DNA of 64,000 nt from a virus. The notes under the pieces were generated by a model. That model made no database searches. It saw only the letters and a list, made by a program, of their open reading frames with translations, and was not told the origin of the DNA. The DNA lies in the IMG/VR virus record IMGVR_UViG_3300032073_000008, positions 1-64,000 of that record; one strand, 5' to 3'. The translations under genes were made by a program, and so were the position numbers. Positions 1-64,000 of the stretch are shown here, piece by piece. Each line of letters opens with the position of its first letter. Position 1 is the stretch's first letter.

Positions 1-149
1 TTATTCTCTTCAGTAGTCTCGGGAGACTTTATTTTCTTCCCTCTCTCATCAATAATGCCTAACTTATAAGCATTGGTTTTATTGAAAGGTGTTGTCAACC
101 TTTTAATAAATTGATAAGCGAGAATAAGATCTGCTATCTTTCCAGCCAT
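1..149 (-). CDS. Conserved T4-like phage protein, 3' end outside window (partial)
   Basis: The first 49 codons of a gene that runs off the left edge are visible, starting at an ATG at 147-149 and reading MAGKIADLILAYQFIKRL. The following TPFNKTNAYKLGIIDE stretch resembles the N-terminus of a conserved but uncharacterised protein of marine T4-like phages, recalled from memory only. The start lies directly after the stop codon of the upstream 128-aa gene, so it belongs to the same structural-gene transcript. No catalytic motif can be seen in the visible part. A virion role is only a guess from the neighbours. Confidence 0.65.
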   Translation of the reverse strand, partial: MAGKIADLILAYQFIKRLTTPFNKTNAYKLGIIDERGKKIKSPETTEEN

Positions 150-536
150 TTATATTTTCCTAAGAGTCTCAACAATTAAATTGTCTAGTAGTATCTCAGA
201 GTCTTTGATTCTCTTACCATCGACTAGACCAATATCTGTTGGCCAATAGTTTAGCATTATTAAAAAAGGTTTTAAGTAGTGCAGATAACCGTCCAACTTC
301 AAGAACATCATCCTTGTTGCAGCTTTTGCCTCAAACATATTGTAGATAACTATTAAATGATTCAGAATTAAGCGTTCTTTTAAAACACCAGTCTGCTCAT
401 ATTTACGAAACAATCTTTTTATGTATCGTATTCTTTTTAAGTCATCATGAAACTCAAGCAAATCCGTACAATTAGGATTCGTATATGTCTTCATAGCAAA
501 AAGTAAGAAGTTCTCTTCAGTCAAGTTATCAAACAT
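150..536 (-). CDS. Hypothetical T4-like phage protein (128 aa)
   Basis: An intact 128-codon ORF with an ATG start lies 3 nt after the stop of the upstream structural gene. The protein is hydrophilic, with alternating helical segments, for example FHDDLKRIRYIKRLFRKY near residue 30 and a hydrophobic helix around residues 55-95. No known enzyme motif, signal peptide or clear transmembrane segment is visible. It sits in a run of small genes downstream of large virion-type proteins, so it is probably a late, structure-related protein. I do not recognise a function. Confidence 0.7.
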   Translation of the reverse strand: MFDNLTEENFLLFAMKTYTNPNCTDLLEFHDDLKRIRYIKRLFRKYEQTGVLKERLILNHLIVIYNMFEAKAATRMMFLKLDGYLHYLKPFLIMLNYWPTDIGLVDGKRIKDSEILLDNLIVETLRKI

Positions 537-539
537 AAT

Positions 540-914
540 TTAGAATGTGCTCAGTGCTGCCCTCTTAATAACAGTTGAACTAACTGCAACATAGATGTAA
601 TCAGCATCAAACCAAATAGATCCAGCAGCAACATTTGGATTAGTTGTTGTTGGATTATTTGTTGTTGGTGTCGCACTTGTTAGTCTGAGATTACCAGTAC
701 CAGAAAATGTAGTGTTAGCAGAAACAGTAGCGTTGTCACCACTAACAGTAACATCTTTTGTGAACACAGCAGCAGTCGGGACAGAACCAAATATGTTTGT
801 CACCGAAACCTTTTTGCTTACTGGAGTGCCTGATGGATTATCCACAACCATAAACAAATCTTCTGCTGCAACCGATGTTGCAGCAGTCAATGCAGTAACT
901 TTCTTATCAGCCAT
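540..914 (-). CDS. Small virion/fibre-type structural protein (124 aa)
   Basis: The N-terminal MADKKVTALTAATSVAAEDLF followed by VVDNPSGTPVSKK resembles a module I associate with the start of small structural or fibre proteins in marine T4-like phages. The middle is rich in T, N and P (residues 55-95). The C-terminus SIWFDADYIYVAVSSTVIKR resembles the end of tail-fibre-like proteins. A GGGGAT ribosome-binding site precedes the ATG. It is compact and low-complexity, with no enzymatic motif. A decoration or fibre-tip role is inferred from composition and context. Confidence 0.65.
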   Translation of the reverse strand: MADKKVTALTAATSVAAEDLFMVVDNPSGTPVSKKVSVTNIFGSVPTAAVFTKDVTVSGDNATVSANTTFSGTGNLRLTSATPTTNNPTTTNPNVAAGSIWFDADYIYVAVSSTVIKRAALSTF

Positions 915-927
915 CAGCTAAATCCCC

Positions 928-1413
928 TTATGCGTCAGGTAATTGTGTATCGTCTGCAGCGTCGCCAGAGATAGAACCTGCAGCTACTAATGTTTCATAG
1001 TGTATTCGACCAGAACGACCACCAGAACCAGCTGTACGCTTAACCCAACCAGCGTGAGCAATTCGTTTACCTTCGCCAGCAACACCAACCTCTGTAGTGT
1101 CAGCACCAAATACTAAACTAGCGTCACCACCAGACTCAGAATATGTAATGCTTTTTGGCTTTTCAGAAACAACATAGTTAGCGTTTGCTGAAGCACCTGC
1201 TAATGTTCCACCGTTATCTGCTGAACGAACAGTCGCAACTGTCGCATTAGCAATAGCAGTGAATACATAGTCATTACCACCAACATTTAAAAAGTCACCA
1301 ACTTTAAATGCTGTTAAGGTTGTGCTGGTGCCAATAACAGTGCTGTTTGCAGCAGTAACAACTACTGATCCAGGACTTGCACCTATTTTATCTTTCATTC
1401 CCCATAAACTCAT
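928..1413 (-). CDS. Small structural protein (161 aa)
   Basis: This 161-aa protein is rich in A, G, T and V and begins MSLWGMKDKIGASPGSVVVT. It has a beta-rich composition with no charged helices, typical of phage virion or neck/decoration proteins. A strong AGGAGAA ribosome-binding site precedes the ATG. The residue pattern near 110-140 (GKRIAHAGWVKRTAGSGGR) is seen in structural proteins of marine T4-like phages, from memory. It is co-directional with, and closely follows, the 743-aa and 861-aa proteins. The precise location in the particle is unknown. Confidence 0.65.
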   Translation of the reverse strand: MSLWGMKDKIGASPGSVVVTAANSTVIGTSTTLTAFKVGDFLNVGGNDYVFTAIANATVATVRSADNGGTLAGASANANYVVSEKPKSITYSESGGDASLVFGADTTEVGVAGEGKRIAHAGWVKRTAGSGGRSGRIHYETLVAAGSISGDAADDTQLPDA

Positions 1414-1452
1414 CTTATTTTTCTCCTAAGATTTATTTTAATTTCTTTCTAT

Positions 1453-3684
1453 TTAGTCTTTTTTCATAGCCAATTTAGTGGCAGTTGCTTCCATCACTCG
1501 TTCCCAGCGATTGCCATATTTCTTTTTAAAGAAGTTTTCGTCAAGTTTTGGTTTAGTTTCAACCTTTTCTTTCTTACCTGATTTAACTTCTTTTTCATCT
1601 CCTTCCTTATCAGTCTTTTCATCTGAATCGTCTTTGTCGATAGCTTTAGAGATAGCTTTGCGTTTCTTGTGTAAGAACTTGTCTGAGCTGTCAACATCAC
1701 CATCGTTGTCGATGTCTTTGTCTTTACGATCTTTGAACTTCTTCTTAACAGCTTTAGGTTGGACTTTATCAAGACCTTCACCGTCATCAGACTTATCATT
1801 AGTGTTGTCTTCGTTAATCTGCTCTGGCTCTTGAACTGGCTCAGGTTTATCTTCATTAGTAGGTTCTTGACCAGTAACAACGCCACGAACAGCATCTAGC
1901 AATGAATCGCTTATGCCATGATTTTTAGCTGTACCAAAAAAGTTTTCATTAGATTCTCTAAATGTAACTCTACCTCTTTGTCCACCTTTTATCTTAAGAA
2001 TGGTATCAACGATTTCAGTCGCTTTCTCTTTATCAACCTTCATACCTTTCATTACAAATTGAATGCCTTGATCTTTATTTTTTGATGGCATCATAAATTT
2101 TTCAGCTTTCTTTAAATATGGGGTTAGACCTTTATTCGCTTCATCTAATTGCACACTAAGAAGTGAAATATATTTTTCATCTGATTCGTTCATTTCTGTT
2201 GACTCCATTTTACCTTTAACTTTGAACATTTTGTATTCGCCTTCTTTCTCAGCTTTGTTTGCTCGGTCAAGATACTTCTTAGCTTTCTGCTCATTGTCGA
2301 ACTTAGAGAACTTAGTGGTATCAGCTTTACCTTTCTTATCGTAGTATTGAACCATGAAGTAATCTTCTTCTAATTCAACAGACTCTTTCTGATCAAAACG
2401 AACACCGTCATCTTTTATTACATAATCAGCCTTTCTATCCATTTTAGCAACAGCAAATTGGTCCATTCTAAAATTACCTTTTGTACCGCTTTTCCATTGA
2501 ACTGTTGCCGCAGGCTTACCATTCACTTTAATTTGTTTAATCACTTTACCATATAACGCCTGACCTGCACCAAAATCCATTTTTACAGTAGCACCTTTAT
2601 CAATATTAAAGGCTTCATCAAGTTCCTCACGAACAAGAACTTGTATGTGATCTTCTCCACTACGCAATCCACCTTTATCAACATGAACATTCTTTTTGCC
2701 ATATTTTTTTATTGCTTGAGCAGCAGTCACGCTGTTGGTTGTTTTCCAACGCATTCCTTTTGGTGCTTTTGGATATGCTTCATCAAGTTGTTGATCACCT
2801 TCAACTTCAGTTGAATTCATTAAGTATTTTTTTCTACTTATAAGCTGAAATGTGTTCTTAATAGATGGAGCAACTTTTGCAATTGCTTTAGATGCAGCGT
2901 CTTCTACTTTCTCAGCACCTTTAATTGTTTTATCTATTTCTTTTATTACATCTTCAAGAGACTTAACTAAAACAGGATCAGAAAGTTTTGTTCTTTGTTT
3001 TTCTGCTTTTTTCTTAGCTACTTTTAACTTTTCTATAGAAGTAAATAAATCACTGTTAGGTATATCACCTACTTTAAACTGAGCACTCATTACTTGATTC
3101 TCATTAAGCTCAACTTCTTCTTTCATATCATAACTAGCAACCAAACCACTAAGCTGATTCACCATAGTCGTTAAGACTGGCATTGGAAGAGTTATCAACT
3201 GATTGTATGCATCTTTTGACAAACCTTTCACTTTGCTTAATTGTTTTTTAACATCAGACATATTAGCTTCTTTAAATGTAACCTTGCCCTTTTGACTGCC
3301 TTTCATTTTAAGAATTCTATTAACTAGATGAGTTGCTTTCTTTTTATTAACTTTCATAACATCCATTACAGCTTGAATGCCTTGTTCTTTATTTTTTGTA
3401 CCCATCATCGCATCTTCGACTTTCTTTAAATCGCCAATAAGAGCTTCATCAAGAGATTCTTCTTCAGCTAGAAAGTCATCAAATGCCTTTTCAAATGCTT
3501 CGTCAAGATCCTTTTCGTCTTTTGTTTCAGGCTTCTCGTGAGTATAACCCAACTTCTTCATGCGCTCATGGTCTTCTGGCTTCTCAGCTTTATACGCTTT
3601 GCCAGTCTCTGGATCATACATCATGTGCGGTTCAAAGTCTTGTTTTGATTCATACATTGATCTAATTGTATTTGCTAGATTCAT
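1453..3684 (-). CDS. Large charged virion-associated protein with internal duplication (743 aa)
   Basis: This lysine/glutamate-rich protein carries two copies of a ~60-residue module, at residues 82-141 and 520-579. Each has the pattern LKK-x(2)-E...NK-x-QGIQ-x-VM...KAT...KG-x-Q-x-G-x-VTF. Near residues 657-668 is a calcium-loop-like string DIDNDGDVDSSD, and the C-terminus ends YGNRWERVMEATATKLAMKK, a tail shared by other marine T4-like structural proteins as I recall them. The start has an AAGGAA ribosome-binding site. It lies 12 nt downstream of the nucleotidyltransferase-headed gene and is probably expressed late with it. It may be an internal or scaffold-like head protein. The function is unproven. 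Confidence 0.65.
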   Translation of the reverse strand: MNLANTIRSMYESKQDFEPHMMYDPETGKAYKAEKPEDHERMKKLGYTHEKPETKDEKDLDEAFEKAFDDFLAEEESLDEALIGDLKKVEDAMMGTKNKEQGIQAVMDVMKVNKKKATHLVNRILKMKGSQKGKVTFKEANMSDVKKQLSKVKGLSKDAYNQLITLPMPVLTTMVNQLSGLVASYDMKEEVELNENQVMSAQFKVGDIPNSDLFTSIEKLKVAKKKAEKQRTKLSDPVLVKSLEDVIKEIDKTIKGAEKVEDAASKAIAKVAPSIKNTFQLISRKKYLMNSTEVEGDQQLDEAYPKAPKGMRWKTTNSVTAAQAIKKYGKKNVHVDKGGLRSGEDHIQVLVREELDEAFNIDKGATVKMDFGAGQALYGKVIKQIKVNGKPAATVQWKSGTKGNFRMDQFAVAKMDRKADYVIKDDGVRFDQKESVELEEDYFMVQYYDKKGKADTTKFSKFDNEQKAKKYLDRANKAEKEGEYKMFKVKGKMESTEMNESDEKYISLLSVQLDEANKGLTPYLKKAEKFMMPSKNKDQGIQFVMKGMKVDKEKATEIVDTILKIKGGQRGRVTFRESNENFFGTAKNHGISDSLLDAVRGVVTGQEPTNEDKPEPVQEPEQINEDNTNDKSDDGEGLDKVQPKAVKKKFKDRKDKDIDNDGDVDSSDKFLHKKRKAISKAIDKDDSDEKTDKEGDEKEVKSGKKEKVETKPKLDENFFKKKYGNRWERVMEATATKLAMKKD

Positions 3685-3696
3685 TTTTATTATTCC

Positions 3697-6282
3697 TTAG
3701 TTATCAACTTTTTTACTGGCTCGCCACTGATAACAAGACCAGTATCCAGCTTTTGTTTTATCGGTTTTGTTATCACAATCGTGCCTTGCTCTAAATGACT
3801 TTCTTCGCTCTGGATCATCACGCTTGATCTCCATATTTGGATCACCAAATGTGACTTTAACTACATTACCTTTATCATTCTTAACATACACACCAAATTT
3901 CTTTTTAGATCCTGCTGGAAGTCTGAATGGGTCATTCAGCTTTACTTTGCGACCCTGATACTCTGACTCCTCAACAATCAAATCATCATACATGTCAGTA
4001 CACTCTTGACATGGAGTATCTTTCTTATATTGAGCTACAAGTTTGTTAGTACCTTCCTCGCCTGCACCACCTTCCTCAGTGATAGCATCTTTATACATCT
4101 TAGCAAGAACGCGAGCGGTCACACCATTGTATTGTTTGGCAACCTGAGCAGCATAGTAATCTACACTGTGTTTTAACGAACTTCCTTTTGCTTCTTTCTT
4201 TTTGCGAGAATAAATTTGTTTCAATACTTCTAGTGCAGCTTTGTATTTATTCTTACTGACAGTTCTAGCTTTCAAGCGGTCAATCAATTCAGTTGTTGGA
4301 ACTTCTTTCAACAACTCCTTATCTTCCTTTAATGCAACTTTTACTTGTCGCACCTTTGTTTCCATATCTCGAATTTCAGGTTCTAGATCTTTACGTTGGC
4401 GACCGCGACTCTTTTTAATTAAGTCTTGAAGTTGTGATTCAAAAGAATCGAGCTTACGCTTTAGATCACGCTCAGGCTTCCCTTTGTATGGATTTCTAAG
4501 TGCTTCCTCTAGAGACTCAACAATACCACTACCAACTTGACCAAGTTTTTTTCCATAGATTGCTCTGCCAGTTGCTAGATCAACTAAGTCTTGAGCAGCA
4601 CGCCTTGAATACCCCATTTTACTTTGGATATCAGATACTGCACGCTTTGCACCTCGTTTTTTGATTATGTCTTGAATCATGTCAACATGCTTTTTCTTTA
4701 ATGCAAACTTATCACCGTCTTGTGGAAATACACCCATTGATTCATTAACACTTTCTTTCTTTGGCTTTGGCTTACCTTTATGCTTTGCCCATAAATCAGC
4801 ATCGCCAGTAGTTCTTGTCTTACCGCCAGTAATGAAAGAGTTTACACGAGCATATGCCCATTGCTGTTGGCTTGCTCCTGGACGATGTCCAGTCTTCCAT
4901 GCAGCCATTCCGCGATTGTAAACTTTCTTCAGGATACCAAGAGATATGCCAGACTTCTCAGACTTTTTCTTTAGCGCAGTGGCTGAGTCTTCGGTGATCT
5001 CAAAAGATTCTTCTTGGTTCTTAGCTTTAGTGTCAGCAGTACGAGCACGATCCAACATACGATCATGTTTTTTCTTATCAGAAGCCTTTTCTCTGTCTAT
5101 CTTTTCTTTAGCAGAGTCAACTTCACCCTCACCAAACATATCATGATACTTTTTAGTATGTTTAGAAGTACGAGTCTTTGCACCTGCATCGCCAGCATGC
5201 TTATCTGGATATGCTGATGGATCATCCGAATCTTTCTCAGCACCCTTCTTAAATTGAGCATCACGCTTTGCTTTGGTAGACTTTGATAAACCGCTATGGT
5301 ATTTCTTTGGTTGTGTTCCTTCGCGATCTTTGATATCTTTATCCTGAGCAACCCTCGCTTCAAATAATTGATCAAAGTCTATCTCTTCTTTGACGCCACC
5401 GCGAACTCTCTTCAATCTTTCAATCTCCGCTTTACGAACTTTTGGTAATATTTTCTTGGCTATCTTGGGAACAAGACCAGCTTTCTTTGCGACCAACTTA
5501 TCAATCTGTATCTTGTCTGATGGCGATAGAGTAGCATAACTTTTCCCACGATCACCAGCAACCTTTTTACGAACAATTGCAATTGCTTGTTTTTGAGCAC
5601 GCTTTTGTATAGTCTTAGCATCAGCCATTTTCTTTGCTTTCATCTTCTTAATACGCTGTAACTTCGGTGCTAATCGTTTCATCCTACGACCGATAGCTTT
5701 GCGTTGTGAAATGCTTAGTGGCTTTTTATCTTCATCTAAATCTTCTTTTATTACCGACCTGATAGTATCATAGATATCTTTAGCGTCACGGTCATTTAAT
5801 TTCTTTGGTAATCCAGACTTAAATGTATCAAAGTCTCCTTCAACAGCAGTAGCTCTCAACTTTGATGCGGACATACCCTCAACGCCAGTTGCATCGGGAT
5901 CTCGTGCGCCTGCTGATACGACCTTAATAGTTTTAAAGTCATAGTCTCTTCCGTTATACTTTTGTAATAAACCATTGAACTCAGTAACTCGATCAGAGCC
6001 AACAACCATAACAACCTCATCATACTGCTTATCGAGTTCGTCCATTATCTGGAAGATTGTCTTAGACTTTGATTGTGTTACTGACTTACCGAATGCTTTG
6101 CGTGCGAAACGAATCTTCTCAGCGTAGTTGAGAGGATCTTTCTTATTATTCTGAGTGTGTGACAGGTATACTTTTGCTGGAGCTTTTTCTTTCTTTGCTA
6201 CAGCTTCCACTTTATCAACCAGCTTCTGATGTCCGATTGTTGGTGGGTTCATTCTACCGAATGTGATTACTACTTTTGCCAT
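3697..6282 (-). CDS. Nucleotidyltransferase (NMNAT/cytidylyltransferase-like) fused to a long structural region (861 aa)
   Basis: Residues 1-175 form an HxGH-type nucleotidyltransferase domain. FGRMNPPTIGH (8-18) is the nucleotide-binding signature, VVGSDRV follows at ~93-99, and SASKLRA (138-144) matches the ISSTxxR phosphate-binding motif. Enzymes of this fold join NMP groups to phosphorylated substrates such as NMN or phosphopantetheine. The remaining ~680 residues are charged and modular, including a segment KTGHRPGASQQQWAYARVNS that resembles DUF5824 and a C-terminal FRARHDCDN...GYWSCYQWR module found in other marine phage proteins. An AAGGG ribosome-binding site and a TATAAATA late promoter lie upstream. 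Late expression plus the long tail suggests a virion-associated enzyme. The substrate is unknown. Confidence 0.75.
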   Translation of the reverse strand: MAKVVITFGRMNPPTIGHQKLVDKVEAVAKKEKAPAKVYLSHTQNNKKDPLNYAEKIRFARKAFGKSVTQSKSKTIFQIMDELDKQYDEVVMVVGSDRVTEFNGLLQKYNGRDYDFKTIKVVSAGARDPDATGVEGMSASKLRATAVEGDFDTFKSGLPKKLNDRDAKDIYDTIRSVIKEDLDEDKKPLSISQRKAIGRRMKRLAPKLQRIKKMKAKKMADAKTIQKRAQKQAIAIVRKKVAGDRGKSYATLSPSDKIQIDKLVAKKAGLVPKIAKKILPKVRKAEIERLKRVRGGVKEEIDFDQLFEARVAQDKDIKDREGTQPKKYHSGLSKSTKAKRDAQFKKGAEKDSDDPSAYPDKHAGDAGAKTRTSKHTKKYHDMFGEGEVDSAKEKIDREKASDKKKHDRMLDRARTADTKAKNQEESFEITEDSATALKKKSEKSGISLGILKKVYNRGMAAWKTGHRPGASQQQWAYARVNSFITGGKTRTTGDADLWAKHKGKPKPKKESVNESMGVFPQDGDKFALKKKHVDMIQDIIKKRGAKRAVSDIQSKMGYSRRAAQDLVDLATGRAIYGKKLGQVGSGIVESLEEALRNPYKGKPERDLKRKLDSFESQLQDLIKKSRGRQRKDLEPEIRDMETKVRQVKVALKEDKELLKEVPTTELIDRLKARTVSKNKYKAALEVLKQIYSRKKKEAKGSSLKHSVDYYAAQVAKQYNGVTARVLAKMYKDAITEEGGAGEEGTNKLVAQYKKDTPCQECTDMYDDLIVEESEYQGRKVKLNDPFRLPAGSKKKFGVYVKNDKGNVVKVTFGDPNMEIKRDDPERRKSFRARHDCDNKTDKTKAGYWSCYQWRASKKVDN

Positions 6283-6322
6283 TTACGTGTTTCCCTTGGG
6301 CTTAACGTGTTAAAATTAGTTG

Positions 6323-6350
6323 TTGACTTATCTCAAATTAGACGTATAAT
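6323..6350 (+). promoter_or_regulatory. Candidate plus-strand sigma70-like promoter (antisense)
   Basis: The plus strand carries TTGACT (6323-6328), a 16-bp spacer and a perfect TATAAT (6345-6350). Transcription would run rightwards, antisense to the epimerase and glycosyltransferase genes. No plus-strand gene with a good ribosome-binding site follows, so any product would be an antisense or non-coding RNA. Confidence 0.4.
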
Positions 6351-6371
6351 AGAGGTGTCGTTTTGTAAGTG

Positions 6372-6379
6372 TATTTATA
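6372..6379 (-). promoter_or_regulatory. T4-type late promoter
   Basis: TATAAATA on the minus strand, the consensus recognised by gp55-RNA polymerase, lies about 90 nt upstream of the 861-aa gene start. Confidence 0.75.
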
Positions 6380-6386
6380 AGTTTTG

Positions 6387-7313
6387 TTACTCTAACAACC
6401 CACCTTCTTCTAGTTCATTTCTGAAATATTCAATTGTCTTTTCCATCCCCTCTTCAAGAGTTACTAATTTAGAAGGATCCATATCGACAAGAGCAAGAGT
6501 AGATGTATCTGCCTTTACCACATCACCAACATTCTCACCTGGACGCATAGGAAGATTAACAATCTTTGATTCACTATTAGACATTCGGATAATAGTCTCA
6601 GCAACTTCTTGAACAGTGCTGTTTATTTCTGGACCAACTTCAACAGTCCTATCAAATACAACACCATCTGCTGCTTTCTCTACAGCAGTAACAAGAGCTT
6701 TTGCTACATCACCAACATAAACCATATCAGAAACTTGCGAGCCATCACCATATACTTCCACATCTTGATTTGTTAATGCACGGCACGCAAAAGAAGGTGT
6801 TATCTTTCGTACCTTACCAGAACCAAATGGTGCTACTGCAAGTTGTCTTGGACCATATGCATTCATAGCTCTTACTATATTAACTTTTGTTCCGCGAAAC
6901 CGATTGAACATATCAATAAATCTTTCTATCATTGTTTTTGTAATTGAGTATGTATTATTCATCCAATGATTTCCAACACCGATATATGCACCTGGAAGGT
7001 CATACTGTGCTGCAGCTTCGAGAACATTTAATCCACCAACCAAATTTGATTTAGCAGCAGGTCTTGGATTCTGAATAGTCTCTTGTGTGCCAAGAACAGC
7101 AGCAAGGTGGATCCAACCATCAACATGTGCCATTGCTTCAGTAACAGCAATGTCGTCCATAATATCGCCTGAGAATACTTCAACTTCTGGATCATACTCT
7201 GAATAATGTCTCCTATGATGATCAAATATAACAGGCTTGTGCCCTCTTGATTGAAGTTCTTCTACAACATATCTTCCAATAAAACCCATACCACCAGTAA
7301 CTAAAATTTTCAT
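6387..7313 (-). CDS. NAD-dependent sugar epimerase/dehydratase (308 aa)
   Basis: This is an extended short-chain dehydrogenase. The N-terminal GGMGFIGRYV (7-16) is the NAD-binding glycine motif. HLAAVLGTQET and NAYGPRQ are typical of UDP-glucose 4-epimerase and dTDP-glucose 4,6-dehydratase relatives. The catalytic pair appears as Y-x(3)-K in YSITKTM near residues 122-128. The length is standard for the family. It is the last gene of a four-gene sugar cluster and its start overlaps the stop of the glycosyltransferase at 7310. It probably makes or interconverts an NDP-sugar used to alter the host surface polysaccharide or phage components. The exact substrate is not readable. Confidence 0.85.
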   Translation of the reverse strand: MKILVTGGMGFIGRYVVEELQSRGHKPVIFDHHRRHYSEYDPEVEVFSGDIMDDIAVTEAMAHVDGWIHLAAVLGTQETIQNPRPAAKSNLVGGLNVLEAAAQYDLPGAYIGVGNHWMNNTYSITKTMIERFIDMFNRFRGTKVNIVRAMNAYGPRQLAVAPFGSGKVRKITPSFACRALTNQDVEVYGDGSQVSDMVYVGDVAKALVTAVEKAADGVVFDRTVEVGPEINSTVQEVAETIIRMSNSESKIVNLPMRPGENVGDVVKADTSTLALVDMDPSKLVTLEEGMEKTIEYFRNELEEGGLLE

Positions 7314-8125
7314 GTAAGTTTTCCTTCGTTATAATATTGTTTCCACAAGTTTGTAAAATTTATTCCTGAATATATATATTCATCTGTCCATGGGAGCTTT
7401 TTACCACCACCAATATAATGTAAAATATATGGATCTTTAAGCATGCCCATTTCTTTTGCCATAGCCAACCATGAAACATCTGTATTCATTTCAAACGGTA
7501 ATTGAACAAAGTTTCCTCTTAATATCCAACCCAGATAACTTTGCACCACAAATGCTCCATCTGGCACATCTTTATCTAGTGTAGCATCAATAAACATATC
7601 AGTCAATTGTAATTCCATCCATTTTTTATTATCGAATAGCATTATTCCAGATTGACAAGCTGGTGTTTCGCCTAGACCGAGATCAGTATCATAATCTCTT
7701 CTGAGCATTTGTTTTTCTTTATTCCATGGATTACCATTTAATGACATTGCGACTGGCATGTCGTGCATGTCTACATCCCACAAAAAAGAAAAATCTTTTA
7801 TAGCGATAGTGTCAGCATCCATCCACATAGATCTAGAATATTTTTTATGTGATAAGTTTGGTATCAATATTCGATTATACATTGACGGCATACCGCTATC
7901 AGCTCTTCCATCTCCCCACCCTCTACCGCTTGGGTTACATGGTAATGAAACATTAAAGATAAGTTCTATATCTGGGTGTTCAAGTTGTTTGAATTCTTCT
8001 GGCTCGCCAGTACAATAAACTTGGAAATCAAAATTCCACTCAACTTCTTTTTTTAGACTATTGAAAAGAGCAATGACACCAGATATGTGTGATGGGGTGC
8101 ATCCTGTAACTATATTATTTTTCAT
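7310..8125 (-). CDS. GT8-like glycosyltransferase (271 aa)
   Basis: The protein begins MKNNIVTGCTPSHISGVIAL, and a metal-binding DAD triad follows a hydrophobic strand at residues 103-105 (RSMWMDADTIAIKDF). This is the GT-A arrangement of glycosyltransferase family 8-like enzymes. A conserved C-terminal HYIGGGKKLPW resembles the HxxGxxKPW motif of that family, supporting nucleotide-sugar transfer. The gene overlaps the preceding dioxygenase by ATGA and the epimerase by 4 nt, so translation is coupled. Its start sits in a 40-bp repeat also present at the next upstream gene junction. It probably glycosylates a surface glycan. DNA or virion glycosylation is also possible. Confidence 0.8.
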   Translation of the reverse strand: MKNNIVTGCTPSHISGVIALFNSLKKEVEWNFDFQVYCTGEPEEFKQLEHPDIELIFNVSLPCNPSGRGWGDGRADSGMPSMYNRILIPNLSHKKYSRSMWMDADTIAIKDFSFLWDVDMHDMPVAMSLNGNPWNKEKQMLRRDYDTDLGLGETPACQSGIMLFDNKKWMELQLTDMFIDATLDKDVPDGAFVVQSYLGWILRGNFVQLPFEMNTDVSWLAMAKEMGMLKDPYILHYIGGGKKLPWTDEYIYSGINFTNLWKQYYNEGKLT

Positions 8126-8150
8126 CTAGTGGACCTTTGAAGTATTTTAA
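8111..8150. repeat. 40-bp gene-junction direct repeat, copy 1
   Basis: This is nearly identical (37 of 40 bases) to 8734-8773. It spans the stop of the PhyH-like gene and the start of the GT8-like gene. The two copies are read in different frames at the gene ends, which suggests duplication or recombination at the junction. Confidence 0.85.
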
Positions 8151-8748
8151 TCTTTTTTTGTTGACCAACGAAAGGTTCGTTATAATATCCTTCCATATCC
8201 ATGGGTGCTTCTGTGTATACACAAGCATATAACCCACGCGGTTTGTCACTTGTATTCTCATTTGACGCATGAACAGTAGATCCATTGATTGCTACAATAT
8301 CTCCTGCTTTGGGCAGGAGTGTTTTCCACTTATCATCTTTATCTCTAATAAACAATGCACCATTGTGTCTGGTGAAATCATCTATTGCGATACTAAGATT
8401 TACAGTGTGTATATCATTACCTTTGTTTCTCAATGAGTATTGATTGTCATAATGTGGTCCAAAGCTCATCTTATCATGCGGTAGTTTGTATATCATCTGA
8501 TCATTGAATAGATGGGGTGTGCCCAATAGGTCAGTTGCAATATCCTTCATTATATCAGAAGTGTATATCTCGGTCAAGGGTTGTGAGAACTTCCCTGCAC
8601 ACGATATACCTTTCCATGTAGAATACTTATCACATTCTGTCCGCATATTATGTCCACAATCAGAGAGTATTTCAAGATCTTTTTTAGAAAAGACATTAGG
8701 TATGATTACCCATCCTTCTTTCTTATAGTGATCTATATTATTTTCCAT
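8122..8748 (-). CDS. PhyH-family 2-oxoglutarate/Fe(II) dioxygenase (208 aa)
   Basis: This is a phytanoyl-CoA dioxygenase-like jelly-roll oxygenase. Iron ligands are visible as H99-x-D101 (GPHYDNQ) and distal H160 (STVHASNEN), with a 2OG-binding arginine R171 (KPRGLYACVYT). The opening KEGWVIIPNVFSKKDLE is typical of the family. Such enzymes hydroxylate small molecules, sugars or lipids with 2-oxoglutarate and O2. It is flanked by two glycosyltransferases, so a sugar-linked substrate is plausible. Its C-terminal residues LQRSTR come from a duplicated junction sequence that encodes HFKGPLDGK in the neighbour, hinting that the gene was inserted as a cassette. Confidence 0.85.
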   Translation of the reverse strand: MENNIDHYKKEGWVIIPNVFSKKDLEILSDCGHNMRTECDKYSTWKGISCAGKFSQPLTEIYTSDIMKDIATDLLGTPHLFNDQMIYKLPHDKMSFGPHYDNQYSLRNKGNDIHTVNLSIAIDDFTRHNGALFIRDKDDKWKTLLPKAGDIVAINGSTVHASNENTSDKPRGLYACVYTEAPMDMEGYYNEPFVGQQKKIKILQRSTR

Positions 8749-8773
8749 CTAGTGGACCTTTGAAGTGTTCTAA
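8734..8773. repeat. 40-bp gene-junction direct repeat, copy 2
   Basis: This is the partner of 8111-8150 with three mismatches. It covers the stop of the 249-aa glycosyltransferase-like gene and the start of the PhyH-like gene. Confidence 0.85.
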
Positions 8774-9487
8774 ACCTGCTTCTGTTTTTAATCTTGATTC
8801 ATTCCAAACATGACCGCTTTGTGTCTCATGTATTTTTGTATTAGCAACAATACCATATCTCTCAAACCTCTCACGCAACACATCAAATATATAACTGTCA
8901 TGCCATTCAGATTCGCTAAAAATTAATAAACCATTATACATACCAGACATTGCATTCCAAAAATAATAATGAATTGGATGTTGTGTATCAAACATAACAA
9001 ATCCGCATTCACTGTGTCTTTGTGTTCTAGAAAGGTATGCCATATAATCACCCTTTATCAATAAAGAAGGAAAGAATTGATTATCAATATTTTTGGTTGC
9101 CTTTGTGTCAGCATCAATCCATATTAAATATCTTCCTTTCGGTGATTGTAGTGCTTGGAATATAGAATATATTTTGTAAGCAAATCTTGTAGCATCCCAT
9201 TTGAACATAAGTTTTTTATCATACTCGTCAGAGTTTCTTTCAGCTGTTATAACACTACTTATCAAAGGTGTGGCGACATTACTAAATGCTTCATACAAAT
9301 TTGTGTCTAGTTTTTGATATTCAATTTTTTCACCTGAAAAGAGTTCATCGAACTTATCGAAGTCATCTATAAAAACAGTAAGTGAGGAGTTGTCAGGCAG
9401 GTATGAATTCATGCTGACGATCATGTTTTCGCCAAATGCACGATATTGTTTGATTGACATTGATGTAACTAAATGATATTGGTCCAT
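8738..9487 (-). CDS. Glycosyltransferase-like protein with DxD motif (249 aa)
   Basis: A hydrophobic strand followed by DAD (LIWIDADTKATKN, residues 125-127) is the nucleotide-sugar/metal site of GT-A-type enzymes. SECGFVMFDTQHP near residue 172 resembles the acceptor-loop region of small phage and bacterial glycosyltransferases. It opens the sugar cluster GT, PhyH, GT8, epimerase. The end overlaps the start of the PhyH gene by 11 nt. Only a 41-bp AT-rich gap without a clear consensus promoter separates it from the upstream late gene, so late read-through is possible. The sugar donor and acceptor are unknown. Confidence 0.7.
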   Translation of the reverse strand: MDQYHLVTSMSIKQYRAFGENMIVSMNSYLPDNSSLTVFIDDFDKFDELFSGEKIEYQKLDTNLYEAFSNVATPLISSVITAERNSDEYDKKLMFKWDATRFAYKIYSIFQALQSPKGRYLIWIDADTKATKNIDNQFFPSLLIKGDYMAYLSRTQRHSECGFVMFDTQHPIHYYFWNAMSGMYNGLLIFSESEWHDSYIFDVLRERFERYGIVANTKIHETQSGHVWNESRLKTEAGLEHFKGPLDGK

Positions 9488-9528
9488 TCATCAAATCCCA
9501 TAATATAATTAATAATATATATAAGCTG

Positions 9529-10752
9529 TTAATTCCAGCCTTTTAAATAGTTGTCAGAAAAGTTAGCATGACTAAATTGCATTCTATTCACTAGCTTGAG
9601 TGCACTGCCATCGTTATCAATAGCAACATAACCTTCTGGAGCAGTTACTTGGAACCCATCCTTTGTTCTGAGTAGTGTATCAATATTGCTTGCTTGATCC
9701 ATCTTACTAATAATCATCTCTTTAGCATCAATCAATTCATTCATTAACAAGAAGATGCTTTCAAGATTCTTAACATTAGCATTAGAAAAGAACTTTAGTA
9801 TCTCATCACGCTTATCAGTCTGGACTTTCTTACCCTTTGGTGTCTTGCGTTTATCAGCTTCTTTGGCATAAAACCCAGTAATGTGATTCACGAGATCCTT
9901 AACATGTGATTTTACATTTGTAATCTTTTGTCCTGCTCTCACTTTAGTATTAAAGTGGACTGTAATCTGACGAATCAACTCTGGGTTCTCAGAGATAGCA
10001 TTCATTGTTTTAGCGTCCAACTTTCTGAATATCTTACCAGCATTACTAATGTATTTGGTCACTTCTTTGTTTTCTTTAGCAGTGAATGTAGCTTTACCAG
10101 ACACATCAGTGAACTCGGGATCAACATACCAAACGTCTTTAGATGGTCTTAGCTTTTCAGATATCTTCTGACCGAATGATGCTTTCATTGTCTCAAATGA
10201 CGAGCCACTGTATACAGTATGCCACACAATACCAATCTTAGCTGAACGGATAGACTTACCCATTTCTGATTTACTTGGTACAGAGTACACAATTGTGTTT
10301 GGGTGGAATGTTGTAACTTTCTCACCATCTATTGTTTCACTTTTCAAGTCACTTTTGCTGAATAGGAAGTCCCCTTGTAACACTCCAGTGATTCCAAGAT
10401 CTGGTAAATGTTTCAGAGCGAGTTTTAACTTAACTGCCAAATCACCGCTAGTGTCATCATCTACCTCTGCAGCAGTCTTGTAGATTTTAGGGTTTTTATT
10501 AAAGACTCCTTTTTTCGCCACAAAAAACTCGCCATCGCGTGGATCTTGTCCAGCAAATATAGCAGGAGCACCATCCCACTTAACAGTAGTAGAGACACCC
10601 CGAGAAGAACTGCCCGAAAGCATATCACGCATACTGCGTAAAAGGTTAATAGCTTGTCTTGCACCTGTCACACCCCCATAGAGTACAGCATCTTCAAGAT
10701 GCGTCATGTGTGTATTTTTTTGTTCAATTAAGAAACTGCTAAACTTTTTCAT
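9529..10752 (-). CDS. DUF6267-like protein with ligase/nucleotidyltransferase KxDG motif and capsid-targeting-like N-terminus (407 aa)
   Basis: The protein matches a conserved family of marine T4-like phages that I recall as DUF6267. Residues 58-61 read KWDG in TTVKWDGAPAIFAG, like motif I of ATP-dependent ligases and RNA ligases, where the lysine takes AMP. GVLQGDFLF (123-131) and IGIVWHTVYSG (~170) sit where ligase motifs III and IV would be. The first residues MKKFSSFLIEQ closely resemble the T4 internal-protein capsid-targeting sequence (MKTYQEFIAEA), with a gp21-type cleavage site LIE. The gene follows the 443-aa gene by one nucleotide, behind a late promoter. It may be a packaged, injected nucleotidyl-transfer enzyme. 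Activity is inferred. Confidence 0.75.
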   Translation of the reverse strand: MKKFSSFLIEQKNTHMTHLEDAVLYGGVTGARQAINLLRSMRDMLSGSSSRGVSTTVKWDGAPAIFAGQDPRDGEFFVAKKGVFNKNPKIYKTAAEVDDDTSGDLAVKLKLALKHLPDLGITGVLQGDFLFSKSDLKSETIDGEKVTTFHPNTIVYSVPSKSEMGKSIRSAKIGIVWHTVYSGSSFETMKASFGQKISEKLRPSKDVWYVDPEFTDVSGKATFTAKENKEVTKYISNAGKIFRKLDAKTMNAISENPELIRQITVHFNTKVRAGQKITNVKSHVKDLVNHITGFYAKEADKRKTPKGKKVQTDKRDEILKFFSNANVKNLESIFLLMNELIDAKEMIISKMDQASNIDTLLRTKDGFQVTAPEGYVAIDNDGSALKLVNRMQFSHANFSDNYLKGWN

Positions 10753-10753
10753 A

Positions 10754-12085
10754 TTAATATATCTTACAGTGGATTGATGAGAAGTCGTTTTTCTTGATAG
10801 CTGAATAATAACAGCTCTTTAGTACATCTGGATCACTTTCTGATAATATTTCTAGATAGTATGTCAGCCAAGCACCAGCTTTTAATTGTACTTCAGATGT
10901 GGGGAATGGTGATACTTTATCAATTACAAACGACTTCTTCAACAATTTAGGAAGTTTTGTGCTCAAGTATTTCATTGGATCATTCATGATTTTAGTCTTG
11001 TCAGACTTTATGTCGAACCCATTTTGAGAAGCGAGTTCAGGGAATAATTGCGCAGACACAGAGCCCAATTGGACATCAGCACCCTTCTGTCTGCCCTCAA
11101 GATAAATGCGGATATCTCCAACCTTTGAGATTGTGCCAGCCTTGTATCCAACACGCAAATTAAATCCACTAATGTTACCTTGAGTTTCGAAAATAAAATT
11201 CTTTTGGAATGGATCAAACAAAACACGCATTGGTGTTAATTCAACATCAGGGATATCAGATGTTGAAACAGTTTCAACTTTAGCAGTTTTGTTTTTAGAT
11301 ATCTTTTTAAGAGATACACCGATAATTTCTTTGCTTTCATACTTATCAGATAACCAAGCATTAAATTCAAGTAATGATGTTATGTCTTTTGTTTGTTTAA
11401 TTATCTGTGCTTTTGTAATCTTCATAACCCAGATGTCAGCAGGATTCCAGTTATCTTTTAAATCCTTTAGACCAAATCGTTTTGCTAGATTAAACAAAAC
11501 ATTAGAATCATTCTTTTCTGAGTCTAAGTATATTTTATGTTTTGGAAGATTACCGAAGTTTTTAGAGAATGCAATATATTGTTGCTCAAAATTATGCATC
11601 CATTCTGGACTGAAATCAAACCCCACTGCTGAAGACACTTGCTTCAGTGTTGGCTTCTTACCTTTAAATGCACCTTCAAAGTATGAGATTGTACCAGCTT
11701 CTTGTTCTGCTGTTGTTGGGTTTGCTACTGTCTGTCCTTTCTTTGGTAGACGACCACTACCACGCATTCCACCTGAAGGAACAAGAGCAATGTTAACAAG
11801 TTTAGATGAAACATATTTTTCACCTTTAGGCATGAAGCCATAACCTGACAAGTCTTTATGTACCGCAAGTTTGGGAATAAGTTTTTTGTCAGTGATCTTT
11901 ATCATCAACTGTGTCTTTGCTTTTTTAAAGTCATACTTTGGTTCGATATATACAACATCATCATCAGCATGCTTTTTGAGACGAGTTATGAATCTTTTCA
12001 ATTCAGGATTCATAGCTGTAGGAAGGTGTTCGTATCCGAGCCACAGTTTTGTAGACTCCACTAGATACTCTCCGAATTTATACAT
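10754..12085 (-). CDS. Late protein with capsid-targeting-like N-terminus, function unknown (443 aa)
   Basis: The protein begins MYKFGEYLVES, which lines up with the T4 capsid-targeting sequence MKTYQEFIAEA, and LVE fits the gp21 protease consensus. The remainder is soluble and mixed alpha/beta. A distinctive stretch NWNPADIWVMKITKAQ lies near residue 219 and IIGVSLKK near 260. I have seen similar wording in uncharacterised nuclease-like proteins but cannot assign a fold. A TATAAATA late promoter lies ~40 nt upstream of the AAAGG ribosome-binding site. It is transcribed together with the following KxDG protein, so the two may be packaged in the capsid and act on the host after injection. Confidence 0.7.
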   Translation of the reverse strand: MYKFGEYLVESTKLWLGYEHLPTAMNPELKRFITRLKKHADDDVVYIEPKYDFKKAKTQLMIKITDKKLIPKLAVHKDLSGYGFMPKGEKYVSSKLVNIALVPSGGMRGSGRLPKKGQTVANPTTAEQEAGTISYFEGAFKGKKPTLKQVSSAVGFDFSPEWMHNFEQQYIAFSKNFGNLPKHKIYLDSEKNDSNVLFNLAKRFGLKDLKDNWNPADIWVMKITKAQIIKQTKDITSLLEFNAWLSDKYESKEIIGVSLKKISKNKTAKVETVSTSDIPDVELTPMRVLFDPFQKNFIFETQGNISGFNLRVGYKAGTISKVGDIRIYLEGRQKGADVQLGSVSAQLFPELASQNGFDIKSDKTKIMNDPMKYLSTKLPKLLKKSFVIDKVSPFPTSEVQLKAGAWLTYYLEILSESDPDVLKSCYYSAIKKNDFSSIHCKIY

Positions 12086-12123
12086 TTGTCAACCTTTGTT
12101 TTGTCAAAAAGAATATTATATGT

Positions 12124-12131
12124 TATTTATA
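12124..12131 (-). promoter_or_regulatory. T4-type late promoter
   Basis: A perfect minus-strand TATAAATA lies upstream of the 443-aa and 407-aa genes, marking the pair as late genes. Confidence 0.75.
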
Positions 12132-12146
12132 ATCCAAAGGCAATAG

Positions 12147-12173
12147 AAAATGAGCATTTTAATGACATGCTCA
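12147..12173 (-). terminator. Rho-independent terminator after gp41
   Basis: On the minus strand, TGAGCAT and ATGCTCA form a 7-bp stem (12151-12157 with 12167-12173) around a 9-nt loop, followed by TTTT. It would end the uvsX-gp41 transcript. The U tract is short, so efficiency may be moderate. Confidence 0.6.
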
Positions 12174-12186
12174 GGTCATAGAGTTA

Positions 12187-12225
12187 TGTGTGTGATGAGA
12201 GAGAGTGAGAGAGAGTTCACACACA
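12187..12225. repeat. Inverted repeat with (GA)n/(CT)n loop
   Basis: TGTGTGTGA (12187-12195) and TCACACACA (12217-12225) are perfect inverted copies around a 21-nt purine tract of GA repeats. It lies between the gp41 stop and its terminator. It may be a transcript-end structure or a simple-sequence remnant. Confidence 0.7.
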
Positions 12226-12230
12226 CAACA

Positions 12231-13658
12231 TTATACTTTCAATCCTCCGAAGTTTTTACGACCCATCTTTTTGGTTGCCCACTTCATTTGATCATCTTCT
12301 TTAGCCCTAGACCCAAACTCTGAGTTATCAAATACTGGTCCAGTGTCACCACTATCGGAAAGACCCTCTTGAGCAGTTTGCTCAACATCATACAACCTCA
12401 TCTTAGCACGATCAATACCAACCATAAACCTTTTATGTGTACTTGGATCACCATAACGATTTTTTAACTGTTTCACCATTATCTGCCCAAGCTCATCTAA
12501 CTCTTCTGTAACAATCAATGCAGCCATAAAATCAGCAGTTGCTGGTAGACCAAACGATTCAGAAGTATCAGTCAACTCAATATCACTGCTACCATATCCA
12601 CTACGAGTTGTTTGTGTAGCTGATACAATAGGAACATTTTGTTCAACAGCCAAACCACGCATCTCCTCAGCAATGGCTTTGATCAGAGTATATGAGTTAA
12701 TGTTTGCACCAGCACGAACTCTTGAAGAACTGCATATGTTTAGATAATCAACATAGATGATATCAGGTGTAAATGATTTCTTTAATTTCATCTCATTCAG
12801 TAGATGACGAAAATGACCAACACCAGCAGATGCAGTTGGATATTCTTTTATAATTAATTTGCCAGATGTCTTACCTTTAACTCTTTCTATTTTCTTTTCA
12901 TACATACTTTTAGATAATGCTTTTAAATTATCTAGTGTGACATTAAGTAAGTTGGCATCAATACGCTCAGCAATCTTTTCTTCAGCCATCTCCATAGTGA
13001 TGTATAAAACATTCTTGCCATCCATTAGATTAGCCGAAGCCATATGACACATAGCCAAAGACTTACCAGCACCAGTACCTGCCATGAGTATGTTCAAAGA
13101 TTTACGAGGCAACCCACCTTGTGTGATCTTGTTCATATAATCAAGGTCAAAGGGAACACGCTCTTCTTTGCGGTGATAAAACTCAAACCGTTCTTCAGCA
13201 TCTTCAACAAAATCATGACCAATGTTAGGATCAAATGAAACGCTTAGAGCATCAGACAACAACTCAGGTATTGCTCCTTTGTCTTGCTTCTGCCCTTTAG
13301 TTTGATCGAGTATACTGATGCTTTCCATTATGGCATTATATACAGCTTTTTCTTGACAGAACTTCTCAGTTGTATTAATTAACCACTCAGGATCTTCAGC
13401 TTGCTCAACAGATAGTGATGAAATATATTCACCACATTCTTTGAATTCACTATCTGAAAGATTCGTCTGTTGATCAAGTTCAATAACAAGTGCCTCTTTA
13501 GTTGGCACAGTATTAAACTTGTTTATGAAATGATCTATTTGTTCATAGACCGCACGCTCAACACGATCACTGAAGTATTCAGATTTTAGATAGGGGAGTG
13601 TTCTCCTAGCATAATCCTCATCATTCAGTAGGTGTCTCAGTATCAGTTGTTCCTGCAT
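12231..13658 (-). CDS. 41: Replicative DNA helicase gp41 (DnaB family)
   Basis: This is a T4 gp41/DnaB-type hexameric helicase that unwinds DNA at the fork and recruits primase. The N-terminal ~150 residues are the helical collar-type domain. The RecA-like domain has Walker A AGTGAGKS (193-200), the helicase motif YITMEMAEE and the Walker B strand DIIYVDYLN (~297). The 475-aa length matches T4 gp41. The ATG start lies 38 nt inside the end of the preceding 104-aa ORF, implying coupling with uvsX expression. It is followed by an inverted repeat and a terminator. Confidence 0.95.
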   Translation of the reverse strand: MQEQLILRHLLNDEDYARRTLPYLKSEYFSDRVERAVYEQIDHFINKFNTVPTKEALVIELDQQTNLSDSEFKECGEYISSLSVEQAEDPEWLINTTEKFCQEKAVYNAIMESISILDQTKGQKQDKGAIPELLSDALSVSFDPNIGHDFVEDAEERFEFYHRKEERVPFDLDYMNKITQGGLPRKSLNILMAGTGAGKSLAMCHMASANLMDGKNVLYITMEMAEEKIAERIDANLLNVTLDNLKALSKSMYEKKIERVKGKTSGKLIIKEYPTASAGVGHFRHLLNEMKLKKSFTPDIIYVDYLNICSSSRVRAGANINSYTLIKAIAEEMRGLAVEQNVPIVSATQTTRSGYGSSDIELTDTSESFGLPATADFMAALIVTEELDELGQIMVKQLKNRYGDPSTHKRFMVGIDRAKMRLYDVEQTAQEGLSDSGDTGPVFDNSEFGSRAKEDDQMKWATKKMGRKNFGGLKV

Positions 13659-13935
13659 TATCTACGCTCTCTCTCAATTGTTGTTCAATAATATCGACAA
13701 GTATGTCTCCCATTATACTAATTGCTTCTTCAGAAGTCAAGTCAACATCTGTGGGGTTATCAATAGTGATTGTATTGTAGTCAAGTACAGCTTGACCATC
13801 TTCTTCTCTTTCATGAAAAGATACAGTGTCATACTGATAAGTGAGTCCCTCACAACTACCTTCCAGCACCTTAACAGCCCAATGATCTGCATGGAATCCT
13901 TCTGGCGATTCTACTAAATCATATTTAACTGACAT
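13621..13935 (-). CDS. Conserved small protein between uvsX and gp41 (104 aa)
   Basis: This acidic 104-aa protein begins MSVKYDLVESPEGFHADHWAVK and contains ITIDNPTDVDLTSEEAISIMGDILVDIIEQQL, a likely amphipathic helix near residues 65-92. It occupies the slot that T4 gives to gene 40, but I see no clear resemblance to gp40. It overlaps uvsX at the start and gp41 at the end, so all three are translated from one message. A homologue at this position in marine T4-like phages is recalled from memory. The function is unknown, and an accessory role in replication or recombination is inferred only from position. Confidence 0.75.
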   Translation of the reverse strand: MSVKYDLVESPEGFHADHWAVKVLEGSCEGLTYQYDTVSFHEREEDGQAVLDYNTITIDNPTDVDLTSEEAISIMGDILVDIIEQQLRESVDNAGTTDTETPTE

Positions 13936-14974
13936 TTTCTATATCCTCTTGAGGTGTTTCATCAATACCAACCTGACCATACTTAAACTCTTTGGCTGCA
14001 GCCACTTCAAGCTGTTCCATAATCTCAGGAGTAAAATACTTCTCAGGGTCGTTGTTTATTGCTTTACCAAACACCTTACTTCCATCAGGTAATTCATAGC
14101 GTGTCGATACTTTCTTGATGATGTTATATTTTTCAGCAAGATCAAGTAGACCATAATAACGATCAAGACCACTATCATATGATAACTTCACTTCAACCTT
14201 TTTCTGTTCTTTAGTGAAGCGAGACTTATGCATGGTTGCTTTGATAATGTTACCAACAACATCAGTGCCATCTTTATCTTTCTTCTTACCTAACATAACA
14301 ATTGAAGATGCAGCATACTTCAAGCCACTACCACCGCTGATTTCTTTAGTCGGGATGTAAGCACCAACAACATCATAGACATGGTTTGTAACTAATAAAG
14401 GAACATTTGCTTTAGCTAATTTCAAAGACAATACACGGAAAGTACCACGCAACAACTGTGCTTTGGTCATATCTCGTTTGTCAGTACCAGCTTCAGTATC
14501 AGCCAACTCTTTATTAGAAGATAACATGCCGAGTGAATCAAGAACCATCATCATTGGGGGAGCATCTTTACCTTGATCAATGTAAGTGCTTAGAATACGA
14601 GTTGCGTTTGTACGAAACTCTTCAATAGAACATGGCTCAGAAATAACAACACGCTTTGTATCAATACCACGATCTTCCATCATCTGTTTTGTTACTGCAG
14701 CTTCAGTGTCAAAATATATGACACCACCATCTTTGTTATCATCTAAGAACTGTTTGAGCACACCCAAAACAAAGAATGTTTTACCAGTAGCAGATTCACC
14801 AGCAAACGCTGTAATTTTATTATTAGGCACACCACCATACAGACTACCAGACACAGCAGCATTCAAAATATATGATCCTGTGTCTATAGAGCCTGAAAAC
14901 TCGGAACTGTTTGCACCTTCATCAAGGAGTGATGTATTATCGATCCCCTTTACCATATCAGTTAAAAAACTCAT
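13925..14974 (-). CDS. uvsX: RecA-like recombinase UvsX
   Basis: This is the T4 UvsX-type recombinase, which forms filaments on ssDNA and catalyses strand exchange for recombination-dependent replication. Walker A is GESATGKT (59-66), the Walker B-like strand is MMMVLDSLG near residue 141, and the DNA-binding loop region follows (TNHVYDVVGAY, then KEISGGSGLKYAASS). The 349-aa length is normal. A GAGGAAG ribosome-binding site precedes the ATG. A near-consensus sigma70 promoter ends ~30 nt upstream, so uvsX, the 104-aa gene and gp41 form one early unit. It should act with UvsY and UvsW, both encoded in this window. Confidence 0.97.
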   Translation of the reverse strand: MSFLTDMVKGIDNTSLLDEGANSSEFSGSIDTGSYILNAAVSGSLYGGVPNNKITAFAGESATGKTFFVLGVLKQFLDDNKDGGVIYFDTEAAVTKQMMEDRGIDTKRVVISEPCSIEEFRTNATRILSTYIDQGKDAPPMMMVLDSLGMLSSNKELADTEAGTDKRDMTKAQLLRGTFRVLSLKLAKANVPLLVTNHVYDVVGAYIPTKEISGGSGLKYAASSIVMLGKKKDKDGTDVVGNIIKATMHKSRFTKEQKKVEVKLSYDSGLDRYYGLLDLAEKYNIIKKVSTRYELPDGSKVFGKAINNDPEKYFTPEIMEQLEVAAAKEFKYGQVGIDETPQEDIENVS

Positions 14975-15004
14975 AACTCTTCCTCAATTAAAAAATATTG
15001 TATA

Positions 15005-15033
15005 ATTATATATCATAACATATAGAAAGTCAA
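15005..15033 (-). promoter_or_regulatory. Sigma70-like early promoter for uvsX-gp41
   Basis: Minus strand TTGACT (15028-15033), a 17-bp spacer and TATAAT (15005-15010). The predicted start lies ~20 nt before the uvsX ATG. Confidence 0.8.
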
Positions 15034-15039
15034 TAACAA

Positions 15040-15303
15040 TTAGCTATTGTAGATCTTATCAATCAGATCACTAAACTCTTCCAATTTATTATTTCTATTT
15101 GGCCAATAGATGTAATCTTTTTCTGGATTTTTAGCCAGATTGTTTAGGAGCGGTTTGAATGTATTGTATAGATCAATACACTTTGCTTCCCATGTATCAG
15201 CAGTTTCTGCAGCTTTAGTTGCTTGTGTGCTTGCCTGCTGGACAACATCTAATTCATCTTCAGTGACGGCTGTGAAGCCAAAATCAAAATCGAAGTCACT
15301 CAT
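15040..15303 (-). CDS. Conserved small T4-like phage protein (87 aa)
   Basis: The protein opens MSDFDFDFGFTAVTEDELD and ends with a conserved-looking segment EKDYIYWPNRNNKLEEFSDL. I recall similar small proteins beside DNA polymerase and uvsX in many marine T4-like phages, none with a known function. It has a GAGGAAA ribosome-binding site and lies 12 nt after the polymerase C-terminal gene, so it ends that operon. It is acidic at the N-terminus and basic at the C-terminus, with no membrane segment. It may be an accessory replication factor, judged by neighbourhood only. Confidence 0.75.
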   Translation of the reverse strand: MSDFDFDFGFTAVTEDELDVVQQASTQATKAAETADTWEAKCIDLYNTFKPLLNNLAKNPEKDYIYWPNRNNKLEEFSDLIDKIYNS

Positions 15304-15315
15304 TTGTATTTCCTC

Positions 15316-16410
15316 TTATGCAAAAAAACTTTCTAACGAACTTTTCTTTTCAGACTGCCATCCAACCGACTTCAGAATATACTTTAGTGGTTCAAGGAAT
15401 GCTTTCTGAAACTGCAATTCGCGGTCTATGTAGGAGTTTAACTCAAATTCTTTGGGCAGTGTTGTCATAACACTGATGATATTTTGCCTTGTTGGATTAG
15501 GCAATTTCAAATAACAAAACTTAATCTTCTCACCATCTTTGATGGACTCATATTTTTTGGTGAGCTTCATATCACGAAGCATATGATTATATACCAACCC
15601 ACCACGAACATGAATTGGTGTTCCTTTAGGAATTGTCAGCTCATCACCCAATACTGTATACTTATTCAAATCAGAAATTGAACGAGGAAAGGCAATGTCC
15701 TCGAAGCTGAAAGTATCAAACTTTTCTCTGAATTCAGAAATATAACTCTGCACTTCATCTTCACCTTTTGTCATAATAATCTTGATGGCTTCTTTCAAAG
15801 CATCACGACAGACTGCTGGTGTTGATGACTTAACAGTCTCAATACCCATCATCTTCAATTGCGGTTCAGCATAACGCACACCCTCATTATCATACACATT
15901 CATCATGTAGCGTTTCTTAGCAGTCCAGATAGCTTTATCTGCAATCGCTTCACGCTTCATAAACATCTTTTGGGAATATGCGTTTGTTAGGTGTGCCAGC
16001 TCTTCATAACTTTTATCAATAAAAGGTTCCAACTTCTCAGCTGCAACTTTGTCCAAGAAATTGACGACTTTGACAGCATCACTTCCCTCTTCAAAGCATT
16101 TGCGTACAAGTTTGTCGAGATTGACATAAATTGAATCTGTGTCCGACGCAATAACATAATCAACTTCGTCTGTATCCAAGATCTTGTTGAGATATTCATT
16201 TACTCTCCTTTCAATCCATCTAATTGCTAACTGACCAGACAATGTAATTGCCTCTGCCTTTCGTACATCAAAGAATCGAAAGTATTTATTACCGACTGCA
16301 CCATAAGCTGAGTTGAGCTGAACCTTTTTTGCAAGTTGAAGATTCTTGTACTTGCTTATATCTTTAACAAGTTGCTTCTTCCGTTCAAGAAGTTCAGCTC
16401 TTTCAGTCAT
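15316..16410 (-). CDS. 43B: DNA polymerase gp43, C-terminal part (palm motif C, thumb)
   Basis: This is the C-terminal part of a family B DNA polymerase encoded as its own gene. Motif B K29-VQL-NSAYG (29-37) of the fingers and motif C SDTDS (89-93) with the catalytic aspartates D90 and D92 are present. The rest corresponds to palm and thumb, and the C-terminal LESFFA resembles a clamp-binding tail. The ORF starts at an ATG in a TAATG overlap with the 90-aa gene. The break lies in the fingers just before motif B, so the two halves together make ~848 residues, the size of intact relatives. They must assemble in trans. Confidence 0.95.
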   Translation of the reverse strand: MTERAELLERKKQLVKDISKYKNLQLAKKVQLNSAYGAVGNKYFRFFDVRKAEAITLSGQLAIRWIERRVNEYLNKILDTDEVDYVIASDTDSIYVNLDKLVRKCFEEGSDAVKVVNFLDKVAAEKLEPFIDKSYEELAHLTNAYSQKMFMKREAIADKAIWTAKKRYMMNVYDNEGVRYAEPQLKMMGIETVKSSTPAVCRDALKEAIKIIMTKGEDEVQSYISEFREKFDTFSFEDIAFPRSISDLNKYTVLGDELTIPKGTPIHVRGGLVYNHMLRDMKLTKKYESIKDGEKIKFCYLKLPNPTRQNIISVMTTLPKEFELNSYIDRELQFQKAFLEPLKYILKSVGWQSEKKSSLESFFA

Positions 16411-16682
16411 TATACTACAATCCCGCTTGTTGCTTGAATATATGCTTTCTCAACATCTTCATTGGTTTCAGTCATGAATACTGTTCCACCAGTATAGAAA
16501 GAAACTGAGTCAACATTTGCTTTACCTGTCGCACAAACGCCATGAGCAAATCCCATACCCTGCTCGCCATGGACAAGCATGCGTGGATCTTTGATAACAA
16601 TACTAGCATCTGTTTCTTCTTCAAACTTACCAACAAACTCTCCAGTGAGAGTTACTAATGAAACTACAGTTCCTTTCTTCAT
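16410..16682 (-). CDS. Small conserved protein inserted between the polymerase halves (90 aa)
   Basis: An intact 90-codon ORF begins MKKGTVVSLVTLTGEFVGKF, with a beta-rich Sm/OB-like N-terminus and a helix at the end (EDVEKAYIQATSGIVV). It overlaps the upstream polymerase half by ATGA and the downstream half by TAATG, so ribosomes could pass through all three. It carries no LAGLIDADG, GIY-YIG or HNH motif, so it is not a homing endonuclease. Similar stand-alone proteins occur in marine T4-like phages, from memory, which argues against it being polymerase debris. Its function, and whether it helps join the halves, is unknown. Confidence 0.85.
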   Translation of the reverse strand: MKKGTVVSLVTLTGEFVGKFEEETDASIVIKDPRMLVHGEQGMGFAHGVCATGKANVDSVSFYTGGTVFMTETNEDVEKAYIQATSGIVV

Positions 16683-18133
16683 AATTCTAATAACCTTTTG
16701 TTTATCTGTTCAAGTTCAGTCTGTGCTTCAAGCATTTTTTGCTTATAGCCCACACGCTCATTATACATCTTCTCCATCATCTCAGGCAAGAAACCTTGCT
16801 TGTCTTTTCTGAAGTATCTACCATTACCAGCCATAGCGAAACCATCTGGTGGTGTTTGTATATCACGATCAATTATATCCTCAACCGTGACATTTGTCAA
16901 CCACTCATCTTCAACAAATGTTTCGGGTGATATATTGTACTGCATGATAAGGTGAGGATATAGTGAGTTCAAATCAAAACTCATAACCCAATCATGCATA
17001 CCAACATGCGGATCTTTCACATAAGCACCAGCAAACTGAGAGTTTTTGATTGATTCGCTTTTTGGTGGTATGACAATATTCTTTGACATGAGATAATTAT
17101 GTATAAGAACATCCCACATTGTAACTTGAGTGAAGACATCGTTGTAGTTCACTTTGGCATCATAAGCAATCGCCAACGCACCTTCAATCAGCTTCATCTT
17201 ATCTTCAAGCCTATCAACAAGCTCAACATCCTTTATGTTATAGTCAATAAACTTTTTGTAATCTAGTTTGTAGAGTTGATTCAAGTTATCATACTCTGAA
17301 TAATCAATCTTCTTTTCGCCCAACTCAACTTCACCTATATGATCAAGACGATATGATTCCTGCTGTGAATATGTAAACTTCTTATACAGCTGGAGATAAT
17401 CAAGCAAAGCAATCCCAGTCAACTCATAGATTGTCTCTTCACGATTAAAGTTCCGAATGGTACGCTCTTTGATCCATCCATAAGGTGATAAACGCTTAAC
17501 AAACTTTTCATCAAATAATCTGCCAATACGGTTTACAAGATATGGAATATCAAAACCCTCAATGTTCCACCCAGTAACAATATCAGGATCAAGTCTTTGC
17601 CACAAAGCAACAAAGGCTGATAATAATTTCTTCTCATCTCGACAGTTTATGTAGCTGACATTATCCTTTCCGCTGTCATCATACTCACCAACACCCATTA
17701 CATAATATTGACGCTTACCGTTGCGTGTTAAGGATAGTGTGATTGCTGTAACTTCTTGATCAGCTTTTTCTGGAGCAGGGAATCCATCATCAGAGGCAAC
17801 CTCAATATCGATATTAGCAATACGAATAACATCTGTGTCATACTCGCTACCAAATCGCTCATTGACACAAACATGTGCCCATTTAGTTGAGCCATAGATC
17901 TTGAAGTTCGACACACCCTCATATTTTTGTACGAAATAACCAGCTTCACGAATATCACCAAGAGCGACTTCTTCAACATAGTCGCCCTCTAATGTTTTCC
18001 ATTTAGTTGGTTTTGGTGACGGAACATACATTTTAGGATTGTAATCGATCTTATGATCAAATCGTCTGCCGTCTTGATATCCACGGATGTTTACTTTGTT
18101 CCCACGGACATGAGCATGAGTATAAAAATACAT
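16679..18133 (-). CDS. 43A: DNA polymerase gp43, N-terminal part (exonuclease and palm motif A)
   Basis: This holds the N-terminal and 3'-5' exonuclease domains plus the first palm segment of a T4-type family B polymerase. Exo I is D109-x-E111 (NIDIEV), Exo II NIEGFD (190-195), Exo III Y298...D302 (YNIKD) and polymerase motif A DLNSLYP (387-393). All catalytic residues of these motifs are present. The protein ends in a charged coiled segment (EAQTELEQINKRLLEL) that would continue into the fingers of an intact enzyme. The TGA stop overlaps the next ATG. It must pair with the product of 15316-16410 for synthesis. Confidence 0.95.
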   Translation of the reverse strand: MYFYTHAHVRGNKVNIRGYQDGRRFDHKIDYNPKMYVPSPKPTKWKTLEGDYVEEVALGDIREAGYFVQKYEGVSNFKIYGSTKWAHVCVNERFGSEYDTDVIRIANIDIEVASDDGFPAPEKADQEVTAITLSLTRNGKRQYYVMGVGEYDDSGKDNVSYINCRDEKKLLSAFVALWQRLDPDIVTGWNIEGFDIPYLVNRIGRLFDEKFVKRLSPYGWIKERTIRNFNREETIYELTGIALLDYLQLYKKFTYSQQESYRLDHIGEVELGEKKIDYSEYDNLNQLYKLDYKKFIDYNIKDVELVDRLEDKMKLIEGALAIAYDAKVNYNDVFTQVTMWDVLIHNYLMSKNIVIPPKSESIKNSQFAGAYVKDPHVGMHDWVMSFDLNSLYPHLIMQYNISPETFVEDEWLTNVTVEDIIDRDIQTPPDGFAMAGNGRYFRKDKQGFLPEMMEKMYNERVGYKQKMLEAQTELEQINKRLLEL

Positions 18134-18568
18134 TTAGTCTTCACCAACCTCTTCAATTTCAAGTTCACCGTGCATTACAACATTTGATTCTTCAGAATCA
18201 TATCCTTCCTCTTCAAGAAAGAAAAAACTATCTTCATCATATCCTTCTTGAAGAGCTTCCTTCTCATTATCGCTGAATTCACCAACAAAGTCAATGTCAA
18301 CTGAAATGCCATCCCATGTAGATTGAAACTCATGCTCTTCAAAATCATATGGCTCAAACTCATCGTCATCTTCAGCATACATTGCAGCTTCAAGAGCATC
18401 GACTTCATCTTTATCTTGTGGCGTAACATTAACAGTCCCATTTCGCCATAGTGTACTTATAATTATTTGTTGTTTTTGGTCATCACAATGAGTAAATGTC
18501 TCAGACTCTACGAAACATTTTTTGTATGCTGGCGAAACAGCATATGTTTTACCGATTTTTATTTCCAT
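18134..18568 (-). CDS. Acidic hypothetical protein, paralogue of 25962-26387 (144 aa)
   Basis: This very acidic protein begins MEIKIGKTYAVSPAYKKCF. It shares an N-terminal plan with the 141-aa protein at 25962-26387: M-x-I-x-IG-x(2)-Y, then a strand and W-x(2)-G-x(2)-x-VTP, then an E-x(1)-EF-x-S block near residue 100. The C-terminal half is rich in D and E (e.g. YDEDSFFFLEEEGYDSEE). A strong AGGAGAG ribosome-binding site precedes the ATG. It sits directly upstream of the polymerase genes. Acidic early proteins of this kind are sometimes DNA mimics, but nothing here proves that. Confidence 0.7.
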   Translation of the reverse strand: MEIKIGKTYAVSPAYKKCFVESETFTHCDDQKQQIIISTLWRNGTVNVTPQDKDEVDALEAAMYAEDDDEFEPYDFEEHEFQSTWDGISVDIDFVGEFSDNEKEALQEGYDEDSFFFLEEEGYDSEESNVVMHGELEIEEVGED

Positions 18569-18569
18569 C

Positions 18570-19157
18570 TCACTCTCCTATAATCATATTATAAATGTCA
18601 TTCCAATTATTGGCTCTTGTTCCATTATACTCTTTATTGTATCTATGGTCAACCAAAATACTTTTTAGACCAAACCTTGTTCCTAACTCAGCATTGGCAG
18701 GCTTATCTTCAATCCACCAACACTCACTGTCTCTGTACTTTAACAAAGCATCATCTTTATCAGCACCACACTCAAGGCATGTCAAAACTTCAAATACACC
18801 TCTACCAAAAACGCTGTCCAGATTTCTCTGTCTCAGAGCAATAGCTTTATCATCATCCGACATAGAAGTGATACAGTGGAATACATAACCATGCTCTTCA
18901 TGTAACTTGCGAACATACTTCACCGCATCTCTTAATGGTGGAATATCTTCCATCCATGCACTTTCATTGAAGTGACGAACCAATGGCTTTGTCTCTTCAC
19001 GACTAACACCATATCGCTTGTGTACCTTATAAAGATCTCTATATCCATCAACAGTTTTGAAACCTTTTTTATCCATCCAAGAACTGAAGGAATGCTCCCA
19101 ATCAAGAAGCACTCCATCACAGTCAGTTAAAATTACTTTATCAAAAGTAGCATACAT
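18570..19157 (-). CDS. HAD-superfamily phosphatase/nucleotidase-like (195 aa)
   Basis: HAD motif I is DCDGVLLDW (12-20), with the nucleophile Asp and the general acid two residues later. A Thr/Ser motif II lies in HCITSMSD (~94), a lysine region follows, and motif IV appears as WWIEDKPANAE (~148), where the acidic residues bind Mg2+. The size fits small cytosolic phosphatases and 5'-nucleotidases. It overlaps the 66-aa gene by one base and precedes the acidic protein. In a replication operon a nucleotide phosphatase or a sugar-phosphate phosphatase for the neighbouring UDP-sugar dehydrogenase are both reasonable. The substrate is not readable. Confidence 0.8.
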   Translation of the reverse strand: MYATFDKVILTDCDGVLLDWEHSFSSWMDKKGFKTVDGYRDLYKVHKRYGVSREETKPLVRHFNESAWMEDIPPLRDAVKYVRKLHEEHGYVFHCITSMSDDDKAIALRQRNLDSVFGRGVFEVLTCLECGADKDDALLKYRDSECWWIEDKPANAELGTRFGLKSILVDHRYNKEYNGTRANNWNDIYNMIIGE

Positions 19158-19357
19158 TAAAATTTCTCACTGTATTTTTTATCAGTTAATGCAAAACCAA
19201 CAAACATTTGATTAATCAAAATTAACATAACAAACGCTGTTGATAATAAAACTTGATCTTGTGACATACCTAAAACTTTAGCACCATAACCAAAAAACAA
19301 TCCTGTTGGTACATACATAAAAATGGCAAACGCCAATTTGAGATTTAATTTACTCAT
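19157..19357 (-). CDS. Small two-helix membrane protein (66 aa)
   Basis: A 66-aa ORF has two hydrophobic segments, residues ~8-28 (AFAIFMYVPTGLFFGYG) and ~36-57 (VLLSTAFVMLILINQMFVGF), joined by a short polar turn, with basic ends. It overlaps the dehydrogenase stop by 4 nt and touches the HAD gene start, so it is part of the same operon. Small membrane proteins in phage early operons often alter host membrane functions. The family is not recognised. Confidence 0.7.
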   Translation of the reverse strand: MSKLNLKLAFAIFMYVPTGLFFGYGAKVLGMSQDQVLLSTAFVMLILINQMFVGFALTDKKYSEKF

Positions 19358-20190
19358 TCAGTTTCCTCATGATTTTTAAATTTAATGTTTTGCTCTTTTT
19401 CTCGAGCATCTCTTTCATACTGAGATCTATACACATCATTGATCTCAATAACTTTGGACAACAAGCTCATTTTATCAGTGAAGCGAACAAACGCACTCGT
19501 GTCTTTTGGAAAACACGCTCCACCAAAACCTTTCTTGCCGTCAAATCCTGGAACTTTAGTGTGTGAAACATTGATTCTTTTGTCTGCACCGACTGCCTTG
19601 ATTACTTCATTGAAGTTCACATTGTCATGCGTATTACAAGCATCATAAAGCTGATTGAAAAATACAACTTTAGTTGCCAAGAAAGAGTTGATTGCATACT
19701 TAACAAAACTCGCTTCTTCTTTGCTGAGTATATATGAAGGACAGTGATTGCATAGACTGTGTGTCTCATAATAACTCTTCAACTTCTTACAAATTTCTAT
19801 GTGACCTCCAAAGATATGAAACTCTGGATTAACAAACTGTTCACACGCTGACCTCTCAGTCAAAAACTCTGGGTTGTAGACGATATTGACTTCATCATAC
19901 TTACCGATAATCGATGGTGTCACTGTAGACTTAATAGCAATTATACCTGACATCCCATCTATCTTCTCAATAACATCATCAAGGATGGATGTGTCAATAT
20001 CACCATCATCTTGCATCGGAGTAGGAACACAAATGAATGTTAAGTCAGGAGACCAGATTTTAAGGTCATCGATTTTATCTGATTCTGAACCATATTTTGG
20101 ATCAATTATTTTCTTTTCAACAAATGGACTGCTGAATCCATATTCAACAGCCTTACCAACAAAACCGTGACCAATGATTGCTATTTTCAT
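19354..20190 (-). CDS. UDP-glucose/GDP-mannose dehydrogenase family, short form (278 aa)
   Basis: The N-terminal Rossmann motif MKIAIIGHGFVGKAVEYG binds NAD. Conserved blocks KSTVTPS (88-94), NPEFLTE and the catalytic cysteine C226 in GFGGACFPKD (221-230) identify the family, which oxidises UDP-glucose or a related sugar to the uronic acid in two steps. Typical enzymes have 390-450 residues with a C-terminal UDP-binding domain. This one stops ~40 residues after the catalytic Cys, so that domain is missing or replaced. It overlaps the genes on both sides by 4 nt. Activity could be altered. It may work with the two epimerases and three glycosyltransferases in this window. Confidence 0.85.
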   Translation of the reverse strand: MKIAIIGHGFVGKAVEYGFSSPFVEKKIIDPKYGSESDKIDDLKIWSPDLTFICVPTPMQDDGDIDTSILDDVIEKIDGMSGIIAIKSTVTPSIIGKYDEVNIVYNPEFLTERSACEQFVNPEFHIFGGHIEICKKLKSYYETHSLCNHCPSYILSKEEASFVKYAINSFLATKVVFFNQLYDACNTHDNVNFNEVIKAVGADKRINVSHTKVPGFDGKKGFGGACFPKDTSAFVRFTDKMSLLSKVIEINDVYRSQYERDAREKEQNIKFKNHEETE

Positions 20191-20600
20191 TCAGCACCTT
20201 GCAACTCAACATAGCCATAATTTTCACGACCACCTTGCGGAAGCATCGTGAAACTTTCCTCAACTGGAATAGTCCAGTGAGTTGGTCTGCGAGTAGCAAC
20301 CCACTTACCGTCTTCTTTCTTCAAGAACCATGGAGCTTCCCAATGTTCCCATGTAACATCAACATCATCAACAATTACCCAATCAATGATGTACTCTTGC
20401 GAACCCTCATCAGAAGATTCAATTAAATCGCGGACAGAATCAACCAAATCACTACCCGACAATGCGTCAGCAACCGAGATATTCTCAATAACATACTCGG
20501 AACCACCTTTTGACTTCCAATACTGAGGACACTCACCCTCACCATCCCAGTCGTGAGCACCATAGTTTTCGCGATATTGAGTATTGATTACTAATTTCAT
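20187..20600 (-). CDS. Conserved hypothetical early protein (137 aa)
   Basis: The protein starts MKLVINTQYRENYGAHDWDG and contains aromatic-rich segments VTWEHWEAPWFLKK and RRPTHWTIPVEES. I recall similar proteins in marine T4-like phages without a known role. A GAGGAA ribosome-binding site precedes the ATG, and the ORF overlaps both neighbours by 4 nt (ATGA). It is acidic, soluble and has no catalytic signature. It is an early gene by its promoter context. Confidence 0.75.
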   Translation of the reverse strand: MKLVINTQYRENYGAHDWDGEGECPQYWKSKGGSEYVIENISVADALSGSDLVDSVRDLIESSDEGSQEYIIDWVIVDDVDVTWEHWEAPWFLKKEDGKWVATRRPTHWTIPVEESFTMLPQGGRENYGYVELQGAE

Positions 20601-20803
20601 GATGATTCCTCTTTAGATAATTGACCGTCAGATAAAGTATAGATAAGAACATTTGAAGACGTTTCGGGATTTTTGAAGACAGTAAGTTCATAACCATTGA
20701 AACAAATAACATCTTCAGTTGTTTTACCAGATTCGTAATCAGATTCGATACGCTTTTTGAGACTGGAAAGGCTATCCCACTTTTTAGAACAATAATCAAT
20801 CAT
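20597..20803 (-). CDS. Small early protein (68 aa)
   Basis: The ORF is open upstream to a TTG at 20839, but that codon lies within the -10 box of the promoter. The first usable start is the ATG at 20801-20803 (MIDYCSKKWDSLSSLKKRIE). The 68-aa product is helical at the N-terminus and beta-rich later (VICFNGYELTVF), with no known motif. It is the first gene of the long early operon that reads through the dehydrogenase to the DNA polymerase halves. It overlaps the next gene by 4 nt. Confidence 0.65.
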   Translation of the reverse strand: MIDYCSKKWDSLSSLKKRIESDYESGKTTEDVICFNGYELTVFKNPETSSNVLIYTLSDGQLSKEESS

Positions 20804-20838
20804 AAAAAATCTCACAGAGGGGGAAGGAACAAGATACA

Positions 20839-20867
20839 ATTATAGTTCAAACTCAAACTTAAAGCAA
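20839..20867 (-). promoter_or_regulatory. Sigma70-like promoter of the polymerase operon
   Basis: Minus strand TTGCTT (20862-20867), a 17-bp spacer and TATAAT (20839-20844). It precedes the 68-aa gene and the unit ending at the 87-aa gene. Confidence 0.7.
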
Positions 20868-20884
20868 GGTAAATTTTTGGCTTT

Positions 20885-21097
20885 TTAGACCTGACTCGCT
20901 TCAGTACGGTATGCGAGATCAAGAGTCCTGACATTTTCCTCGTGCATCTGGAGCAACTCAGCATGGGTGTATATATCATACCCAGTGAACAAGATTTCCT
21001 TCCCCTCGCACGCTCCAGAGGTGTCTCCGAAGTCTTTAGTGGTTAAGGCATCAACATCAAGGCTTAAAAGATTAGCAAGCTCAGTGGTGGTCAACAT
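20885..21097 (-). CDS. Small early protein (70 aa)
   Basis: A 70-codon ORF begins MLTTTELANLLSLDVDALTT with a strong GAGGAGAGA ribosome-binding site and its own consensus-like promoter. The protein is acidic and predicted helical, with no membrane segment or recognised motif. It is separated from the next operon by ~80 nt containing that operon's promoter. Small single-gene early units like this often encode host-takeover proteins, but the function here is unknown. Confidence 0.65.
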   Translation of the reverse strand: MLTTTELANLLSLDVDALTTKDFGDTSGACEGKEILFTGYDIYTHAELLQMHEENVRTLDLAYRTEASQV

Positions 21098-21127
21098 AGG
21101 TCTCTCCTCTCATCAATTTATAAGAGA

Positions 21128-21156
21128 ATTCTACCCTATATTTGATCTCTGGACAA
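21128..21156 (-). promoter_or_regulatory. Sigma70-like promoter of the 70-aa gene
   Basis: Minus strand TTGTCC (21151-21156), a 17-bp spacer and TAGAAT (21128-21133), about 30 nt upstream of the ATG. Confidence 0.65.
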
Positions 21157-21212
21157 GACTTTTTTTAAACTATTTTTGTCTAAAAATGGACTTTCTTATA
21201 GCTTTTTAGCAT

Positions 21213-21237
21213 AAAAAAAGGGGACTATTTAGTCCCC
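21213..21237 (-). terminator. Rho-independent terminator of the secreted-protein unit
   Basis: GGGGACT and AGTCCCC pair around a 4-nt loop (21220-21237) and are followed on the minus strand by seven Ts. It lies 25 nt after the 177-aa gene. Confidence 0.9.
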
Positions 21238-21262
21238 AATATTAGTGTAAAAAATAACCTAT

Positions 21263-21796
21263 TTAGCCTAATGGTGAAGATGCAGCGTCTAGCCCATCCC
21301 AGAGATTATCAAGCTCTGTTTTGAACTTGCCTTGAGTCTTTTCAAATTCTTTAATCGCATCTGCCATCTTTTTATATTCGTTGCGGACTTCGATCCAATC
21401 CTTTTCTAGCTTCGCTACCTTTTCCGTTGAGGCTTTTGCATCATCCAAAACCTCTTGTTGCCTTTTGCCAATATTCTCAAGCATTGTTTGAAGCTCTGCT
21501 AGTTTGCCTTGCAGATGACTTATGTTGTTATCTTCAATCTTTGTTTCAATTGCTGTCAATTTAATTTGTTCAGACTCAAGAGTAACTCTTAATGTTTCAA
21601 TTGCTTCGTTCGAGATAGTTGATACAGTTTCTTCTAATGCAGAAAGATTTTCTTCTATAACACCAACCTTTGAATAAAATTCTGATATAGCCCAAATACC
21701 ACCACTAATGGTAGTGATAATAGACACCATGATTGCGATGTAAATCCCCTTAAATTTTACACCACCAATATTAAGTTCTGTTTCTTCGAGACTCAT
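21263..21796 (-). CDS. Membrane-anchored coiled-coil protein (177 aa)
   Basis: After a ~16-residue cytosolic start there is one transmembrane segment (IYIAIMVSIITTISGGIWAI, ~19-38). A long heptad-rich coiled coil follows to about residue 165 (for example LQGKLAELQTMLENIGKRQQEVL). This topology, a single N-terminal anchor and a periplasmic or cytosolic coiled coil, is compatible with a spanin-like or lysis-timing protein but also with other membrane roles. An AGGAG ribosome-binding site is present. It is the last gene of a late unit with two signal-peptide proteins and is closed by a strong terminator. Confidence 0.7.
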   Translation of the reverse strand: MSLEETELNIGGVKFKGIYIAIMVSIITTISGGIWAISEFYSKVGVIEENLSALEETVSTISNEAIETLRVTLESEQIKLTAIETKIEDNNISHLQGKLAELQTMLENIGKRQQEVLDDAKASTEKVAKLEKDWIEVRNEYKKMADAIKEFEKTQGKFKTELDNLWDGLDAASSPLG

Positions 21797-21808
21797 ATAC
21801 TACTCCTA

Positions 21809-23047
21809 TTATGGTCCAGGATCTGAAATGGGTGGTGGGGGTGTTGTATTACCATCACCACTAAATGTTGGGTCAGGATTGAAAGCACCTGGATTTCCAT
21901 CTGAAGCACCATTCATTGCTCCAGTCACCATTGTGCTTGGTCCAGTTGAACCCAAGTTTCCGTTGTCGTTATTAAACTGTGTTATATCAATTGATGCATC
22001 TTGAGTAACAATCACTTCTGTGACTAATCCAACAGGATCATATAATTTTGCATTAACATTATATCCTGGAGCTACTGCTGCATATGATTCTCCAGTTCCA
22101 TAACTATAAGCACTATACATGTCATTCACATCAACTGGGGGTGTATCTCCATAGAACCCATCATATATTTCAGTTGTTGCTTGTGTCCAATTCACCTCAC
22201 CTTCGTTATTAAAGAACATACCTTGTAACACAGTGTCAGTAGCATTATCCCATGTGATAGTCATTTGATCTGTCCAAGCATCATAAGAGACTGTTGAACT
22301 GGTTATATTAGATAATGTTGCAGCAGCATCGTAGTTGATCATCGCGAGAGCTGCAGCATCCTGACTAGCCCAAAGTGACGCAGTTGCAGCCTGTGCTTTA
22401 TCCTCAATTGTATCCAATGATTGGTTAAATGTTTGTACTGTTGACTGATCAATCTGCACATCGTTTGCTCGAATATAATTTTGTAGATCAATTCTTTCTT
22501 CGTCTGATTGTGCATTAATTGCTTCAGTGTAGATTGCTTCAGCTTTACTAATCTCAGTTGCAGCATCGGCAAACATATCAATTGCTGCATCCATTTCATC
22601 TTTATTGTCTTCATAACTTTGTACTAATAAATGCTCTGCACTATAATAATTTGCATTTACAATGTCAAGAATCGACTGGTTGTAATATGCAGCTTCGATC
22701 AGATCTATCTTGTGTGCATCTGTTCTTCCCGCAACTGGAACGATTGCTTCATTTGCGAGTGATGCATCATTAGGTGTCATCATACTCATTTCAACAACAC
22801 TTGCTTGTGCATTACTTACTTGTGTGTTGATGTAATTAGCAGTGTTCACCAACTCTTGGATCTCTACATAATCACCAGTTGGTCTTAAAGGATTGATTCC
22901 TGGATCAATTAAATTGCCAAATGTTAAACTTTGAATTGATGTGCCTTGCGGATTACCAAATGACAGTGCGGTAACGATCAGAGATAGACTTGCCACTACC
23001 ATCATCGCCATTTTTCGCATGTTCACCATTTCCGTTACCATTCGCAT
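21809..23047 (-). CDS. Predicted secreted protein of unknown function (412 aa)
   Basis: The N-terminus carries a signal-peptide-like core (MAMMVVASLSLIVTALSFG) preceded by several in-frame ATG codons. An AGGAG lies 3 nt before the first, so the true start may be the first, third or tenth residue. The mature part is acidic, A/N/T-rich and helical to ~residue 240, then has a proline-rich tail (TTPPPPISDPGP). No enzyme motif is recognised. Its first ~95 nt overlap, in another frame, the end of the upstream secreted protein. A late-expressed exported protein next to a coiled-coil membrane protein could act in lysis or envelope remodelling. This is a guess. Confidence 0.7.
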   Translation of the reverse strand: MRMVTEMVNMRKMAMMVVASLSLIVTALSFGNPQGTSIQSLTFGNLIDPGINPLRPTGDYVEIQELVNTANYINTQVSNAQASVVEMSMMTPNDASLANEAIVPVAGRTDAHKIDLIEAAYYNQSILDIVNANYYSAEHLLVQSYEDNKDEMDAAIDMFADAATEISKAEAIYTEAINAQSDEERIDLQNYIRANDVQIDQSTVQTFNQSLDTIEDKAQAATASLWASQDAAALAMINYDAAATLSNITSSTVSYDAWTDQMTITWDNATDTVLQGMFFNNEGEVNWTQATTEIYDGFYGDTPPVDVNDMYSAYSYGTGESYAAVAPGYNVNAKLYDPVGLVTEVIVTQDASIDITQFNNDNGNLGSTGPSTMVTGAMNGASDGNPGAFNPDPTFSGDGNTTPPPPISDPGP

Positions 23048-23630
23048 ATTCTCCTATTCCGAGTATCGTGTGATAATATATTTTTTTATCCTTATCCAAT
23101 TTTTTATAATTAGGAATAAAGATTTCAGGTTTTGTTTTTAACATCACAAAAGCAGATTTACCAACAATCACCTTTCCTTTCACTACAATTGGACAAGGTG
23201 TGCCACTCAACAACATTGCTTCCCATGTAGCAGCAGATTGACACATTCGTGTTATAGCTGCAATTTTCATGTTAAGTGTAAAGAGCATTTGAGCATCCTT
23301 TCTTCTATTACACTCTTCATCTTGTATGTAATCGCCTTTACTAAAACCTATAACTGTTGTTTGAGCACCAGCAGACTTTGATTTCAGACAACTATCATTA
23401 CCAGCCGACATTAATGATGGTGCGGTCGCTGTTGCTACTGGAATCTCACTTGCACTTCCAGCACCATTATATTGATTAGTGTTTGTGACAGTTTCATTGT
23501 TGGAGTCCACAGTCGCACCTTGCTGGTTTGTGTTTAAATCACCAGACTGTGTGCTACTATTATTACTGTCTACATCCTGTGCAACTGCTACATTACAAAA
23601 CAATAGCAAAGATATAATATATTTTCTCAT
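22953..23630 (-). CDS. Predicted secreted protein (225 aa)
   Basis: A classic signal peptide MRKYIISLLLFCNVAVAQ ends in an AxA-type cleavage site. Residues 20-65 are an S/N/Q/T-rich linker. The rest has several cysteines (DSCLKSK, DEECNRRKD, RMCQSA, GTPCPIV), suggesting disulphides in the periplasm. The C-terminus is G/N-rich (GEYANGNGNGEHAKNGDDG) because the same DNA encodes the signal peptide of the next gene in another frame. It has a GAAGGA ribosome-binding site and a late promoter just upstream. No family name can be given with confidence. Confidence 0.75.
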   Translation of the reverse strand: MRKYIISLLLFCNVAVAQDVDSNNSSTQSGDLNTNQQGATVDSNNETVTNTNQYNGAGSASEIPVATATAPSLMSAGNDSCLKSKSAGAQTTVIGFSKGDYIQDEECNRRKDAQMLFTLNMKIAAITRMCQSAATWEAMLLSGTPCPIVVKGKVIVGKSAFVMLKTKPEIFIPNYKKLDKDKKIYYHTILGIGEYANGNGNGEHAKNGDDGSGKSISDRYRTVIW

Positions 23631-23664
23631 TCCAATCCTTCACAATCAGTTTCAACTTTATTAC

Positions 23665-23672
23665 TATTTATA
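23665..23672 (-). promoter_or_regulatory. T4-type late promoter
   Basis: Minus strand TATAAATA, ~35 nt upstream of the 225-aa secreted protein gene. Confidence 0.7.
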
Positions 23673-23716
23673 ACAATTAATGTCTTTTATGAGCTAAGTA
23701 TTAATACCTATACAAC

Positions 23717-23740
23717 AAAAAACACGACAAAAGCCGTGTT
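23717..23740 (-). terminator. Terminator after lysozyme
   Basis: AACACG and CGTGTT form a stem (23721-23726 with 23735-23740) flanked by A and T tracts on both sides, so it could work in both directions. It closes the gp44-lysozyme early unit. Confidence 0.85.
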
Positions 23741-23760
23741 TTTTTCAATCTAAAACACAT

Positions 23761-24204
23761 TTATGATATAGATTCTAATCGAACCATTAATCTTTCAGCA
23801 CGATTTGTTACTTGTTTATGCCATCGAGAGTCTCGACCTTGAACTGCTGCTTCTTGCCAATCACCAACTTCGGCTGCAGCTACCATTTTCTTAAACTTAC
23901 TCAGGCGAGTACGACCCATGTTAAACATCATGTTTGCGAATACTTGTTTTGCTTCTTCAGGATAATCTTCCCAACTCTCAAAACAAATTTCACAATCTGC
24001 TAATACGACTTGAACATCTTTATCAAATACTTCAAATACACGCTCTTCAGAGACTGGTGTACCAACTTCTTGACCATGCTCTGGATCTGAATCTAGAACC
24101 AAATGACCAATACCAAATGTGGCATAACCTAGATGGTCGTGGTATATTTCATTTACTTGACCTTCATCGATTACAAGTTGTTCTCTTAATTTTACAATAT
24201 CCAT
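23761..24204 (-). CDS. e: Phage lysozyme (GH24, T4 gpe-like)
   Basis: This endolysin cleaves peptidoglycan between MurNAc and GlcNAc. The T4 catalytic triad is conserved with a uniform shift of three residues: E14 (VIDEGQ), D23 (YHDHLGY) and T29 (ATFGIGH). The C-terminal helix bundle ends RDSRWHKQVTNRAERLM. The start is the ATG at 24202-24204, directly after AGGAGA; the longer frame begins at an unsupported TTG. At 147 aa it is slightly shorter than T4 lysozyme (164). There is no signal peptide, so a holin is needed for export. It lies downstream of MazG in an early operon, an unusual place for a lysis gene. Confidence 0.92.
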   Translation of the reverse strand: MDIVKLREQLVIDEGQVNEIYHDHLGYATFGIGHLVLDSDPEHGQEVGTPVSEERVFEVFDKDVQVVLADCEICFESWEDYPEEAKQVFANMMFNMGRTRLSKFKKMVAAAEVGDWQEAAVQGRDSRWHKQVTNRAERLMVRLESIS

Positions 24205-24212
24205 AATCTCTC

Positions 24213-24587
24213 CTATAAGAATTTTTCTAAATCTGGTTTCCAATAATTTGGACCTTTAAGAATCTTGCCATCTTCTCGATAAATTGGTTTGCCATCTTCA
24301 CCGAGTTTACTCATATTAGATTCGTGGACTTCATCAAATGTTGCATCTAGATCGATACCATATGCAGCACCAGCACCATAAACAACATATAATAAATCAG
24401 TAAGAGCGTCTGCGATTTCTGCTAAATCTTTTTTCTCTACAGCTTCACATAATTCTTCTAATTCTTCAGATATTAATTCAATACGCAAGCTCGCAACATC
24501 ATCATCTACAAACTCAGCATCATCTTTGACCGCTTGTCCAAATGTTTGCATGAACTCACGAACTTTGTTATAATTAGTATTTGACAT
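24213..24587 (-). CDS. MazG-like NTP pyrophosphohydrolase
   Basis: This has the all-alpha NTP-PPase fold of the MazG/PRA-PH type, with metal-binding acidic helices SEELEELCEAVEKKD and AEIADALTDLLYVVYG (EExxE...ExxD). Enzymes of this family hydrolyse NTPs or dNTPs to NMP and PPi. MazG is common in marine T4-like phages, where control of nucleotide pools or ppGpp has been proposed. The likely start is the ATG at 24585-24587, one base after the RegA stop (TAA-T-ATG), so it is translationally coupled. The product is 124 aa. Confidence 0.85.
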   Translation of the reverse strand: MSNTNYNKVREFMQTFGQAVKDDAEFVDDDVASLRIELISEELEELCEAVEKKDLAEIADALTDLLYVVYGAGAAYGIDLDATFDEVHESNMSKLGEDGKPIYREDGKILKGPNYWKPDLEKFL

Positions 24588-24588
24588 A

Positions 24589-24978
24589 TTATTGTTTTTT
24601 ACCAATGTTGTATTTTGTTTCAAGATTCCAGTCAGCTTTGTCCTTGTACGGCAAAACTTTAATTTGGTTCAAAGGAGCAATTAGCTCTTTTGTTTTATCA
24701 TCATCCACCAACTTTATCAATCCCCACTCAGCCAACAAGTTCGCAATAGTATTGCGTCTTGCAACATCTTCATCACCAAAATTACTAGGCTTACCATCAA
24801 GGGCAAACAACTCTTTAAAGTGGACAATGTAATACTTACCTTGCTTATGCAAGATATGGCACGATTGATATAGGGTTTTGTTTTTATGAGATGCAACACC
24901 GATTCGTGTTAGTGTTTCTCGAATCTTTAGAAAATCATCATCATTCTTTAGTATAACTTCCACTAGACTATCCAGCAT
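24589..24978 (-). CDS. regA: Translational repressor RegA
   Basis: This is a homologue of T4 RegA, which binds initiation regions of early mRNAs and blocks ribosomes. The block ETLTRIGVASHKNKTLYQSC (~20-40) followed by HILHKQGKYYIVHFKELF, and EWGLIKLVDDD near residue 85, match T4 RegA closely. The ATG at 24976-24978 follows GGGTGG and overlaps the gp62 stop by 11 nt. The position next to gp62 is the T4 arrangement. Its presence suggests that recurrent sequences around early start codons in this genome may be RegA targets. Confidence 0.92.
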   Translation of the reverse strand: MLDSLVEVILKNDDDFLKIRETLTRIGVASHKNKTLYQSCHILHKQGKYYIVHFKELFALDGKPSNFGDEDVARRNTIANLLAEWGLIKLVDDDKTKELIAPLNQIKVLPYKDKADWNLETKYNIGKKQ

Positions 24979-25384
24979 TTTTACCACCCTTATCTATTCT
25001 TCTTTTTATATCGCTGATTTGATCATCAGAAAGAATAGCAAGGGCTTGTTGGGTTTTAACATCGTTATAACCATAATACTCTTTAACACACGCCACATCA
25101 CTGTCTTTCTGCTTCTTTTCCCATTTAGCATAACGCTTTTTTGGTCTAACAGTATTTATAAAAAAGTGGAACTGTGGCTTTTTATCTAAGTAGTGGCGTG
25201 TATTCATTTCGTTGGCAAGACCAACAGTATCTGCATGGTATGACAATGCACGATTTGTTAGGAAAGGTTCATAACCTTTCTCAGCAAGTTTATCATTATC
25301 AGTTCCAGTCATCAAGTCGACTTTGGAAGTGTTAATGGCATTAATGTAATCAAATGGATTAGACAATTTATTCTCCAGCAACAA
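24968..25384 (-). CDS. 62: Clamp loader small subunit gp62
   Basis: This is a T4 gp62-like subunit of the sliding clamp loader. The opening LSNPFDYINAIN, the block EPFLTNRALSYHADTVGLANEMN (~40-62) and KPQFHFFINTVRPKKRYAKW are characteristic. The C-terminal half is a helical collar. At 138 aa it is shorter than T4 gp62 (187 aa), as in other marine T4-like phages. It overlaps the DexA-like gene upstream by 17 nt and regA downstream by 11 nt. It acts with gp44 (27799) and loads gp45 (30088) for the polymerase. Confidence 0.92.
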   Translation of the reverse strand: MLLENKLSNPFDYINAINTSKVDLMTGTDNDKLAEKGYEPFLTNRALSYHADTVGLANEMNTRHYLDKKPQFHFFINTVRPKKRYAKWEKKQKDSDVACVKEYYGYNDVKTQQALAILSDDQISDIKRRIDKGGKNAG

Positions 25385-25958
25385 TGTTGATGAGCTTTTG
25401 CATGCGCATCACATCCATAACAATATCATGGCGTGGGTCATGTCCAACAAATTTATCAGCTAACTCCTCAGGAACAAAAGTGTTCTTTAGTGGAGAGCCA
25501 TAAGACAAACCTTCAATGAATGATCGAGTATCTCGAATCAACCACCAGTCAAATGGATCTTTCTCATCAGAGTGAGCAAGCAGTGTGCGAAGAAAGATGG
25601 GATCAAATGAATTACCTCTTGTCCAAACCTTTCTTACTGGTTCAACATCAATCTTATCACAGAACCAATTATACAACTCTTTAATAGATTTGTCAAGAGG
25701 AGACGGTTTCAATAAAGCCTGAGCTTCTTTGGGTTGATTCTTCCACCAGTCTAGTGTACTCTTTTGGATAGTGCGACCAAGCTCAATCTGTTCAGCAACA
25801 TCAAAGCGAATCATATGTGAATCATCAAGCAACTCTTCATATTCATATGGGTTAGTTAAGAATCTTTTCTCATCATATTGCAAGACAGCCAAGCTAACCG
25901 CAACACCATTCACCATATCTTGACTTAATGTTTCGAAGTCATATATCACACTATTCAT
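25368..25958 (-). CDS. dexA: DexA-like 3'-5' exonuclease (DEDD family)
   Basis: This is an RNase T/DnaQ-fold exonuclease. Motif I is D7-x-E9 (IYDFETLS), motif II lies around WTRGNSFDPIFL (~113-124), and motif III HDPRHDIVMDVMRM supplies the final His and Asp. T4 DexA degrades DNA from the 3' end and has 227 residues; this protein has 196. It sits between the clamp-loader subunit genes, overlapping gp62. A role in host DNA degradation or nucleotide salvage is inferred from T4. RNA substrates cannot be excluded. Confidence 0.85.
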   Translation of the reverse strand: MNSVIYDFETLSQDMVNGVAVSLAVLQYDEKRFLTNPYEYEELLDDSHMIRFDVAEQIELGRTIQKSTLDWWKNQPKEAQALLKPSPLDKSIKELYNWFCDKIDVEPVRKVWTRGNSFDPIFLRTLLAHSDEKDPFDWWLIRDTRSFIEGLSYGSPLKNTFVPEELADKFVGHDPRHDIVMDVMRMQKLINIVAGE

Positions 25959-25961
25959 AGT

Positions 25962-26387
25962 TTACCATTCCCTAACATCAAGAACACCAGACAAAACATA
26001 ATCATTATTTTCTAACTCAAAACCTATTTCTTCAAGAGGACAACCAACTGCGTGTCCTGAAGATTCATGTAATGCACGAACATGTTTCTTATTATCATCA
26101 TCCCAATACCCTTCAGTAATAAAATTATCACTGCGGTTTTTGGCACAAGAAAGAAACTCCCATTCCTCAAACACTTTGGATGGATCTAACTCATCATTAG
26201 AACCACTGATGATATGTTCTATTAAACCAACCTCATCCCAATTGCTTGGAGTGACGAGAATCTCTCCTAGATCCCATGTAGTATCAAGAGTAATATATTC
26301 AGCATCACGACCATAGATTTCATTGATCTTAAATGAATTATCTTGAGTAGTTGATAGTACATATTTTCCACCAATATCAATTTTCAT
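25962..26387 (-). CDS. Hypothetical protein, paralogue of 18134-18568 (141 aa)
   Basis: The protein begins MKIDIGGKYVLSTTQDNSFK and shares with the 144-aa protein at 18134-18568 the same opening, a LDTTWDLGEILVTPSNWDEV block corresponding to ISTLWRNGTVNVTPQDKDEV, and an E-x-EF-x-S element. It is acidic and beta-rich, with no known catalytic motif. Its GAGAGG ribosome-binding site lies in the preceding 34-codon micro-ORF, whose stop overlaps this start by ATGA. Two related genes in two replication operons suggest a shared regulatory or inhibitor role, not yet known. Confidence 0.7.
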   Translation of the reverse strand: MKIDIGGKYVLSTTQDNSFKINEIYGRDAEYITLDTTWDLGEILVTPSNWDEVGLIEHIISGSNDELDPSKVFEEWEFLSCAKNRSDNFITEGYWDDDNKKHVRALHESSGHAVGCPLEEIGFELENNDYVLSGVLDVREW

Positions 26388-26488
26388 TTTTTCCTCTCTC
26401 GTCTTGCTTCTGCGTTAATTTGTGGGACTTTATCACCAGTATATGCCCATATTAAAATTAATACAAATATGAATGTGAATGTGATCAT
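26384..26488 (-). CDS. 34-aa membrane micro-protein
   Basis: A 34-codon ORF reads MITFTFIFVLILIWAYTGDK and then a basic tail ending ARRERKK. One hydrophobic helix spans residues ~3-16. Its ATG overlaps the stop of the upstream 119-aa membrane-protein gene (ATGA) and its TGA overlaps the start of the downstream gene (ATGA). This exact fit on both sides supports it as a real translated gene. It is probably an inner-membrane peptide working with the 119-aa protein. Function unknown. Confidence 0.7.
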   Translation of the reverse strand: MITFTFIFVLILIWAYTGDKVPQINAEARRERKK

Positions 26489-26844
26489 GCTTCTTTGTCT
26501 TGATCCCATACACACTTGTTTAATTGTTTTCGATTTTGTTTTATCTTTGCTTTAAGTTGATCTAATCTTAATGCAAGTAACCAACTGTCGCCTCGTCTTT
26601 CAGCATCATAAAATACAGAAGCAGTAAACATAATCATGAACAATATACCCATGTGGGCAACAAGACTCACGCCCATATAGATTACACTGCCAATATAAAG
26701 ACCAAATGCAATACACCACATCCAAGCAAGAACAGTCATAATCCAAAGTCTTGATACTGGGTCTGGAATATGACGCAGTGGATTTTTATTGTGATCCATT
26801 ACTGAATTATAAAGATCATAAAGCCATAAAAAATAAAGTTTCAT
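26485..26844 (-). CDS. Membrane protein with three hydrophobic segments (119 aa)
   Basis: Hydrophobic stretches at residues ~33-52 (WIMTVLAWMWCIAFGLYIG), ~54-68 and ~68-80 (GILFMIMFTASVFY) indicate a small polytopic protein with a basic, helical C-terminus (KAKIKQNRKQLNK). An AAGGAG ribosome-binding site is present. It lies between gp44 and the 34-aa membrane peptide in the clamp-loader operon, an unusual place for membrane proteins. No family is recognised. Confidence 0.7.
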   Translation of the reverse strand: MKLYFLWLYDLYNSVMDHNKNPLRHIPDPVSRLWIMTVLAWMWCIAFGLYIGSVIYMGVSLVAHMGILFMIMFTASVFYDAERRGDSWLLALRLDQLKAKIKQNRKQLNKCVWDQDKEA

Positions 26845-26857
26845 ATGTTACTCCTTA

Positions 26858-27799
26858 TTACTTCCATTCACAATCAATCATCATTTCAGTCAACATAGCC
26901 ATCATGTTGATCTCAGCATCAGCTGCAAATGCAGCCTTGTACTGATAGTCAGCTAATGTAACAACAACCTGAGGAACGCTGTTCGGCTCAACATACTCGC
27001 CAATTGTATCATAGATTGTTCGGAATACCTGAGATGTATCACCATCAATATTCTGAGCAACCCATTTACGAACCTTGCTGAACTCCTTTTCCTTCATAGA
27101 CTTCATCAAGTCCTTCATATTCAAGTCAGCAAAGTTTACTAGGATTCCAGCATCAATCTTACCAGTCCCAGCATAACGCTGAAGCTCATTCAAGACTCTG
27201 CGATTATCAGGGAAGTGACGCTTCACAACTTCAGCTACAACTTTCTTATCATAGTCGACTTGCTCGTTATCAAGTATAATACATGCACGCTTGAATAACT
27301 CAGAAGCAAGTTTTGGTTTGTCTTCGGGAGTTATTTTAAATTCAACGACAGAGCATCGCGAGTGTAGTGGCGAAATAATCTTGTTCACAAAGTTACATGT
27401 TAAGATAAATCCACAGTTGGCACTGTACTCTTCCATGAAGTTCCGAAGAGCTGGTTGAACAGTGTCTGCATTAAGATAGTCAGCTTCATCTAGGATGACA
27501 TATTTTCTGCCACCTGCCAAAGACATAGAAGAGGCAAACCCTTTTATCTTAGTCCGCAATGTATCAATTAATCGACCTTCATCTGATCCATTGATTACAA
27601 TATAGTCACATCCCAACTCCTCAAGCATTGCTTTGGCGATAGTTGTTTTACCAACACCAGCAGTACCTGTGAGTAATAAGTTTGGAACATTTTTGTTATC
27701 AACAAATGTCTGGAAAGTTTTCTTCAAACTGTTTGGTAGGATTGTATCAACCACAGACTGTGGGCGATACTTTTCAACATACAAAAATTCTTGTTGCAT
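26858..27799 (-). CDS. 44: Clamp loader large subunit gp44 (AAA+ ATPase)
   Basis: This is a T4 gp44/RFC-type clamp loader. Walker A is GTAGVGKT (45-52), Walker B VILDEAD (101-107), and the arginine-finger SRC motif is at S146-R147-C148 (LHSRCSV). The opening FLYVEKYRPQSVVDTI is the RFC-box signature. The start is the ATG at 27797-27799 behind AGGAGA; an upstream in-frame TTG is inside the ribosome-binding site. The length of 313 aa matches T4 (319). A near-perfect promoter lies ~25 nt upstream. It opens the operon to lysozyme. Confidence 0.96.
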   Translation of the reverse strand: MQQEFLYVEKYRPQSVVDTILPNSLKKTFQTFVDNKNVPNLLLTGTAGVGKTTIAKAMLEELGCDYIVINGSDEGRLIDTLRTKIKGFASSMSLAGGRKYVILDEADYLNADTVQPALRNFMEEYSANCGFILTCNFVNKIISPLHSRCSVVEFKITPEDKPKLASELFKRACIILDNEQVDYDKKVVAEVVKRHFPDNRRVLNELQRYAGTGKIDAGILVNFADLNMKDLMKSMKEKEFSKVRKWVAQNIDGDTSQVFRTIYDTIGEYVEPNSVPQVVVTLADYQYKAAFAADAEINMMAMLTEMMIDCEWK

Positions 27800-27826
27800 A
27801 ATATAATTTCTCCTCAATGTCCATCT

Positions 27827-27855
27827 ATTCTACTACATGATGGGTTAAATGTCAA
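27827..27855 (-). promoter_or_regulatory. Sigma70-like promoter of the gp44-lysozyme operon
   Basis: Minus strand TTGACA (27850-27855), a 17-bp spacer and TAGAAT (27827-27832). The -35 box touches the end of the upstream epimerase gene. Confidence 0.8.
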
Positions 27856-28601
27856 GTATTGCTCCTAACATATTCTTCAATATCATATTTTGGTGACCAG
27901 CCAAGATCTTTCAAGTCAGAATTATCAGCAGTGTTATCCCATGCCTCACATTCTTCACCTGCTCTAACCTCTGCATTACATCCAGCTAATTCACCCAGCT
28001 CAGATACAACCACACCTTTACCAGTTCCAATATCATAGACTGGTTTTAATTTATTCAGATCTTTATCCATAAGTAAGATTATTGCGTCCACTACATCATC
28101 AACATGAATGAAGTCACGGATATGATTTGTTAAGTAATCAACACGACCATCAATCAAGCGACCAATGAGCATTGAATCTCTTGCTCCCTCACCATAAACT
28201 GTAGTGAACCGTAAACCCACTTGATTGTAAAATGCAGTTTCTTCATTTATCTTTTTGCTCATACCATACGGTGATAAATGCCAGTTATGGACACAAGAAG
28301 AAGATGCATACAATAATGGTATCTCACTGTTGTGGCAATATTTTTGAAGTTTAGTTGTAAGTGAAACATTATTATCCCAATACTTTTGTGGATGGTTAAT
28401 GCTTTCTCTAACATTCGCAAATGCTGCAAGATGAATCACATAATCAGTGTCTAATTCCAATCTATTAGTTCTGGGATCAAGATCTTCTAAAGATTTGCCA
28501 ATCTTAGAGTCCCACTCATCAACAATGTGACCTAATGATTCAAGTCTTGACTTTACATGACTGCCAATAAAACCACGAGAACCTGTGACTGTTACTCTCA
28601 T
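27852..28601 (-). CDS. NAD-dependent epimerase/dehydratase (249 aa)
   Basis: MRVTVTGSRGFIGSHV is the extended-SDR NAD-binding motif. HLAAFANVRES, SSSCVH and the catalytic Y-x(3)-K in YGMSKKI (~113) follow, then RDFIHVDDV and an IGTGKGVVVSEL element typical of UDP-glucose 4-epimerase relatives. At ~249 aa it is shorter than most (310-340), with a reduced C-terminal substrate domain. Its ATG overlaps the stop of the DUF2693-like gene (ATGA). It is probably involved in NDP-sugar interconversion, together with 6387-7313 and 19354-20190. Confidence 0.85.
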   Translation of the reverse strand: MRVTVTGSRGFIGSHVKSRLESLGHIVDEWDSKIGKSLEDLDPRTNRLELDTDYVIHLAAFANVRESINHPQKYWDNNVSLTTKLQKYCHNSEIPLLYASSSCVHNWHLSPYGMSKKINEETAFYNQVGLRFTTVYGEGARDSMLIGRLIDGRVDYLTNHIRDFIHVDDVVDAIILLMDKDLNKLKPVYDIGTGKGVVVSELGELAGCNAEVRAGEECEAWDNTADNSDLKDLGWSPKYDIEEYVRSNT

Positions 28602-28858
28602 AAAACTTTCCATCCTGTGACAGTGTTAGTGCGGAATGATCTCCAAGCCTGAACATCTATCCCCCAAACTGGAATGTCTGCTGAATTTGCATTCACAGCT
28701 GATACTGTGATACTAGATCCAGCTTGCTCACTTATAATCTCGGGGTTGAGAGTACAAGGCATCACCCTTGTACCCCCACCATCAACTTTCTCATATGTGA
28801 CTTCGACAACGCCATCTTTGAGATGTTTTACCAGATTATTTACAGCTGATGACAACAT
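28598..28858 (-). CDS. DUF2693-like small protein (86 aa)
   Basis: The pattern DGVVEVTYEKVDGGGTRVMPC followed by TLNPEI, and near the end VQAWRSFRTNTVTGWK, matches the small DUF2693-type proteins of T4-like phages (from memory). These have an SH3-like beta barrel and no assigned biochemical role. The protein is 86 aa and soluble. It lies between FkbM and the epimerase, with ATGA coupling to the latter. Confidence 0.75.
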   Translation of the reverse strand: MLSSAVNNLVKHLKDGVVEVTYEKVDGGGTRVMPCTLNPEIISEQAGSSITVSAVNANSADIPVWGIDVQAWRSFRTNTVTGWKVL

Positions 28859-28875
28859 TTTATCCTTTCCTCATA

Positions 28876-29433
28876 TTATACAATCGCATAGATATCTGTA
28901 CTTTCTACCCAGCAAGTATATCCATATTTTTTTAATCGTTCCAGAAGAAGATTACAATCTACATGGGAATGTTCTATCTTAATTAATGTTGGTTTTATAC
29001 CAAAGCTAAACCCCTCAAAGACATTTGCTTCATGCCCTTCAACATCAATCTTTAGAAAGTCTATATGGTCAATATTATTCTTACTGATGTAAGAGTCTAA
29101 TGTCATAGCAGGAACTGTTATCTTTGCATGGTTAAAGCGTATATTATCTGGAATATCCAGAAGTTTTTCTCCCATATGTTCATCAGTGTCAACATGTCCG
29201 ATACCTCTGACCCAGCTATCAGTTGCTATGCTCTGTCTGAATGGGACATAACCATCTATATCTGAAATGGCAAGATTATCAACTTGGATATCATATGGCT
29301 TTGCTTGTTCAGACATAGTTTCAGCATATCGTGGATCAGCTTCAACCATGTAGCCAGACCAACCAGATTTTGCTAGAGGAAGGCATGTTCCAAAATCGCA
29401 CACGCCTACCTCTAGAAAGACTTTATTAGGCAT
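28876..29433 (-). CDS. FkbM-family methyltransferase (185 aa)
   Basis: The SAM-binding motif I appears as FLEVGVCDFGTCLPLAK (6-22). YMVEADPR (~30) gives the acidic residue for SAM ribose, and the FkbM hallmark HIDFLKIDVEGHEANVFEG lies near residue 125. These enzymes O-methylate sugars or other small acceptors. The ATG at 29431-29433 follows GGGAG and lies 8 nt inside gp45. A longer frame would sit entirely within gp45 and is less likely. A glycan-methylating role is inferred from the sugar genes nearby. Confidence 0.85.
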   Translation of the reverse strand: MPNKVFLEVGVCDFGTCLPLAKSGWSGYMVEADPRYAETMSEQAKPYDIQVDNLAISDIDGYVPFRQSIATDSWVRGIGHVDTDEHMGEKLLDIPDNIRFNHAKITVPAMTLDSYISKNNIDHIDFLKIDVEGHEANVFEGFSFGIKPTLIKIEHSHVDCNLLLERLKKYGYTCWVESTDIYAIV

Positions 29434-30088
29434 ACTTGCTCCCAGCTTCAGTTGCAACCCAATACTCAACAACAGATCCTTTGAAGTTTGAGATACCTTT
29501 AGATGATACATTCACCTTATAATCATCAGCCATGAACTTGAGATTTTCAGTCTTAAAGATAAACTCAAACTCAGCTTCAGTGACACCAACACTCAATCCA
29601 AACTCATTAGATGTTGGATTCTTGGTATCAGTAGCAACCAAAGAGATAGATCCATCAACACCACGAACAACAACTTCTGGTAATGATAATTGATTTGCAG
29701 CATTGACCACTTTCTTATAGTCGGCTTCACTCATATCAAAAGTTACTTCTGGATCAGGCAATTCAAGATCCTTTTCTGGTGGTGATACAACCATAGATGG
29801 ATCAGTGTAAGTGTAACGCGAAGTGCTGTTACCACCATTCTCTTTGATAGTCATAGATTTGTCACCAAAGTCTATGTCTGCATCATCAAACAAGCTAGTG
29901 AGACCAATAAACTGATTCAACTCATAGATCGCAAAGTCTTGAGGAAACGACTCATTCACAACAGCAGAAGCAAGAATGTTCTTCTGTGGTGACACTGTAC
30001 GCAAAACATTACCTGCTTTGAATACAAGAGACGGATTAATGGTGGAAAAGTTTTTCAAAACTTCAAAAGTGTTATCGCTTAATTTCAT
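29426..30088 (-). CDS. 45: Sliding clamp gp45
   Basis: This is a T4 gp45-like processivity clamp that encircles DNA and tethers polymerase; in T4 it also activates late transcription with gp55 and gp33. Features include the opening MKLSDNTFEVLKNFSTINPS, FAIYELNQFIGL (~52-63), and a two-domain beta/alpha pattern over 220 residues, close to T4 (228). The ribosome-binding site is GAGGAAT. Its stop overlaps the FkbM start by 8 nt. It works with gp44/gp62 in the next operon. Confidence 0.94.
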   Translation of the reverse strand: MKLSDNTFEVLKNFSTINPSLVFKAGNVLRTVSPQKNILASAVVNESFPQDFAIYELNQFIGLTSLFDDADIDFGDKSMTIKENGGNSTSRYTYTDPSMVVSPPEKDLELPDPEVTFDMSEADYKKVVNAANQLSLPEVVVRGVDGSISLVATDTKNPTSNEFGLSVGVTEAEFEFIFKTENLKFMADDYKVNVSSKGISNFKGSVVEYWVATEAGSKYA

Positions 30089-30567
30089 GGTGATTCCTCA
30101 TTATTTAAATCGTGATTGTGTAATGCAATCAATGCATAGTGTAATACTTTCAATAAATCCTTGCGGTTGTAACCGTCTTTCCTGCCATAACGCTGAACAT
30201 ACTTCAATACATTACCCAACGCAAACCCCTCGCCATGACCACAGTCAATAATGAACTCTGTTGACTGAAACTTATTCTTTGAATAGTGCTCAGAATAAGT
30301 AGCATTAACATAGTCACGCAATTCATCAATCAACTCACCCTCATTAAATTTGTAGAGTGTTATGTCAAAAACATCAGAAGATTTGTTAGAAGGAACTAAT
30401 GGCTCATTATAATGTTCCAAAGAGTCATTATACCTTATTGGCTTGTTTCTGTCAACCTCAGAATAATATTCAGCAGTGTGTTCATAATTATCTTTCTGTT
30501 TGGAAGATGATTTTTTTCTCAGCTGATTCCATTCCTGAGGAGTAGCATCGTCAATACTTTTGCCCAT
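30085..30567 (-). CDS. DUF3310-containing protein (160 aa)
   Basis: The C-terminal block FALGNVLKYVQRYGRKDGYN followed by RKDLLKVLHYALIAL is the DUF3310 signature found in many phages near nucleotide or replication genes. The N-terminal ~70 residues are polar. The ATG lies in a TAATG overlap with the glycosyltransferase-like gene and the stop overlaps gp45 by 4 nt. The family has been linked loosely to nucleotide kinases, but no P-loop is visible here, so the function is open. Confidence 0.8.
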   Translation of the reverse strand: MGKSIDDATPQEWNQLRKKSSSKQKDNYEHTAEYYSEVDRNKPIRYNDSLEHYNEPLVPSNKSSDVFDITLYKFNEGELIDELRDYVNATYSEHYSKNKFQSTEFIIDCGHGEGFALGNVLKYVQRYGRKDGYNRKDLLKVLHYALIALHNHDLNNEESP

Positions 30568-31445
30568 TACTTCCTCCCTCGTTTTTTCTTTTTCTTGCCT
30601 TTCTTTAACACAGCTTCGTCTGCAGTAGCACTAACACCGAGTGCAGCAAGATCAGGTAAAGAACCACCGAAGTGATAAGTGCCGACATGAACCATCTTCA
30701 TCCAAGGACACAACCAAGTTTCAACACCAACCTTTTCCATCCACTGACAAAACATGTAATCTTCTGACAGATATCGTCTTGAATCTGGATCAATTAGTGC
30801 TTGGAAATACATCATGATTTCTCGCGATCCATCAAACTCAGTAGTCCTGATATGATCAGGCAGGTATGTGAAGTCAGGATATGCTTCAGCAAACTTTTCA
30901 AATGCTGACCGCTGAACCATCATGAATCCAGTACCACCCTCAAGAACCTTACATGGTCTGTCAATCCTAATTTGACCACCCTGAGTCTCTTTGGGGTTGA
31001 AAACATAATCACCAACAAACTTCTCAAGCTCATTTGGGTCTTTGTCAGCAAAACCTCTATCAACAGCTGTCTTAATTTTCTCCCATGCAATCGTTTTCTT
31101 GGGATATGGACCACACATTATCTCTTTGCGATCTTCAGCATTAACATCAGGATCCATAAAAGCAGCAAGAGACAAAACATCATGAGGATCAAACCCAATA
31201 TCAGAATCAATAAACATTAAGTGGGTGCAGTCACTTCGTAAAAATTCATCAACACAATAATTTCTAGCACGAGTGATTAATGATTCATTAAATAAGTAGA
31301 AAAAGTTTAGGCTGACTTCATATGCTTGACACAGTTTGGATAAATCCGCACATGCCTTTGCGTACATACCATGACAGTTACCACCATACATTGGAGTCGC
31401 GACCATAATCTTTCTTTTGCGCAACTCTTCTAATTTTATTTCCAT
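30567..31445 (-). CDS. GT-A-type glycosyltransferase-like protein (292 aa)
   Basis: The protein opens with KIMVATPMYGGNCHGMYAKA. A DSD motif after a hydrophobic strand (HLMFIDSDIGFDP, ~75-87) is the nucleotide-sugar/metal site. GGTGFMMVQRSAFE (~171) and SEDYMFCQWME (~231) match acceptor-side blocks of this phage glycosyltransferase group. The C-terminus is lysine-rich (KKGKKKKKRGRK). It opens the gp45 operon behind a strong promoter that overlaps a terminator. Targets might be host surface glycans or modified bases. The latter is worth considering given the hypermodification cluster. Confidence 0.75.
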   Translation of the reverse strand: MEIKLEELRKRKIMVATPMYGGNCHGMYAKACADLSKLCQAYEVSLNFFYLFNESLITRARNYCVDEFLRSDCTHLMFIDSDIGFDPHDVLSLAAFMDPDVNAEDRKEIMCGPYPKKTIAWEKIKTAVDRGFADKDPNELEKFVGDYVFNPKETQGGQIRIDRPCKVLEGGTGFMMVQRSAFEKFAEAYPDFTYLPDHIRTTEFDGSREIMMYFQALIDPDSRRYLSEDYMFCQWMEKVGVETWLCPWMKMVHVGTYHFGGSLPDLAALGVSATADEAVLKKGKKKKKRGRK

Positions 31446-31477
31446 CGTGTTTCCTCTTTTAATTTTGCGATGTAAAG

Positions 31478-31506
31478 ATTATATTCCAAAATGTGAAAAA
31501 AGTCAA
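31478..31506 (-). promoter_or_regulatory. Sigma70-like promoter overlapping a terminator
   Basis: Minus strand TTGACT (31501-31506), a 17-bp spacer and TATAAT (31478-31483). The -35 box is also the 3' arm of the terminator stem at 31501-31520. Confidence 0.85.
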
Positions 31507-31520
31507 CCCGAAGATTGACT
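31496..31520 (-). terminator. Terminator after the CobS-like gene, UUCG loop
   Basis: AGTCAA and TTGACT pair (31515-31520 with 31501-31506), extended by two pairs closing a UUCG tetraloop. A run of Ts follows on the minus strand. Confidence 0.85.
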
Positions 31521-31538
31521 TCCTTCACAAGAGAGATA

Positions 31539-32705
31539 TTAAGCAGCAATTTCTTCAGGCTCTTCAGCCATGTCATCAACTGTGCCAGCATCAGCATCAA
31601 TCTTTGAATAGAGATCAAGGAATGATGTTTTGGTGTCTTCATCAAAACGATTAATACACATATTAATCGCAGTCATCCGACCACCTTTATCACCAAAGAT
31701 CTTATATGCTTTGGCAATATGAACAAGACGACGAGTCGAGATAACTTCATCAATACCGCCATCATAAAAAGTCTTGCGGATAATGTCAGCCCAATCAACA
31801 AGTTTGGTTACAAACTCAGAGTCATCTAGACCGAGACTAGCGAACACTTCATTCAAGATTCGTTTCTCAGTGCTCACTGGAGGATACTCCTGCTCGCAAG
31901 TAATAGGGAATCTTTCAAGGAATGCTTCATTCAGCACATTAGTACCAATAAAGCGACCATCATCAGATCCTTTACCTTTGGTGTTAGCAGTAGCGATAAC
32001 ATTAAACCCAACAGCAGGATTAATATACTCACCAGTCTTTTTGATAAAATATCCTTTACCCTCAAGGATAGACTGAAGACACATAATCTTTGCTGGATTA
32101 CCCAGATCGATCTCATCCAGAAGTAATAAAGCACCACGCTCCATTGCCTTGATAACTGGACCTTTGAAGAAACGAGTGTCACCGTCAACAAGACGGAAAC
32201 CACCAATCAGGTCATCTTCATCAGTCTCAATTGTAAAGTTTACACGGATGACTTCACGCTTCAACTGAGCACATGCTTGTTCAACCGAGAATGTTTTACC
32301 ATTACCAGACATACCAGTAATGAAAGATGGATAGAACATACCAGACTTAATGACTTGCTTCAGTGTCGAGAAATTACCAAAGGGAACAAACAAAGGATCT
32401 TTGGCAGGGACAAGATTTTCAGTGAAGCCATCAGTGACAACATTCATCTCAGCAACAAGTTTGTTAGGCTCAAGATTAGTCACAGGAGCTGGAGCAGACG
32501 GTGCGAGAGGAGCAGGAGAGCTCACTGCAGTCGTCTTTGGAGCAGTTGAAGGCAGGTTATACAAACCACGATCAACACGGAGAGCAGTCGCGAAATACTT
32601 ACTCGGCACTTTCACGCCAAGCTCACGAGCAACTCTTTTGGTTTCAAGACTAGGAACAGGATTATTCCCATACTTTTCTTTCAGGATAGAATATAGATCA
32701 GTCAT
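31539..32705 (-). CDS. cobS: CobS/MoxR-type AAA+ ATPase (388 aa)
   Basis: Marine T4-like phages commonly carry this gene annotated as CobS. Walker A is GMSGNGKT (131-138), a Walker B LLLLDEID follows near 195, and an ATANTKGKG sensor region near 240 matches the MoxR/CobS clade. The first 100 residues hold a small helical domain and a P/A/T-rich linker. The ATG at 32703-32705 follows GAGAGA; an upstream ATG at 32720 lacks a ribosome-binding site. MoxR ATPases work with vWA proteins, and one is encoded just upstream. A chaperone or remodelling role is more likely than cobalamin synthesis, since no other Cob genes are present. Confidence 0.88.
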   Translation of the reverse strand: MTDLYSILKEKYGNNPVPSLETKRVARELGVKVPSKYFATALRVDRGLYNLPSTAPKTTAVSSPAPLAPSAPAPVTNLEPNKLVAEMNVVTDGFTENLVPAKDPLFVPFGNFSTLKQVIKSGMFYPSFITGMSGNGKTFSVEQACAQLKREVIRVNFTIETDEDDLIGGFRLVDGDTRFFKGPVIKAMERGALLLLDEIDLGNPAKIMCLQSILEGKGYFIKKTGEYINPAVGFNVIATANTKGKGSDDGRFIGTNVLNEAFLERFPITCEQEYPPVSTEKRILNEVFASLGLDDSEFVTKLVDWADIIRKTFYDGGIDEVISTRRLVHIAKAYKIFGDKGGRMTAINMCINRFDEDTKTSFLDLYSKIDADAGTVDDMAEEPEEIAA

Positions 32706-32742
32706 ATAGGTCTCTCTCATTTATTAATCAATTTCAAATACA

Positions 32743-32771
32743 ATTCTAGCACAAAAACAACATAAAGACAA
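32743..32771 (-). promoter_or_regulatory. Sigma70-like promoter of the CobS-like gene
   Basis: Minus strand TTGTCT (32766-32771), a 17-bp spacer and TAGAAT (32743-32748). Both hexamers and the spacing are the same as at the CobT-like gene. Confidence 0.7.
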
Positions 32772-32805
32772 CAAAAAAATTAGCCAATTATTACCTTTTT
32801 TGTAT

Positions 32806-32828
32806 AATAGGTTATTTTTTAACCTATT
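32806..32828. repeat. Perfect inverted repeat after the CobT-like gene
   Basis: AATAGGTTA (32806-32814) and TAACCTATT (32820-32828) flank a 5-nt loop 3 nt past the stop codon. There is no U tract on the minus strand, so it is an RNA 3'-end or protein-binding structure rather than a clear terminator. Confidence 0.7.
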
Positions 32829-32830
32829 CA

Positions 32831-35071
32831 TTAAGCAATCGACTCTATCAAGTCACTCAACATTTTACGCGACTCTTTTCTAGAACCATTCGCTTTCTTA
32901 AAGGCAGTGCGGATCTTTGCTTTTGTTGCATCACTACCGACCGCAATCGAAGTATTGCTCACTTCAAGATTTTTACCACCATGAATTAAGAACAGTCGAT
33001 CATAACCAAAGTTGTCTTCAAGCATAACAAACTTTTCTTTTTTGGCTCTCATATGATATGATTTAGCATCATACCAGTCCATACTGTTAGGAGCATTACG
33101 AGTCCATTTGTTTATACTACTCTCCATAATCCGATAACCAATAACAGTAGAACCAGTCCTTTCACGATACATATCTAAAAGGACTTTGGTGATCGCATCA
33201 CCATATCCAGTCACACGATAGCGTTTCTTGGTCACAGGATCATTTACATACAACACTGCAGTGCCACTTCTATTATGATAATAATTAGTTTGTGAACCCC
33301 ATTCTTTGTCAGGGTTAGTGAATTCCATAGGATGACTATCACCATCAGTCAAGAATATTGTATTCACAATATCAAGACGATTTTTCTTTTGGAAATCATC
33401 ATGCACTTTCATTGCAGCCATTATAGTCTCATCAAGAGGAGTACCGCTCAAAGCCAACCCTCTAGGAAAACGAAACCTGTTCATTTTCTTTTGAGCTTCC
33501 CAGCTGTATTTGTTGCGACGAGAGACACGGATATCATAATATCTCCCGACACAAAGAACGAATTTCATCATGTCATTGAAAGTTTGACGATTCATATTGT
33601 TATTGAAAAACTCTAATAATCTGAAACAATGATGATAACGCAAAACACTATCTCGTTTTTGTTGGGTCGCACTTTCAGAGTCAGAACCATACCAATTATT
33701 TGTAAAAGCATAAACACGGTATGGTATCTTCACCTGACGGCAGAACAAAACTAAATTCAACATTTGATCAATCGTGGCTTTAAGATCTTCCATCATTGAG
33801 CCAGACCAATCAACATACATGATTATACCATGACTTTTACCATCTGGTGTCACTGTTACTTTGCGGAAAATATCATCATTGTAACGATAGCTGTTCATCT
33901 TGACAGGATCAATCACACCAGTCTTTGCCACAGTTTGTCTAGAGTAAGCTGATGCACTTTTCTTCATCTCAAACTCTTTTGCCATGTAATTTACGCTTCT
34001 CTTATTATTATTCATGAAGTCATTAACATATCCTTCACCCAGATCATTCATCGCTTGATCAAACGAATCAGGCTCTTGAACTTTGAAATTTTCTAGAATT
34101 TCTTTTGCTGATATAATCAAGTCATTAATCGGTGCGTCATTCAAGAACACATTAGTGATTTTTATATCATCATCATCACCATGCTCAGCAGCAATATTGT
34201 TTCTTAATGACTGATCAGTTTTTGATTCAAGATCTTCTTCAGATGATTCACCACCTGTCTGTCCTGTCTGGTTATCATCAGAATCATCTTCATCATCTTT
34301 CCAGAAGTCATCTTGATCTTCATCAGAACTCCAGAAGTCACCATCATCTTCATCTTCATCTTCATCATCAGGAGTGCTACCAGATGAATCACCTGATTCA
34401 CTTTCATCTTCATCATCAGAATCATCAAAATCATAAGAGCCACTGCCATCAGTATCTTCTTGACTCTCATCTTTTGCCATTTCATCCATAGCTTTCTGCT
34501 TGTCAGCATTTTCTTCTTCTTGCTTTTGTTTACAGAAATCATACAAACGCTCAGTCAGGTCAACAACCTGATCCCATGTTTCAAGAGTTTCAATCTCATC
34601 AATCCATGGTTGCTCATCTGCCTCAATGCGAACACCAGCAGAACGACCGCATTTAAAATAAGTGTTGATACGATCAATAAGACCATAATTGTTTATTTGT
34701 TTGATGTCACCACCAAAGAAACCATCAGCAAGCATGCGTCTGTATGAAGAAACAAATGAAGTTCGCAGACCTTGATATCGTTTTTGAATTAGCTTTTCAA
34801 TCCTAGCATCTTCAATAACATTTAAAAAAGATCTGAAAGTTTGACCACGCTTATGAGTAGACTCATGCCATCCCTCTTCTGGAGTATACAAAGCATGACC
34901 AACCTCATGACCAACCAAATGATCATAAGTGTCAGACCTCATATCATCCCACATTGGTAGAGTAAGGATGCGGTCACGAACATTAAATGAAGCAGTCTTT
35001 GCTTGCTTATGAGAAACAGTAATGTTTTCAGTAGCAAGTAGACGAGCCAATGTATCTTTAGAAGTATTCAT
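32831..35071 (-). CDS. CobT-like protein: zinc-peptidase motif, acidic linker and vWA domain (746 aa)
   Basis: The start is the ATG at 35069-35071. Residues 55-59 read HEVGH, a zincin HExxH motif, followed by NVIEDARIE with a possible third ligand. Residues 201-283 are an extremely acidic D/E/S linker. The C-terminal vWA domain has the metal-site motif DWSGS (421-425) and TDGDSHP later. The arrangement matches phage proteins labelled 'CobT' or 'peptidase' partnered with the MoxR-type ATPase next door. The pair could unfold and process a target protein. The target is unknown. It has its own promoter, matching that of the ATPase gene. Confidence 0.85.
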   Translation of the reverse strand: MNTSKDTLARLLATENITVSHKQAKTASFNVRDRILTLPMWDDMRSDTYDHLVGHEVGHALYTPEEGWHESTHKRGQTFRSFLNVIEDARIEKLIQKRYQGLRTSFVSSYRRMLADGFFGGDIKQINNYGLIDRINTYFKCGRSAGVRIEADEQPWIDEIETLETWDQVVDLTERLYDFCKQKQEEENADKQKAMDEMAKDESQEDTDGSGSYDFDDSDDEDESESGDSSGSTPDDEDEDEDDGDFWSSDEDQDDFWKDDEDDSDDNQTGQTGGESSEEDLESKTDQSLRNNIAAEHGDDDDIKITNVFLNDAPINDLIISAKEILENFKVQEPDSFDQAMNDLGEGYVNDFMNNNKRSVNYMAKEFEMKKSASAYSRQTVAKTGVIDPVKMNSYRYNDDIFRKVTVTPDGKSHGIIMYVDWSGSMMEDLKATIDQMLNLVLFCRQVKIPYRVYAFTNNWYGSDSESATQQKRDSVLRYHHCFRLLEFFNNNMNRQTFNDMMKFVLCVGRYYDIRVSRRNKYSWEAQKKMNRFRFPRGLALSGTPLDETIMAAMKVHDDFQKKNRLDIVNTIFLTDGDSHPMEFTNPDKEWGSQTNYYHNRSGTAVLYVNDPVTKKRYRVTGYGDAITKVLLDMYRERTGSTVIGYRIMESSINKWTRNAPNSMDWYDAKSYHMRAKKEKFVMLEDNFGYDRLFLIHGGKNLEVSNTSIAVGSDATKAKIRTAFKKANGSRKESRKMLSDLIESIA

Positions 35072-35100
35072 ATGATAGTCTCTCAACAAAATAGACGCCC

Positions 35101-35129
35101 ATTCTACCATATCAGGAGACCTGAGACAA
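35101..35129 (-). promoter_or_regulatory. Sigma70-like promoter of the CobT-like gene
   Basis: Minus strand TTGTCT (35124-35129), a 17-bp spacer and TAGAAT (35101-35106), ~25 nt upstream of the ATG. Confidence 0.7.
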
Positions 35130-35288
35130 CACTTTTTTCAATTAAAAACGGTAATTTTACCTATTTATTGATATTATTTTGGAATAAAAAGGTAGATTTT
35201 AAGAACTTTTTTGTATAAAAGGACAAAAGTCCTGTATTATCAATAACTTAGTGAAATACACTATTTTGCCCTTTTATAACTCTTCGGA
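35130..35288. other. Intergenic region upstream of cobT-like promoter
   Basis: About 160 bp without a convincing ORF. It holds two weak hairpins on the minus strand (35150-35161 and 35220-35233), which may end the hsp20 transcript, and is otherwise AT-rich. Confidence 0.6.
35215..35233 (-). terminator. Weak terminator after hsp20/micro-ORF
   Basis: AGGAC and GTCCT pair around TTTT (35220-35233), followed by TTTTAT on the minus strand. The stem is only 5 bp, so this is tentative. Confidence 0.45.
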
Positions 35289-35381
35289 TTAACTTAATGC
35301 AATCAGGCAGTTAGCGATTGTTACATAAACCGACACTTGAAACGCCCAACAGAAAAAGCAATCAGTTTTGCTATTTTCCAT
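35289..35381 (-). CDS. 30-aa hydrophobic micro-protein downstream of hsp20
   Basis: A 30-codon ORF reads MENSKTDCFFCWAFQVSVYV then ends with a hydrophobic TIANCLIALS. It has a perfect AGGAGG Shine-Dalgarno four bases before the ATG and starts 16 nt after the hsp20 stop. Three cysteines and a membrane-like helix are visible. Part of its Shine-Dalgarno lies in the 3' arm of a 9-bp hairpin whose 5' arm is inside hsp20, which suggests that translation of hsp20 opens it. Function unknown. Confidence 0.5.
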   Translation of the reverse strand: MENSKTDCFFCWAFQVSVYVTIANCLIALS

Positions 35382-35388
35382 ATTTCCT

Positions 35389-35421
35389 CCTCGAAAATTA
35401 TTTAATTTCAATTTTTCGAGG
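35389..35421 (-). promoter_or_regulatory. Hairpin over hsp20 stop / micro-ORF Shine-Dalgarno
   Basis: CCTCGAAAA and TTTTCGAGG form a perfect 9-bp stem (35389-35397 with 35413-35421). The 15-nt loop contains the hsp20 stop codon, and the arm abuts AGGAGG. It may couple translation or act as a heat-sensitive lid. Confidence 0.6.
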
Positions 35422-35814
35422 ACGCTTCTCTTCTGGCAAATTGACCTTTAGGTTCACTACAAGGATTCCTTTGTCTAGAGTCGCTCCGACTACTTCGACA
35501 TATTCAGACAGACGAAAAGTTCTCTGAAATCTTTTTGTGGATATTCCTTTGTGTAGATACTCAACATCAGTACCGTGGAATTGATCCCCAGTGATGTTCA
35601 AAGTTCTTTCATCTTGTTCAATGGTCAGATCTTTCATATCGAACCCAGCTACTGCCACTTCAATGGCATATTCATGCTCATCTACTTTAACCACATTGTG
35701 TGGTGGGTATGTATCTTTGGCGTTTCGATTGATGAATTCTAATTCATTGAAAAGGTGGTCAAACCCAACAAATGCTGCTCGTGGGAAAAGACTCGGTGTT
35801 TTAATACTCGTCAT
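35398..35814 (-). CDS. hsp20: Small heat shock protein Hsp20
   Basis: This is an alpha-crystallin-domain chaperone, common in T4-like marine phages. The beta-sandwich signature appears as YAIEVAVAGFDMKDLTIEQD (~48-67) and VVGATLDKGILVVNLKV (A-x-x-x-GvL motif, ~108). The C-terminal KIEIK carries the I-x-I anchor used for oligomerisation. The N-terminal arm FDHLFNELEFINRN resembles phage Hsp20s. An AAGGAG ribosome-binding site and a TATAAATA late promoter precede it, so it is expressed late and may assist capsid or tail folding. Confidence 0.93.
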   Translation of the reverse strand: MTSIKTPSLFPRAAFVGFDHLFNELEFINRNAKDTYPPHNVVKVDEHEYAIEVAVAGFDMKDLTIEQDERTLNITGDQFHGTDVEYLHKGISTKRFQRTFRLSEYVEVVGATLDKGILVVNLKVNLPEEKRPRKIEIK

Positions 35815-35878
35815 AATGCTCTCCTTTTGTTTAAAGCAAGATTAATAAGTGAACCCGATTATTCGGCATCCACTCACC

Positions 35879-35886
35879 TATTTATA
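35879..35886 (-). promoter_or_regulatory. T4-type late promoter of hsp20
   Basis: Minus strand TATAAATA, ~65 nt upstream of the hsp20 ATG and just after the end of the kinase gene. Confidence 0.75.
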
Positions 35887-35892
35887 CTGACT

Positions 35893-36441
35893 CTACATAA
35901 GATTTTCAATAAAGCCAATAATTTTTTTCGTATCTTCAGGGACATTGTGTTCAAAAGCATGGACACATCCAGCTTCGCCCATCAATATTTTTTCCCCAAA
36001 CATATCTTCAATGTTAGCAACTTTCGTTACTCGCCCATTGATAAATGTTTCTGATTGATCAGAACCTCTATCAGCATAACGCTGTTCACGAACAGCATCA
36101 TCTGTTTTTAATACTATAATTGTTAGATCATGCCCTGCTCTCTTCACAGCCTCAAAGAACTTAGAAGAAGTCAATCTGTCACCCTCGAACACTACGACAG
36201 GTGATGGATTGTTTTCTAGGTATTCAATTGCCATTGGCTGTACTGCCATTGACAGTTTATCAGTACCAGCAAACACTTCTCCTTCATCATATTTACCAAA
36301 CAAACGGATATCTCCAGAAACATAACCATCAAGCAACTTAACTGGAGTATCTTTAGTCCACTCTCGTTTTGACATCCACTCACGCATAAGTGTTGTTTTT
36401 CCAGTTCCTGGAATTCCAATAATACCAATCACTTTACTCAT
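35893..36441 (-). CDS. P-loop kinase of the hypermodification cluster (182 aa)
   Basis: Walker A is GIPGTGKTT (9-17). A Walker B-like strand ending VVFEGDRLTSSKFF (~83-96) and a lid with RYADRGSD (~126) place it among small nucleotide or polynucleotide kinases. It is the last gene of a five-gene unit and overlaps the dioxygenase stop by 4 nt. In thymine-hypermodifying phages a DNA kinase phosphorylates 5-hydroxymethyl-pyrimidine in DNA so that the group can be displaced. The same role is proposed here. A free-nucleotide kinase is the alternative. Confidence 0.75.
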   Translation of the reverse strand: MSKVIGIIGIPGTGKTTLMREWMSKREWTKDTPVKLLDGYVSGDIRLFGKYDEGEVFAGTDKLSMAVQPMAIEYLENNPSPVVVFEGDRLTSSKFFEAVKRAGHDLTIIVLKTDDAVREQRYADRGSDQSETFINGRVTKVANIEDMFGEKILMGEAGCVHAFEHNVPEDTKKIIGFIENLM

Positions 36442-37826
36442 GAAAAGAATCCTTCTAATGATGACTTTGTCACAACAGCTTCTGGATGATATTGCGATAA
36501 CATTCCTTCACCGCCTTTCTGTTTCAGATAATCATACCACTCATCTTCAGCCCACATATTTGGCGAAACACCATTCCAAAATTCTTTCCACAACTTGTGG
36601 TTCTTATTGAGTCTGCGATCATCAACATATTGTCTACGCAGTTTTTCATATTCCCAAGAACCAACCTCAAGCATTTTTTCACGGAAGTAGCATACAAGAG
36701 ATATGCGTTCCATTTCTTCAATAGTGGTTCCAGCAGGTGGTTTCAGTTCAGTGTTACCATGAATGCCACCATGATTATTGATCAACAAAAGATCTCCTGG
36801 ACGGATATTGATACCTACACGAAACTCTGGAAGGACAAGATAACCACCTTCCCAATTCTTTTCTTTAGCAACAACAGTAAGGTTTGAAAATCCTTCATTC
36901 AAATCACCAGCATCTCTGTGAGCTGCAGTTCTGAAGTTTTTATTTACAGTAATCGTAGTGAACGGTGTATCTTCACCAGCAACACGAAAGCGTGGATCTA
37001 GCTTGCTTGCAGCTTCGTTTTGAATACCATAACGAATAGGTAAATGCTCCTTAAATTTGTCAGCTAATTGACGCATGAAAGGATAGCACTTCTCATAGAC
37101 AGGATAGTTGTTCTCTGTATACGCAGTTGCTCGACCGTATGGAATACGAGGATATCGATCAAAGAATCCAGCAATACCTGACAACACCATGTTAGCATAT
37201 GTTGTCTCAGAGATATAGTTCTTTTGAGTTGCCTTTGCGTCTTTCTGAGCATCCTCTGCTGACATACCTTGCCATTCAGCAACCTTGTCATTGAAGAATG
37301 ATTCGTAATTATAACCACTATCAGTGATCTTAGATCTGATCCAAACTATACCACGAGATTCACCTGCTGTAATTGAAGCATGTTTTGCTCTGATTCTTTC
37401 TACTGGATCAGTGTCATCTTCAAACAGAGAAACTTCACGCTCAGCAAAGTGCTTCATAATATCAAGCTGTTCTTCAGTTACCCAATCACGACCGCCTTGC
37501 TTTGCTCCTTTTGGACCAGCAGCAAGACCACGATTTTGTGTAGGTAATGCAGCACCTAATAATCCTTCATAAGCACCGTGCTGTTGTTCTTCAGTAAAAA
37601 CATTTTTGCGAAACTTAAAGATAATGTTATCTTCATTATTCTCACCACCAAACCCAGCAGGAGCATAGAAGTCAGTATCTTCTTCACAAATAAAATCCCA
37701 GTCAGTATCTTCCATATATTGACCGAGTTTGTGTTCACAATCATCCCAAAACTTGGCTGTAATGATTCTGACATTGTTTACATTATCTACCTTAACATCA
37801 TACTTTTCGTTTATCACACCAATCAT
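36438..37826 (-). CDS. TET/JBP-type 2OG-Fe(II) DNA dioxygenase (462 aa)
   Basis: The C-terminal half carries the TET/JBP signature: a TTITVNKNFRTA strand, iron ligands H303-R-D305 (AAHRDAGD), WEGGYLVLPEFRVGINIRPGDL (~325-345), the distal His H356 (GGIHGNTE) and the 2OG arginine R374 in ERISLVCYF. This order and wording match JBP1/2 and phage TET/JBP enzymes that hydroxylate the methyl of thymine or 5-methylcytosine in DNA. The first ~200 residues are a separate, unassigned domain. It overlaps genes on both sides by 4 nt. No cytosine methyltransferase is in the window, which slightly favours thymine as substrate. Confidence 0.85.
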   Translation of the reverse strand: MIGVINEKYDVKVDNVNNVRIITAKFWDDCEHKLGQYMEDTDWDFICEEDTDFYAPAGFGGENNEDNIIFKFRKNVFTEEQQHGAYEGLLGAALPTQNRGLAAGPKGAKQGGRDWVTEEQLDIMKHFAEREVSLFEDDTDPVERIRAKHASITAGESRGIVWIRSKITDSGYNYESFFNDKVAEWQGMSAEDAQKDAKATQKNYISETTYANMVLSGIAGFFDRYPRIPYGRATAYTENNYPVYEKCYPFMRQLADKFKEHLPIRYGIQNEAASKLDPRFRVAGEDTPFTTITVNKNFRTAAHRDAGDLNEGFSNLTVVAKEKNWEGGYLVLPEFRVGINIRPGDLLLINNHGGIHGNTELKPPAGTTIEEMERISLVCYFREKMLEVGSWEYEKLRRQYVDDRRLNKNHKLWKEFWNGVSPNMWAEDEWYDYLKQKGGEGMLSQYHPEAVVTKSSLEGFFS

Positions 37827-38833
37827 ATCATAAATCTCTCTATTCCAACATTACTCATTTCATTTGTAAAAGTATTCATATGGTCTATCTTCCCAGTGTC
37901 TAGGAATATCTCCATTTTACTCTTACTTATCGAATTAGTCAAGTATTCATTTCTCAATGTCTCTTTTCTAGCATCCCACATGGGTGTCCAGTCAATACCA
38001 TCCCATCCATCTCTCTCCACTTGCTTTATTTCTTCAGCTTGTCTGTCAATATAATAACCAAGATAACGACCTCTACTCTTGCGAAACAGTTTCTTAAATG
38101 AACACAGTGCTGTTTCCATAGCAAAAAAGTCTGCTTTGCTCTCAGCATTTGGGTGTGTGCGTTTTACATCTTCGAGTATTTTCTTTCCTTCTCCTTCCAT
38201 CCATTGTATTTGATCATCTTCGAGCTTTTTATTCACCCAATCATCTTTACCTAAAGCATAACAAAGACCATTCCGATGAGATCGAGATCCAGAATAGTCA
38301 TGTAACCATAGACTTGGAACATCAACATTGAGACCAGCACACTGCTTTAGAGTTTGGATATAAAACCAAGATGTGTATCTTCCGAACTTGTGTAATGAAG
38401 TTACAGAATCCCAAACTTTTTGGAAGTTTTGATATTTGTCGCCACGACATAACTCTTCAAATGCATCTTCTTGTTTCCTACCACCAACCCATTCTTTATA
38501 GGAAACAAATTGATCAGCAAGATGACCTTTATTCCATTTTGTATCTGTTTGATATCTGAGACGCGAATAGTTTTCATTGTTCCATTCACGCAAACGATCA
38601 ACACCAACCAACTCCATATCAGGGAACTCATTCCAGATAAGGTATGCTGTTGGGAAGTTGTATGTTGTTCCATATAACCAACAGAGCCATAACTTCTGTT
38701 CTGTGTTATATTCAAACCGATCAAAGAAGTAATTTGTGAGATACAATGCTGAGTCACAATCTTCTATCTCAAGACTCCACTTAAACCAGTTGACAAATGC
38801 TTGTCTACGATGTTCACTTAATCTATAATCCAC
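37823..38833 (-). CDS. Alpha-glutamyl/putrescinyl-thymine pyrophosphorylase-like protein (336 aa)
   Basis: The helical protein starts at a GTG (TAGTG overlap with the GNAT stop). The block LYGTTYNFPTAYLIWNEFPD (~54-73) followed by RLREWNNENYSRLRYQTDTKW and KGHLADQFVSYKEW resembles the aGPT-PPlase/HMUDK-helical group described by comparative genomics of DNA hypermodification. In such systems these proteins are predicted to act on the pyrophosphorylated or phosphorylated hydroxymethyl group and add an amine or amino acid. It is flanked by the dioxygenase and a GNAT, matching that guild. The assignment is from recalled motifs and needs a profile search. Confidence 0.65.
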   Translation of the reverse strand: MDYRLSEHRRQAFVNWFKWSLEIEDCDSALYLTNYFFDRFEYNTEQKLWLCWLYGTTYNFPTAYLIWNEFPDMELVGVDRLREWNNENYSRLRYQTDTKWNKGHLADQFVSYKEWVGGRKQEDAFEELCRGDKYQNFQKVWDSVTSLHKFGRYTSWFYIQTLKQCAGLNVDVPSLWLHDYSGSRSHRNGLCYALGKDDWVNKKLEDDQIQWMEGEGKKILEDVKRTHPNAESKADFFAMETALCSFKKLFRKSRGRYLGYYIDRQAEEIKQVERDGWDGIDWTPMWDARKETLRNEYLTNSISKSKMEIFLDTGKIDHMNTFTNEMSNVGIERFMI

Positions 38834-39489
38834 TAAAAGAATTCCTCTAGAGTGTTTGGCTCATCACCTATTAATTTATCACGCATCCAAAACTCTCCTA
38901 CAGAAGAAATAGCTTCTTCTACAGTAGCAGTCTTTTTCTTACCAAAGCCATGAGACTCAAGCGATTCATCAAACAATTGTTTGATCACCTTTGGATCTTT
39001 AGGCAAAGCCAGATGCGGGACATTAATTGCTGTTGCCCTAAATGTGCACTGCTCCCTGATAGAAGGAAACAGTGGTTGATCAGAACGCAACGACCCAGTT
39101 GGATCAACAGCCCAAAATATCAAACCATTTCTTTTATGCCAAGTTATAGAAGATGGAGTGCAAGATATTTTCAAACGACTCATGCCATTATTAAAAGCAT
39201 CACTCATTACTCTTTCCCAGATAGCTGTAGCATATCCCTTTCCTTCATGACCTTGCCTAGTTACAATCTCATATAGATTAATATATCTCGATCTTTGACT
39301 ATAAGTAGCAAACACAAATGCAACCATTTCGCCATCAACCTCTAAGGCAAATGGCTTATTATCTTTTTCATAGTTTTTAAAACGAAACCACAAACTGTGT
39401 GATGAATTGAGGAACTTTGTATTTTTTCCTTCAGGGGAGTTCTCAATGACTTTCTCAATCATCTCTTGTGAACATCTTACTATGCGCAT
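38833..39489 (-). CDS. GNAT-type acetyltransferase (218 aa)
   Basis: A GNAT core is visible. NKPFALEVDGEMVAFVFATY is a beta-strand pair, LYEIVTRQGHEGKGYATAIWERVM (~72-95) carries the acetyl-CoA pyrophosphate loop Q/RxxGxG/A, and SITWHKRNGLIFW is the motif B region. The C-terminal third is extra. It uses an AGAGACTTA-type ribosome-binding region. In the operon it lies between the glutamine amidotransferase and the aGPT-like protein, so it could acylate an amino group placed on a modified base. Other GNAT substrates are possible. Confidence 0.8.
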   Translation of the reverse strand: MRIVRCSQEMIEKVIENSPEGKNTKFLNSSHSLWFRFKNYEKDNKPFALEVDGEMVAFVFATYSQRSRYINLYEIVTRQGHEGKGYATAIWERVMSDAFNNGMSRLKISCTPSSITWHKRNGLIFWAVDPTGSLRSDQPLFPSIREQCTFRATAINVPHLALPKDPKVIKQLFDESLESHGFGKKKTATVEEAISSVGEFWMRDKLIGDEPNTLEEFF

Positions 39490-40172
39490 TGTAAGTCTCT
39501 CACTAATGCACCACCACGCAATGGAGAAGATTTCTCTAGCTTTCCATTGTATGTGTATGTTACATACATGTCTGTTCTTTGTTGATTTGTAATTGCACTT
39601 CTTTTTAGAATATCTTTTGTTGATGCGAATACAATACCATTATTTCGCTCACTATACCATAGTGGTCTTGCTTCATTTCTAAATCCAGTTAGACTCTTAT
39701 CTTTTTTGATACGACAGACAGCCATACTTGATGGGTAAAAATCATTCAATGGATCATTACCAGCCTCATATGATTTCAATATCAATTCACTGTCATTAGC
39801 TGTTTCAGTGTTATATTTCCACTTCTCTTTATCTTCTTGTGATATAACACCATTGTGAACAATACTTTGATCACCATTAGAGAAAGGTTGATTGTATCGA
39901 AGATCAGATGTTGAATAGCGAATATGACCAATAAGGTAGATACCACCATCCTCATTTATCATACTCTGAATTGGATATTTTGCGAGGAACTCATCACAAG
40001 GGATGCCCTCTTTTATCGTATATATCTTAGAATCTTTGACATATGATACACCAGTCGCATGTTTCCCTCTTATCATAGATTCGCGGAAAATACGCTCTAC
40101 CAGTTTAACATTCTCAATACTACCACGACTGACAGAGGATCTCTCTAACCAAACGCCTATCACACCACACAT
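39480..40172 (-). CDS. Class II glutamine amidotransferase, stand-alone glutaminase domain (230 aa)
   Basis: An Ntn-hydrolase glutaminase with catalytic Cys2 (MCGVIGVW). It has GHIRYST (~101-107), VHNGVI (~124) and ANDSEL (~144), the conserved motifs of PurF/GlmS/AsnB-type domains, which release ammonia from glutamine. No synthetase, isomerase or PRTase domain is attached, so the ammonia must be used by a partner. It is the first gene of the hypermodification unit, has an AAAGGG ribosome-binding site and is driven by a perfect consensus promoter ~25 nt upstream. It probably supplies nitrogen for amination of a base. Confidence 0.88.
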   Translation of the reverse strand: MCGVIGVWLERSSVSRGSIENVKLVERIFRESMIRGKHATGVSYVKDSKIYTIKEGIPCDEFLAKYPIQSMINEDGGIYLIGHIRYSTSDLRYNQPFSNGDQSIVHNGVISQEDKEKWKYNTETANDSELILKSYEAGNDPLNDFYPSSMAVCRIKKDKSLTGFRNEARPLWYSERNNGIVFASTKDILKRSAITNQQRTDMYVTYTYNGKLEKSSPLRGGALVRDLQCA

Positions 40173-40200
40173 AATATACCCTTTATGTAAATAAACAGAT

Positions 40201-40229
40201 ATTATACATTATCAAATGTAATTTGTCAA
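40201..40229 (-). promoter_or_regulatory. Perfect sigma70 promoter of the hypermodification operon
   Basis: Minus strand TTGACA (40224-40229), a 17-bp spacer and TATAAT (40201-40206), inside the end of the deformylase gene. The following leader AAAGGGTATATTAT (40171-40184) recurs at the gp47 start. Confidence 0.88.
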
Positions 40230-40745
40230 GTTCTTCTTTCTTAGCTTATCTAACTTCTTTTTCTGTTTCTTTGCCTTTTCAACATGATATGATGATGCTT
40301 TGCTCAAGAAGTTAATCCCAATAAGGTGGTCATATTCGTGCTGAAAACACTTAGATGTAAAGTCAGTCAAATTTTTTGTTATTGTGACACCGTTATAATT
40401 TGAGAATCTAGCTCTTATATTTACAGGTCTTTTTACTGGGATGAAGATTCCAGGAAAACTCAAACACCCTTCTTCTTCTGTCAAGACCTCATCAGAGTAC
40501 CCAACAATCCTTGGATTGAACACTGGTAAGACATCATCTGGTTTAGCTGGTAATCCAATAACAAATACTGATAAATTTATTCCGCATTGGTTTGCTGCCA
40601 GACCAACACCGCTGTTTTCAAGCATTGTAGCCTTGAGCCTTTCAAACAATACAACTGGATCCATCTGTGGGTTTTGAAAATCAAACTCTTGTGTTGGTGT
40701 TCTTAAACACTGATGTGAGCTTGATACTAATTTATATGGCTTCAT
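40212..40745 (-). CDS. def: Peptide deformylase
   Basis: All three PDF motifs are intact: GVGLAANQCG (46-55), EGCLS (92-96, metal-ligand Cys94) and QHEYDHL (135-141, ligands His136 and His140, catalytic Glu137). The enzyme removes the N-formyl group from nascent proteins and is common in marine T4-like phages. There is a basic C-terminal helix (KAKKQKKKLDKLRKKN) that many phage PDFs lack. The ATG overlaps the gp46 stop (ATGA). It is the last gene of the gp47-gp46 unit. Confidence 0.95.
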   Translation of the reverse strand: MKPYKLVSSSHQCLRTPTQEFDFQNPQMDPVVLFERLKATMLENSGVGLAANQCGINLSVFVIGLPAKPDDVLPVFNPRIVGYSDEVLTEEEGCLSFPGIFIPVKRPVNIRARFSNYNGVTITKNLTDFTSKCFQHEYDHLIGINFLSKASSYHVEKAKKQKKKLDKLRKKNLTNYI

Positions 40746-42457
40746 GCTGCTATCCTGCTAAATGATTTAAACTTCTCAAAGCGTATTTGACTGCGGAACT
40801 TATCAGTCAACACATCACCTTTGGTATGTGTGATAATAAAGACATTGGTGTCAGACATGTTGTTTAGTAGTTTAGTCAACTCATCTGTTCCAGTTAAGTC
40901 AAGAGAGTTATCAAACACCTCATCAAGTATCAATAGGTTGGTGTTAGTAGAGTTTTTTAATTTGGCTATTGCTCTCCATGTAAGTAGTAGAGCAATATCA
41001 ATACGAGTCTTTTCACCCTCAGAGAAACTTGCATATGAAAACTCATCACGATGACGACTTTTGATTATCTCATTAAACTCCTCATCAAGCTCAAAGTTCA
41101 CAAAGAAGTCTAGAGCTGATAGATACTTATTAACTAGCTTGTTCATAATAGGAACATACTGCTTAATTATTTTAGACTTGATGCCACCGTCTTTCAGCAT
41201 AGTTGAGGCAACCTCAAATAACGCTTTATCATCAGATAGATCTGACGCTTGCTTCTTGTAAACATTCAAGTCTTTCTTGAATTGTTTAAGTTTACCACTA
41301 GAATCGCTGTCGGCAGTAGCCTGCTGTTCAGCCTCTTTGATCTTTTTCTCCACACCACTAATCTGTTTACCATACAAATTTATCTGGGTCTGGCAATCGC
41401 GTATTTTATTCTGAACATCTTGTATCTCATACTGCACAGTGTTCATCTCGCTCAGTTCTTTGTGTAGAATATCATACTCTTCATTTAATTGTTCAACAGC
41501 TTCTTGCGTCTTGTGTAGTATCTTAGTAGTATCATCAACCTTCTGTTTCTTAACCTTCATGTCAATGATCTGTTCGCAAGTCGGGCAGTTATCATTCTTC
41601 TCATAAAACTTAATTCGCTTCTTAGCTTTTGATGACTTATCTTCCAGCTTATCAAGAAGTGATGTAATCTTATTTGACTTAGCTTCAAACTTCCCTTTGT
41701 GAGAGATTGAATCAATCAGAGTGTCAACTGTCATGGTAAGAGCAATACAAAGATTGTCAGCATCCTGCTTTGATTCAACATAACCTTGTGCCTCTTCTTT
41801 TAAGGAGCTGATCAGCTTGTTAGCATCAGATGTGACCTTCTTCAAGTAGTCTTGCTGTATATCTATTTTCTCTTGAGTTATGTCAAGCTGATATTGAATA
41901 TCGGATATACTTCGCTTGTTCTCAGATACTCGCTCTTTCAATAGCATATTCATTGTTGAGAATATCTGGATATCTAGCAGGTCTTCAATAACTTCTCTGC
42001 GATCACGAGTAGACAGCTGCATGAATGGAGTGAATGAAGCATTACCCAAGATAACAATCTGAGTGAATGACTTGTAGTTCAACTTTAGAATAGTGTTCTC
42101 TAGGATAAGCTGATAGTCTCTCGCATTTCCAGGTTGGTCAATCATCTTACCATTCTTGTATATCTCAAAGAATGCTGGCTTCATACCTCTACGAACTTTA
42201 TATCCAACTGTACCAATAGAAAACTCAATAGAAACCTCACAACCCTTTTCATTGATGCTGTTACAAAGCAATGCCTTATTGACTTTGCGGAATGGCTTAT
42301 TGAATAGTACAAAGGTCAGTGCATCCAGTATAGTCGACTTCCCAGCACCGTTTTCTCCAGTTATAACTGTGCTTGGAGAACGATTCAACTGTATTTCAGT
42401 CGCCACATTACCTGTGCTCAGGAAATTTTTATAAGATAACTTCTTGAATTCAATCAT
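40742..42457 (-). CDS. 46: Recombination endonuclease subunit gp46 (Rad50/SbcC-like)
   Basis: This is an ABC-type SMC-like ATPase with Walker A GENGAGKS (34-41), a coiled-coil hairpin with a zinc hook CPTC (291-294), the signature SFSEGEKTRIDIALL near residue 480 and Walker B LLILDEVFD near 515. It forms the end-resection nuclease with gp47 that starts recombination-dependent replication. At 571 aa it is close to T4 gp46 (560). It follows gp47 by 10 nt. Confidence 0.96.
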   Translation of the reverse strand: MIEFKKLSYKNFLSTGNVATEIQLNRSPSTVITGENGAGKSTILDALTFVLFNKPFRKVNKALLCNSINEKGCEVSIEFSIGTVGYKVRRGMKPAFFEIYKNGKMIDQPGNARDYQLILENTILKLNYKSFTQIVILGNASFTPFMQLSTRDRREVIEDLLDIQIFSTMNMLLKERVSENKRSISDIQYQLDITQEKIDIQQDYLKKVTSDANKLISSLKEEAQGYVESKQDADNLCIALTMTVDTLIDSISHKGKFEAKSNKITSLLDKLEDKSSKAKKRIKFYEKNDNCPTCEQIIDMKVKKQKVDDTTKILHKTQEAVEQLNEEYDILHKELSEMNTVQYEIQDVQNKIRDCQTQINLYGKQISGVEKKIKEAEQQATADSDSSGKLKQFKKDLNVYKKQASDLSDDKALFEVASTMLKDGGIKSKIIKQYVPIMNKLVNKYLSALDFFVNFELDEEFNEIIKSRHRDEFSYASFSEGEKTRIDIALLLTWRAIAKLKNSTNTNLLILDEVFDNSLDLTGTDELTKLLNNMSDTNVFIITHTKGDVLTDKFRSQIRFEKFKSFSRIAA

Positions 42458-42467
42458 AAAATATAAA

Positions 42468-43526
42468 TTACTCTATTGTAAGGGATTCATTATATAACGA
42501 ACGGAGCAGAGAGTCAAGCCTTTCCTTTGGAACAGTGTCTGGCAATCCACTAACATACTTTGAGAGTATTGTCATGGTATCTTCAGCTTCATTAACTATA
42601 TCCTCATCATCCTCTAGATTCAGATTCATATGATCATCTACAATCTGAATGTTCAATGGATCAACTTTATATAGCTTATCCATGTAAAGATCAAACCAAT
42701 ATGGGTTGTCACACTTTTGCTTGATGACTTTAACATATGTGTTTCTGAAACCTTCAAAATCAACATCAAGGATTTCATCCATAGTCTTGCCAGACTCATT
42801 ATAAAATAGCTTGTGAAACATAGAATATGGATTGCGGATAAACTCTAGATCACGAGTGTCAGTGTCATAGATATGAAAACCTTTCACATCACCATAATCA
42901 GCCCATGTTAGTTCATATGGACACCCAAGATATTCTATGTTTTTAGTGGTAGATTTATGATGGAAGTGACCAGAGCAAACAAGATCAAACTTAGAAAAAT
43001 CTGAGATCTTCATGCCGTGTTCATTCATGTTACCGCGATCCATCAAACATCCAGCAATCTCTAAGTGACCAAACAATACTTGTGCTGGAGTATCTTCCAT
43101 AGCTTGTATTGCTGCTGAATAATTTTGATTGTTTATCCATGGCATGATATGAATATCATGACCGTCAAAGTTTAGGTCGGTTGGATCTGAATAGTAATTC
43201 ACATTACTTTTATCAAACAACTCACGCATGGAATTTACATCGTTGGTGTTCTTATACGGAACATCGTGATTACCAACTATGACATGAAGCTCAATACCTT
43301 CCTCTGTGCACTTGTCAATGAACATCTCTTTCATTCTACGAAGTGTAACATAGTTGATATATTTGCGTCTATCAACAATATCACCCAAATGAATGATTGT
43401 GTCAATACCTTGCTCTTTCAAGTGAGGAAAGAAATGTTTGCTATAAAACTTCTCGAAGTAATCTAAGAAGTTCACATTATCGTTACGAATACCAAAGTGT
43501 GTGTCTGTTACTAAACCTATCTTCAT
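42468..43526 (-). CDS. 47: Recombination endonuclease subunit gp47 (Mre11/SbcD-like)
   Basis: This is a calcineurin-like nuclease. DTHFG (8-12), LGDIVDR (~47), VGNHD (~83), FGHLEIAG and CSGHFHHKST (~180) are the five metal-binding motifs of Mre11. At 352 aa it matches T4 gp47 (339). The start follows AAAGGGTATATTATCAC, a leader shared with the hypermodification operon, and a perfect promoter lies upstream. It pairs with gp46. Confidence 0.96.
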   Translation of the reverse strand: MKIGLVTDTHFGIRNDNVNFLDYFEKFYSKHFFPHLKEQGIDTIIHLGDIVDRRKYINYVTLRRMKEMFIDKCTEEGIELHVIVGNHDVPYKNTNDVNSMRELFDKSNVNYYSDPTDLNFDGHDIHIMPWINNQNYSAAIQAMEDTPAQVLFGHLEIAGCLMDRGNMNEHGMKISDFSKFDLVCSGHFHHKSTTKNIEYLGCPYELTWADYGDVKGFHIYDTDTRDLEFIRNPYSMFHKLFYNESGKTMDEILDVDFEGFRNTYVKVIKQKCDNPYWFDLYMDKLYKVDPLNIQIVDDHMNLNLEDDEDIVNEAEDTMTILSKYVSGLPDTVPKERLDSLLRSLYNESLTIE

Positions 43527-43559
43527 GTGATAATATACCCTTTGACTGGCAGATGGTTA

Positions 43560-43588
43560 ATTATACTACAATTCAATACAAGTGTCAA
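43560..43588 (-). promoter_or_regulatory. Perfect sigma70-like promoter of gp47-gp46-def
   Basis: Minus strand TTGACA (43583-43588), a 17-bp spacer and TATAAT (43560-43565), overlapping the gp55 3' end. Confidence 0.88.
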
Positions 43589-44142
43589 GCAGAGTCCTTA
43601 GAGACCTTTTTCTTCACTTTTCTGCGTTTATTAGCTTCAAAGTCTTCAACAAACCGAGCCATATACTCTTCAGTCCATTCACTATACTTCATATCATCAT
43701 TATAGTCTTTACCACCATCGTGTTCTTGTCGATCTGATGTGTCACCTACCACATTGGTGTGTTCAGCATATTTAATTTTGACATAGAGATTCTTTTTCTC
43801 TTTCTGAATTCTACGAAGAAACGCATAGTAGATAATCTGAGTAAAATAGGCAAATGGATTGTTTGACTTCTCAGGGTTAAAGTTGTCAATATATTGTAAA
43901 CAGTTTTCAATACCATCGCAGATCATTTCATCGCGAAAAGTATAGTTCACAAAGTTTGGTTTATATGACAAGTGGGTGGCGATCTTCATGATGCATTCAG
44001 CAATATAATTAGGAACAACAGGTCTTGGATCACCAGCTTCCTTTGCTTCCATTACACTCTGGCGAAATTCAGTCATCGCCCCCAGAAACTTTTTATTGTC
44101 TACATAATATGGCTTTTTCTTCGCTTCTTTGCTCTTACTCAT
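43585..44142 (-). CDS. 55: Late-transcription sigma factor gp55
   Basis: This is a T4 gp55-like minimal sigma factor that directs host RNA polymerase to TATAAATA late promoters. The block DEMICDGIENCLQYIDNFNP, followed by NPFAYFTQIIYYAFLRRIQKEKK (~100-125), corresponds to sigma region 2. The ATG at 44140-44142 follows GAGGGGATT; a longer frame starts within the preceding gene and is less likely. The length of 185 aa equals T4 gp55 (185). Thirteen late promoters in this window are its predicted targets. Confidence 0.94.
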   Translation of the reverse strand: MSKSKEAKKKPYYVDNKKFLGAMTEFRQSVMEAKEAGDPRPVVPNYIAECIMKIATHLSYKPNFVNYTFRDEMICDGIENCLQYIDNFNPEKSNNPFAYFTQIIYYAFLRRIQKEKKNLYVKIKYAEHTNVVGDTSDRQEHDGGKDYNDDMKYSEWTEEYMARFVEDFEANKRRKVKKKVSKDSA

Positions 44143-44149
44143 AATCCCC

Positions 44150-44569
44150 TCAATGCATTGATGTATTTGCTGATAAATGATAGACATTATCTATCTGTTT
44201 TGGTTTATCATCTATAATTTTTAATTTCTTCAACAGCTCATCTATTTCTTGTGCTGTCATCGAATCCTTCTTACTATTAAAAAAAGTGCCACCATCTTCC
44301 CTCATCGCCCTTAAACAGTTATCATAATATTCAACCATATCATCATCAACATCTACTGTTACTAGGATAGTAGATTGTTTTAAGTGAAGCAAGTTTACTG
44401 CTTTAGTTAATGGAACCCATATTGTAGATATACAAACTGGCGATGCTCCTGTCCTAGACTGTATGATCATTTGAACTGGATCTATAATATGTAGATGAGT
44501 TTCATCTTCATGTGTAACTTCTGCTATTAGTGTATCACCATTCACCAGCTTAATAATCTTAATGCTCAT
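44150..44569 (-). CDS. Conserved Sm-like small protein (139 aa)
   Basis: The N-terminus MSIKIIKLVNGDTLIAEVTH, then LHIIDPVQM, has the strand pattern of an LSm/Sm-like barrel seen in small proteins of marine T4-like phages. The C-terminal third is helical (TAQEIDELLKKLKI). It lies between uvsW and gp55, overlapping the uvsW stop by 11 nt. A GGAAT ribosome-binding site precedes the ATG at 44567-44569. RNA binding is possible from the fold guess. Function unknown. Confidence 0.65.
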   Translation of the reverse strand: MSIKIIKLVNGDTLIAEVTHEDETHLHIIDPVQMIIQSRTGASPVCISTIWVPLTKAVNLLHLKQSTILVTVDVDDDMVEYYDNCLRAMREDGGTFFNSKKDSMTAQEIDELLKKLKIIDDKPKQIDNVYHLSANTSMH

Positions 44570-46031
44570 TATCAATTCCTATGTTATATATTTTGTATGT
44601 AAAGTTTTCTTCATTATACATTTTAACCCTTACTGCAAAATGTTTCAATGTGTGGTTGTTGTATGACTTCCAGCTAAGATCATCTGATATGTCATAGAGT
44701 GTAGCAACCTCTTTACTGTCCCCTTTCCTCAAACCACGACCTATTGACTGTAAGTTCCTTATGCGTGATTTACTAGGACTAGCAAAGATAACATTATGTA
44801 AGTTTCTGATATTAATCCCAGTTGAGAAAGTTCCATAAGAAGCGATGATAATTGCATCTTCTTCTTTCTCAACAACTGCTCTAACTTGTTCTCTTGTTTC
44901 TGCATCTACTCCACCGTATATAAAAAATACTTGTCGACCTTCTTCAGCCGATTCTTTTATTTGGTTATACAACATCTTACCGTGTTTTTCTACATATTGG
45001 AAGAGTAATAGTGTATTACCTTTTCTTGTCAAAGTCAAGTTCTTAATGAACGCATTTCTTCTATCGTGCTTGACCAAGAAGTCCATTTCTTCCTGATATG
45101 TTTTCCTATTCATCATCTTACGAATAGCATCACTATATTTTAAAACTAGACATTTTATCCTGAAGTCTGCCAAAGTATTATTATCAATAAGCTCTTTGGT
45201 TGTTATCACTTTCATAACTGGACCAAACAAACCCTCTAGCACCAACTTGTTTGTTACAGTTCCGTCTAATGTACCTGTGAAGCCAAACCTATATTTACAA
45301 TCAACCATCTTCTCCATTATCTTGGTGAGTGATGTAGCCTTAAATAAATGTGCTTCATCTCCAATTATAATATCAAACTGATCAAAATATGATTTTGGTT
45401 GTTTATATATGCTCTGCCATGTGCTGATAATTATTTGTGCTTCAGGGTCAGATTTTGCTTGACCTCCAGTCACTAAGTGTGTATAATAAGGTTGTCCCTT
45501 TTCGGAATAGTCTATAAAGTCAGTATTCAACTGAGAAACAAGTGATGTAGTTGGTACAATAACCAGAGCTTTCTTACAAGTCTTTCTTAGATAGTATTTC
45601 AGTAAGCAGTAGATAATGAATGATTTACCTGATGCTGTTGGGGAAAGGATCAAGGCTCTGTGATTGCGGATAGCATGAGCAACTGCTCTTAGCTGATAGT
45701 CTCTTGGTTTATAGTTTTCCTCTTCAAGAAATTTCTCTAATCCATTTAATGGCAGGTCAATAGTATCATCCAAACCATCATGTACTATGACTTCATAATC
45801 CCTTTCTTCAGCAAACTTCTTTAACTTCTCTATTAGACCAACATATATCTGCATTGAATTAACATTAAAAAGTCGGATTTTTCCATCCCACATTTTAGAT
45901 CTAACTGAAGGAATGAATGATGCATTAGGCACAAGAAACTCAAAATAACTTGAAAGTTCCATAGCGATACCACGATCACATTCGACCTTTAGATGCACCT
46001 CATTCTTCTTGTATATGTTGATCTGTTCCAT
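44559..46031 (-). CDS. uvsW: DNA/RNA helicase UvsW
   Basis: This SF2 helicase processes branched DNA and R-loops and shifts T4 from origin to recombination-dependent replication. Motif I is SPTASGKS (~137-144), motif II GDEAH (~223), motif III GFTGTLDG and motif VI QSIGRGLRKG (~443). An N-terminal dsDNA-binding-like domain (residues 1-90) is retained. The ATG at 46029-46031 follows AGG. The 490-aa length matches T4 (503). It overlaps uvsY by one codon and the Sm-like gene by 11 nt. Confidence 0.95.
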   Translation of the reverse strand: MEQINIYKKNEVHLKVECDRGIAMELSSYFEFLVPNASFIPSVRSKMWDGKIRLFNVNSMQIYVGLIEKLKKFAEERDYEVIVHDGLDDTIDLPLNGLEKFLEEENYKPRDYQLRAVAHAIRNHRALILSPTASGKSFIIYCLLKYYLRKTCKKALVIVPTTSLVSQLNTDFIDYSEKGQPYYTHLVTGGQAKSDPEAQIIISTWQSIYKQPKSYFDQFDIIIGDEAHLFKATSLTKIMEKMVDCKYRFGFTGTLDGTVTNKLVLEGLFGPVMKVITTKELIDNNTLADFRIKCLVLKYSDAIRKMMNRKTYQEEMDFLVKHDRRNAFIKNLTLTRKGNTLLLFQYVEKHGKMLYNQIKESAEEGRQVFFIYGGVDAETREQVRAVVEKEEDAIIIASYGTFSTGINIRNLHNVIFASPSKSRIRNLQSIGRGLRKGDSKEVATLYDISDDLSWKSYNNHTLKHFAVRVKMYNEENFTYKIYNIGIDNEH

Positions 46032-46033
46032 AA

Positions 46034-46465
46034 TTAACCTGTGGTAAACTGTGCCCAATCAATTGCACTTTTGATTTGAAAGCCACGACTATTAATGCTT
46101 TTGATAATAGACTCTAAATAACTGACTTTTTCTTCTTGCATACCCAACTGAAGATTTGCTTGTATCATCATATCATCTGATTCTATATATGTTTCCACTT
46201 CATTCTTTAATAATTTCTTATAGAACTGCTCTCTGTTAATATCATTAAGTTCAGATTGATCAAGCTCACCAAGATAATACTCAAGGAGCAACTTGCGAGT
46301 CTTCTTTGTTTCGGCTTTTAGTTTGATAAGAGCTACACGCTCACCCATATAGATTTTGAGATACTTGTTATGGACAACAGATATTTTGGCACTTTCCGCA
46401 CCAAGCTCAGTTTCATCTAGTTTACAGTCTTTATCCCATTCAATAACAATTTGTTCTATATTCAA
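46034..46465 (-). CDS. uvsY: Recombination mediator UvsY
   Basis: This is a T4 UvsY-like protein that loads UvsX onto ssDNA coated with gp32. The opening MNIEQIVIEWDKDCKLDETELG and the C-terminal SIIKSINSRGFQIKSAIDW are diagnostic. Length 143 aa (T4: 137). The only start consistent with the ribosome-binding site is TTG at 46463-46465, spaced from AGGTGA, so the gene seems to use an unusual start codon. A near-consensus promoter lies ~40 nt upstream. Confidence 0.93.
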   Translation of the reverse strand: MNIEQIVIEWDKDCKLDETELGAESAKISVVHNKYLKIYMGERVALIKLKAETKKTRKLLLEYYLGELDQSELNDINREQFYKKLLKNEVETYIESDDMMIQANLQLGMQEEKVSYLESIIKSINSRGFQIKSAIDWAQFTTG

Positions 46466-46498
46466 TTTTCACCTCATAAAATAGTTACATGCTTCAAT

Positions 46499-46527
46499 AT
46501 TATATCGTATTACTGAATTGTAGTCAA
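46499..46527 (-). promoter_or_regulatory. Sigma70-like promoter of uvsY-uvsW-gp55
   Basis: Minus strand TTGACT (46522-46527), a 17-bp spacer and TATAAT (46499-46504). It lies at the end of the gp3-like gene. Confidence 0.82.
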
Positions 46528-47031
46528 CTCATATTTCCTATAATTAAAACTGACTTGGGCTGAAAGATAATCAACATCAGAGTTCTCTATACTAAACTCT
46601 AATGATGAAAGATTAGTTGGGTACATATCAACAAATTTAACTTCAATATTTGGTGTCATGGCTGCAGTCGTGATAATCATTGAACCATCAGAATATATAT
46701 TACCAGTGTTGTCTTTAGTTCTTCCAAGAGCCTTTGATTGATCAAAACTGTCTGGATAACCAAGACCAATCAACCAATCGTATATTTCAGAAAAGTTTTT
46801 CATATCTTCATCAACGCGGAATGTTAATTGCAACGCACCAAAGTCTAGCTTGTCACCTGGAATTGGAAGTTTCGCGAATGGATTTTGAACTTCAGTTGGT
46901 GCACTAAGAGAGATATCAGGTATCGCTGCAGCAGTACAAAAATAATTTACATGTGGCAATCTTTGTACGCTGAATCTAAACCCTATTGGAGAAAGAAAAC
47001 TTTTATTTGTTGGTTGTGATGGAACAGTCAT
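46510..47031 (-). CDS. Tail completion protein, gp3-like with tail-tube fold (173 aa)
   Basis: This structural protein has the pattern SPIGFRFSVQRLPHVNYF (~14-31), IPGDKLDFGALQLTFRVDED (~72-91) and YDWLIGLGYPD, seen in tail-tube/tail-terminator proteins of marine T4-like phages. Its position between gp23 and uvsY is where those phages carry gp3, as I recall. A second, clear gp19 lies at 53141-53686, so this is not the main tube subunit. It has a late promoter and an AGGAAAA ribosome-binding site. It probably caps the tube and stabilises the sheath. Confidence 0.75.
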   Translation of the reverse strand: MTVPSQPTNKSFLSPIGFRFSVQRLPHVNYFCTAAAIPDISLSAPTEVQNPFAKLPIPGDKLDFGALQLTFRVDEDMKNFSEIYDWLIGLGYPDSFDQSKALGRTKDNTGNIYSDGSMIITTAAMTPNIEVKFVDMYPTNLSSLEFSIENSDVDYLSAQVSFNYRKYELTTIQ

Positions 47032-47057
47032 TTGCTTTTCCTATGATTAATATTATC

Positions 47058-47065
47058 TATTTATA
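47058..47065 (-). promoter_or_regulatory. T4-type late promoter
   Basis: Minus strand TATAAATA, ~25 nt upstream of the gp3-like gene, immediately past the terminator at 47072-47097. Confidence 0.75.
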
Positions 47066-47071
47066 ATCAAT

Positions 47072-47097
47072 AAAAAAAGGGGAATATTAAACTCCCC
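47072..47097 (-). terminator. Terminator after the 32-aa gene
   Basis: GGGGA (47079-47083) pairs with TCCCC (47093-47097), followed on the minus strand by seven Ts. Confidence 0.8.
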
Positions 47098-47117
47098 TTT
47101 CTTCCACGCACTAACAA

Positions 47118-47216
47118 TTAACTGACCTTAACACCTCTGTAAACACGCTCAGATCTAGTTTTATTTTTGGCAGATTTTTTAGGTGCAACTCGCACACCAC
47201 GATATATAATAGTCAT
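47118..47216 (-). CDS. DUF4278-like micro-protein (32 aa)
   Basis: The product begins MTIIYRGVRVAPKKSAKNKT and ends with a second VYRGVKVS. The paired YRG elements resemble DUF4278-type short proteins of cyanobacteria and their phages. A TAGGAGA ribosome-binding site precedes the ATG. It is monocistronic: a late promoter lies 135 nt upstream and a terminator directly after. Very basic. A nucleic-acid or capsid-related role is conceivable but unproven. Confidence 0.7.
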   Translation of the reverse strand: MTIIYRGVRVAPKKSAKNKTRSERVYRGVKVS

Positions 47217-47350
47217 AGCTATCTCCTATAGTTAAATAAAAGATGCGTTCCTTCGACACAATTGTCTACTTCCGTTCACTTATAGTGAATGAACGATGTA
47301 GTCTTTTGACCGATGACTTATCGGAGCATATCAGAATAGATATACACCAT
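47217..47350 (-). other. Structured leader of the 32-aa gene
   Basis: This 134-nt stretch has no ORF of its own. On the minus strand it forms two small hairpins, CCGAT-AAGTC-ATCGG and TTCACT-ATA-AGTGAA. It could regulate the micro-gene or be a small RNA in its own right. Confidence 0.45.
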
Positions 47351-47358
47351 TATTTATA
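47351..47358 (-). promoter_or_regulatory. T4-type late promoter
   Basis: Minus strand TATAAATA directly after the gp23 terminator, driving the 32-aa gene. Confidence 0.75.
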
Positions 47359-47363
47359 AGAAT

Positions 47364-47388
47364 AAAAAAAGAGGCTCCGAAGAGCCTC
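47364..47388 (-). terminator. Terminator of gp23, UUCG tetraloop
   Basis: GAGGCTC pairs with GAGCCTC (47371-47377 with 47382-47388) around TTCG, followed by seven Ts on the minus strand. It is the strongest terminator in the window. Confidence 0.92.
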
Positions 47389-47423
47389 TTATAAAGTTGT
47401 CTGTTAAGACAGATCTTTTTATC

Positions 47424-48791
47424 TTATACCAAGTTAGCAACTTTAACGCGACGGTAGTAAGAGTTTTTACTAGCAAAGTTAACAGCACTTGCAGCAAATG
47501 GGTTCGCAACCATGCCGTAGCGAGTTTTGAAACCGATTTTTGGTTGGAAGGTATTCTCACCAACCGCACGAACCATTTGTAGAGGCACATATGGGCAGTA
47601 GAATAAACCAGCATCAAAGGCACTATCACCTTTGTAACCAATAGTGAAGTAGTTGTTAGTTGTATCAGAGAAGTATGGATCAATGTATACTTTGATACGA
47701 CCATTTAATACACCAGCGAAAGTGTTACCAGTGTCATCTACTTGCAAGTTGTTGCTAAGTGCAGGAGCATAGTCAAGAACACCAGCCATTTGAAGAGCAG
47801 AAGCTACATCAGATGAAGTGATCAAAACATTACCTTTACCGCGACGAGTTGCTTTACCGATTGCGTTAGCTTCACGCTCGATTTGGAACATTAAGCCTTT
47901 GAACTTCTCAACAGACCAGCGACCGTTTGAGTCAGTGTCTAGATCGAAAACACCATTATTAGTTACAAGACCTTGTGCACCGATAGTAGCAGTGTAGTTG
48001 ATAGTACGAACAACTTCACGGTTAATTTCAGCAAGGATCTCAGTAGATAAGATGTTGCTTAACTCTTGCTCAGCATCTAAACCATGGACAGCTTTAAGAT
48101 CTTGAGCTAATTCCATAGTGTATTCTGCTTTTAACGCACGAGATACAGCTGTTACACTGATTTTCTCGATAGAGAACGCCATTTCAGCAAAAGAGTTACC
48201 AGCTGCATCGCCAAGAGCTTCAGCAGTAGCAGTTGACATACCAGTGTGAACAGTATAGCCAGAACCAGAAGCAGCTTCAGTTGCATCTTGACCAGCTTGA
48301 GTAGTACCAGCAGCACCATCGATTACACCACCGAAGTTTGCTGTGTTAGCAGTCTCACTACCGATTGCAGAGAATGAAGTGTCAGCTTCGTTAAATAAGG
48401 CTTCAGTACCAGCTTGAGTATTGAGGCGTGATTTCATCGCAAAGATAAGACCAGTTGGACCAGTCATTGGCTGTACGCCACAAATATCATAAGCGATAAG
48501 GTTAGGCATTGAGCGACGCACTAAGCTGATTAGGACAGGATCGAAAGTATCGACACTACCGTCACCAGCAGTAGAGCTAGATGCACCCATTGCGTTTACT
48601 GGTGCTGCTTCGCCTAAAAGCGAAGGAGCGTGAGCACCGCCAGACTGAGCAGATTGCTCAGCTGCAGCTCGTTCTTGGTTTTCTAAAAGAGTTGCAACAG
48701 TTGAACGCTTGTGAGCGTCAGTGATCGAAGGAAGATCAGCGTGCTCAAGAACAGGTTGCCACTTCTTTTGTAGACTATCAGATTGAATCAT
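47424..48791 (-). CDS. 23: Major capsid protein gp23
   Basis: This is the hexameric shell protein of the T4-type head. The N-terminal ~61 residues form the scaffold-binding delta region. PSLLGEAAP (57-64) contains a gp21-type cleavage site LGE, so cleavage is expected after E61 (E65 in T4). The mature part shows SLVRRSMPNLIAYDICGVQPMTGPTGLIFAM, a hallmark of gp23. Length 455 aa, as in marine relatives (T4: 521). It has an AAGGAG ribosome-binding site, its own late promoter and a very strong terminator, consistent with top-level expression. No gp24 vertex gene is seen nearby. Confidence 0.97.
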   Translation of the reverse strand: MIQSDSLQKKWQPVLEHADLPSITDAHKRSTVATLLENQERAAAEQSAQSGGAHAPSLLGEAAPVNAMGASSSTAGDGSVDTFDPVLISLVRRSMPNLIAYDICGVQPMTGPTGLIFAMKSRLNTQAGTEALFNEADTSFSAIGSETANTANFGGVIDGAAGTTQAGQDATEAASGSGYTVHTGMSTATAEALGDAAGNSFAEMAFSIEKISVTAVSRALKAEYTMELAQDLKAVHGLDAEQELSNILSTEILAEINREVVRTINYTATIGAQGLVTNNGVFDLDTDSNGRWSVEKFKGLMFQIEREANAIGKATRRGKGNVLITSSDVASALQMAGVLDYAPALSNNLQVDDTGNTFAGVLNGRIKVYIDPYFSDTTNNYFTIGYKGDSAFDAGLFYCPYVPLQMVRAVGENTFQPKIGFKTRYGMVANPFAASAVNFASKNSYYRRVKVANLV

Positions 48792-48835
48792 TATAGGTTC
48801 TCCTTAAAATAAGACCTTTTATTAAATTACTTGAT

Positions 48836-48843
48836 TATTTATA
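48836..48843 (-). promoter_or_regulatory. T4-type late promoter of gp23
   Basis: Minus strand TATAAATA, 45 nt upstream of the gp23 ATG. Confidence 0.8.
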
Positions 48844-48848
48844 AAAAA

Positions 48849-49925
48849 TTACTTTTTAATGCTTTTTGAAATGGCATTCAAGTACGCACTCATGCTAGGA
48901 TCAGCATGATTTGTCTCTTCAGTTAATTCATCTAACTCAAGAGGCTCTTCATCGACAACCACTTGCTCAGCGACAACTTCTTCTTTAGGGAAGTAGCTCT
49001 CTTTGAGTGTCTCTAACTTTTCAGCATATGAATCTTCATCTTCAAACTCTACGCCTTCAGACAAAGAAGCCAGCTTAACGGCTTGAGACTCTGTGATATC
49101 TTCGCAAGCAGAAGCTAAGATCGCAGATTTCTTTGACTCAACTAATTCTTTGCGAAGAACGATGTTTCTTTCCATTTCTTCATTGATTGAAGATTCGAGC
49201 TCAGTAACCTTAGATGCTAATTCATCAACAAGGTCAACTTTCTCTTCTGGAATATCGATGTAGTTTTCAGTGAACAGACTGCGTAAACCAGTCATGAAGT
49301 TCTCAACGATTTCTGCTCGAACTCCTTGCTCAACTGCTAACTCATTTTCTTGCATCCACTCTTCAGCGACATACTCTAAGTAGTCATCTAAGCGTGATGA
49401 AAGAGATTCATTAATGGTAGATTTTTCTGCTTCAAGTTCTGCTTCAAAATCAACAGTAACAGATTCTAAAACTTCGTTGACTTTTGAAACTACTGCAGCT
49501 TCAAAGATAGTTGTAGCTTTTGATACAAAATCTTCTGAAAGATCTTGACCACCAAACATTGCTTCAACATCTTCAGCGATAGATACATCTTCAGCACTAA
49601 TCTGACGGATTTCTTTGATAGATTGTGTATCAGCTTCTTCTGAAACTTCTTCAGCTTCAAAACCTTCAACCTTCAAAGATGCCATAACCTTACCATAGTT
49701 TGCTGCGATGTCGTCTTTCTTCATGCCTTTAACAGCATCCATCATAGCATTGATCATACCAACTTTTGTTTTGGGAGCAGGCACTTGTTTAGGAGCACCC
49801 TTCTTAATTTCTGCAGCATTGTCGTCAGCGATTTTTTCGCCATCAACTTCTGGTGCAGCATTCGCTTCTTCGAGAGCGTCATCAGTTTGCTCAACTTCTA
49901 CACCCTCTAGTTCTAAATCAGACAT
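48849..49925 (-). CDS. 22: Prohead scaffold/core protein gp22
   Basis: This very acidic, helical protein (358 aa) has long E/D/K/A-rich segments (for example DFEAELEAEKSTINESLSSR near residue 168). It is placed between gp21 and gp23 exactly as T4 gene 22. It forms the internal core around which gp23 assembles and is later degraded by gp21. Its central segment (EELASKVTELESSINEEMER) looks like a coiled coil. Late promoter and AAAGGAG ribosome-binding site upstream. Confidence 0.92.
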   Translation of the reverse strand: MSDLELEGVEVEQTDDALEEANAAPEVDGEKIADDNAAEIKKGAPKQVPAPKTKVGMINAMMDAVKGMKKDDIAANYGKVMASLKVEGFEAEEVSEEADTQSIKEIRQISAEDVSIAEDVEAMFGGQDLSEDFVSKATTIFEAAVVSKVNEVLESVTVDFEAELEAEKSTINESLSSRLDDYLEYVAEEWMQENELAVEQGVRAEIVENFMTGLRSLFTENYIDIPEEKVDLVDELASKVTELESSINEEMERNIVLRKELVESKKSAILASACEDITESQAVKLASLSEGVEFEDEDSYAEKLETLKESYFPKEEVVAEQVVVDEEPLELDELTEETNHADPSMSAYLNAISKSIKK

Positions 49926-49957
49926 GGATTTCTCCTTTAAATTAATTGAATACAGTC

Positions 49958-49965
49958 TATTTATA
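49958..49965 (-). promoter_or_regulatory. T4-type late promoter of gp22
   Basis: Minus strand TATAAATA, ~33 nt upstream of the gp22 ATG. Confidence 0.78.
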
Positions 49966-49970
49966 AAAAT

Positions 49971-50627
49971 TTATAATTTGGAAATAAAGTCCTTAAAAAC
50001 AGCCAACTTTGTCTCTTCGAGCTCTTGAGAACTGGCTTTTTGAACTTCATTCTTATAATCAGCAATATTGGCTTCGCGGATAACACCGTTTTCCCAAACC
50101 CACTCTTTGCCTTCCATGATACCTTGCACGAAAGCATCTGGTGCTGATGGGTCTGCAACAATATCAGCTGCAGTTGCGAGATAGAAGTCATTTTGAACTT
50201 CACCAACACCAGCTTTTGTTTGTTTGACTGAACCCATACCACGAGATGAAACACCTAGTTGAGCACCCTCGTCCATCAAAGATTTGACGATAGCACCATA
50301 AGGAGTTTCTGTCATGATTTTAGCTTTACCAAGAAAGTTAGAACCATCACGCTTCAACTCAGTGATCATATGCGAAACACGCTCAAGATTTATAGTTGGA
50401 CCTTGTGGATGTCCAAGCTCACCATAAGCACGATTCTTTTCAACATACTCTTCAGAGTATCGTTTGATTTCTTTATCTAAAACCTCAGCAGGATATAATC
50501 GACCGTTGCGGTTTTGTATATCACCTTGCAAGAAAACACCTTCAATAAAATATGACTTCTTACCATCTTTATCTTTGGCTTCTGTAAGGTAATTAATATC
50601 TTCGTTTACTTCGCATATTAGCTTCAT
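49971..50627 (-). CDS. 21: Prohead core protease gp21
   Basis: This serine protease of the T4 prohead type cleaves core and shell proteins at [LI]xE sites. AYGELGHPQGP (~72) carries the catalytic His, and GVSSRGMGSV (~123-132) the catalytic Ser. The opening MKLICEVNEDINYLTEAK is typical. Length 218 aa (T4: 212). Predicted targets in this window include gp22, gp23 (LGE, residue 61) and the LxE-headed proteins at 9529 and 10754. It ends 46 nt before the gp22 start. Confidence 0.94.
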   Translation of the reverse strand: MKLICEVNEDINYLTEAKDKDGKKSYFIEGVFLQGDIQNRNGRLYPAEVLDKEIKRYSEEYVEKNRAYGELGHPQGPTINLERVSHMITELKRDGSNFLGKAKIMTETPYGAIVKSLMDEGAQLGVSSRGMGSVKQTKAGVGEVQNDFYLATAADIVADPSAPDAFVQGIMEGKEWVWENGVIREANIADYKNEVQKASSQELEETKLAVFKDFISKL

Positions 50628-50628
50628 A

Positions 50629-50886
50629 TTAGTAACCTGAGTTTGCTATAGCTGTGCCATAAAAGGTTGTAGCACCACGCAATCCTTGACTATCTGCTAA
50701 GTGGACTACAATACCAGAACCTGCAGCAACATATATTGTTCCTAAATCACCGCCATCTGCAGCATTACGAACAGTTGCAACCGCAGCAGAAGTATGAGTG
50801 TTAAACAGATAAACTGCGTGTTGACCTGTTGTTTTAAATTTTGTTGTTCCTGTGGCTAGTGCCGTTGCTGTTCCTAATACCTTCAT
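50629..50886 (-). CDS. Small structural protein between gp21 and the core genes (85 aa)
   Basis: A small A/G/T/V-rich beta-type protein (MKVLGTATALATGTTKFKTT) has the segment AAVATVRNAADGGDLGTIYVAAGSG, resembling phage decoration or fibre-base modules. It is coupled to the upstream gene through a TAATG overlap and ends one base before gp21. Its place in the head gene block suggests a virion protein. I do not know its position. Confidence 0.7.
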   Translation of the reverse strand: MKVLGTATALATGTTKFKTTGQHAVYLFNTHTSAAVATVRNAADGGDLGTIYVAAGSGIVVHLADSQGLRGATTFYGTAIANSGY

Positions 50887-51350
50887 TATTTACCCCCGAA
50901 TGCGATGTCAACCAACTGAAACATTCCTTCAGGCGATTTTTCTAACATCTTTTCAGCCTTTTTTGCATTAGCAGGCTTTAGTTTATTTAGCATGTTAACA
51001 AGAGCAGAAGCAGTAGTCATGTCTATTGTCTCAGACTTACCATCACCGAACTTAACCTTCTTTGCTGCTTTTTTCTTAACAATATCGTTTAACTGATCTA
51101 CAACTTTTCCCTCAGATAAGTCACTTTCCTCATCTTGTTCAGTTTCAGTTTCTTCAGTGATCTCAGCACGATCACCATCGAATTGATGATCTCCAGCAAC
51201 TGGATGTTTTGTTACAGTCATCTTGTGCTTGGCTTTAAAATCTTTTTCGCCTTTTGGTTTTGGTTCTAATTGATCCTTTTCAGTATTATCATTAGGACGA
51301 CCGCCTGATGCAGCTTCAGATACAAATGTCTTAAATCTTTTGATAGGCAT
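50886..51350 (-). CDS. Prohead core-like protein (gp68 position, 154 aa)
   Basis: The protein begins MPIKRFKTFVSEAASGG, an N-terminus similar in rhythm to T4 capsid-targeting sequences. A very charged middle follows (EITEETETEQDEESDLSEGK), then a helical C-terminus (SALVNMLNKLKPANAKKAEKMLEKS). It lies where T4 has gene 68, between 67 and 21, and has the composition of a core protein. Direct homology to gp68 cannot be shown by eye. AGAGGA ribosome-binding site. Confidence 0.65.
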   Translation of the reverse strand: MPIKRFKTFVSEAASGGRPNDNTEKDQLEPKPKGEKDFKAKHKMTVTKHPVAGDHQFDGDRAEITEETETEQDEESDLSEGKVVDQLNDIVKKKAAKKVKFGDGKSETIDMTTASALVNMLNKLKPANAKKAEKMLEKSPEGMFQLVDIAFGGK

Positions 51351-51352
51351 TA

Positions 51353-51544
51353 CTAATCCTCTGGTTCTTGATTATCTTGTTGTGACATAAAGTTTGTTGA
51401 AACCTCATGTTTTTTAATTTCTACAGCATCTTTAATTTTGTCCATCAACAAGTCGTTGACGACATCTTTAAACCCTGATACATCGCCTTCTGCAGCTTTA
51501 TTTATTGCGTCTAAAGATGTTACAGTTTCTTGTTCTTCGCTCAT
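51353..51544 (-). CDS. 67: Prohead core protein gp67-like (63 aa)
   Basis: A short acidic protein from ATG 51542-51544 (MSEEQETVTSLDAINKAAEG) with GGAG upstream. The central VSGFKDVVNDLLMDKIKDAV and the EPED end resemble T4 gp67 (PIP), a small core protein processed by gp21. Its position directly after gp20 is the T4 order 20-67-68-21. Overlapping late promoters precede it. Confidence 0.7.
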   Translation of the reverse strand: MSEEQETVTSLDAINKAAEGDVSGFKDVVNDLLMDKIKDAVEIKKHEVSTNFMSQQDNQEPED

Positions 51545-51556
51545 AATAATCTCCAA

Positions 51557-51572
51557 TATTTATATATTTATA
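51557..51572 (-). promoter_or_regulatory. Tandem overlapping late promoters
   Basis: Two TATAAATA copies on the minus strand (51557-51564 and 51565-51572) are directly adjacent, upstream of the gp67-like gene. Confidence 0.72.
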
Positions 51573-51589
51573 AGATAAATCTCTTACAA

Positions 51590-53071
51590 TTAAAATTCGT
51601 TATCGTCACCATCACCTTCATCAGCGATATCTTTATCCATCTGTTCAATATCTTCTTCTGTCTGCATAAGAACATTTTTACGGATCCATGCTGTGGAGAA
51701 ATATTTACCAGTATATTGGTCAACATCTTGAAGTAGTGATAATCTTTCTCTCATAACTTCAGATGTTTTCAATTCAGAAAAATGGTTGTCTTCAGCGAAA
51801 TTAAACCGCAATTCTTTCTTTATTTCAGACCACTCTTCTTTTGTTATAACGCCTTTCAAAAGTAGTTGCTTTTCAAGAAGAATCATAAACAATTCTGAAA
51901 AACGACTTCTTAATCTTTTAACAAACTTAGAAAACTTTAACTCGTCACGAGTTATCTCGGATGCTCTTCCAAGATTAAATTGTCCATCTGACTGTAATCT
52001 TGATGAAGGAACATTAAGAGATTCATAAAGTTTTCTGCGAAAATATTCTACATCATCCATCTCTCCAAGATTTTGCCCACCTGGAAGTGTGGTGATTTCT
52101 GTTCCGCTACTACCTTCTCTTCTTGGTAGCCAATAATCTTCAAGCATAGTAAGAAATTTACGATCATCTCTAACTTCACCAGTGTTAGCATCATAGACTA
52201 ATTTATTCTTATGCTTAACCATCATATCTCGTAGATATTGTTCAGCTTTTGCTTTGGGCAAATTACCTACATCGATATAAAATATTCTTCTTTCTGGTGC
52301 ACGAGCTAGACGATAAATAATTGTCGCATCTTCTAACATACGCAACTGATTCAAGGGCTTAACAGCTTTGTGTAAATGCCCAAGAACCATTGAATTCTTT
52401 TGATCCATAACACCGCTATGGATATATGCGATAGCATCAGGAGCAATCTTAACACCCGAATTACCAGCACTTACTCCTTTGCCAGAGTAAATAAAATATT
52501 CATTATATTGTTTACCAATAACACCTTGTCTGTCAGCACCGCCATTTTTTGGTTTCTTTTCAGTCCTGACTTTTTTGATCTTTCTTGGATCAATATATCT
52601 GAGTTCTTGTATTCCTTTTCTGGGATTAGCAGTATCAATCATCAGATGATAATACAACCTTCCATCAACATACCAATTACGGAATATGTCATATCCGCTG
52701 TTCTCAAAATGCATTAAATTAAGAATTCCGTCAAACTCTTCACGGATCCTTTCTTTGATTGCATCTGGTTGCTCGACTTCGTCAACAACAACCTCAACAG
52801 CAGCACTACTATCTTCAAACACAACAGCTTCATTAATAATATCATCTACAGCCTTGTCACATTCACCTTGATATGACATTTCTCTGTATTTTGTTATCAA
52901 TGTAACTTCAGTTTTAGCAGATCCTTCAAGATCAACTGTAGTGCCGAAAGCACCACCTGCATTCACATCTATCGTACCATCTATGTTAGGTGGTGGTGCG
53001 AATGACTGTACTGTTGGTGGTGCTTCTTGTTCTTTGCGTCCGATCTGAAAACCGAAAAGTTCTATTGCCAT
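51590..53071 (-). CDS. 20: Portal vertex protein gp20
   Basis: This dodecameric portal is the DNA entry/exit channel and assembly initiator. Typical blocks are KAVDDIINEAVV (~57-68), IDPRKIKKVRTEKK, EDATIIYRLARAPERRIFYI and SSGTEITTLPGGQNLGEMDDVEYF, which match T4-type gp20. The start is taken at the ATG 53069-53071, well spaced from GAGGA; an upstream TTG is less likely. Length 493 aa (T4: 524). The acidic C-terminal tail IEQMDKDIADEGDGDDNEF is also usual. Confidence 0.96.
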   Translation of the reverse strand: MAIELFGFQIGRKEQEAPPTVQSFAPPPNIDGTIDVNAGGAFGTTVDLEGSAKTEVTLITKYREMSYQGECDKAVDDIINEAVVFEDSSAAVEVVVDEVEQPDAIKERIREEFDGILNLMHFENSGYDIFRNWYVDGRLYYHLMIDTANPRKGIQELRYIDPRKIKKVRTEKKPKNGGADRQGVIGKQYNEYFIYSGKGVSAGNSGVKIAPDAIAYIHSGVMDQKNSMVLGHLHKAVKPLNQLRMLEDATIIYRLARAPERRIFYIDVGNLPKAKAEQYLRDMMVKHKNKLVYDANTGEVRDDRKFLTMLEDYWLPRREGSSGTEITTLPGGQNLGEMDDVEYFRRKLYESLNVPSSRLQSDGQFNLGRASEITRDELKFSKFVKRLRSRFSELFMILLEKQLLLKGVITKEEWSEIKKELRFNFAEDNHFSELKTSEVMRERLSLLQDVDQYTGKYFSTAWIRKNVLMQTEEDIEQMDKDIADEGDGDDNEF

Positions 53072-53093
53072 TATGGTCAATCCTCATCATTAA

Positions 53094-53125
53094 TAGGGGC
53101 ATCATACTATTTATGCCTGCCCCTA
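53094..53125. repeat. Inverted repeat enclosing a late promoter
   Basis: TAGGGGCA (53094-53101) and TGCCCCTA (53118-53125) are perfect inverted copies. The CATAAATA promoter of gp20 lies between them. It could act as a weak terminator of gp19 transcripts or a DNA structure at the promoter. Confidence 0.7.
53108..53115 (-). promoter_or_regulatory. Variant late promoter of gp20
   Basis: Minus strand CATAAATA, one mismatch to consensus, ~37 nt upstream of the gp20 ATG. Confidence 0.6.
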
Positions 53126-53140
53126 GATCACTTTTTTGGA

Positions 53141-53686
53141 CTAAATTCCGCCAGCGTTTCCAGTAACACCGCCAGATACTTCCCAATAATCATATTGGAA
53201 TGTCACAGTGTACTCTTGGATTGCATCACTATCCCATGCTAAGTCGATGGTGCCAACTTCAGATGGATACAAGCCAACAAAGTTATAAACACGGAGTATA
53301 GCACCGTCTTTACCAAACTGTGTTACTTGTGCATTAGCTTTATATAGGCTTGGAGCAGAGCCAGACTGATTAACATTACCTTGAGCAGTGTTAATTGAGT
53401 TTGACCATGCTTCCATAGCATTTCGGACTGCGAAGTCTTCGTCATTAATAATAGTTGGTGCCCATTCAGCATAAGTACGATTACCAGCCAACTTAATTTG
53501 ACGACCGAAGTATGGAACTTCAACCGTACCAAGCGTAGAGGCAGGTATTTGTGCAGCCTTTGTCATAAAAGGCACTTGTGCATCAGCAACACCGTTAATT
53601 GGATTTGTAATCTGGACTTGGAAGAGTGATGCTCTTGCACCACCCCCAGTTAAAGCTCCAGCAAAATCATTTACATTAAACGCCAT
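53141..53686 (-). CDS. 19: Tail tube protein gp19
   Basis: The subunit of the rigid inner tube of the contractile tail. It begins MAFNVNDFAGALTGGGARAS. It contains PFMTKAAQIPASTLGTVEVPYFGRQIKL (~38-65), NRTYAEWAPTIINDEDF and a C-terminal IQEYTVTFQYDYWEVSGG, all typical of T4-like gp19. The position between sheath gp18 and portal gp20 is the T4 order. GGGAGA ribosome-binding site, variant late promoter overlapping the gp18 stop. 181 aa (T4: 163). Confidence 0.94.
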   Translation of the reverse strand: MAFNVNDFAGALTGGGARASLFQVQITNPINGVADAQVPFMTKAAQIPASTLGTVEVPYFGRQIKLAGNRTYAEWAPTIINDEDFAVRNAMEAWSNSINTAQGNVNQSGSAPSLYKANAQVTQFGKDGAILRVYNFVGLYPSEVGTIDLAWDSDAIQEYTVTFQYDYWEVSGGVTGNAGGI

Positions 53687-53713
53687 TTTTTTTATCTCCC
53701 GATTCTTATTTTA

Positions 53714-53721
53714 TATTTATG
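53714..53721 (-). promoter_or_regulatory. Variant late promoter of gp19
   Basis: Minus strand CATAAATA covering the gp18 stop codon, ~28 nt upstream of the gp19 ATG. Confidence 0.6.
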
Positions 53722-55663
53722 CACGACCAACAATTTCAGAAAACTCAACGCCAGTTCGTACAGCAACAAAGTTCAACTGAATAAAGTTGATTGATCGGGC
53801 TGGTTTGATATAGATGTCGCCTATGAATTCATTACGATCTATAACTTCGCCAGTGTTATTTGTTCCGTCACATACTACAACGAAATCATTAATACCACGA
53901 CGACCTTGAACATCTCTTAAGAAAGGTTCAACTAAGTTCTTAAATTGACTTCTAGTGAATTCATCATTGAATTCGAATAAAGTAAATTGTGAAGCTGTAG
54001 AAATAGCCTTTTCTAGTACGATGAACAGTCTACGAACATTAATACGATCAAATGCAGACGGTTTAGCTAACAGCGTCTTGTCTCCAAACAGTACAGTACC
54101 TTGTCCTGGAAATGTGACAACTGGATTAATGCCTTTCTTATAAAGGGCATCACGATCGCCTTTAGTTGGATTATATGCTAATTTGACAACGCTCTTAACA
54201 TTACCGCGATTGAATCCAGCAGGTGAGTACCAAGGATCACGAGTAGTGTCAGTTTGTACCATCAAACCAGCTGTATCGGCATTTAAAGGAATGTAACGGT
54301 AAACATCATTGTACTTATCATACATGTACTTCCAGCCACCATCCATAACTGCGTATGAAGATGAAGGTAATGAGTCGCGGAATGCAATTACATCAGCAAC
54401 CTCTTTACCAGCATATGAGTTGTTGTTAACAACATCAGCATACTCTGGTGAGATTACAGCGATACAATCTTTACGACTTTCAGCAATGTTTGTAATTAGG
54501 TATGTTGCTAATGTTTGGTCAGCATTACCACCCAACAAGAATGATACATCAACATCTTCAGAGGATTTGAATAAATCATATCCAACTATTTTTTGTGCTC
54601 CAGTCAGATCATTACCATCAGTACCACCAGAAAGCGAGATGTTTTTAACACCTGATTTTATAGTCGCTTGATCAACAGTAAATGATTCGTCGGCTTCTGA
54701 TGTTGTAGTTCCATCTAAAAATGTTTTATCAGAAACTTTAATAAATTGAGATTGTTGGTTTATAACTTCTCGGAAATTATTTCCTGCACCTTCTGCTGTT
54801 TTTGCATCAATTGCTTTGGAAACAGAGCTATATGTTTCTAAGATAGCATTTTTGGTTCCTGTAATAAGACCATCTTCATCTATGACTGCTATATGAAGCT
54901 CATCAGTCGTACCACCACGATTAGTAGCAGTTGCTGAAGTTCCAGGTGCAGTATCAAAACTGTTGAAGTATTCCCAATTTCGTATTACACCATATTGCGC
55001 ATTTGATGTTGTTCCATTATAGGTATCATCAATGAGCAATGTTACAAAAGCAGTGCTATTTGCGGATGGACCAGTACCAGTGGTTGTCACACTCAAAACT
55101 TTACTATCATGAGCGTTGTTTTCACCTACAGATACTATATCACCCACGCTAAACTGTTCAGCTAAAGCGGTTGCTTGTGAATCGCCAGCAGCATCTATTA
55201 CAACAGATTTTGTTCCATTAGCAATTGTGTGTTTATCAGCTAATGTTTTTTGATATCCATTTGCACTAGCACAAACTGAAATTTTTATAGAGTTTCCTAA
55301 TTTTCCAGGATACTTAGCATAAAAATTATCAGTTGTTGGTACAGTTGAATCATCATTTTTAATCATAACCTCAAAATTAGATTCTGATGCATTATTTGCT
55401 CCAGGACCAGCAACACGCACAACATTAAGTGCATTGCCGTATGCTAAAAAGTTTGCAGCCGTGAAAAAATCAACTGCATTATTTGAGTTCGGTTTTTGGA
55501 AAGTGCTCACAAGTCGATCTTCAGAGTCAACTAAAACTCTGTCCTCTACTGGACCCCACCTAAACTGACCAGCAATTGCACCTTCTGTGGTGGAAACTGC
55601 AGGAACAACTGTGGTAAGGTCGATCTCGCTTACATTAACTCCAGGACTTACTTGGAATGGCAT
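53717..55663 (-). CDS. 18: Tail sheath protein gp18
   Basis: This is the contractile sheath subunit. The opening MPFQVSPGVNVSEIDLTTVV is the classic gp18 start. GAIAGQFRWGPVEDRVLV (~29-46), the long variable middle, and a conserved C-terminal part with FPGQGTVLFGDKTL (~530), LFEFNDEFTRSQFKNLVEPF and DFVVVCDGTNNTGEVIDRNE are all present. Length 648 aa (T4: 659). AAAGGAG ribosome-binding site and late promoter upstream. Confidence 0.97.
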   Translation of the reverse strand: MPFQVSPGVNVSEIDLTTVVPAVSTTEGAIAGQFRWGPVEDRVLVDSEDRLVSTFQKPNSNNAVDFFTAANFLAYGNALNVVRVAGPGANNASESNFEVMIKNDDSTVPTTDNFYAKYPGKLGNSIKISVCASANGYQKTLADKHTIANGTKSVVIDAAGDSQATALAEQFSVGDIVSVGENNAHDSKVLSVTTTGTGPSANSTAFVTLLIDDTYNGTTSNAQYGVIRNWEYFNSFDTAPGTSATATNRGGTTDELHIAVIDEDGLITGTKNAILETYSSVSKAIDAKTAEGAGNNFREVINQQSQFIKVSDKTFLDGTTTSEADESFTVDQATIKSGVKNISLSGGTDGNDLTGAQKIVGYDLFKSSEDVDVSFLLGGNADQTLATYLITNIAESRKDCIAVISPEYADVVNNNSYAGKEVADVIAFRDSLPSSSYAVMDGGWKYMYDKYNDVYRYIPLNADTAGLMVQTDTTRDPWYSPAGFNRGNVKSVVKLAYNPTKGDRDALYKKGINPVVTFPGQGTVLFGDKTLLAKPSAFDRINVRRLFIVLEKAISTASQFTLFEFNDEFTRSQFKNLVEPFLRDVQGRRGINDFVVVCDGTNNTGEVIDRNEFIGDIYIKPARSINFIQLNFVAVRTGVEFSEIVGRA

Positions 55664-55681
55664 TGTTATTCTCCTTTGGAA

Positions 55682-55722
55682 GAGTTTTTATTTCAATTCA
55701 GACTTGATATTTATAAAAACTC
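55682..55722. repeat. Inverted repeat around the gp18 late promoter
   Basis: GAGTTTTTAT (55682-55691) and ATAAAAACTC (55713-55722) are perfect 10-bp inverted copies. The TATAAATA box at 55708-55715 overlaps one arm. Confidence 0.7.
55708..55715 (-). promoter_or_regulatory. T4-type late promoter of gp18
   Basis: Minus strand TATAAATA, 45 nt upstream of the gp18 ATG. Confidence 0.75.
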
Positions 55723-55727
55723 AATGT

Positions 55728-57368
55728 TTAGTAATTTTCAAAGTTCCCATGAGTGATGTAATCTTGCGTGTCAAATGGGTCAGATGGTGTGTAATCTACA
55801 ACATTATCATCAGGTATGCCATCATCATGGAACCCAAATGGTAACATACTCTCCATCATTTCTTGATCTGTTTTTTCTCTTAATTGGATTAGTGTATTTA
55901 TGTCTGTCATATCTTTAAAATATGACTGGTCTGTCAGCCATGCAAATAAAACAAGACACATCACTAGATCATCATGAGCACCAGACTCTGCTTCATACGA
56001 GTTTCTTTTTCTCGAGAAAGTTGATAGCTCTTTTATAGTATTAAAATCGTTAATTATAAGTTGATCTTGTTCAATCAACAGCTTTAGTATAGAACATCCT
56101 ACAGCCTTCACGCTTTTAGTTGTTCTAATTCCTTTATCACACCTTTTGCTGAACCCAGTTGATATTCTTTTACCTGATCTTCCAGCACTTTCGGTGAATA
56201 ATATGTTTTCATATTCAAATTCATAATGAAGAAGCTCTGCGACTTGTTCACCAATATCATTTATTTCAACTAATACAGTCGCTTCATTAAAGCTCTTGCA
56301 TGTTCTATATATTACTTCTGAGTATTCAGCAGGAGTGATAAAGTTATCTCTGTAAACACAGACTTGTTTATATGGCATTTCTGTTATGTCTATTATCTGA
56401 AATGCTGAATAGTCTAAACCCTTTCCTCTTGATACATCAACGACACAAGCATAGGTATGATCTGGCTGTCCTTGATCATACATTGATATGCCACTACCCT
56501 CAACTAATGGTCTTTTATCCACTAATGTTTTTAGTTTACTACCATCAATCAATGTTCCAGAACTGCCAAGAAACTCACACTCATATTCTTGAGCAAACTT
56601 CTCAAGATCATAATCCATAGACTGCAATGTTTCTTCTTTCCAAGCATCATCTCTTCCAGGAACATCAGTCCAATTTACCCTGACATACTCATATCCATTT
56701 TTACCATCTCTAGCACCTTCGCAAGTTTTATAAAAATGATTCAAACCATTTGGTGTGGATGTCAATAATATTTTAGTTGTGTTACCAGAAGATATTGTGG
56801 GGAATACAGAAGCAAAAAATTCATCCCAATTATCTACGAATGCAGTTTCATCAATGTATAGGAATGATACAGACTTACCACGAATAGCAGATGAGGATGT
56901 TGCAGCAGCAATAATTTTACAACCATTCTCAAACTGAACTGAACCTTTGTTCCACTCAACGACACCTTGTTGCATCCATTGCGGTAGTGCTTCATATGCA
57001 ATCTTAATTCTGTCAAGAATCTCACGAGCTGAGTCGCCCTTGTTCGCAAGCAACGCAACAGTCTTATGCTCATTGAATAGAATGAAGTGTAATATAACAG
57101 CAACTGCGGTTGTAGTTTTACCTGCCTGCCGAGATGTGACCACAGTTACTCTACGATTATCAGTTATCTTCTCAATAATATCTCGTTGATAATCATACAG
57201 ACGCATTGGTATTAGACCGTGATCTACATGAACAATTTGTATGTAGTTCTCAGCAAAATAGAGTGGATCTTTAGCACACTTCACATATTCTGTGACTTGC
57301 TCTTGAGTCCAGCTGATCTGAACACCCTTCTTTTTGAGAAGAGCATTTCCATTATATGTATCAGCCAA
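55728..57368 (-). CDS. 17: Large terminase subunit gp17
   Basis: This is the DNA-packaging motor ATPase and nuclease. Walker A is SRQAGKTT (79-86), Walker B SFLYIDETAF (~165) and coupling motif LTSTPNG (~200). RNase H-like nuclease aspartates appear in CVVDVSRGKGLDYSAFQII (~308), and a further Asp in AESGAHDDLVMCLVLF (~460). The frame begins at TTG (57366-57368), overlapping the SNase gene by 8 nt, with AAGAAGG about 12 nt upstream. No ATG is available in the conserved N-terminus, so a TTG start is likely. 546 aa (T4: 610). Confidence 0.96.
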   Translation of the reverse strand: MADTYNGNALLKKKGVQISWTQEQVTEYVKCAKDPLYFAENYIQIVHVDHGLIPMRLYDYQRDIIEKITDNRRVTVVTSRQAGKTTTAVAVILHFILFNEHKTVALLANKGDSAREILDRIKIAYEALPQWMQQGVVEWNKGSVQFENGCKIIAAATSSSAIRGKSVSFLYIDETAFVDNWDEFFASVFPTISSGNTTKILLTSTPNGLNHFYKTCEGARDGKNGYEYVRVNWTDVPGRDDAWKEETLQSMDYDLEKFAQEYECEFLGSSGTLIDGSKLKTLVDKRPLVEGSGISMYDQGQPDHTYACVVDVSRGKGLDYSAFQIIDITEMPYKQVCVYRDNFITPAEYSEVIYRTCKSFNEATVLVEINDIGEQVAELLHYEFEYENILFTESAGRSGKRISTGFSKRCDKGIRTTKSVKAVGCSILKLLIEQDQLIINDFNTIKELSTFSRKRNSYEAESGAHDDLVMCLVLFAWLTDQSYFKDMTDINTLIQLREKTDQEMMESMLPFGFHDDGIPDDNVVDYTPSDPFDTQDYITHGNFENY

Positions 57369-57807
57369 TTACGACAATGCCTTCTTTTATTAATCGCTCA
57401 CGATTTTTTAAATGAGCTTCAGCAATATCATCTTTGTTTTGTCCGTGATAAGCGACAGCAAAACCTTCATCGATCATGATCTGAGTGGCTGGACGCCATG
57501 AATCAGTAGTTGCATCGTAGACATCAAAGTCACCAAGTATACGACCGAACTTACCTTTCATATCTTCGCCTTTTTTACTCACTTGAGTTTTAAGGACAGA
57601 CTGTTTACCGAGTAATGATTTTAGCTTTTCTTTGGCAGCAAGACCAAACTTTTTTTCAACCTTATCGCGAGTACGAGATTCAGGAGTATCAATACCCATA
57701 ACACGAACACGCTCGCCTTTAAGCCATATACCAAACCCCAGATCAATATCTACATCTACAGTATCGCCATCTACGACACGAACAATCTTACATCTATAAT
57801 CATACAT
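57361..57807 (-). CDS. Staphylococcal-nuclease-like nuclease (148 aa)
   Basis: An SNase OB-fold nuclease. CKIVRVVDGDTVDVDID includes the Ca2+-binding Asp, GERVRVMGIDTPES the catalytic Arg and second acidic residue, and GKFGRILGDF the second Arg. There is no signal peptide, so it acts inside the cell or in the particle. The ATG at 57805-57807 is well spaced from AGGTGA. It is inserted between the terminase genes and overlaps both. This position in a packaging operon suggests trimming or degrading DNA around packaging, or degrading host DNA late. Confidence 0.88.
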   Translation of the reverse strand: MYDYRCKIVRVVDGDTVDVDIDLGFGIWLKGERVRVMGIDTPESRTRDKVEKKFGLAAKEKLKSLLGKQSVLKTQVSKKGEDMKGKFGRILGDFDVYDATTDSWRPATQIMIDEGFAVAYHGQNKDDIAEAHLKNRERLIKEGIVVIG

Positions 57808-58234
57808 CTTTTTCTTCACCTTTAATTAATTTTTGTAAATCTGCTGTGCTACCAACAAACAGAGCATTATTAGTCACATTTGCTGGTTGATTATTTTCTT
57901 CTTCGCGCAGAAGTTTAACTTTCTTTTGAATGTCTAACAAATCTTTATTTGCATCAACAAGAGTTTTTGTTAGTTGTGAAACAACTTCGAATGCTCTTGG
58001 ATGTTCACTTGCTTTGGCTAACTCAAGCAAATTATCAAGAGCATATGAACCTTTCTCTATAACATCATAGAGATTATCTCTGGCATAGGTGTAGTCTTTA
58101 GAGACATCATCTGGCAGATTTTTTGTTTTCTCTTCAAAGTTTGAACGAACTAATGATTGTTTTGGTTCATCATCTACAAGCTCTGCTTCAACTTCAAAAA
58201 TTTCATTCAAATTATCTGTGACATTGTTTTTCAT
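57800..58234 (-). CDS. 16: Small terminase subunit gp16
   Basis: This is a DNA-recognition subunit that regulates gp17. The helical core is RDNLYDVIEKGSYALDNLLELAKASEHPRAFEVVSQLTKTLVDANKDLLD (~50-100) with the hallmark HPRAFEVVSQL. 144 aa (T4: 164). The start follows AGGT. It overlaps the SNase gene by 8 nt, so gp16, SNase and gp17 form one translational cascade. Confidence 0.92.
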   Translation of the reverse strand: MKNNVTDNLNEIFEVEAELVDDEPKQSLVRSNFEEKTKNLPDDVSKDYTYARDNLYDVIEKGSYALDNLLELAKASEHPRAFEVVSQLTKTLVDANKDLLDIQKKVKLLREEENNQPANVTNNALFVGSTADLQKLIKGEEKDV

Positions 58235-58246
58235 AATTTTTCATAC

Positions 58247-59080
58247 CTAATCATCAATACCATCAAAGAAATCAAACTTATCAAAGGCTAATCCATATGT
58301 GCTGTTTGCACTCACCGATGAATATGCTACACTTGCTGACGAGTTTGTTGTTGGTGAACCATTTGCCAATAATCCTGGACTCAGTTTAATTCTACTGCTC
58401 GGTGCTTCATTTGTAGCTAGTGGCGACAATGTAGACGGCATGTTAAAATCGACCGTTGATCTTTTGATCACACCTCTATTGCTAGTTGGTCCAAAAATAT
58501 AACCCTTGACTGTGAAGTTAAAAGTGTATATAATAGCTCTGCGAGTTTGAAAGTCTGCTTCATATGCATCTTCAATCGACATACCTTGCATGACTGTTGG
58601 TATGTCATAATAATGACCAGTCTCTTTAACCAACTTCAAACTGTGAGTAAACTCAGGTCTAAAGTAAGGCAGAATCTGTTCTGTAACCTGAACAGCATCT
58701 TCATTGTTAGCAAACATACCATATAAAGAAATATTTATATCATATGGCACAGGTGTAAACTGAGAAACAGAAGCATTGTTGTTAGAAGAAATAGCTGTAT
58801 TTTTCTGTAACTTATTTAATCCTCTGTTTGGAGAATATGACATATCAGTAATTTCAAACGAAAGTCTCGGGAGCTGAGTAGCAACTTGTCTATTCAAGTT
58901 TGGATCTTGATTTAATCTCGCCAAGAACTTTTCTTTTGGTCCATATGCTATCGGTACACGAATTGATTGAACAGCTACACCGCTTGTGTTAAAGCGAACA
59001 ACATCAATATCGTTGAACATTGAGCCAAACATAATGATATATTTTCGAATCGCACCGTGATTATAATAGTTACCAAACAT
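58247..59080 (-). CDS. 15: Tail sheath stabiliser gp15
   Basis: This is a T4 gp15-type ring that caps the tail and links it to the neck. The N-terminal block IRKYIIMFGSMFNDIDVVRF (~11-30), PIAYGPKEKFLARLNQDPN (~43-61) and YDINISLYGMFANNEDAVQV are conserved. 277 aa (T4: 272). GAGGG ribosome-binding site. It follows gp14 directly. Confidence 0.94.
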   Translation of the reverse strand: MFGNYYNHGAIRKYIIMFGSMFNDIDVVRFNTSGVAVQSIRVPIAYGPKEKFLARLNQDPNLNRQVATQLPRLSFEITDMSYSPNRGLNKLQKNTAISSNNNASVSQFTPVPYDINISLYGMFANNEDAVQVTEQILPYFRPEFTHSLKLVKETGHYYDIPTVMQGMSIEDAYEADFQTRRAIIYTFNFTVKGYIFGPTSNRGVIKRSTVDFNMPSTLSPLATNEAPSSRIKLSPGLLANGSPTTNSSASVAYSSVSANSTYGLAFDKFDFFDGIDD

Positions 59081-59845
59081 TTAGAAACCCTCACTAAATG
59101 GATTCATCTCACTGAAGTCAACAAAGTCTGCTGCTTTTAAGTCAAATGTGCTATTTCTTGCTGCTGAATCAGTTGATTCAATGCTATATTCTTCATTCAA
59201 TACATTCTCTCCACTCTCCATGACAAGATTATCGCCAGACTCATCAAGTATCTGGTTGTCCATTCTATCGCCAGAGTATAATGTCTCGATCTCATCAATG
59301 GTATTGATACCAGTGTTAAGCCTTTCATGGCTGTATTCAAACAACTCACAACGGAGATCATATGTTTGTAGTGAGCCAAGCTGGTAGAAAACAGATTCAT
59401 GCTCAACAAACTTAACTTCAAACAACTTATTATTGAGCGGAAAATAAATTAGATCACCCTCAACTGGACGACCTGCAGCTTTTGTTGTGTTTTCGTCTTG
59501 AATTTCTTCGCTGAATCTTCTGCGTGAAACAGTTAATGTCATTTCGTCTCTTATCTCAACATTAAACTTAGATAAGAAATCACCATCACCATCAAACCCA
59601 TCTACTGACTTAATATACATCTCAATAGAATAAGCTGATAATGATTCACCATCACCATCACCATTTGTAACTGCGTCAAACTTAGACAGGGTATCTTCGC
59701 CAAAGACACCGTCTTCAGCAACTAATGTTCTGGGCATGTAATAACAATCTACACCATAAACCTTAATTGCCTCAGTTACGAGATCTTCTATAAGGTTTTG
59801 TTCTTCTGTAAATTGATAATTATTAAAATATAAATTTGTAGCCAT
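59081..59845 (-). CDS. 14: Neck protein gp14
   Basis: This neck protein forms the head-tail connector ring with gp13. LVTEAIKVYGVDCYYMPRTL (~23-42), EMYIKSVDGFDGDGDFLSKF and PVEGDLIYFPLNNKLFEVKFVEHESVFYQLGSLQTYDLRCELFEYSHE (~128-175) are characteristic. 254 aa (T4: 256). It follows gp13 by 4 nt, and its stop abuts the gp15 start. Confidence 0.94.
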   Translation of the reverse strand: MATNLYFNNYQFTEEQNLIEDLVTEAIKVYGVDCYYMPRTLVAEDGVFGEDTLSKFDAVTNGDGDGESLSAYSIEMYIKSVDGFDGDGDFLSKFNVEIRDEMTLTVSRRRFSEEIQDENTTKAAGRPVEGDLIYFPLNNKLFEVKFVEHESVFYQLGSLQTYDLRCELFEYSHERLNTGINTIDEIETLYSGDRMDNQILDESGDNLVMESGENVLNEEYSIESTDSAARNSTFDLKAADFVDFSEMNPFSEGF

Positions 59846-59849
59846 TTAA

Positions 59850-60590
59850 TTAGCCTATCATATCCATAGCTGGCATAGAGAATCGTTTCTGTACTTCTTC
59901 TTCTAACTTTTGGATTTCTTCATTGGCTTCATTCCAAATATTTTGACCATTAAATGTTACTCCACCTGGAAGTTGTAAACCCTCAAACTTTTTAAGGTTT
60001 TCACCCCATTGTTTTTTGATTAAAGCAGTCGCATATTGACGCAACCACCAATCGCCCCAGACTTGCGTATTTGAGTCTGGATCAATAACTTGATAACACT
60101 CAACGATAATATACTCACCGACATTTACTCTAGACCAGTCCATATCAATATGTAACTTGTCAGTGTGACGACTAAATCTTAATGGTTGCTTCCCTACAAA
60201 TAACTCTTGTAGGAGAGCGATTCTTTCCATAGAAGAAGCATAATTCTGAAATTGTGCGTGTGACCAATCATAAACATCATTAAGTGTTATTTGATATCTA
60301 AGATTGAACATATTATTTGTATTAAGTCCAGCACCAATTGGAAAAATGTTTATCACACCATTAATAGTTTCGGGTATAGTTAAATACCCATTATTAATAT
60401 CTGCTTGTGTTACTTGTGCTTTTAGAAAAGTTCTTTCGGTGCCATCATAATGATAATCTCTATAAAAATCTAATGCGTCATCTATACGATCATCTACTTG
60501 ATCGTCATCAACATTAATTTCAACAACTGGTGCACCGAGCCTGCGTAGGCAATATGTTTTGAATGTGCTTTTACTTGTAGGTACTGACAT
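59850..60590 (-). CDS. 13: Neck protein gp13
   Basis: Partner of gp14 at the portal. The opening TSKSTFKTYCLRRLGAPVVEINVDDDQVDDRIDDALDFYRDYHYDG (~5-50) is the gp13 hallmark, followed by TIPETINGVINIFPIG and a WGDWWLRQYATALIKKQWGENLKKF block (~178-202). 246 aa (T4: 309). A late promoter ~34 nt upstream probably drives gp13 to gp17. Confidence 0.94.
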   Translation of the reverse strand: MSVPTSKSTFKTYCLRRLGAPVVEINVDDDQVDDRIDDALDFYRDYHYDGTERTFLKAQVTQADINNGYLTIPETINGVINIFPIGAGLNTNNMFNLRYQITLNDVYDWSHAQFQNYASSMERIALLQELFVGKQPLRFSRHTDKLHIDMDWSRVNVGEYIIVECYQVIDPDSNTQVWGDWWLRQYATALIKKQWGENLKKFEGLQLPGGVTFNGQNIWNEANEEIQKLEEEVQKRFSMPAMDMIG

Positions 60591-60623
60591 ATGTATAGTC
60601 TCGAAGTCTGGATTAATCTAGAC

Positions 60624-60631
60624 TATTTATA
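60624..60631 (-). promoter_or_regulatory. T4-type late promoter of gp13-gp17
   Basis: Minus strand TATAAATA, ~34 nt upstream of the gp13 ATG. Confidence 0.78.
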
Positions 60632-60672
60632 AGAACAATAAACAGTTATAATCTATCAACTACACCATAAAT

Positions 60673-61209
60673 TCATGAAGGTATGCCTTTAAACTTCCCA
60701 TCTTCAAAATCATCCTCACCGAACACAAAATCTTCATATGCATTTTTCAAATCATCATCCCAATATTTTTTTTCATGTTTTTCAATAGCAGCAAATGTGA
60801 CCTCACAACCATCAAGTTCTGGAGTATCAGGTTCCCAATCAATTAACACAGTAGTTGAAACCAACATCATATTCCTCACTGCTTCTGCTAAATTATCGCC
60901 ATGAGATTCTTCGGTTTTAGATGTAGTTGCTAGAGGATAAAAAATTAATCCATTTTGTATTCTTTCTTTCTTTAATAAGCCGTGTGTTGTTGTCATCTTT
61001 TTTGACAAGAATAATGGTTTAAACTTCAAATATTTCTGAGGAACACCATCTTTTTTTCTGGCGATACGGCTCTCAGTTATTTCAACAACAGGAACTTGAG
61101 ATTGAATTTTCGGAGATGGATCAAAATCTTCATATCTTTCACCCAGTTCTTTCCTTATATGTTCCAATTCTTCTTCTGTCATGTGGTAATTTTTATTTGA
61201 TCTACTCAT
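60673..61209 (-). CDS. Hypothetical protein downstream of the fibre gene (178 aa)
   Basis: Starts MSRSNKNYHMTEEELEHIRK at ATG 61207-61209 behind GAGGTG, overlapping the fibre gene stop by 4 nt. The middle has PQKYLKFKPLFLSKKMTT and LLKKERIQNGLIFYPLAT. The C-terminus is acidic (EDFVFGEDDFEDGKFKG). No membrane segment or enzyme motif. Coupling to the fibre-like gene suggests an assembly chaperone or small structural partner. Not recognised. Confidence 0.65.
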   Translation of the reverse strand: MSRSNKNYHMTEEELEHIRKELGERYEDFDPSPKIQSQVPVVEITESRIARKKDGVPQKYLKFKPLFLSKKMTTTHGLLKKERIQNGLIFYPLATTSKTEESHGDNLAEAVRNMMLVSTTVLIDWEPDTPELDGCEVTFAAIEKHEKKYWDDDLKNAYEDFVFGEDDFEDGKFKGIPS

Positions 61210-64000
61210 GTGTCTACGCACCTCATAACAAATGATTGTGCTATAACGGAATGCATTTTTTTCTGTACCGCATTTCCAGGTGGATAGCTATCATAATGAA
61301 CTGTTCCAGGACGCTGTAGCACTTCAAGTGCCAAGTTTCCAGCAGAGCTTGTTTTAGTGGGGTCATCAGGATCCATAATCATCGAAAGTGTGGTTCTAGC
61401 ACCGCCAGCATAGGATTGATATGTCCTGTATTCCTGTTCATGAATATGATTGTAGTCGACATTTGTGTGCGATATATCAAGAGTAGGTCTCTGAGGACCA
61501 AACGCAAAATCATCAAATACTGTATGAATCATAAGATCACCATAATTAACAGCTTGTTGAGTCTCTGGACCTAGAACATCACTCGAACCAAAAGTGAAAG
61601 ATTGAAGACCAGTTCTCTCTGGTGATTTGAAAGAGTTTGTCACACATTCCCATTTTCCTGGAAACATAAAAACATCTTGTACAGCAAAACGCTTGCTTGC
61701 ATGCTGACCGACAAATCTGACTTTTAATCTCCCTATCTCGCTAAGTGGAAGAGGGATATGATAGACATACCATAATGAGTGTGGGTGGTCTGCTTCATTG
61801 GATATGCCAGCTGTTTGACCTAGAGCTTCTAAATGTCCTTGCGGATAATCACCTTCTCCGTCGTTATCTTCTCCACCAAAAGAATATGCACCCCTCAATG
61901 GGAAACAGTCTACAGTAGATAAATCAGCATCACCAGTTCCTTCAGTAACATTTAAACAAGTGGGTTGAAATTTTGAAGAAGCATCATTAACAAAGTCATC
62001 CGAGTTGCCTCCCAAGTTCCCACCTTCATAAGAAAAATAACCTTTGGTGTCAGTTCCATCCATAACCTCTGCACCTAGCTGTGCGTGATTTATAAGGACG
62101 GTTGTGAAGGTATAGTCCCTATAATCTAATCTCTGGGAATAATTTTTTCTAGTTCCTTCTGAACCACCCCAAAATAAACCAAATAGATTAGTATCTTCTG
62201 TCACAGCAGATGTTGTGTCATGTTGAGGCATAGAACCAAAAAAACCGTCACCAGTGCCACCTGATATATATTGTTCAAACATAGCATCAGTGTCATATTT
62301 GAAAGAATAATAAGTCATTACTCTATCTTCTTCATGCTGAGGGCTTAAATATGTGTACTGTCTGCTAACTTCGGTTGGACCCCTGCTCCATGCTCTAGTA
62401 TTGTAAAAGTGTAACCTTGCTTCCCAAAGCTCTGGTTTTTTCTGAGCAGATTGAAAATCAGAAAATTTTAATAGGTTTCCTTCAACTGAGTGATCTCCGA
62501 TTGTTAATAACTCGCTATCATTGTAACGCGGTATTCCTCTTGTACCCCACCTTCCTGGTGTCGATGTTTGAAGCATTCTTCGCAATGCTTGTAACTCTAA
62601 CGCATCTGCATTAGAAGTATCACCTGCAGCACGAGTTTTTTTTGCTGCCGATATAAATGTGTTTACTATACCATCTGTTCTCGGAACATCAGCTAAAGGC
62701 AAGATTTTGTCTGAATGCCATAAAAAATCAGCAAAAGAAGTGTCATTATTCAAATCGCCATAGTAACCAACACTCGGAAGATTTAAAATACCATTATTGT
62801 CGCCTCTATCAGCATAATTGAGATAATATAATAACCTCACCACTCCAGCACTATCTGGACCCTCGACTGAGATGAGAGAACCACTTATAAAATATGGACC
62901 AATATCACTGCCAGTGTTATTTCTTAAGAACATGTTTTTTAGGTTGCCATTATATTCAATTTGACTAGCCCCAGTCGCAGTAAATTCACTACCAAAACGG
63001 TTTGATTCTATTATTGTTGTGAATTTAGTATCTCGCCCATCATTCAGGTTGTCAGTATCATAGGTTCCACCACTATCGCTTGGATTAAAACTGACTTGGA
63101 AAAAAGCACCGTCATTTCCTGACACAGTTCCTGAAGCGTCGGTAAAACCAGATGTGTCATATGCAGCATAAGTACCTGTGACATCTCGTGTTAAACCACG
63201 ATAATATCCGCTCAAGTATGACTCACTAAAAAATCTAACTCCTCCTTCCCATGAATGTGTTGACTCTGGTTTATAAACATCTGGCAGGTGACCAAATTCA
63301 TCCATGATACCACCTTCAAGTAAACTTAGATAAGTAATATCATTATTAACTTTTATACTGGGTGTTGATTCAGCACCAGTTTGGGAAATTTGAACAACCT
63401 TTCCTGCACCAATTTCTATCGAAGTATCATCGATTGTTGTACTCCATACACCATTTTCTTGGAGGCTTTGATCAAAATTCAAAATACCAAATATAGTATA
63501 AGTGGCAAAGGTTGGGTCGTTTGATGCTAATATTCTCGTATAATCTGCATGATGAAAACTGCTAGTATCAGTGCCTCTAATTTTAATTGTAAATTTGGAA
63601 ATGTTTCTTGGTTGAAGCATATCAATTTGCAGATAATTTAAACTTGCATCAGTGATGCCTAATGTCCACCACCAGTGAGATCCACCAAAAGCAGAATCTG
63701 GGCTATAGGTAGACGAATGAGAATAGCCAGCACTTACTGATATATCGCCTTGAGAGTATGGACCAAGTAGTTCGTCTGCACCACCATCAAGGTCGCTGCC
63801 ATCTACTGCGAATGTGGCGGTTGGATAGACTGTATTAGTCACAGCTTCCGTTATCTGACATGATGATATCGCCTGACGATCTGTGCTGTTATTAAAAGTT
63901 CTGAGAGCAGTTTCGTTTGCAGTTAATACAGCATCTGTGCCATCTGTAGCAATGATCCTATAATACCTATATGGACCGCCATGTGGACCACCGTTTCCAG
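61206..64000 (-). CDS. Large fibre/adhesin-like virion protein, 5' end outside window (partial)
   Basis: The frame stays open to the right edge. The stretch upstream of a GTG at 63840-63842 reads PYRYYRIIATDGTDAVLTAN and continues without a stop, so that GTG is internal and the gene is truncated by the window. At least 930 codons are visible. YLQIDMLQPRNISKFTIKIR is typical of an F5/8 type C (discoidin) carbohydrate-binding domain, near the visible N-terminus. The rest is beta-rich with many G, S and T residues. Likely a tail fibre or adhesin that binds host glycans. The exact structural position is unknown. Confidence 0.75.
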   Translation of the reverse strand, partial: GNGGPHGGPYRYYRIIATDGTDAVLTANETALRTFNNSTDRQAISSCQITEAVTNTVYPTATFAVDGSDLDGGADELLGPYSQGDISVSAGYSHSSTYSPDSAFGGSHWWWTLGITDASLNYLQIDMLQPRNISKFTIKIRGTDTSSFHHADYTRILASNDPTFATYTIFGILNFDQSLQENGVWSTTIDDTSIEIGAGKVVQISQTGAESTPSIKVNNDITYLSLLEGGIMDEFGHLPDVYKPESTHSWEGGVRFFSESYLSGYYRGLTRDVTGTYAAYDTSGFTDASGTVSGNDGAFFQVSFNPSDSGGTYDTDNLNDGRDTKFTTIIESNRFGSEFTATGASQIEYNGNLKNMFLRNNTGSDIGPYFISGSLISVEGPDSAGVVRLLYYLNYADRGDNNGILNLPSVGYYGDLNNDTSFADFLWHSDKILPLADVPRTDGIVNTFISAAKKTRAAGDTSNADALELQALRRMLQTSTPGRWGTRGIPRYNDSELLTIGDHSVEGNLLKFSDFQSAQKKPELWEARLHFYNTRAWSRGPTEVSRQYTYLSPQHEEDRVMTYYSFKYDTDAMFEQYISGGTGDGFFGSMPQHDTTSAVTEDTNLFGLFWGGSEGTRKNYSQRLDYRDYTFTTVLINHAQLGAEVMDGTDTKGYFSYEGGNLGGNSDDFVNDASSKFQPTCLNVTEGTGDADLSTVDCFPLRGAYSFGGEDNDGEGDYPQGHLEALGQTAGISNEADHPHSLWYVYHIPLPLSEIGRLKVRFVGQHASKRFAVQDVFMFPGKWECVTNSFKSPERTGLQSFTFGSSDVLGPETQQAVNYGDLMIHTVFDDFAFGPQRPTLDISHTNVDYNHIHEQEYRTYQSYAGGARTTLSMIMDPDDPTKTSSAGNLALEVLQRPGTVHYDSYPPGNAVQKKMHSVIAQSFVMRCVDT

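Follow-up and report, generated by a model that had tools for sequence, protein, structure and literature searches.

How can the DNA polymerase gene of a T4-like phage be broken into two cistrons with a third gene lodged between them and still specify a working enzyme, and how did it come to be so? The question is raised by a stretch of 64,000 nucleotides of DNA from a marine T4-like virus (positions 1 to 64,000 of the IMG/VR record IMGVR_UViG_3300032073_000008), hereafter the window, in which gp43 is represented by two products, gp43A and gp43B (Table 1). A preliminary description had claimed that gp43 is split in the fingers, that its exonuclease and polymerase residues are intact over the two products, and that a 90-aa ORF is coupled to both halves. 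The ORFs are indeed as described, the insert sharing ATGA with gp43A and TAATG with gp43B. Together the pair of cistrons covers gp43, and the break falls within the fingers, after motif A and before motif B.

Table 1. Positions of the features discussed, in the window and in related loci.
Sequence	Feature	Position	Strand	Length and content
Window	gp43A	16679..18133	-	484 aa; N-terminal domain, 3'-5' exonuclease, palm motif A, fingers helix N
Window	Insert ORF, between gp43A and gp43B	16410..16682	-	90 aa; predicted Sm/LSm fold, phrog_527
Window	gp43B	15316..16410	-	364 aa; fingers helix P with motif B, palm motif C, KKRY, thumb
Window	Acidic ORF, directly upstream of gp43A	18134-18568		144 aa
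Window	Second Sm-like gene	44150..44575	-	phrog_527; between, and overlapping, ORFs read as uvsW and gp55
L256	Region with stub between the halves	2600-3300		End of HNH endonuclease gene
L140	Gene within split gp43	3244-3471		Tail-assembly-chaperone-like protein
L142	Gene within split gp43	3105-3899		Membrane or coiled-coil protein
L141	gp43A	280-1779		Extended C-terminus
ACG-2014f (L002)	Two Sm-like genes in tandem	7973-8633		Directly upstream of split gp43
ACG-2014f (L002)	Third Sm-like gene	5941-6231		Between gp44 and nrdC/gp62

Pfam assigned DNA_pol_B_exo1 and the N part of DNA_pol_B to gp43A, and the remainder of DNA_pol_B to gp43B. Both products matched phrog_262 (full-length gp43), together with phrog_2062 (half length, 502 positions) for gp43A and phrog_1918 (half length, 382 positions) for gp43B; thus, half-length gp43 proteins are already present in PHROGs. 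When aligned to RB69 gp43, gp43A reaches residue ~501 and gp43B starts from ~555, and the chain break is, as judged from this alignment, at the tip of the fingers. gp43A ends 37 residues past its FLP motif in a charged helical tail, and gp43B ends after the thumb in a SLESFF tail. The catalytic motifs form a full set across the two products, motif C (DTDS) and KKRY both lying on gp43B. R460 and K464 in helix N of gp43A align with RB69 R482 and K486, which hold the dNTP triphosphate (PMC3564110), and K29, N33 and Y36 in motif B of gp43B align with RB69 K560, N564 and Y567. Since the dNTP-binding residues of helix N are on gp43A and motif B is on gp43B, the halves would have to reassemble for a working enzyme; this anatomy implies a dNTP site shared by two chains and assembly in trans. 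A search of the 110-kb record, which may be incomplete, located PolB only at these two places and gave no PolA. The ORF that immediately precedes gp43A is very acidic, and has no PHROG match or Pfam match (E up to 1).

The same arrangement recurs elsewhere. The first IMG/VR scans returned the order N half, insert, C half in ~20 contigs from independent datasets at 60-93% identity, where identity to the window was 72-93% for the C halves and 51-86% for the inserts. Wider scans extended it to 36 non-duplicate loci, including the window, from many datasets, so that neither chance nor misassembly is in practice a tenable explanation. Both halves are under strong constraint (dN/dS of 0.06-0.13), and the insert is under purifying selection (dN/dS of 0.10-0.27, for pairs with measurable dS). 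An assembly error, which the preliminary description had named as a possible artefact, or a decaying polymerase gene, might be suspected in a metagenomic record, but is a negligible prospect given dozens of contigs with the same order, intact catalytic motifs with dN/dS far below 1, no second polymerase found in the 110-kb record, and gp43 likewise split in the deposited genomes of phages 44RR, 25 and ACG-2014f.

It is also very improbable that the halves are rejoined by intron or intein splicing, programmed frameshifting or bypassing, such that the polymerase would not really be split. Phage polymerase genes often carry group I introns and inteins, and the two frames overlap in some relatives (L116, L118 and L134), both of which count in favor of rejoining; however, an intron has no room in those same three loci, no family was found in an Rfam search of positions 14500-19000 of the window, which counts against an intron, and no intein domain was found by Pfam in either gp43A or gp43B. 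Moreover, the gap in the window is filled by a whole conserved gene, and the start and stop codons of the two halves are coupled.

Known split systems offer close parallels. As the preliminary description had stated, split gp43 is found in Aeromonas phages 44RR and 25 (NC_005135, NC_008208; PMC2988022), in which a T4-type PolB is likewise broken at the fingers tip into adjacent cistrons, with an N half of ~498 aa. By this likeness, the window polymerase belongs with the split gp43 of 44RR and 25. Assembly in trans and activity are reported for the phage 25 enzyme only, whose 43A and 43B co-purify and display polymerase activity (PMC2988022). The systems differ in what separates the halves, which is a GIY-YIG-like (seg) gene in phage 25 and an untranslated spacer in 44RR, whereas in the window it is a translated Sm-like gene; in addition, gp43B of phage 25 has a group I intron, and that of the window has none. 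Synechococcus phage ACG-2014f (NC_026927), already annotated with two gp43 genes, likewise has its polymerase broken at the tip of the fingers and small ORFs lying in the gap, but its cargo consists of phrog_3538 and another small ORF instead of an Sm-like gene, its Sm-like genes are upstream of gp43 and not inside, and it occupies a separate place on the polymerase tree. ACG-2014f has three Sm-like genes, two of them in tandem. A further parallel is the nrdA gene of Aeromonas phage Aeh1, split by insertion of mobE (PMC2988022), where an essential enzyme in two chains is still functional; nevertheless, it is a different enzyme and its free-standing homing endonuclease is still present, while none was found in the gap of the window. 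A search of the open-access literature gave no report of marine phages with a split gp43, nor of an Sm-like gene as cargo; the Sm-like cargo and the mobility evidence presented here appear to be new, split gp43 itself being known from the Aeromonas phages.

Evidence on how the break arose comes from relatives of the window. In a quickly built polymerase tree with 108 rows and several open forks, parsimony requires 13 changes between the split and continuous states, at least 9 of them on supported branches, and on this basis the same site is judged to have been split repeatedly in marine T4-like phages. The clearest case is provided by the split locus L256 and the continuous locus L262, which share 99.3% amino acid identity in the backbone but 51% in the tract that surrounds the break. 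Their DNA is 93-100% identical, and mostly 97-100%, across nearly the whole of gp43, but identity falls to ~50-70% between codon ~380 of A and codon ~40 of B. While the L262 tract resembles an ordinary continuous allele, that of L256 has 85% protein identity to the tract of L197, a split locus whose gap holds a gene for an HNH-type homing endonuclease, although the backbones of these two loci are only 70% identical. Furthermore, the halves of L256 are separated by a stub corresponding to the last 28 codons of an L197-type HNH endonuclease gene, 96% identical. Read from the sequences, this pattern is the trace that would be expected of homing with co-conversion, followed by endonuclease loss, and the three loci make up a near-complete natural record: unsplit (L262), split with endonuclease (L197), and split with stub (L256). 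The split allele has been carried horizontally, as lateral transfer of the split tract and an endonuclease relic are both seen in relatives. A milder case is L222, with a GIY-YIG-type endonuclease in the gap, whose tract is 88% and whose backbone is 97% identical to continuous L236. In L167, a background of the unsplit type is combined with a C half whose head is most like the clade of the window. The split is not peculiar to the phage of the window, a point on which the preliminary description was incomplete. What had been a curiosity of two Aeromonas phages becomes a condition that a core replicative enzyme of marine T4-like phages enters repeatedly and that moves laterally.

Other cargo occupies the same break in these relatives, including a 2OG-Fe oxygenase in L167 and L043 (with a weaker match in L115), and GIY-YIG-type endonucleases in L222 and L030 (with a weaker match in L106). 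In L140 and L142, the Sm-like gene shares the interior of split gp43 with a further gene (Table 1). Endonuclease relics were also sought in the short gaps of L219, L216, L196 and L202, none being convincing, and the window gap yielded neither an endonuclease gene nor a relic. The link to homing endonucleases made in the preliminary description is thus visible in relatives and not in the window gap itself.

Regarding the gene that now occupies that gap, the preliminary description was right that it is not a homing endonuclease. The insert matches phrog_527 (E 2.2e-6), as do 28 of 28 aligned relatives; a Pfam search of the insert itself gave no match, and among its relatives two matched Sm_like and two DUF6561. 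An AlphaFold2 model built from the alignment of 28 relatives (pLDDT 89.7) has the small, strongly bent beta barrel by which the Sm fold is recognized. Its best structural match is 3by7 (Sm/LSm-like; Z 11.6 over 82 residues), followed by archaeal and eukaryotic Sm/LSm chains (Z 8-9), and the insert profile also finds 3by7 by sequence (E 2.8e-17). According to this model, the insert is an Sm/LSm-fold protein, and phrog_527 the family of 3by7. The kinship with 3by7, a PDB entry of uncultured marine source, thus holds in both profile and structure; however, 3by7 is a stand-alone protein, while the gene of the insert is located within a polymerase gene, and the insert is devoid of the C-terminal tail that its relatives have. 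In the designed cage TIP60, a domain related to 3by7 makes up the five-fold part (PMC12389965), and by analogy ring assembly of the insert is plausible. As assessed by eye, the canonical Sm RNA-contact residues (MN in loop 3, RG(D/N) in loop 5) are not evident.

The preliminary description had also termed the insert foreign, which is incomplete, as members of its family are often found directly beside gp43 and a second copy exists in the same phage. Relatives of this second copy are found among replication genes in other marine phages. Our neighborhood survey covered 201 non-duplicate loci. Continuous gp43 accounted for 139, with an Sm-like gene just upstream in 78, just downstream in 11, and none seen in 50; the others were split, with the Sm-like gene inside (36), with it upstream (13), without an insert gene (8), or otherwise (5). 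An Sm-like gene lies at most 1.5 kb from gp43, mostly directly upstream, in 90 of the 111 continuous loci with both flanks, a count that includes duplicate loci, and none of the 36 loci with an internal copy shows another beside gp43. This adjacent-or-internal exclusion is suggestive, but stems mostly from a few clades, and largely from one. Because of it, relocation of the upstream Sm-like gene into gp43 seemed an attractive reading. In the Sm-like gene tree, based on short proteins with few columns and weak forks, the internal copies form one lineage of their own, nearest to gp9 of Melnitz (a long branch, and not beside gp43), so that direct descent from the upstream gene is unsupported; the same tree places the insert apart from the second copy of the window, which is accordingly unsupported as its source.

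These observations bear on a different view of the locus, in which an Sm-like ring, as in 3by7, would be a working partner of the polymerase, bound to gp43, to the fork or to gp43 mRNA, and the split would be kept because a position between the halves sets the dose of the ring protein. The frequent proximity of Sm-like genes to unsplit gp43, their absence beside gp43 where a copy is internal, the purifying selection on the insert, the overlap of its start and stop codons with those of the halves, and the single lineage of internal copies all speak for such a partner. Conversely, an insert gene is missing from eight split loci and unrelated cargo occurs in others, the main exclusion clade includes five unsplit relatives that also have no adjacent Sm-like gene, orthology between internal and upstream copies is not clear, and the RNA-contact residues are not evident. 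On balance, we regard a partner role as possible but rather doubtful. In its more elaborate form, the Sm-like protein would belong to the replisome of marine T4-like phages or regulate gp43, and in the lineage of the window the polymerase would have been opened at the fingers tip to house it, yielding a heteromer of gp43A, ring and gp43B from one coupled cluster; this we consider unlikely. With a phage Sm-like protein encoded next to or within the polymerase gene, a part in the replisome or in regulation becomes directly testable.

We consider it probable instead that the window encodes a two-subunit T4-type PolB, split by a homing endonuclease, in which cargo was then kept. A free-standing homing endonuclease gene would have inserted at the fingers tip, and split alleles would have spread by homing with co-conversion of the flanking gp43 sequence; later loss of the endonuclease would leave the break in place, with cargo such as the Sm-like gene remaining. 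In the lineage of the window, the gap would now be occupied by the Sm-like gene, retained under purifying selection. The split of 44RR, with only an untranslated spacer, implies that splits need not start with an endonuclease; since the window has neither endonuclease nor relic, a homing origin of its own split rests on relatives. Assembly in trans, an endonuclease origin in the lineage of the window and any function of the Sm-like protein are things that we infer.

In the proposed two-subunit enzyme, gp43A and gp43B would be made from one translationally coupled cluster and would pair via the antiparallel fingers helices N and P, lengthened in split enzymes, with the dNTP site completed jointly by both chains. 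The median distance from FLP to LNSxYG is 71 aa in split (n=55) versus 52 aa in continuous polymerases (n=128), in a comparison where start codons are assumed and relatives are not independent. Counts of ExoI and ExoII patterns were set aside, being too strict and distorted by truncated contigs. A model of gp43B, used solely for the length of its first helix, predicts this helix over residues 2-39 with moderate confidence (pLDDT 75.6). The simplest reading of these lengths is that the fingers helices may pair as a longer antiparallel coil, holding the halves together. The fingers tip of RB69 gp43 moves about 30 A during catalysis (PMC3564110), a motion with which tolerance of a chain break at this position may be linked. 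In one related locus, L141, gp43A has a C-terminal extension of ~20 residues past the usual helical tail.

Follow-up and report, generated by a model that had tools for sequence, protein, structure and literature searches.

Thymidine hypermodification in Pseudomonas phage PaMx11 (N-alpha-GlyT / 5-NmdU) is reportedly the subject of Wen 2024. The PaMx11 locus encodes a TS homologue, a kinase, an ADDT, an FAD oxidoreductase and a GNAT, and its gp46, known as PUGT, is a 5-phosphomethyl-dU glycinyltransferase (glycine according to the PDB title) that belongs to family PF18724. The base 5-aminomethyl-dU (5-NmdU) has itself been described in phage DNA (doi 10.1093/nar/gkae784, as cited in PMC11946847).

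We analysed a 64,000-nucleotide stretch of phage DNA (hereafter the window), in which five overlapping minus-strand genes encode, in 5′ to 3′ order, a class-II glutaminase, a GNAT, an ADDT, a TET/JBP dioxygenase and a P-loop kinase. This arrangement, which had been described in an earlier note on the same DNA, was confirmed by the ORF coordinates (given below), the successive overlaps of 10, 1, 4 and 4 nt, the residues and the Pfam scores. All five family assignments are above the Pfam gathering score, and all catalytic signatures examined in the TET, the glutaminase and the kinase are intact. A sigma-70-type promoter (TTGACA-N17-TATAAT, 12/12 consensus; 40201..40229, minus strand) overlaps the 3′ end of a peptide deformylase gene and sits 28 nt 5′ of the operon's first ATG. 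It is the sole 12/12 sigma-70 site in region 35300-41000; the window as a whole has 5 perfect sites, versus 0.13 expected. Diverged counterparts are found 58-60 nt ahead of the first gene in three related loci (L010, L015 and L092), and in loci that begin with the TET gene (e.g. L108 and L119), similar promoter sites precede that gene. The five-gene operon type is present in dozens of uncultured relatives and in 0 sequenced cultured phages. The gene block is far from random, as its core set comes back in several gene orders across 34 sequence clusters.

The operon very probably serves DNA-base hypermodification, a reading already made in the earlier note and now supported by the profiles and by the TET fold. 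In the pathway that we propose, the TET/JBP enzyme, whose family is established, would convert the thymine methyl in phage DNA to hmU, and the P-loop kinase, judging by its family and linkage, would phosphorylate the hydroxymethyl to give 5-phosphomethyl-dU. The glutaminase would then free NH3 from glutamine, with which the ADDT would displace the phosphate to yield 5-aminomethyl-dU, in a DNA-acting parallel of PurF. Finally, the GNAT would acetylate the amine to 5-acetamidomethyl-dU; sister operons would elongate that amine in another way, with an amidoligase and a second GNAT. The modified product may shield the phage DNA against nucleases. That the operon performs exactly this post-replicative series on thymine (TET, kinase, glutaminase with ADDT, GNAT) is a proposition whose chances we consider evenly balanced. 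The earlier note had envisaged hydroxylation of T or mC followed by phosphorylation, amination and perhaps acetylation; the guild and the TET have stood, thymine is now preferred over mC, and the enzymatic steps are those that we infer.

The glutaminase (39480..40172, minus strand; 230 aa; GATase_6, 38.9 bits versus a gathering score of 27) is a class-II (Ntn) enzyme and the proposed ammonia donor. The motifs noticed earlier (Cys2, GHIRYST and the VHNG region) are present and conserved in a 15-sequence alignment, in which Cys2, GHIR85YST, H106-N107-G108 and N126-D127 are invariant except for I84. Thus the class-II site residues C2, R85, N107, G108 and D127 are all present and invariant, and the C-terminus is an invariant DLQ. 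The best solved relatives are the PurF amidophosphoribosyltransferases, in which ammonia displaces pyrophosphate. No close relative was found in 50,697 phage records, where the best among the matches listed has 31% identity. A cellular origin was considered and set aside, matches being limited to 27-28% in two bacterial MAGs. As a point against the proposed pathway, distant GATase homologues are also found in phages that have amidoligases (LUZ24), with ADDT absent from the neighbourhood seen there.

The ADDT-family transferase (37823..38833, minus strand; 336 aa, GTG start; PF18724, 84.5 bits versus a gathering score of 26.2) is proposed to replace the phosphate of the base's 5-CH2-O-phosphate by nitrogen. 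It had previously been called aGPT-PPlase-like; strictly speaking, it belongs not to that family but to PF18724, the amino acid:DNA transferase (ADDT) family. The best fold match of its AF2 model (pLDDT 89) is PUGT (8z2m/8z2n), with TM scores of 0.54/0.62 versus 8z2m and a Foldseek probability of 0.99-1.00, the E-value alone being weak (0.19-0.33). We found no solved relative by sequence, and profile-profile comparison with PUGT gave no usable alignment and hence no residue mapping. The window's ADDT has 13 residues in common with its PF18724 counterparts in Cr30, a kuttervirus, Cygsa01 and Hangman. The clade of the window's ADDT additionally has 34 clade-specific near-invariant residues, which leave room for a nucleophile other than a free amino acid.

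The glutaminase and the ADDT are linked by their distribution. Each of the 22 ADDT clusters flanked by 3.8 kb or more at both ends contains glutaminase, ADDT, TET and kinase genes, and since this core is constant in several gene orders, the linkage is not positional inertia. We looked for a gene fusion of glutaminase and ADDT among the loci and found none; ADDT is a constant member of the core. The variable part of the relatives' operons consists of one GNAT in some and of an amidoligase with a second GNAT in others. An amidoligase was considered as a hidden partner of the glutaminase and rejected, because PF12224 was found only in the five records of the sister architecture and the candidate family c37 has no homologue in the phage's own contig; none of the searched records of the window's architecture type has an amidoligase. 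As the amidoligase is missing from this type, ADDT is the constant partner of the glutaminase. We consider it likely that the two proteins work together in the pathway, and we lean slightly towards ammonia itself as the nucleophile. More tentatively, the pair may form a glutamine amidotransferase acting on DNA itself, which would exchange an oxygen of the base for nitrogen. T would then become 5-aminomethyl-uracil in three steps (TET, kinase, glutaminase with ADDT) and without nucleotide-pool chemistry, the amine being a shared handle for acetyl (GNAT1) or, in sister phages, for extensions made by the amidoligase.

Against ammonia, it can be said that the ADDT relatives of known function use amino acids (glycine in PUGT). 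The ADDT could accordingly couple phosphomethyl-dU to an amino acid, in the manner of ViI, M6 or PaMx11, with the glutaminase and the GNAT tailoring the product later, e.g. by amidation of a carboxylate, for which sister operons have an amidoligase, or by acetylation of an amine. Consistent with such tailoring, 10 of the 34 core-complete clusters have an amidoligase-like gene together with GNAT2, the amidoligase signature being weakly supported, and for CmoY homologues, a combination of a glutamine-hydrolysing amidase domain with a DNA-base ligase has been proposed (PMC12783734). However, the amidoligase is missing from all searched records of the window's type, which would leave the glutaminase without an ATP-dependent partner. 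Moreover, the glutaminase is constant and the amidoligase is not, and the five-gene block contains no amino-acid-processing PLP or FAD gene. We thus regard the amino-acid route as unlikely.

Returning to the proposed pathway on thymine, its first enzyme is the TET/JBP Fe(II)/2-oxoglutarate dioxygenase (36438..37826, minus strand; 462 aa; Tet_JBP PF12851, 82.6 bits versus a gathering score of 34.9), the presumptive thymine-methyl hydroxylase. The iron ligands H303, D305 and H356 and the 2-oxoglutarate residue R374, already recognized in the TET/JBP arrangement, are exact in position and invariant in a 22-sequence alignment. Every one of the 26 PDB fold matches of the model at E<=0.001 is CcTet, NgTet1, TET2 or CMD1, and the next is AlkB (E 0.015). 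With DNA-acting TET/JBP structures alone among the matches at that threshold, the assignment to this family rather than to another oxygenase family is upheld. Three residues past the HxD aspartate, D308 aligns near TET2 N1387, which we take to be a base-side residue; judging by this alignment, D308 is not decisive and would not discriminate T from C.

The target base is better addressed by the gene content. We searched for PF00145 C5-cytosine methyltransferases in the phage's own 110-kb contig and 65 related records (mostly fragments; three are complete named phages), with a positive control that came from control genomes and none from phages. No hits were found, and PF00145 is also absent from three more distant TET phages. 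A PF00303 TS homologue is likewise absent from the contig and from all relatives except Cr30 (65 of the 66 records). The rest-of-genome look for a cytosine-C5 methyltransferase that the earlier note had proposed came back empty for the 110-kb contig, and the note's picture of a post-replicative route in a T4-type backbone agrees with the same contig, where no nucleotide-level hydroxymethylase of the TS fold was found. Because no C5-methyltransferase occurs in the 66 records and no TS homologue in 65, thymine is the likelier target, and of the two bases that had been suggested we hold thymine, rather than 5mC, to be a good deal the more probable. As most of the records are fragments, a methyltransferase could lie elsewhere in the phage's own genome. 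The TET would then oxidize 5mC supplied by such an enzyme or by the host, and phosphorylation and amination of the resulting hmC would lead to derivatives of 5-aminomethyl-cytosine. In support of this scheme, one phage TET acts on cytosine/5mC (Burke 2021, as presented in PMC11404850), and D308 is placed like TET2 N1387. Nonetheless, we consider it improbable given the absence of PF00145, which extends to three complete genomes, the lack of any TS-fold pre-replicative methylase or hydroxymethylase outside Cr30, and the fact that PUGT, the fold match of the ADDT, works on a dU base.

The proposed hydroxymethyl-base DNA kinase (35893..36441, minus strand; 182 aa; Ploopntkinase3 PF18751, 65.6 bits versus a gathering score of 27) has the P-loop motif GIPGTGKT and shares its family with the kinase that adjoins TET and ADDT genes in mycobacteriophage Hangman. 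In the window, the PF18751 kinase and the PF18724 ADDT flank the TET on either side. The GNAT (type GNAT1; 38833..39489, minus strand; 218 aa; Acetyltransf_1, 34.6 bits versus a gathering score of 20.7), whose acyl-CoA loop is GKGYA, is proposed to N-acylate the amine.

Elsewhere, the same TET clade is coupled to sugar modules instead, relatives of the window's TET carrying TAGT glycosyltransferases. The TET appears to be a hub whose output is passed to exchangeable amine or sugar modules. It is very doubtful that the glutaminase and the GNAT belong to a separate pathway of cell-envelope or protein modification, with the DNA modified by TET, kinase and ADDT only: GATase-II genes do adjoin amidoligase and RimK-like genes in phages such as LUZ24, and Hangman as well as the Cr30 neighbourhood combine TET, ADDT and kinase with no glutaminase, but the glutaminase is present in all of the full-flank ADDT clusters, with their varied gene orders, and in 0 of 20 sugar-type TET loci. 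Cr30 is a cultured phage whose TET and ADDT genes are accompanied by kinase-like and TAGT-like genes.

If the proposed pathway is true, a glutamine-dependent amidotransferase on a DNA base would be, as far as is known, a new type of DNA reaction, and the operon would give a T4-like bacterial virus a new way of armouring its genome chemically. Its enzymes could put a primary amine on DNA thymine using simple cofactors. With a TET that works in the absence of C5-methyltransferases, thymine hydroxylation by a phage enzyme could be tested directly, and so could a phage counterpart of trypanosome base J in the sugar-carrying sister loci.

Among known systems, the window shares with mycobacteriophage Hangman (Coopervirus) the grouping of TET, ADDT and kinase, and with Rhodococcus phage Tonitrus the set of TET, ADDT/aGPT-PPlase2 and kinase (PMC11955845). 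These two sets include a ParB-like gene, apparently also present in sister operons, but unlike the window they have no annotated glutaminase or GNAT, and the TET match of Hangman gp2 falls below the Pfam cut-off. ViI-like Ackermannviridae (5-NeOmdU) similarly have an ADDT, a 5-hmdU DNA kinase (HMUD2) and a post-replicative build-up on hmU (PMC6449724). However, their hmU is made in the nucleotide pool rather than by a TET, their kinase is of a different family, their ADDT is 30% identical to that of the window, and the region seen has no annotated glutaminase. The phage TET cytosine hypermodification of Burke 2021 also combines a phage TET/JBP enzyme with downstream decorators, whereas no C5-methyltransferase was found in the window's clade and, in the window's operon, no glycosyltransferase adjoins the TET. 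PurF resembles the operon in its class-II glutaminase domain, to which the homology is confined, and in the proposed displacement of phosphate by ammonia; it differs in being a phosphoribosyltransferase on PRPP, while here the acceptor would be the ADDT on DNA, with the two functions on separate polypeptides. In PaMx11, as in the window, a PF18724 transferase, a P-loop kinase-like gene and a GNAT lie in one block, the window's ADDT matches the fold of gp46/PUGT, and the same amine-on-5-methyl product is predicted. The gene order differs, and GNAT1, tried as a counterpart of PaMx11 gp48, showed no specific similarity to it. Since 5-NmdU is an already described phage base and ADDT and GNAT genes occur together in the PaMx11 locus too, the novelty once claimed for an acylated aminomethyl-pyrimidine product is not supported. 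What looks new is the route, in which a TET stands where PaMx11 has its TS homologue and a glutaminase would take over from glycine and the FAD oxidoreductase.

The five genes occupy 40172-35893 on the minus strand, encoding in order a class-II glutaminase, a GNAT, ADDT (PF18724), a TET/JBP dioxygenase and a P-loop kinase, with overlaps of 10, 1, 4 and 4 nt. A predicted sigma-70 promoter at 40229-40201 (minus) is a perfect TTGACA-17-TATAAT. Five perfect TTGACA-N16-18-TATAAT sites were observed in the window against 0.13 expected, all on the minus strand (16872-16900, 25668-25696, 30427-30455, 40201-40229 and 43560-43588), and several phage units are predicted to be driven by strong host-type promoters. 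Diverged versions lie 58-60 nt ahead of the first gene in three related loci (L010, L015 and L092), and ahead of TET in some relatives in which TET comes first. Because the block has its own promoter, with diverged counterparts in relatives, it is probably a separate transcription unit. A peptide deformylase gene lies upstream (gap 39 nt) and an Hsp20 gene downstream (gap 78 nt). The source contig, a virus record of 110,317 bases, encodes portal, major head, sheath, terminase, helicase and SbcCD-like proteins matching PHROG families that we read as T4-type. Elsewhere in the window, an ATPase-like protein (31539-32720), whose PHROG is labelled 'porphyrin biosynthesis', adjoins a 759-aa gene (32831-35110) that reads as VWA-like; the two may form a cobaltochelatase-like pair (CobS/CobT), like that of other marine T4-like phages.

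All five proteins score above Pfam gathering thresholds (GATase_6, Acetyltransf_1, ADDT, Tet_JBP and Ploopntkinase3). The earlier note's placement of the dioxygenase in the DNA-acting TET/JBP family, rather than among non-DNA oxygenases, is borne out by its model (pLDDT 80), whose fold matches at E<=0.001 are solely CcTet, NgTet1, TET2 and CMD1, AlkB being next at E 0.015. The ADDT model (pLDDT 89) is all-helical, and its best solved fold is PUGT, the 5-phosphomethyl-dU glycinyltransferase of Pseudomonas phage PaMx11 and itself a PF18724 member (8z2m, TM 0.54 and 0.62; 8z2m/8z2n, probability 0.99-1.00, E just 0.2-0.3); AGOG DNA glycosylases are weak, lower-ranked matches. The nearest solved relatives of the glutaminase are PurF enzymes, and its Ntn catalytic residues are all invariant. 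Its C-terminus (39480-39500) ends in DLQ in 15/15 aligned glutaminases, behind a variable linker, and resembles a tail for docking to a partner. Some labels are at odds with Pfam: TET proteins of phage records H1, H3, H5 and H7 are annotated 'SNF2 DNA repair protein', and phrog_800, the best PHROG for the kinase, is labelled 'terminase small subunit'.

IMG/VR searches with the TET and glutaminase queries gave 45 and 11 loci, respectively, and an ADDT profile search gave 218 relatives, of which 80 were retained, forming 41 clusters at 95% identity. Glutaminase, ADDT, TET and kinase form a core that is complete, in more than one gene order, in all 22 clusters flanked on each side by 3.8 kb or more. 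Among 34 full-core clusters, 22 carry only the GNAT type of the window operon, 10 an amidoligase-like protein with another GNAT (plus a ParB-like gene in 8 of them), one the amidoligase with the window-type GNAT, and one neither. The amidoligase call is tentative because it comes from a Pfam match below threshold and a short stretch of similarity to LUZ24 gp18; the ParB-like call is our reading of the sequence of c30, a protein family in sister loci. Between glutaminase and ADDT, sister operons (L032:12048-14865, L041:6233-9060, L120, L126 and L128) insert the amidoligase-like protein, a GNAT of the second type and a protein of 430-446 aa carrying a ParB-like DGN motif.

Members of the same TET clade that lack ADDT are accompanied instead by sugar genes, either an epimerase and a TET-associated glycosyltransferase (TAGT) or a UDP-galactopyranose-mutase-like gene, and neither glutaminase nor kinase was found in any of 20 such loci. 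Mapped by parsimony onto the TET tree, the ADDT label requires six changes, at least four of them forced by well-supported branches. On this evidence TET is a hub, and the glutaminase accompanies ADDT rather than TET. TET is followed by TAGT, often with an epimerase, in L018, L021, L028 and L050, and by a 343-aa protein and a GLF-domain (UDP-galactopyranose-mutase-like) protein in L030, L037 and L007, in each case without a C5-methyltransferase. If TET acts on T, the sugar-type loci would yield a phage counterpart of base J, or hmU bearing an unusual sugar.

The earlier note had left the target as T or mC and pointed to a C5-methyltransferase elsewhere in the genome as informative. PF00145 is absent from the window's own contig, from 50 related records (the complete genomes of Cr30, DLP6 and C48C1 among them) and from 15 further ones (including contigs of 162 and 154 kb), and among the contig and related records searched PF00303 was found solely in Cr30. 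Phages of this clade thus appear to make neither mC nor hmC/hmU precursors, and T is favoured over mC as the simplest TET substrate in DNA, an argument from absence in mostly incomplete contigs. One published phage TET acts on cytosine, according to PMC11404850.

In the probable scheme, TET would hydroxylate T, the kinase would phosphorylate the product, nitrogen would displace the phosphate at ADDT, and the GNAT would acetylate the resulting amine. In PurF, pyrophosphate is displaced by glutamine-derived ammonia; by analogy, glutaminase and ADDT may form a parallel pair with such ammonia as nitrogen source. An argument for ammonia comes from the equal constancy of glutaminase and ADDT, set against a variable amidoligase and GNAT, each of a kind able to act on an amine. 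Gene content, family membership, folds, conservation and linkage are observed, as is the lack of the listed alternatives in the records searched, whereas each reaction is inferred.

The trio of TET, ADDT and kinase is already known, as it is present in mycobacteriophage Hangman and in Rhodococcus phage Tonitrus (PMC11955845). Thymidine hypermodification via an hmU intermediate is established (PMC6449724; PMC11721090), and, for cytosine, one proposal links a glutaminase to a DNA-base ligase (PMC12783734). We found no published account of the four-gene core in the literature covered, to which Iyer 2013 and Lee 2022 are external. In a 50,697-phage collection, TET reaches 51% and the glutaminase has no close relative (31% at best among the matches listed). 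A genuinely new reaction at the operon's centre is possible. Caulobacter phage Cr30 (L005, 8992-17885), a cultured phage, has TET, ADDT, TAGT-like and kinase-like proteins, with a TS homologue elsewhere and no glutaminase detected near these genes, and offers a laboratory entry point.

The PaMx11 locus comprises gp46 (ADDT/PUGT), gp47 (FAD oxidoreductase), gp48 (GNAT), gp49 (P-loop protein), gp50 (HMUDK_hel) and gp51 (TS homologue). Where PaMx11 has the TS homologue, the window operon has TET, and where PaMx11 uses glycine and an FAD enzyme, it has the glutaminase. In PaMx11, the FAD enzyme is reported to release 5-NmdU, and the GNAT to acetylate it, in Lee 2022 and Wen 2024. The title of Wen 2024, as cited in PMC11946847, names 5-NmdU as a DNA hypermodification. 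By this analogy, the window operon and PaMx11 plausibly converge, by different routes, on 5-aminomethyl-dU and its acetyl form.
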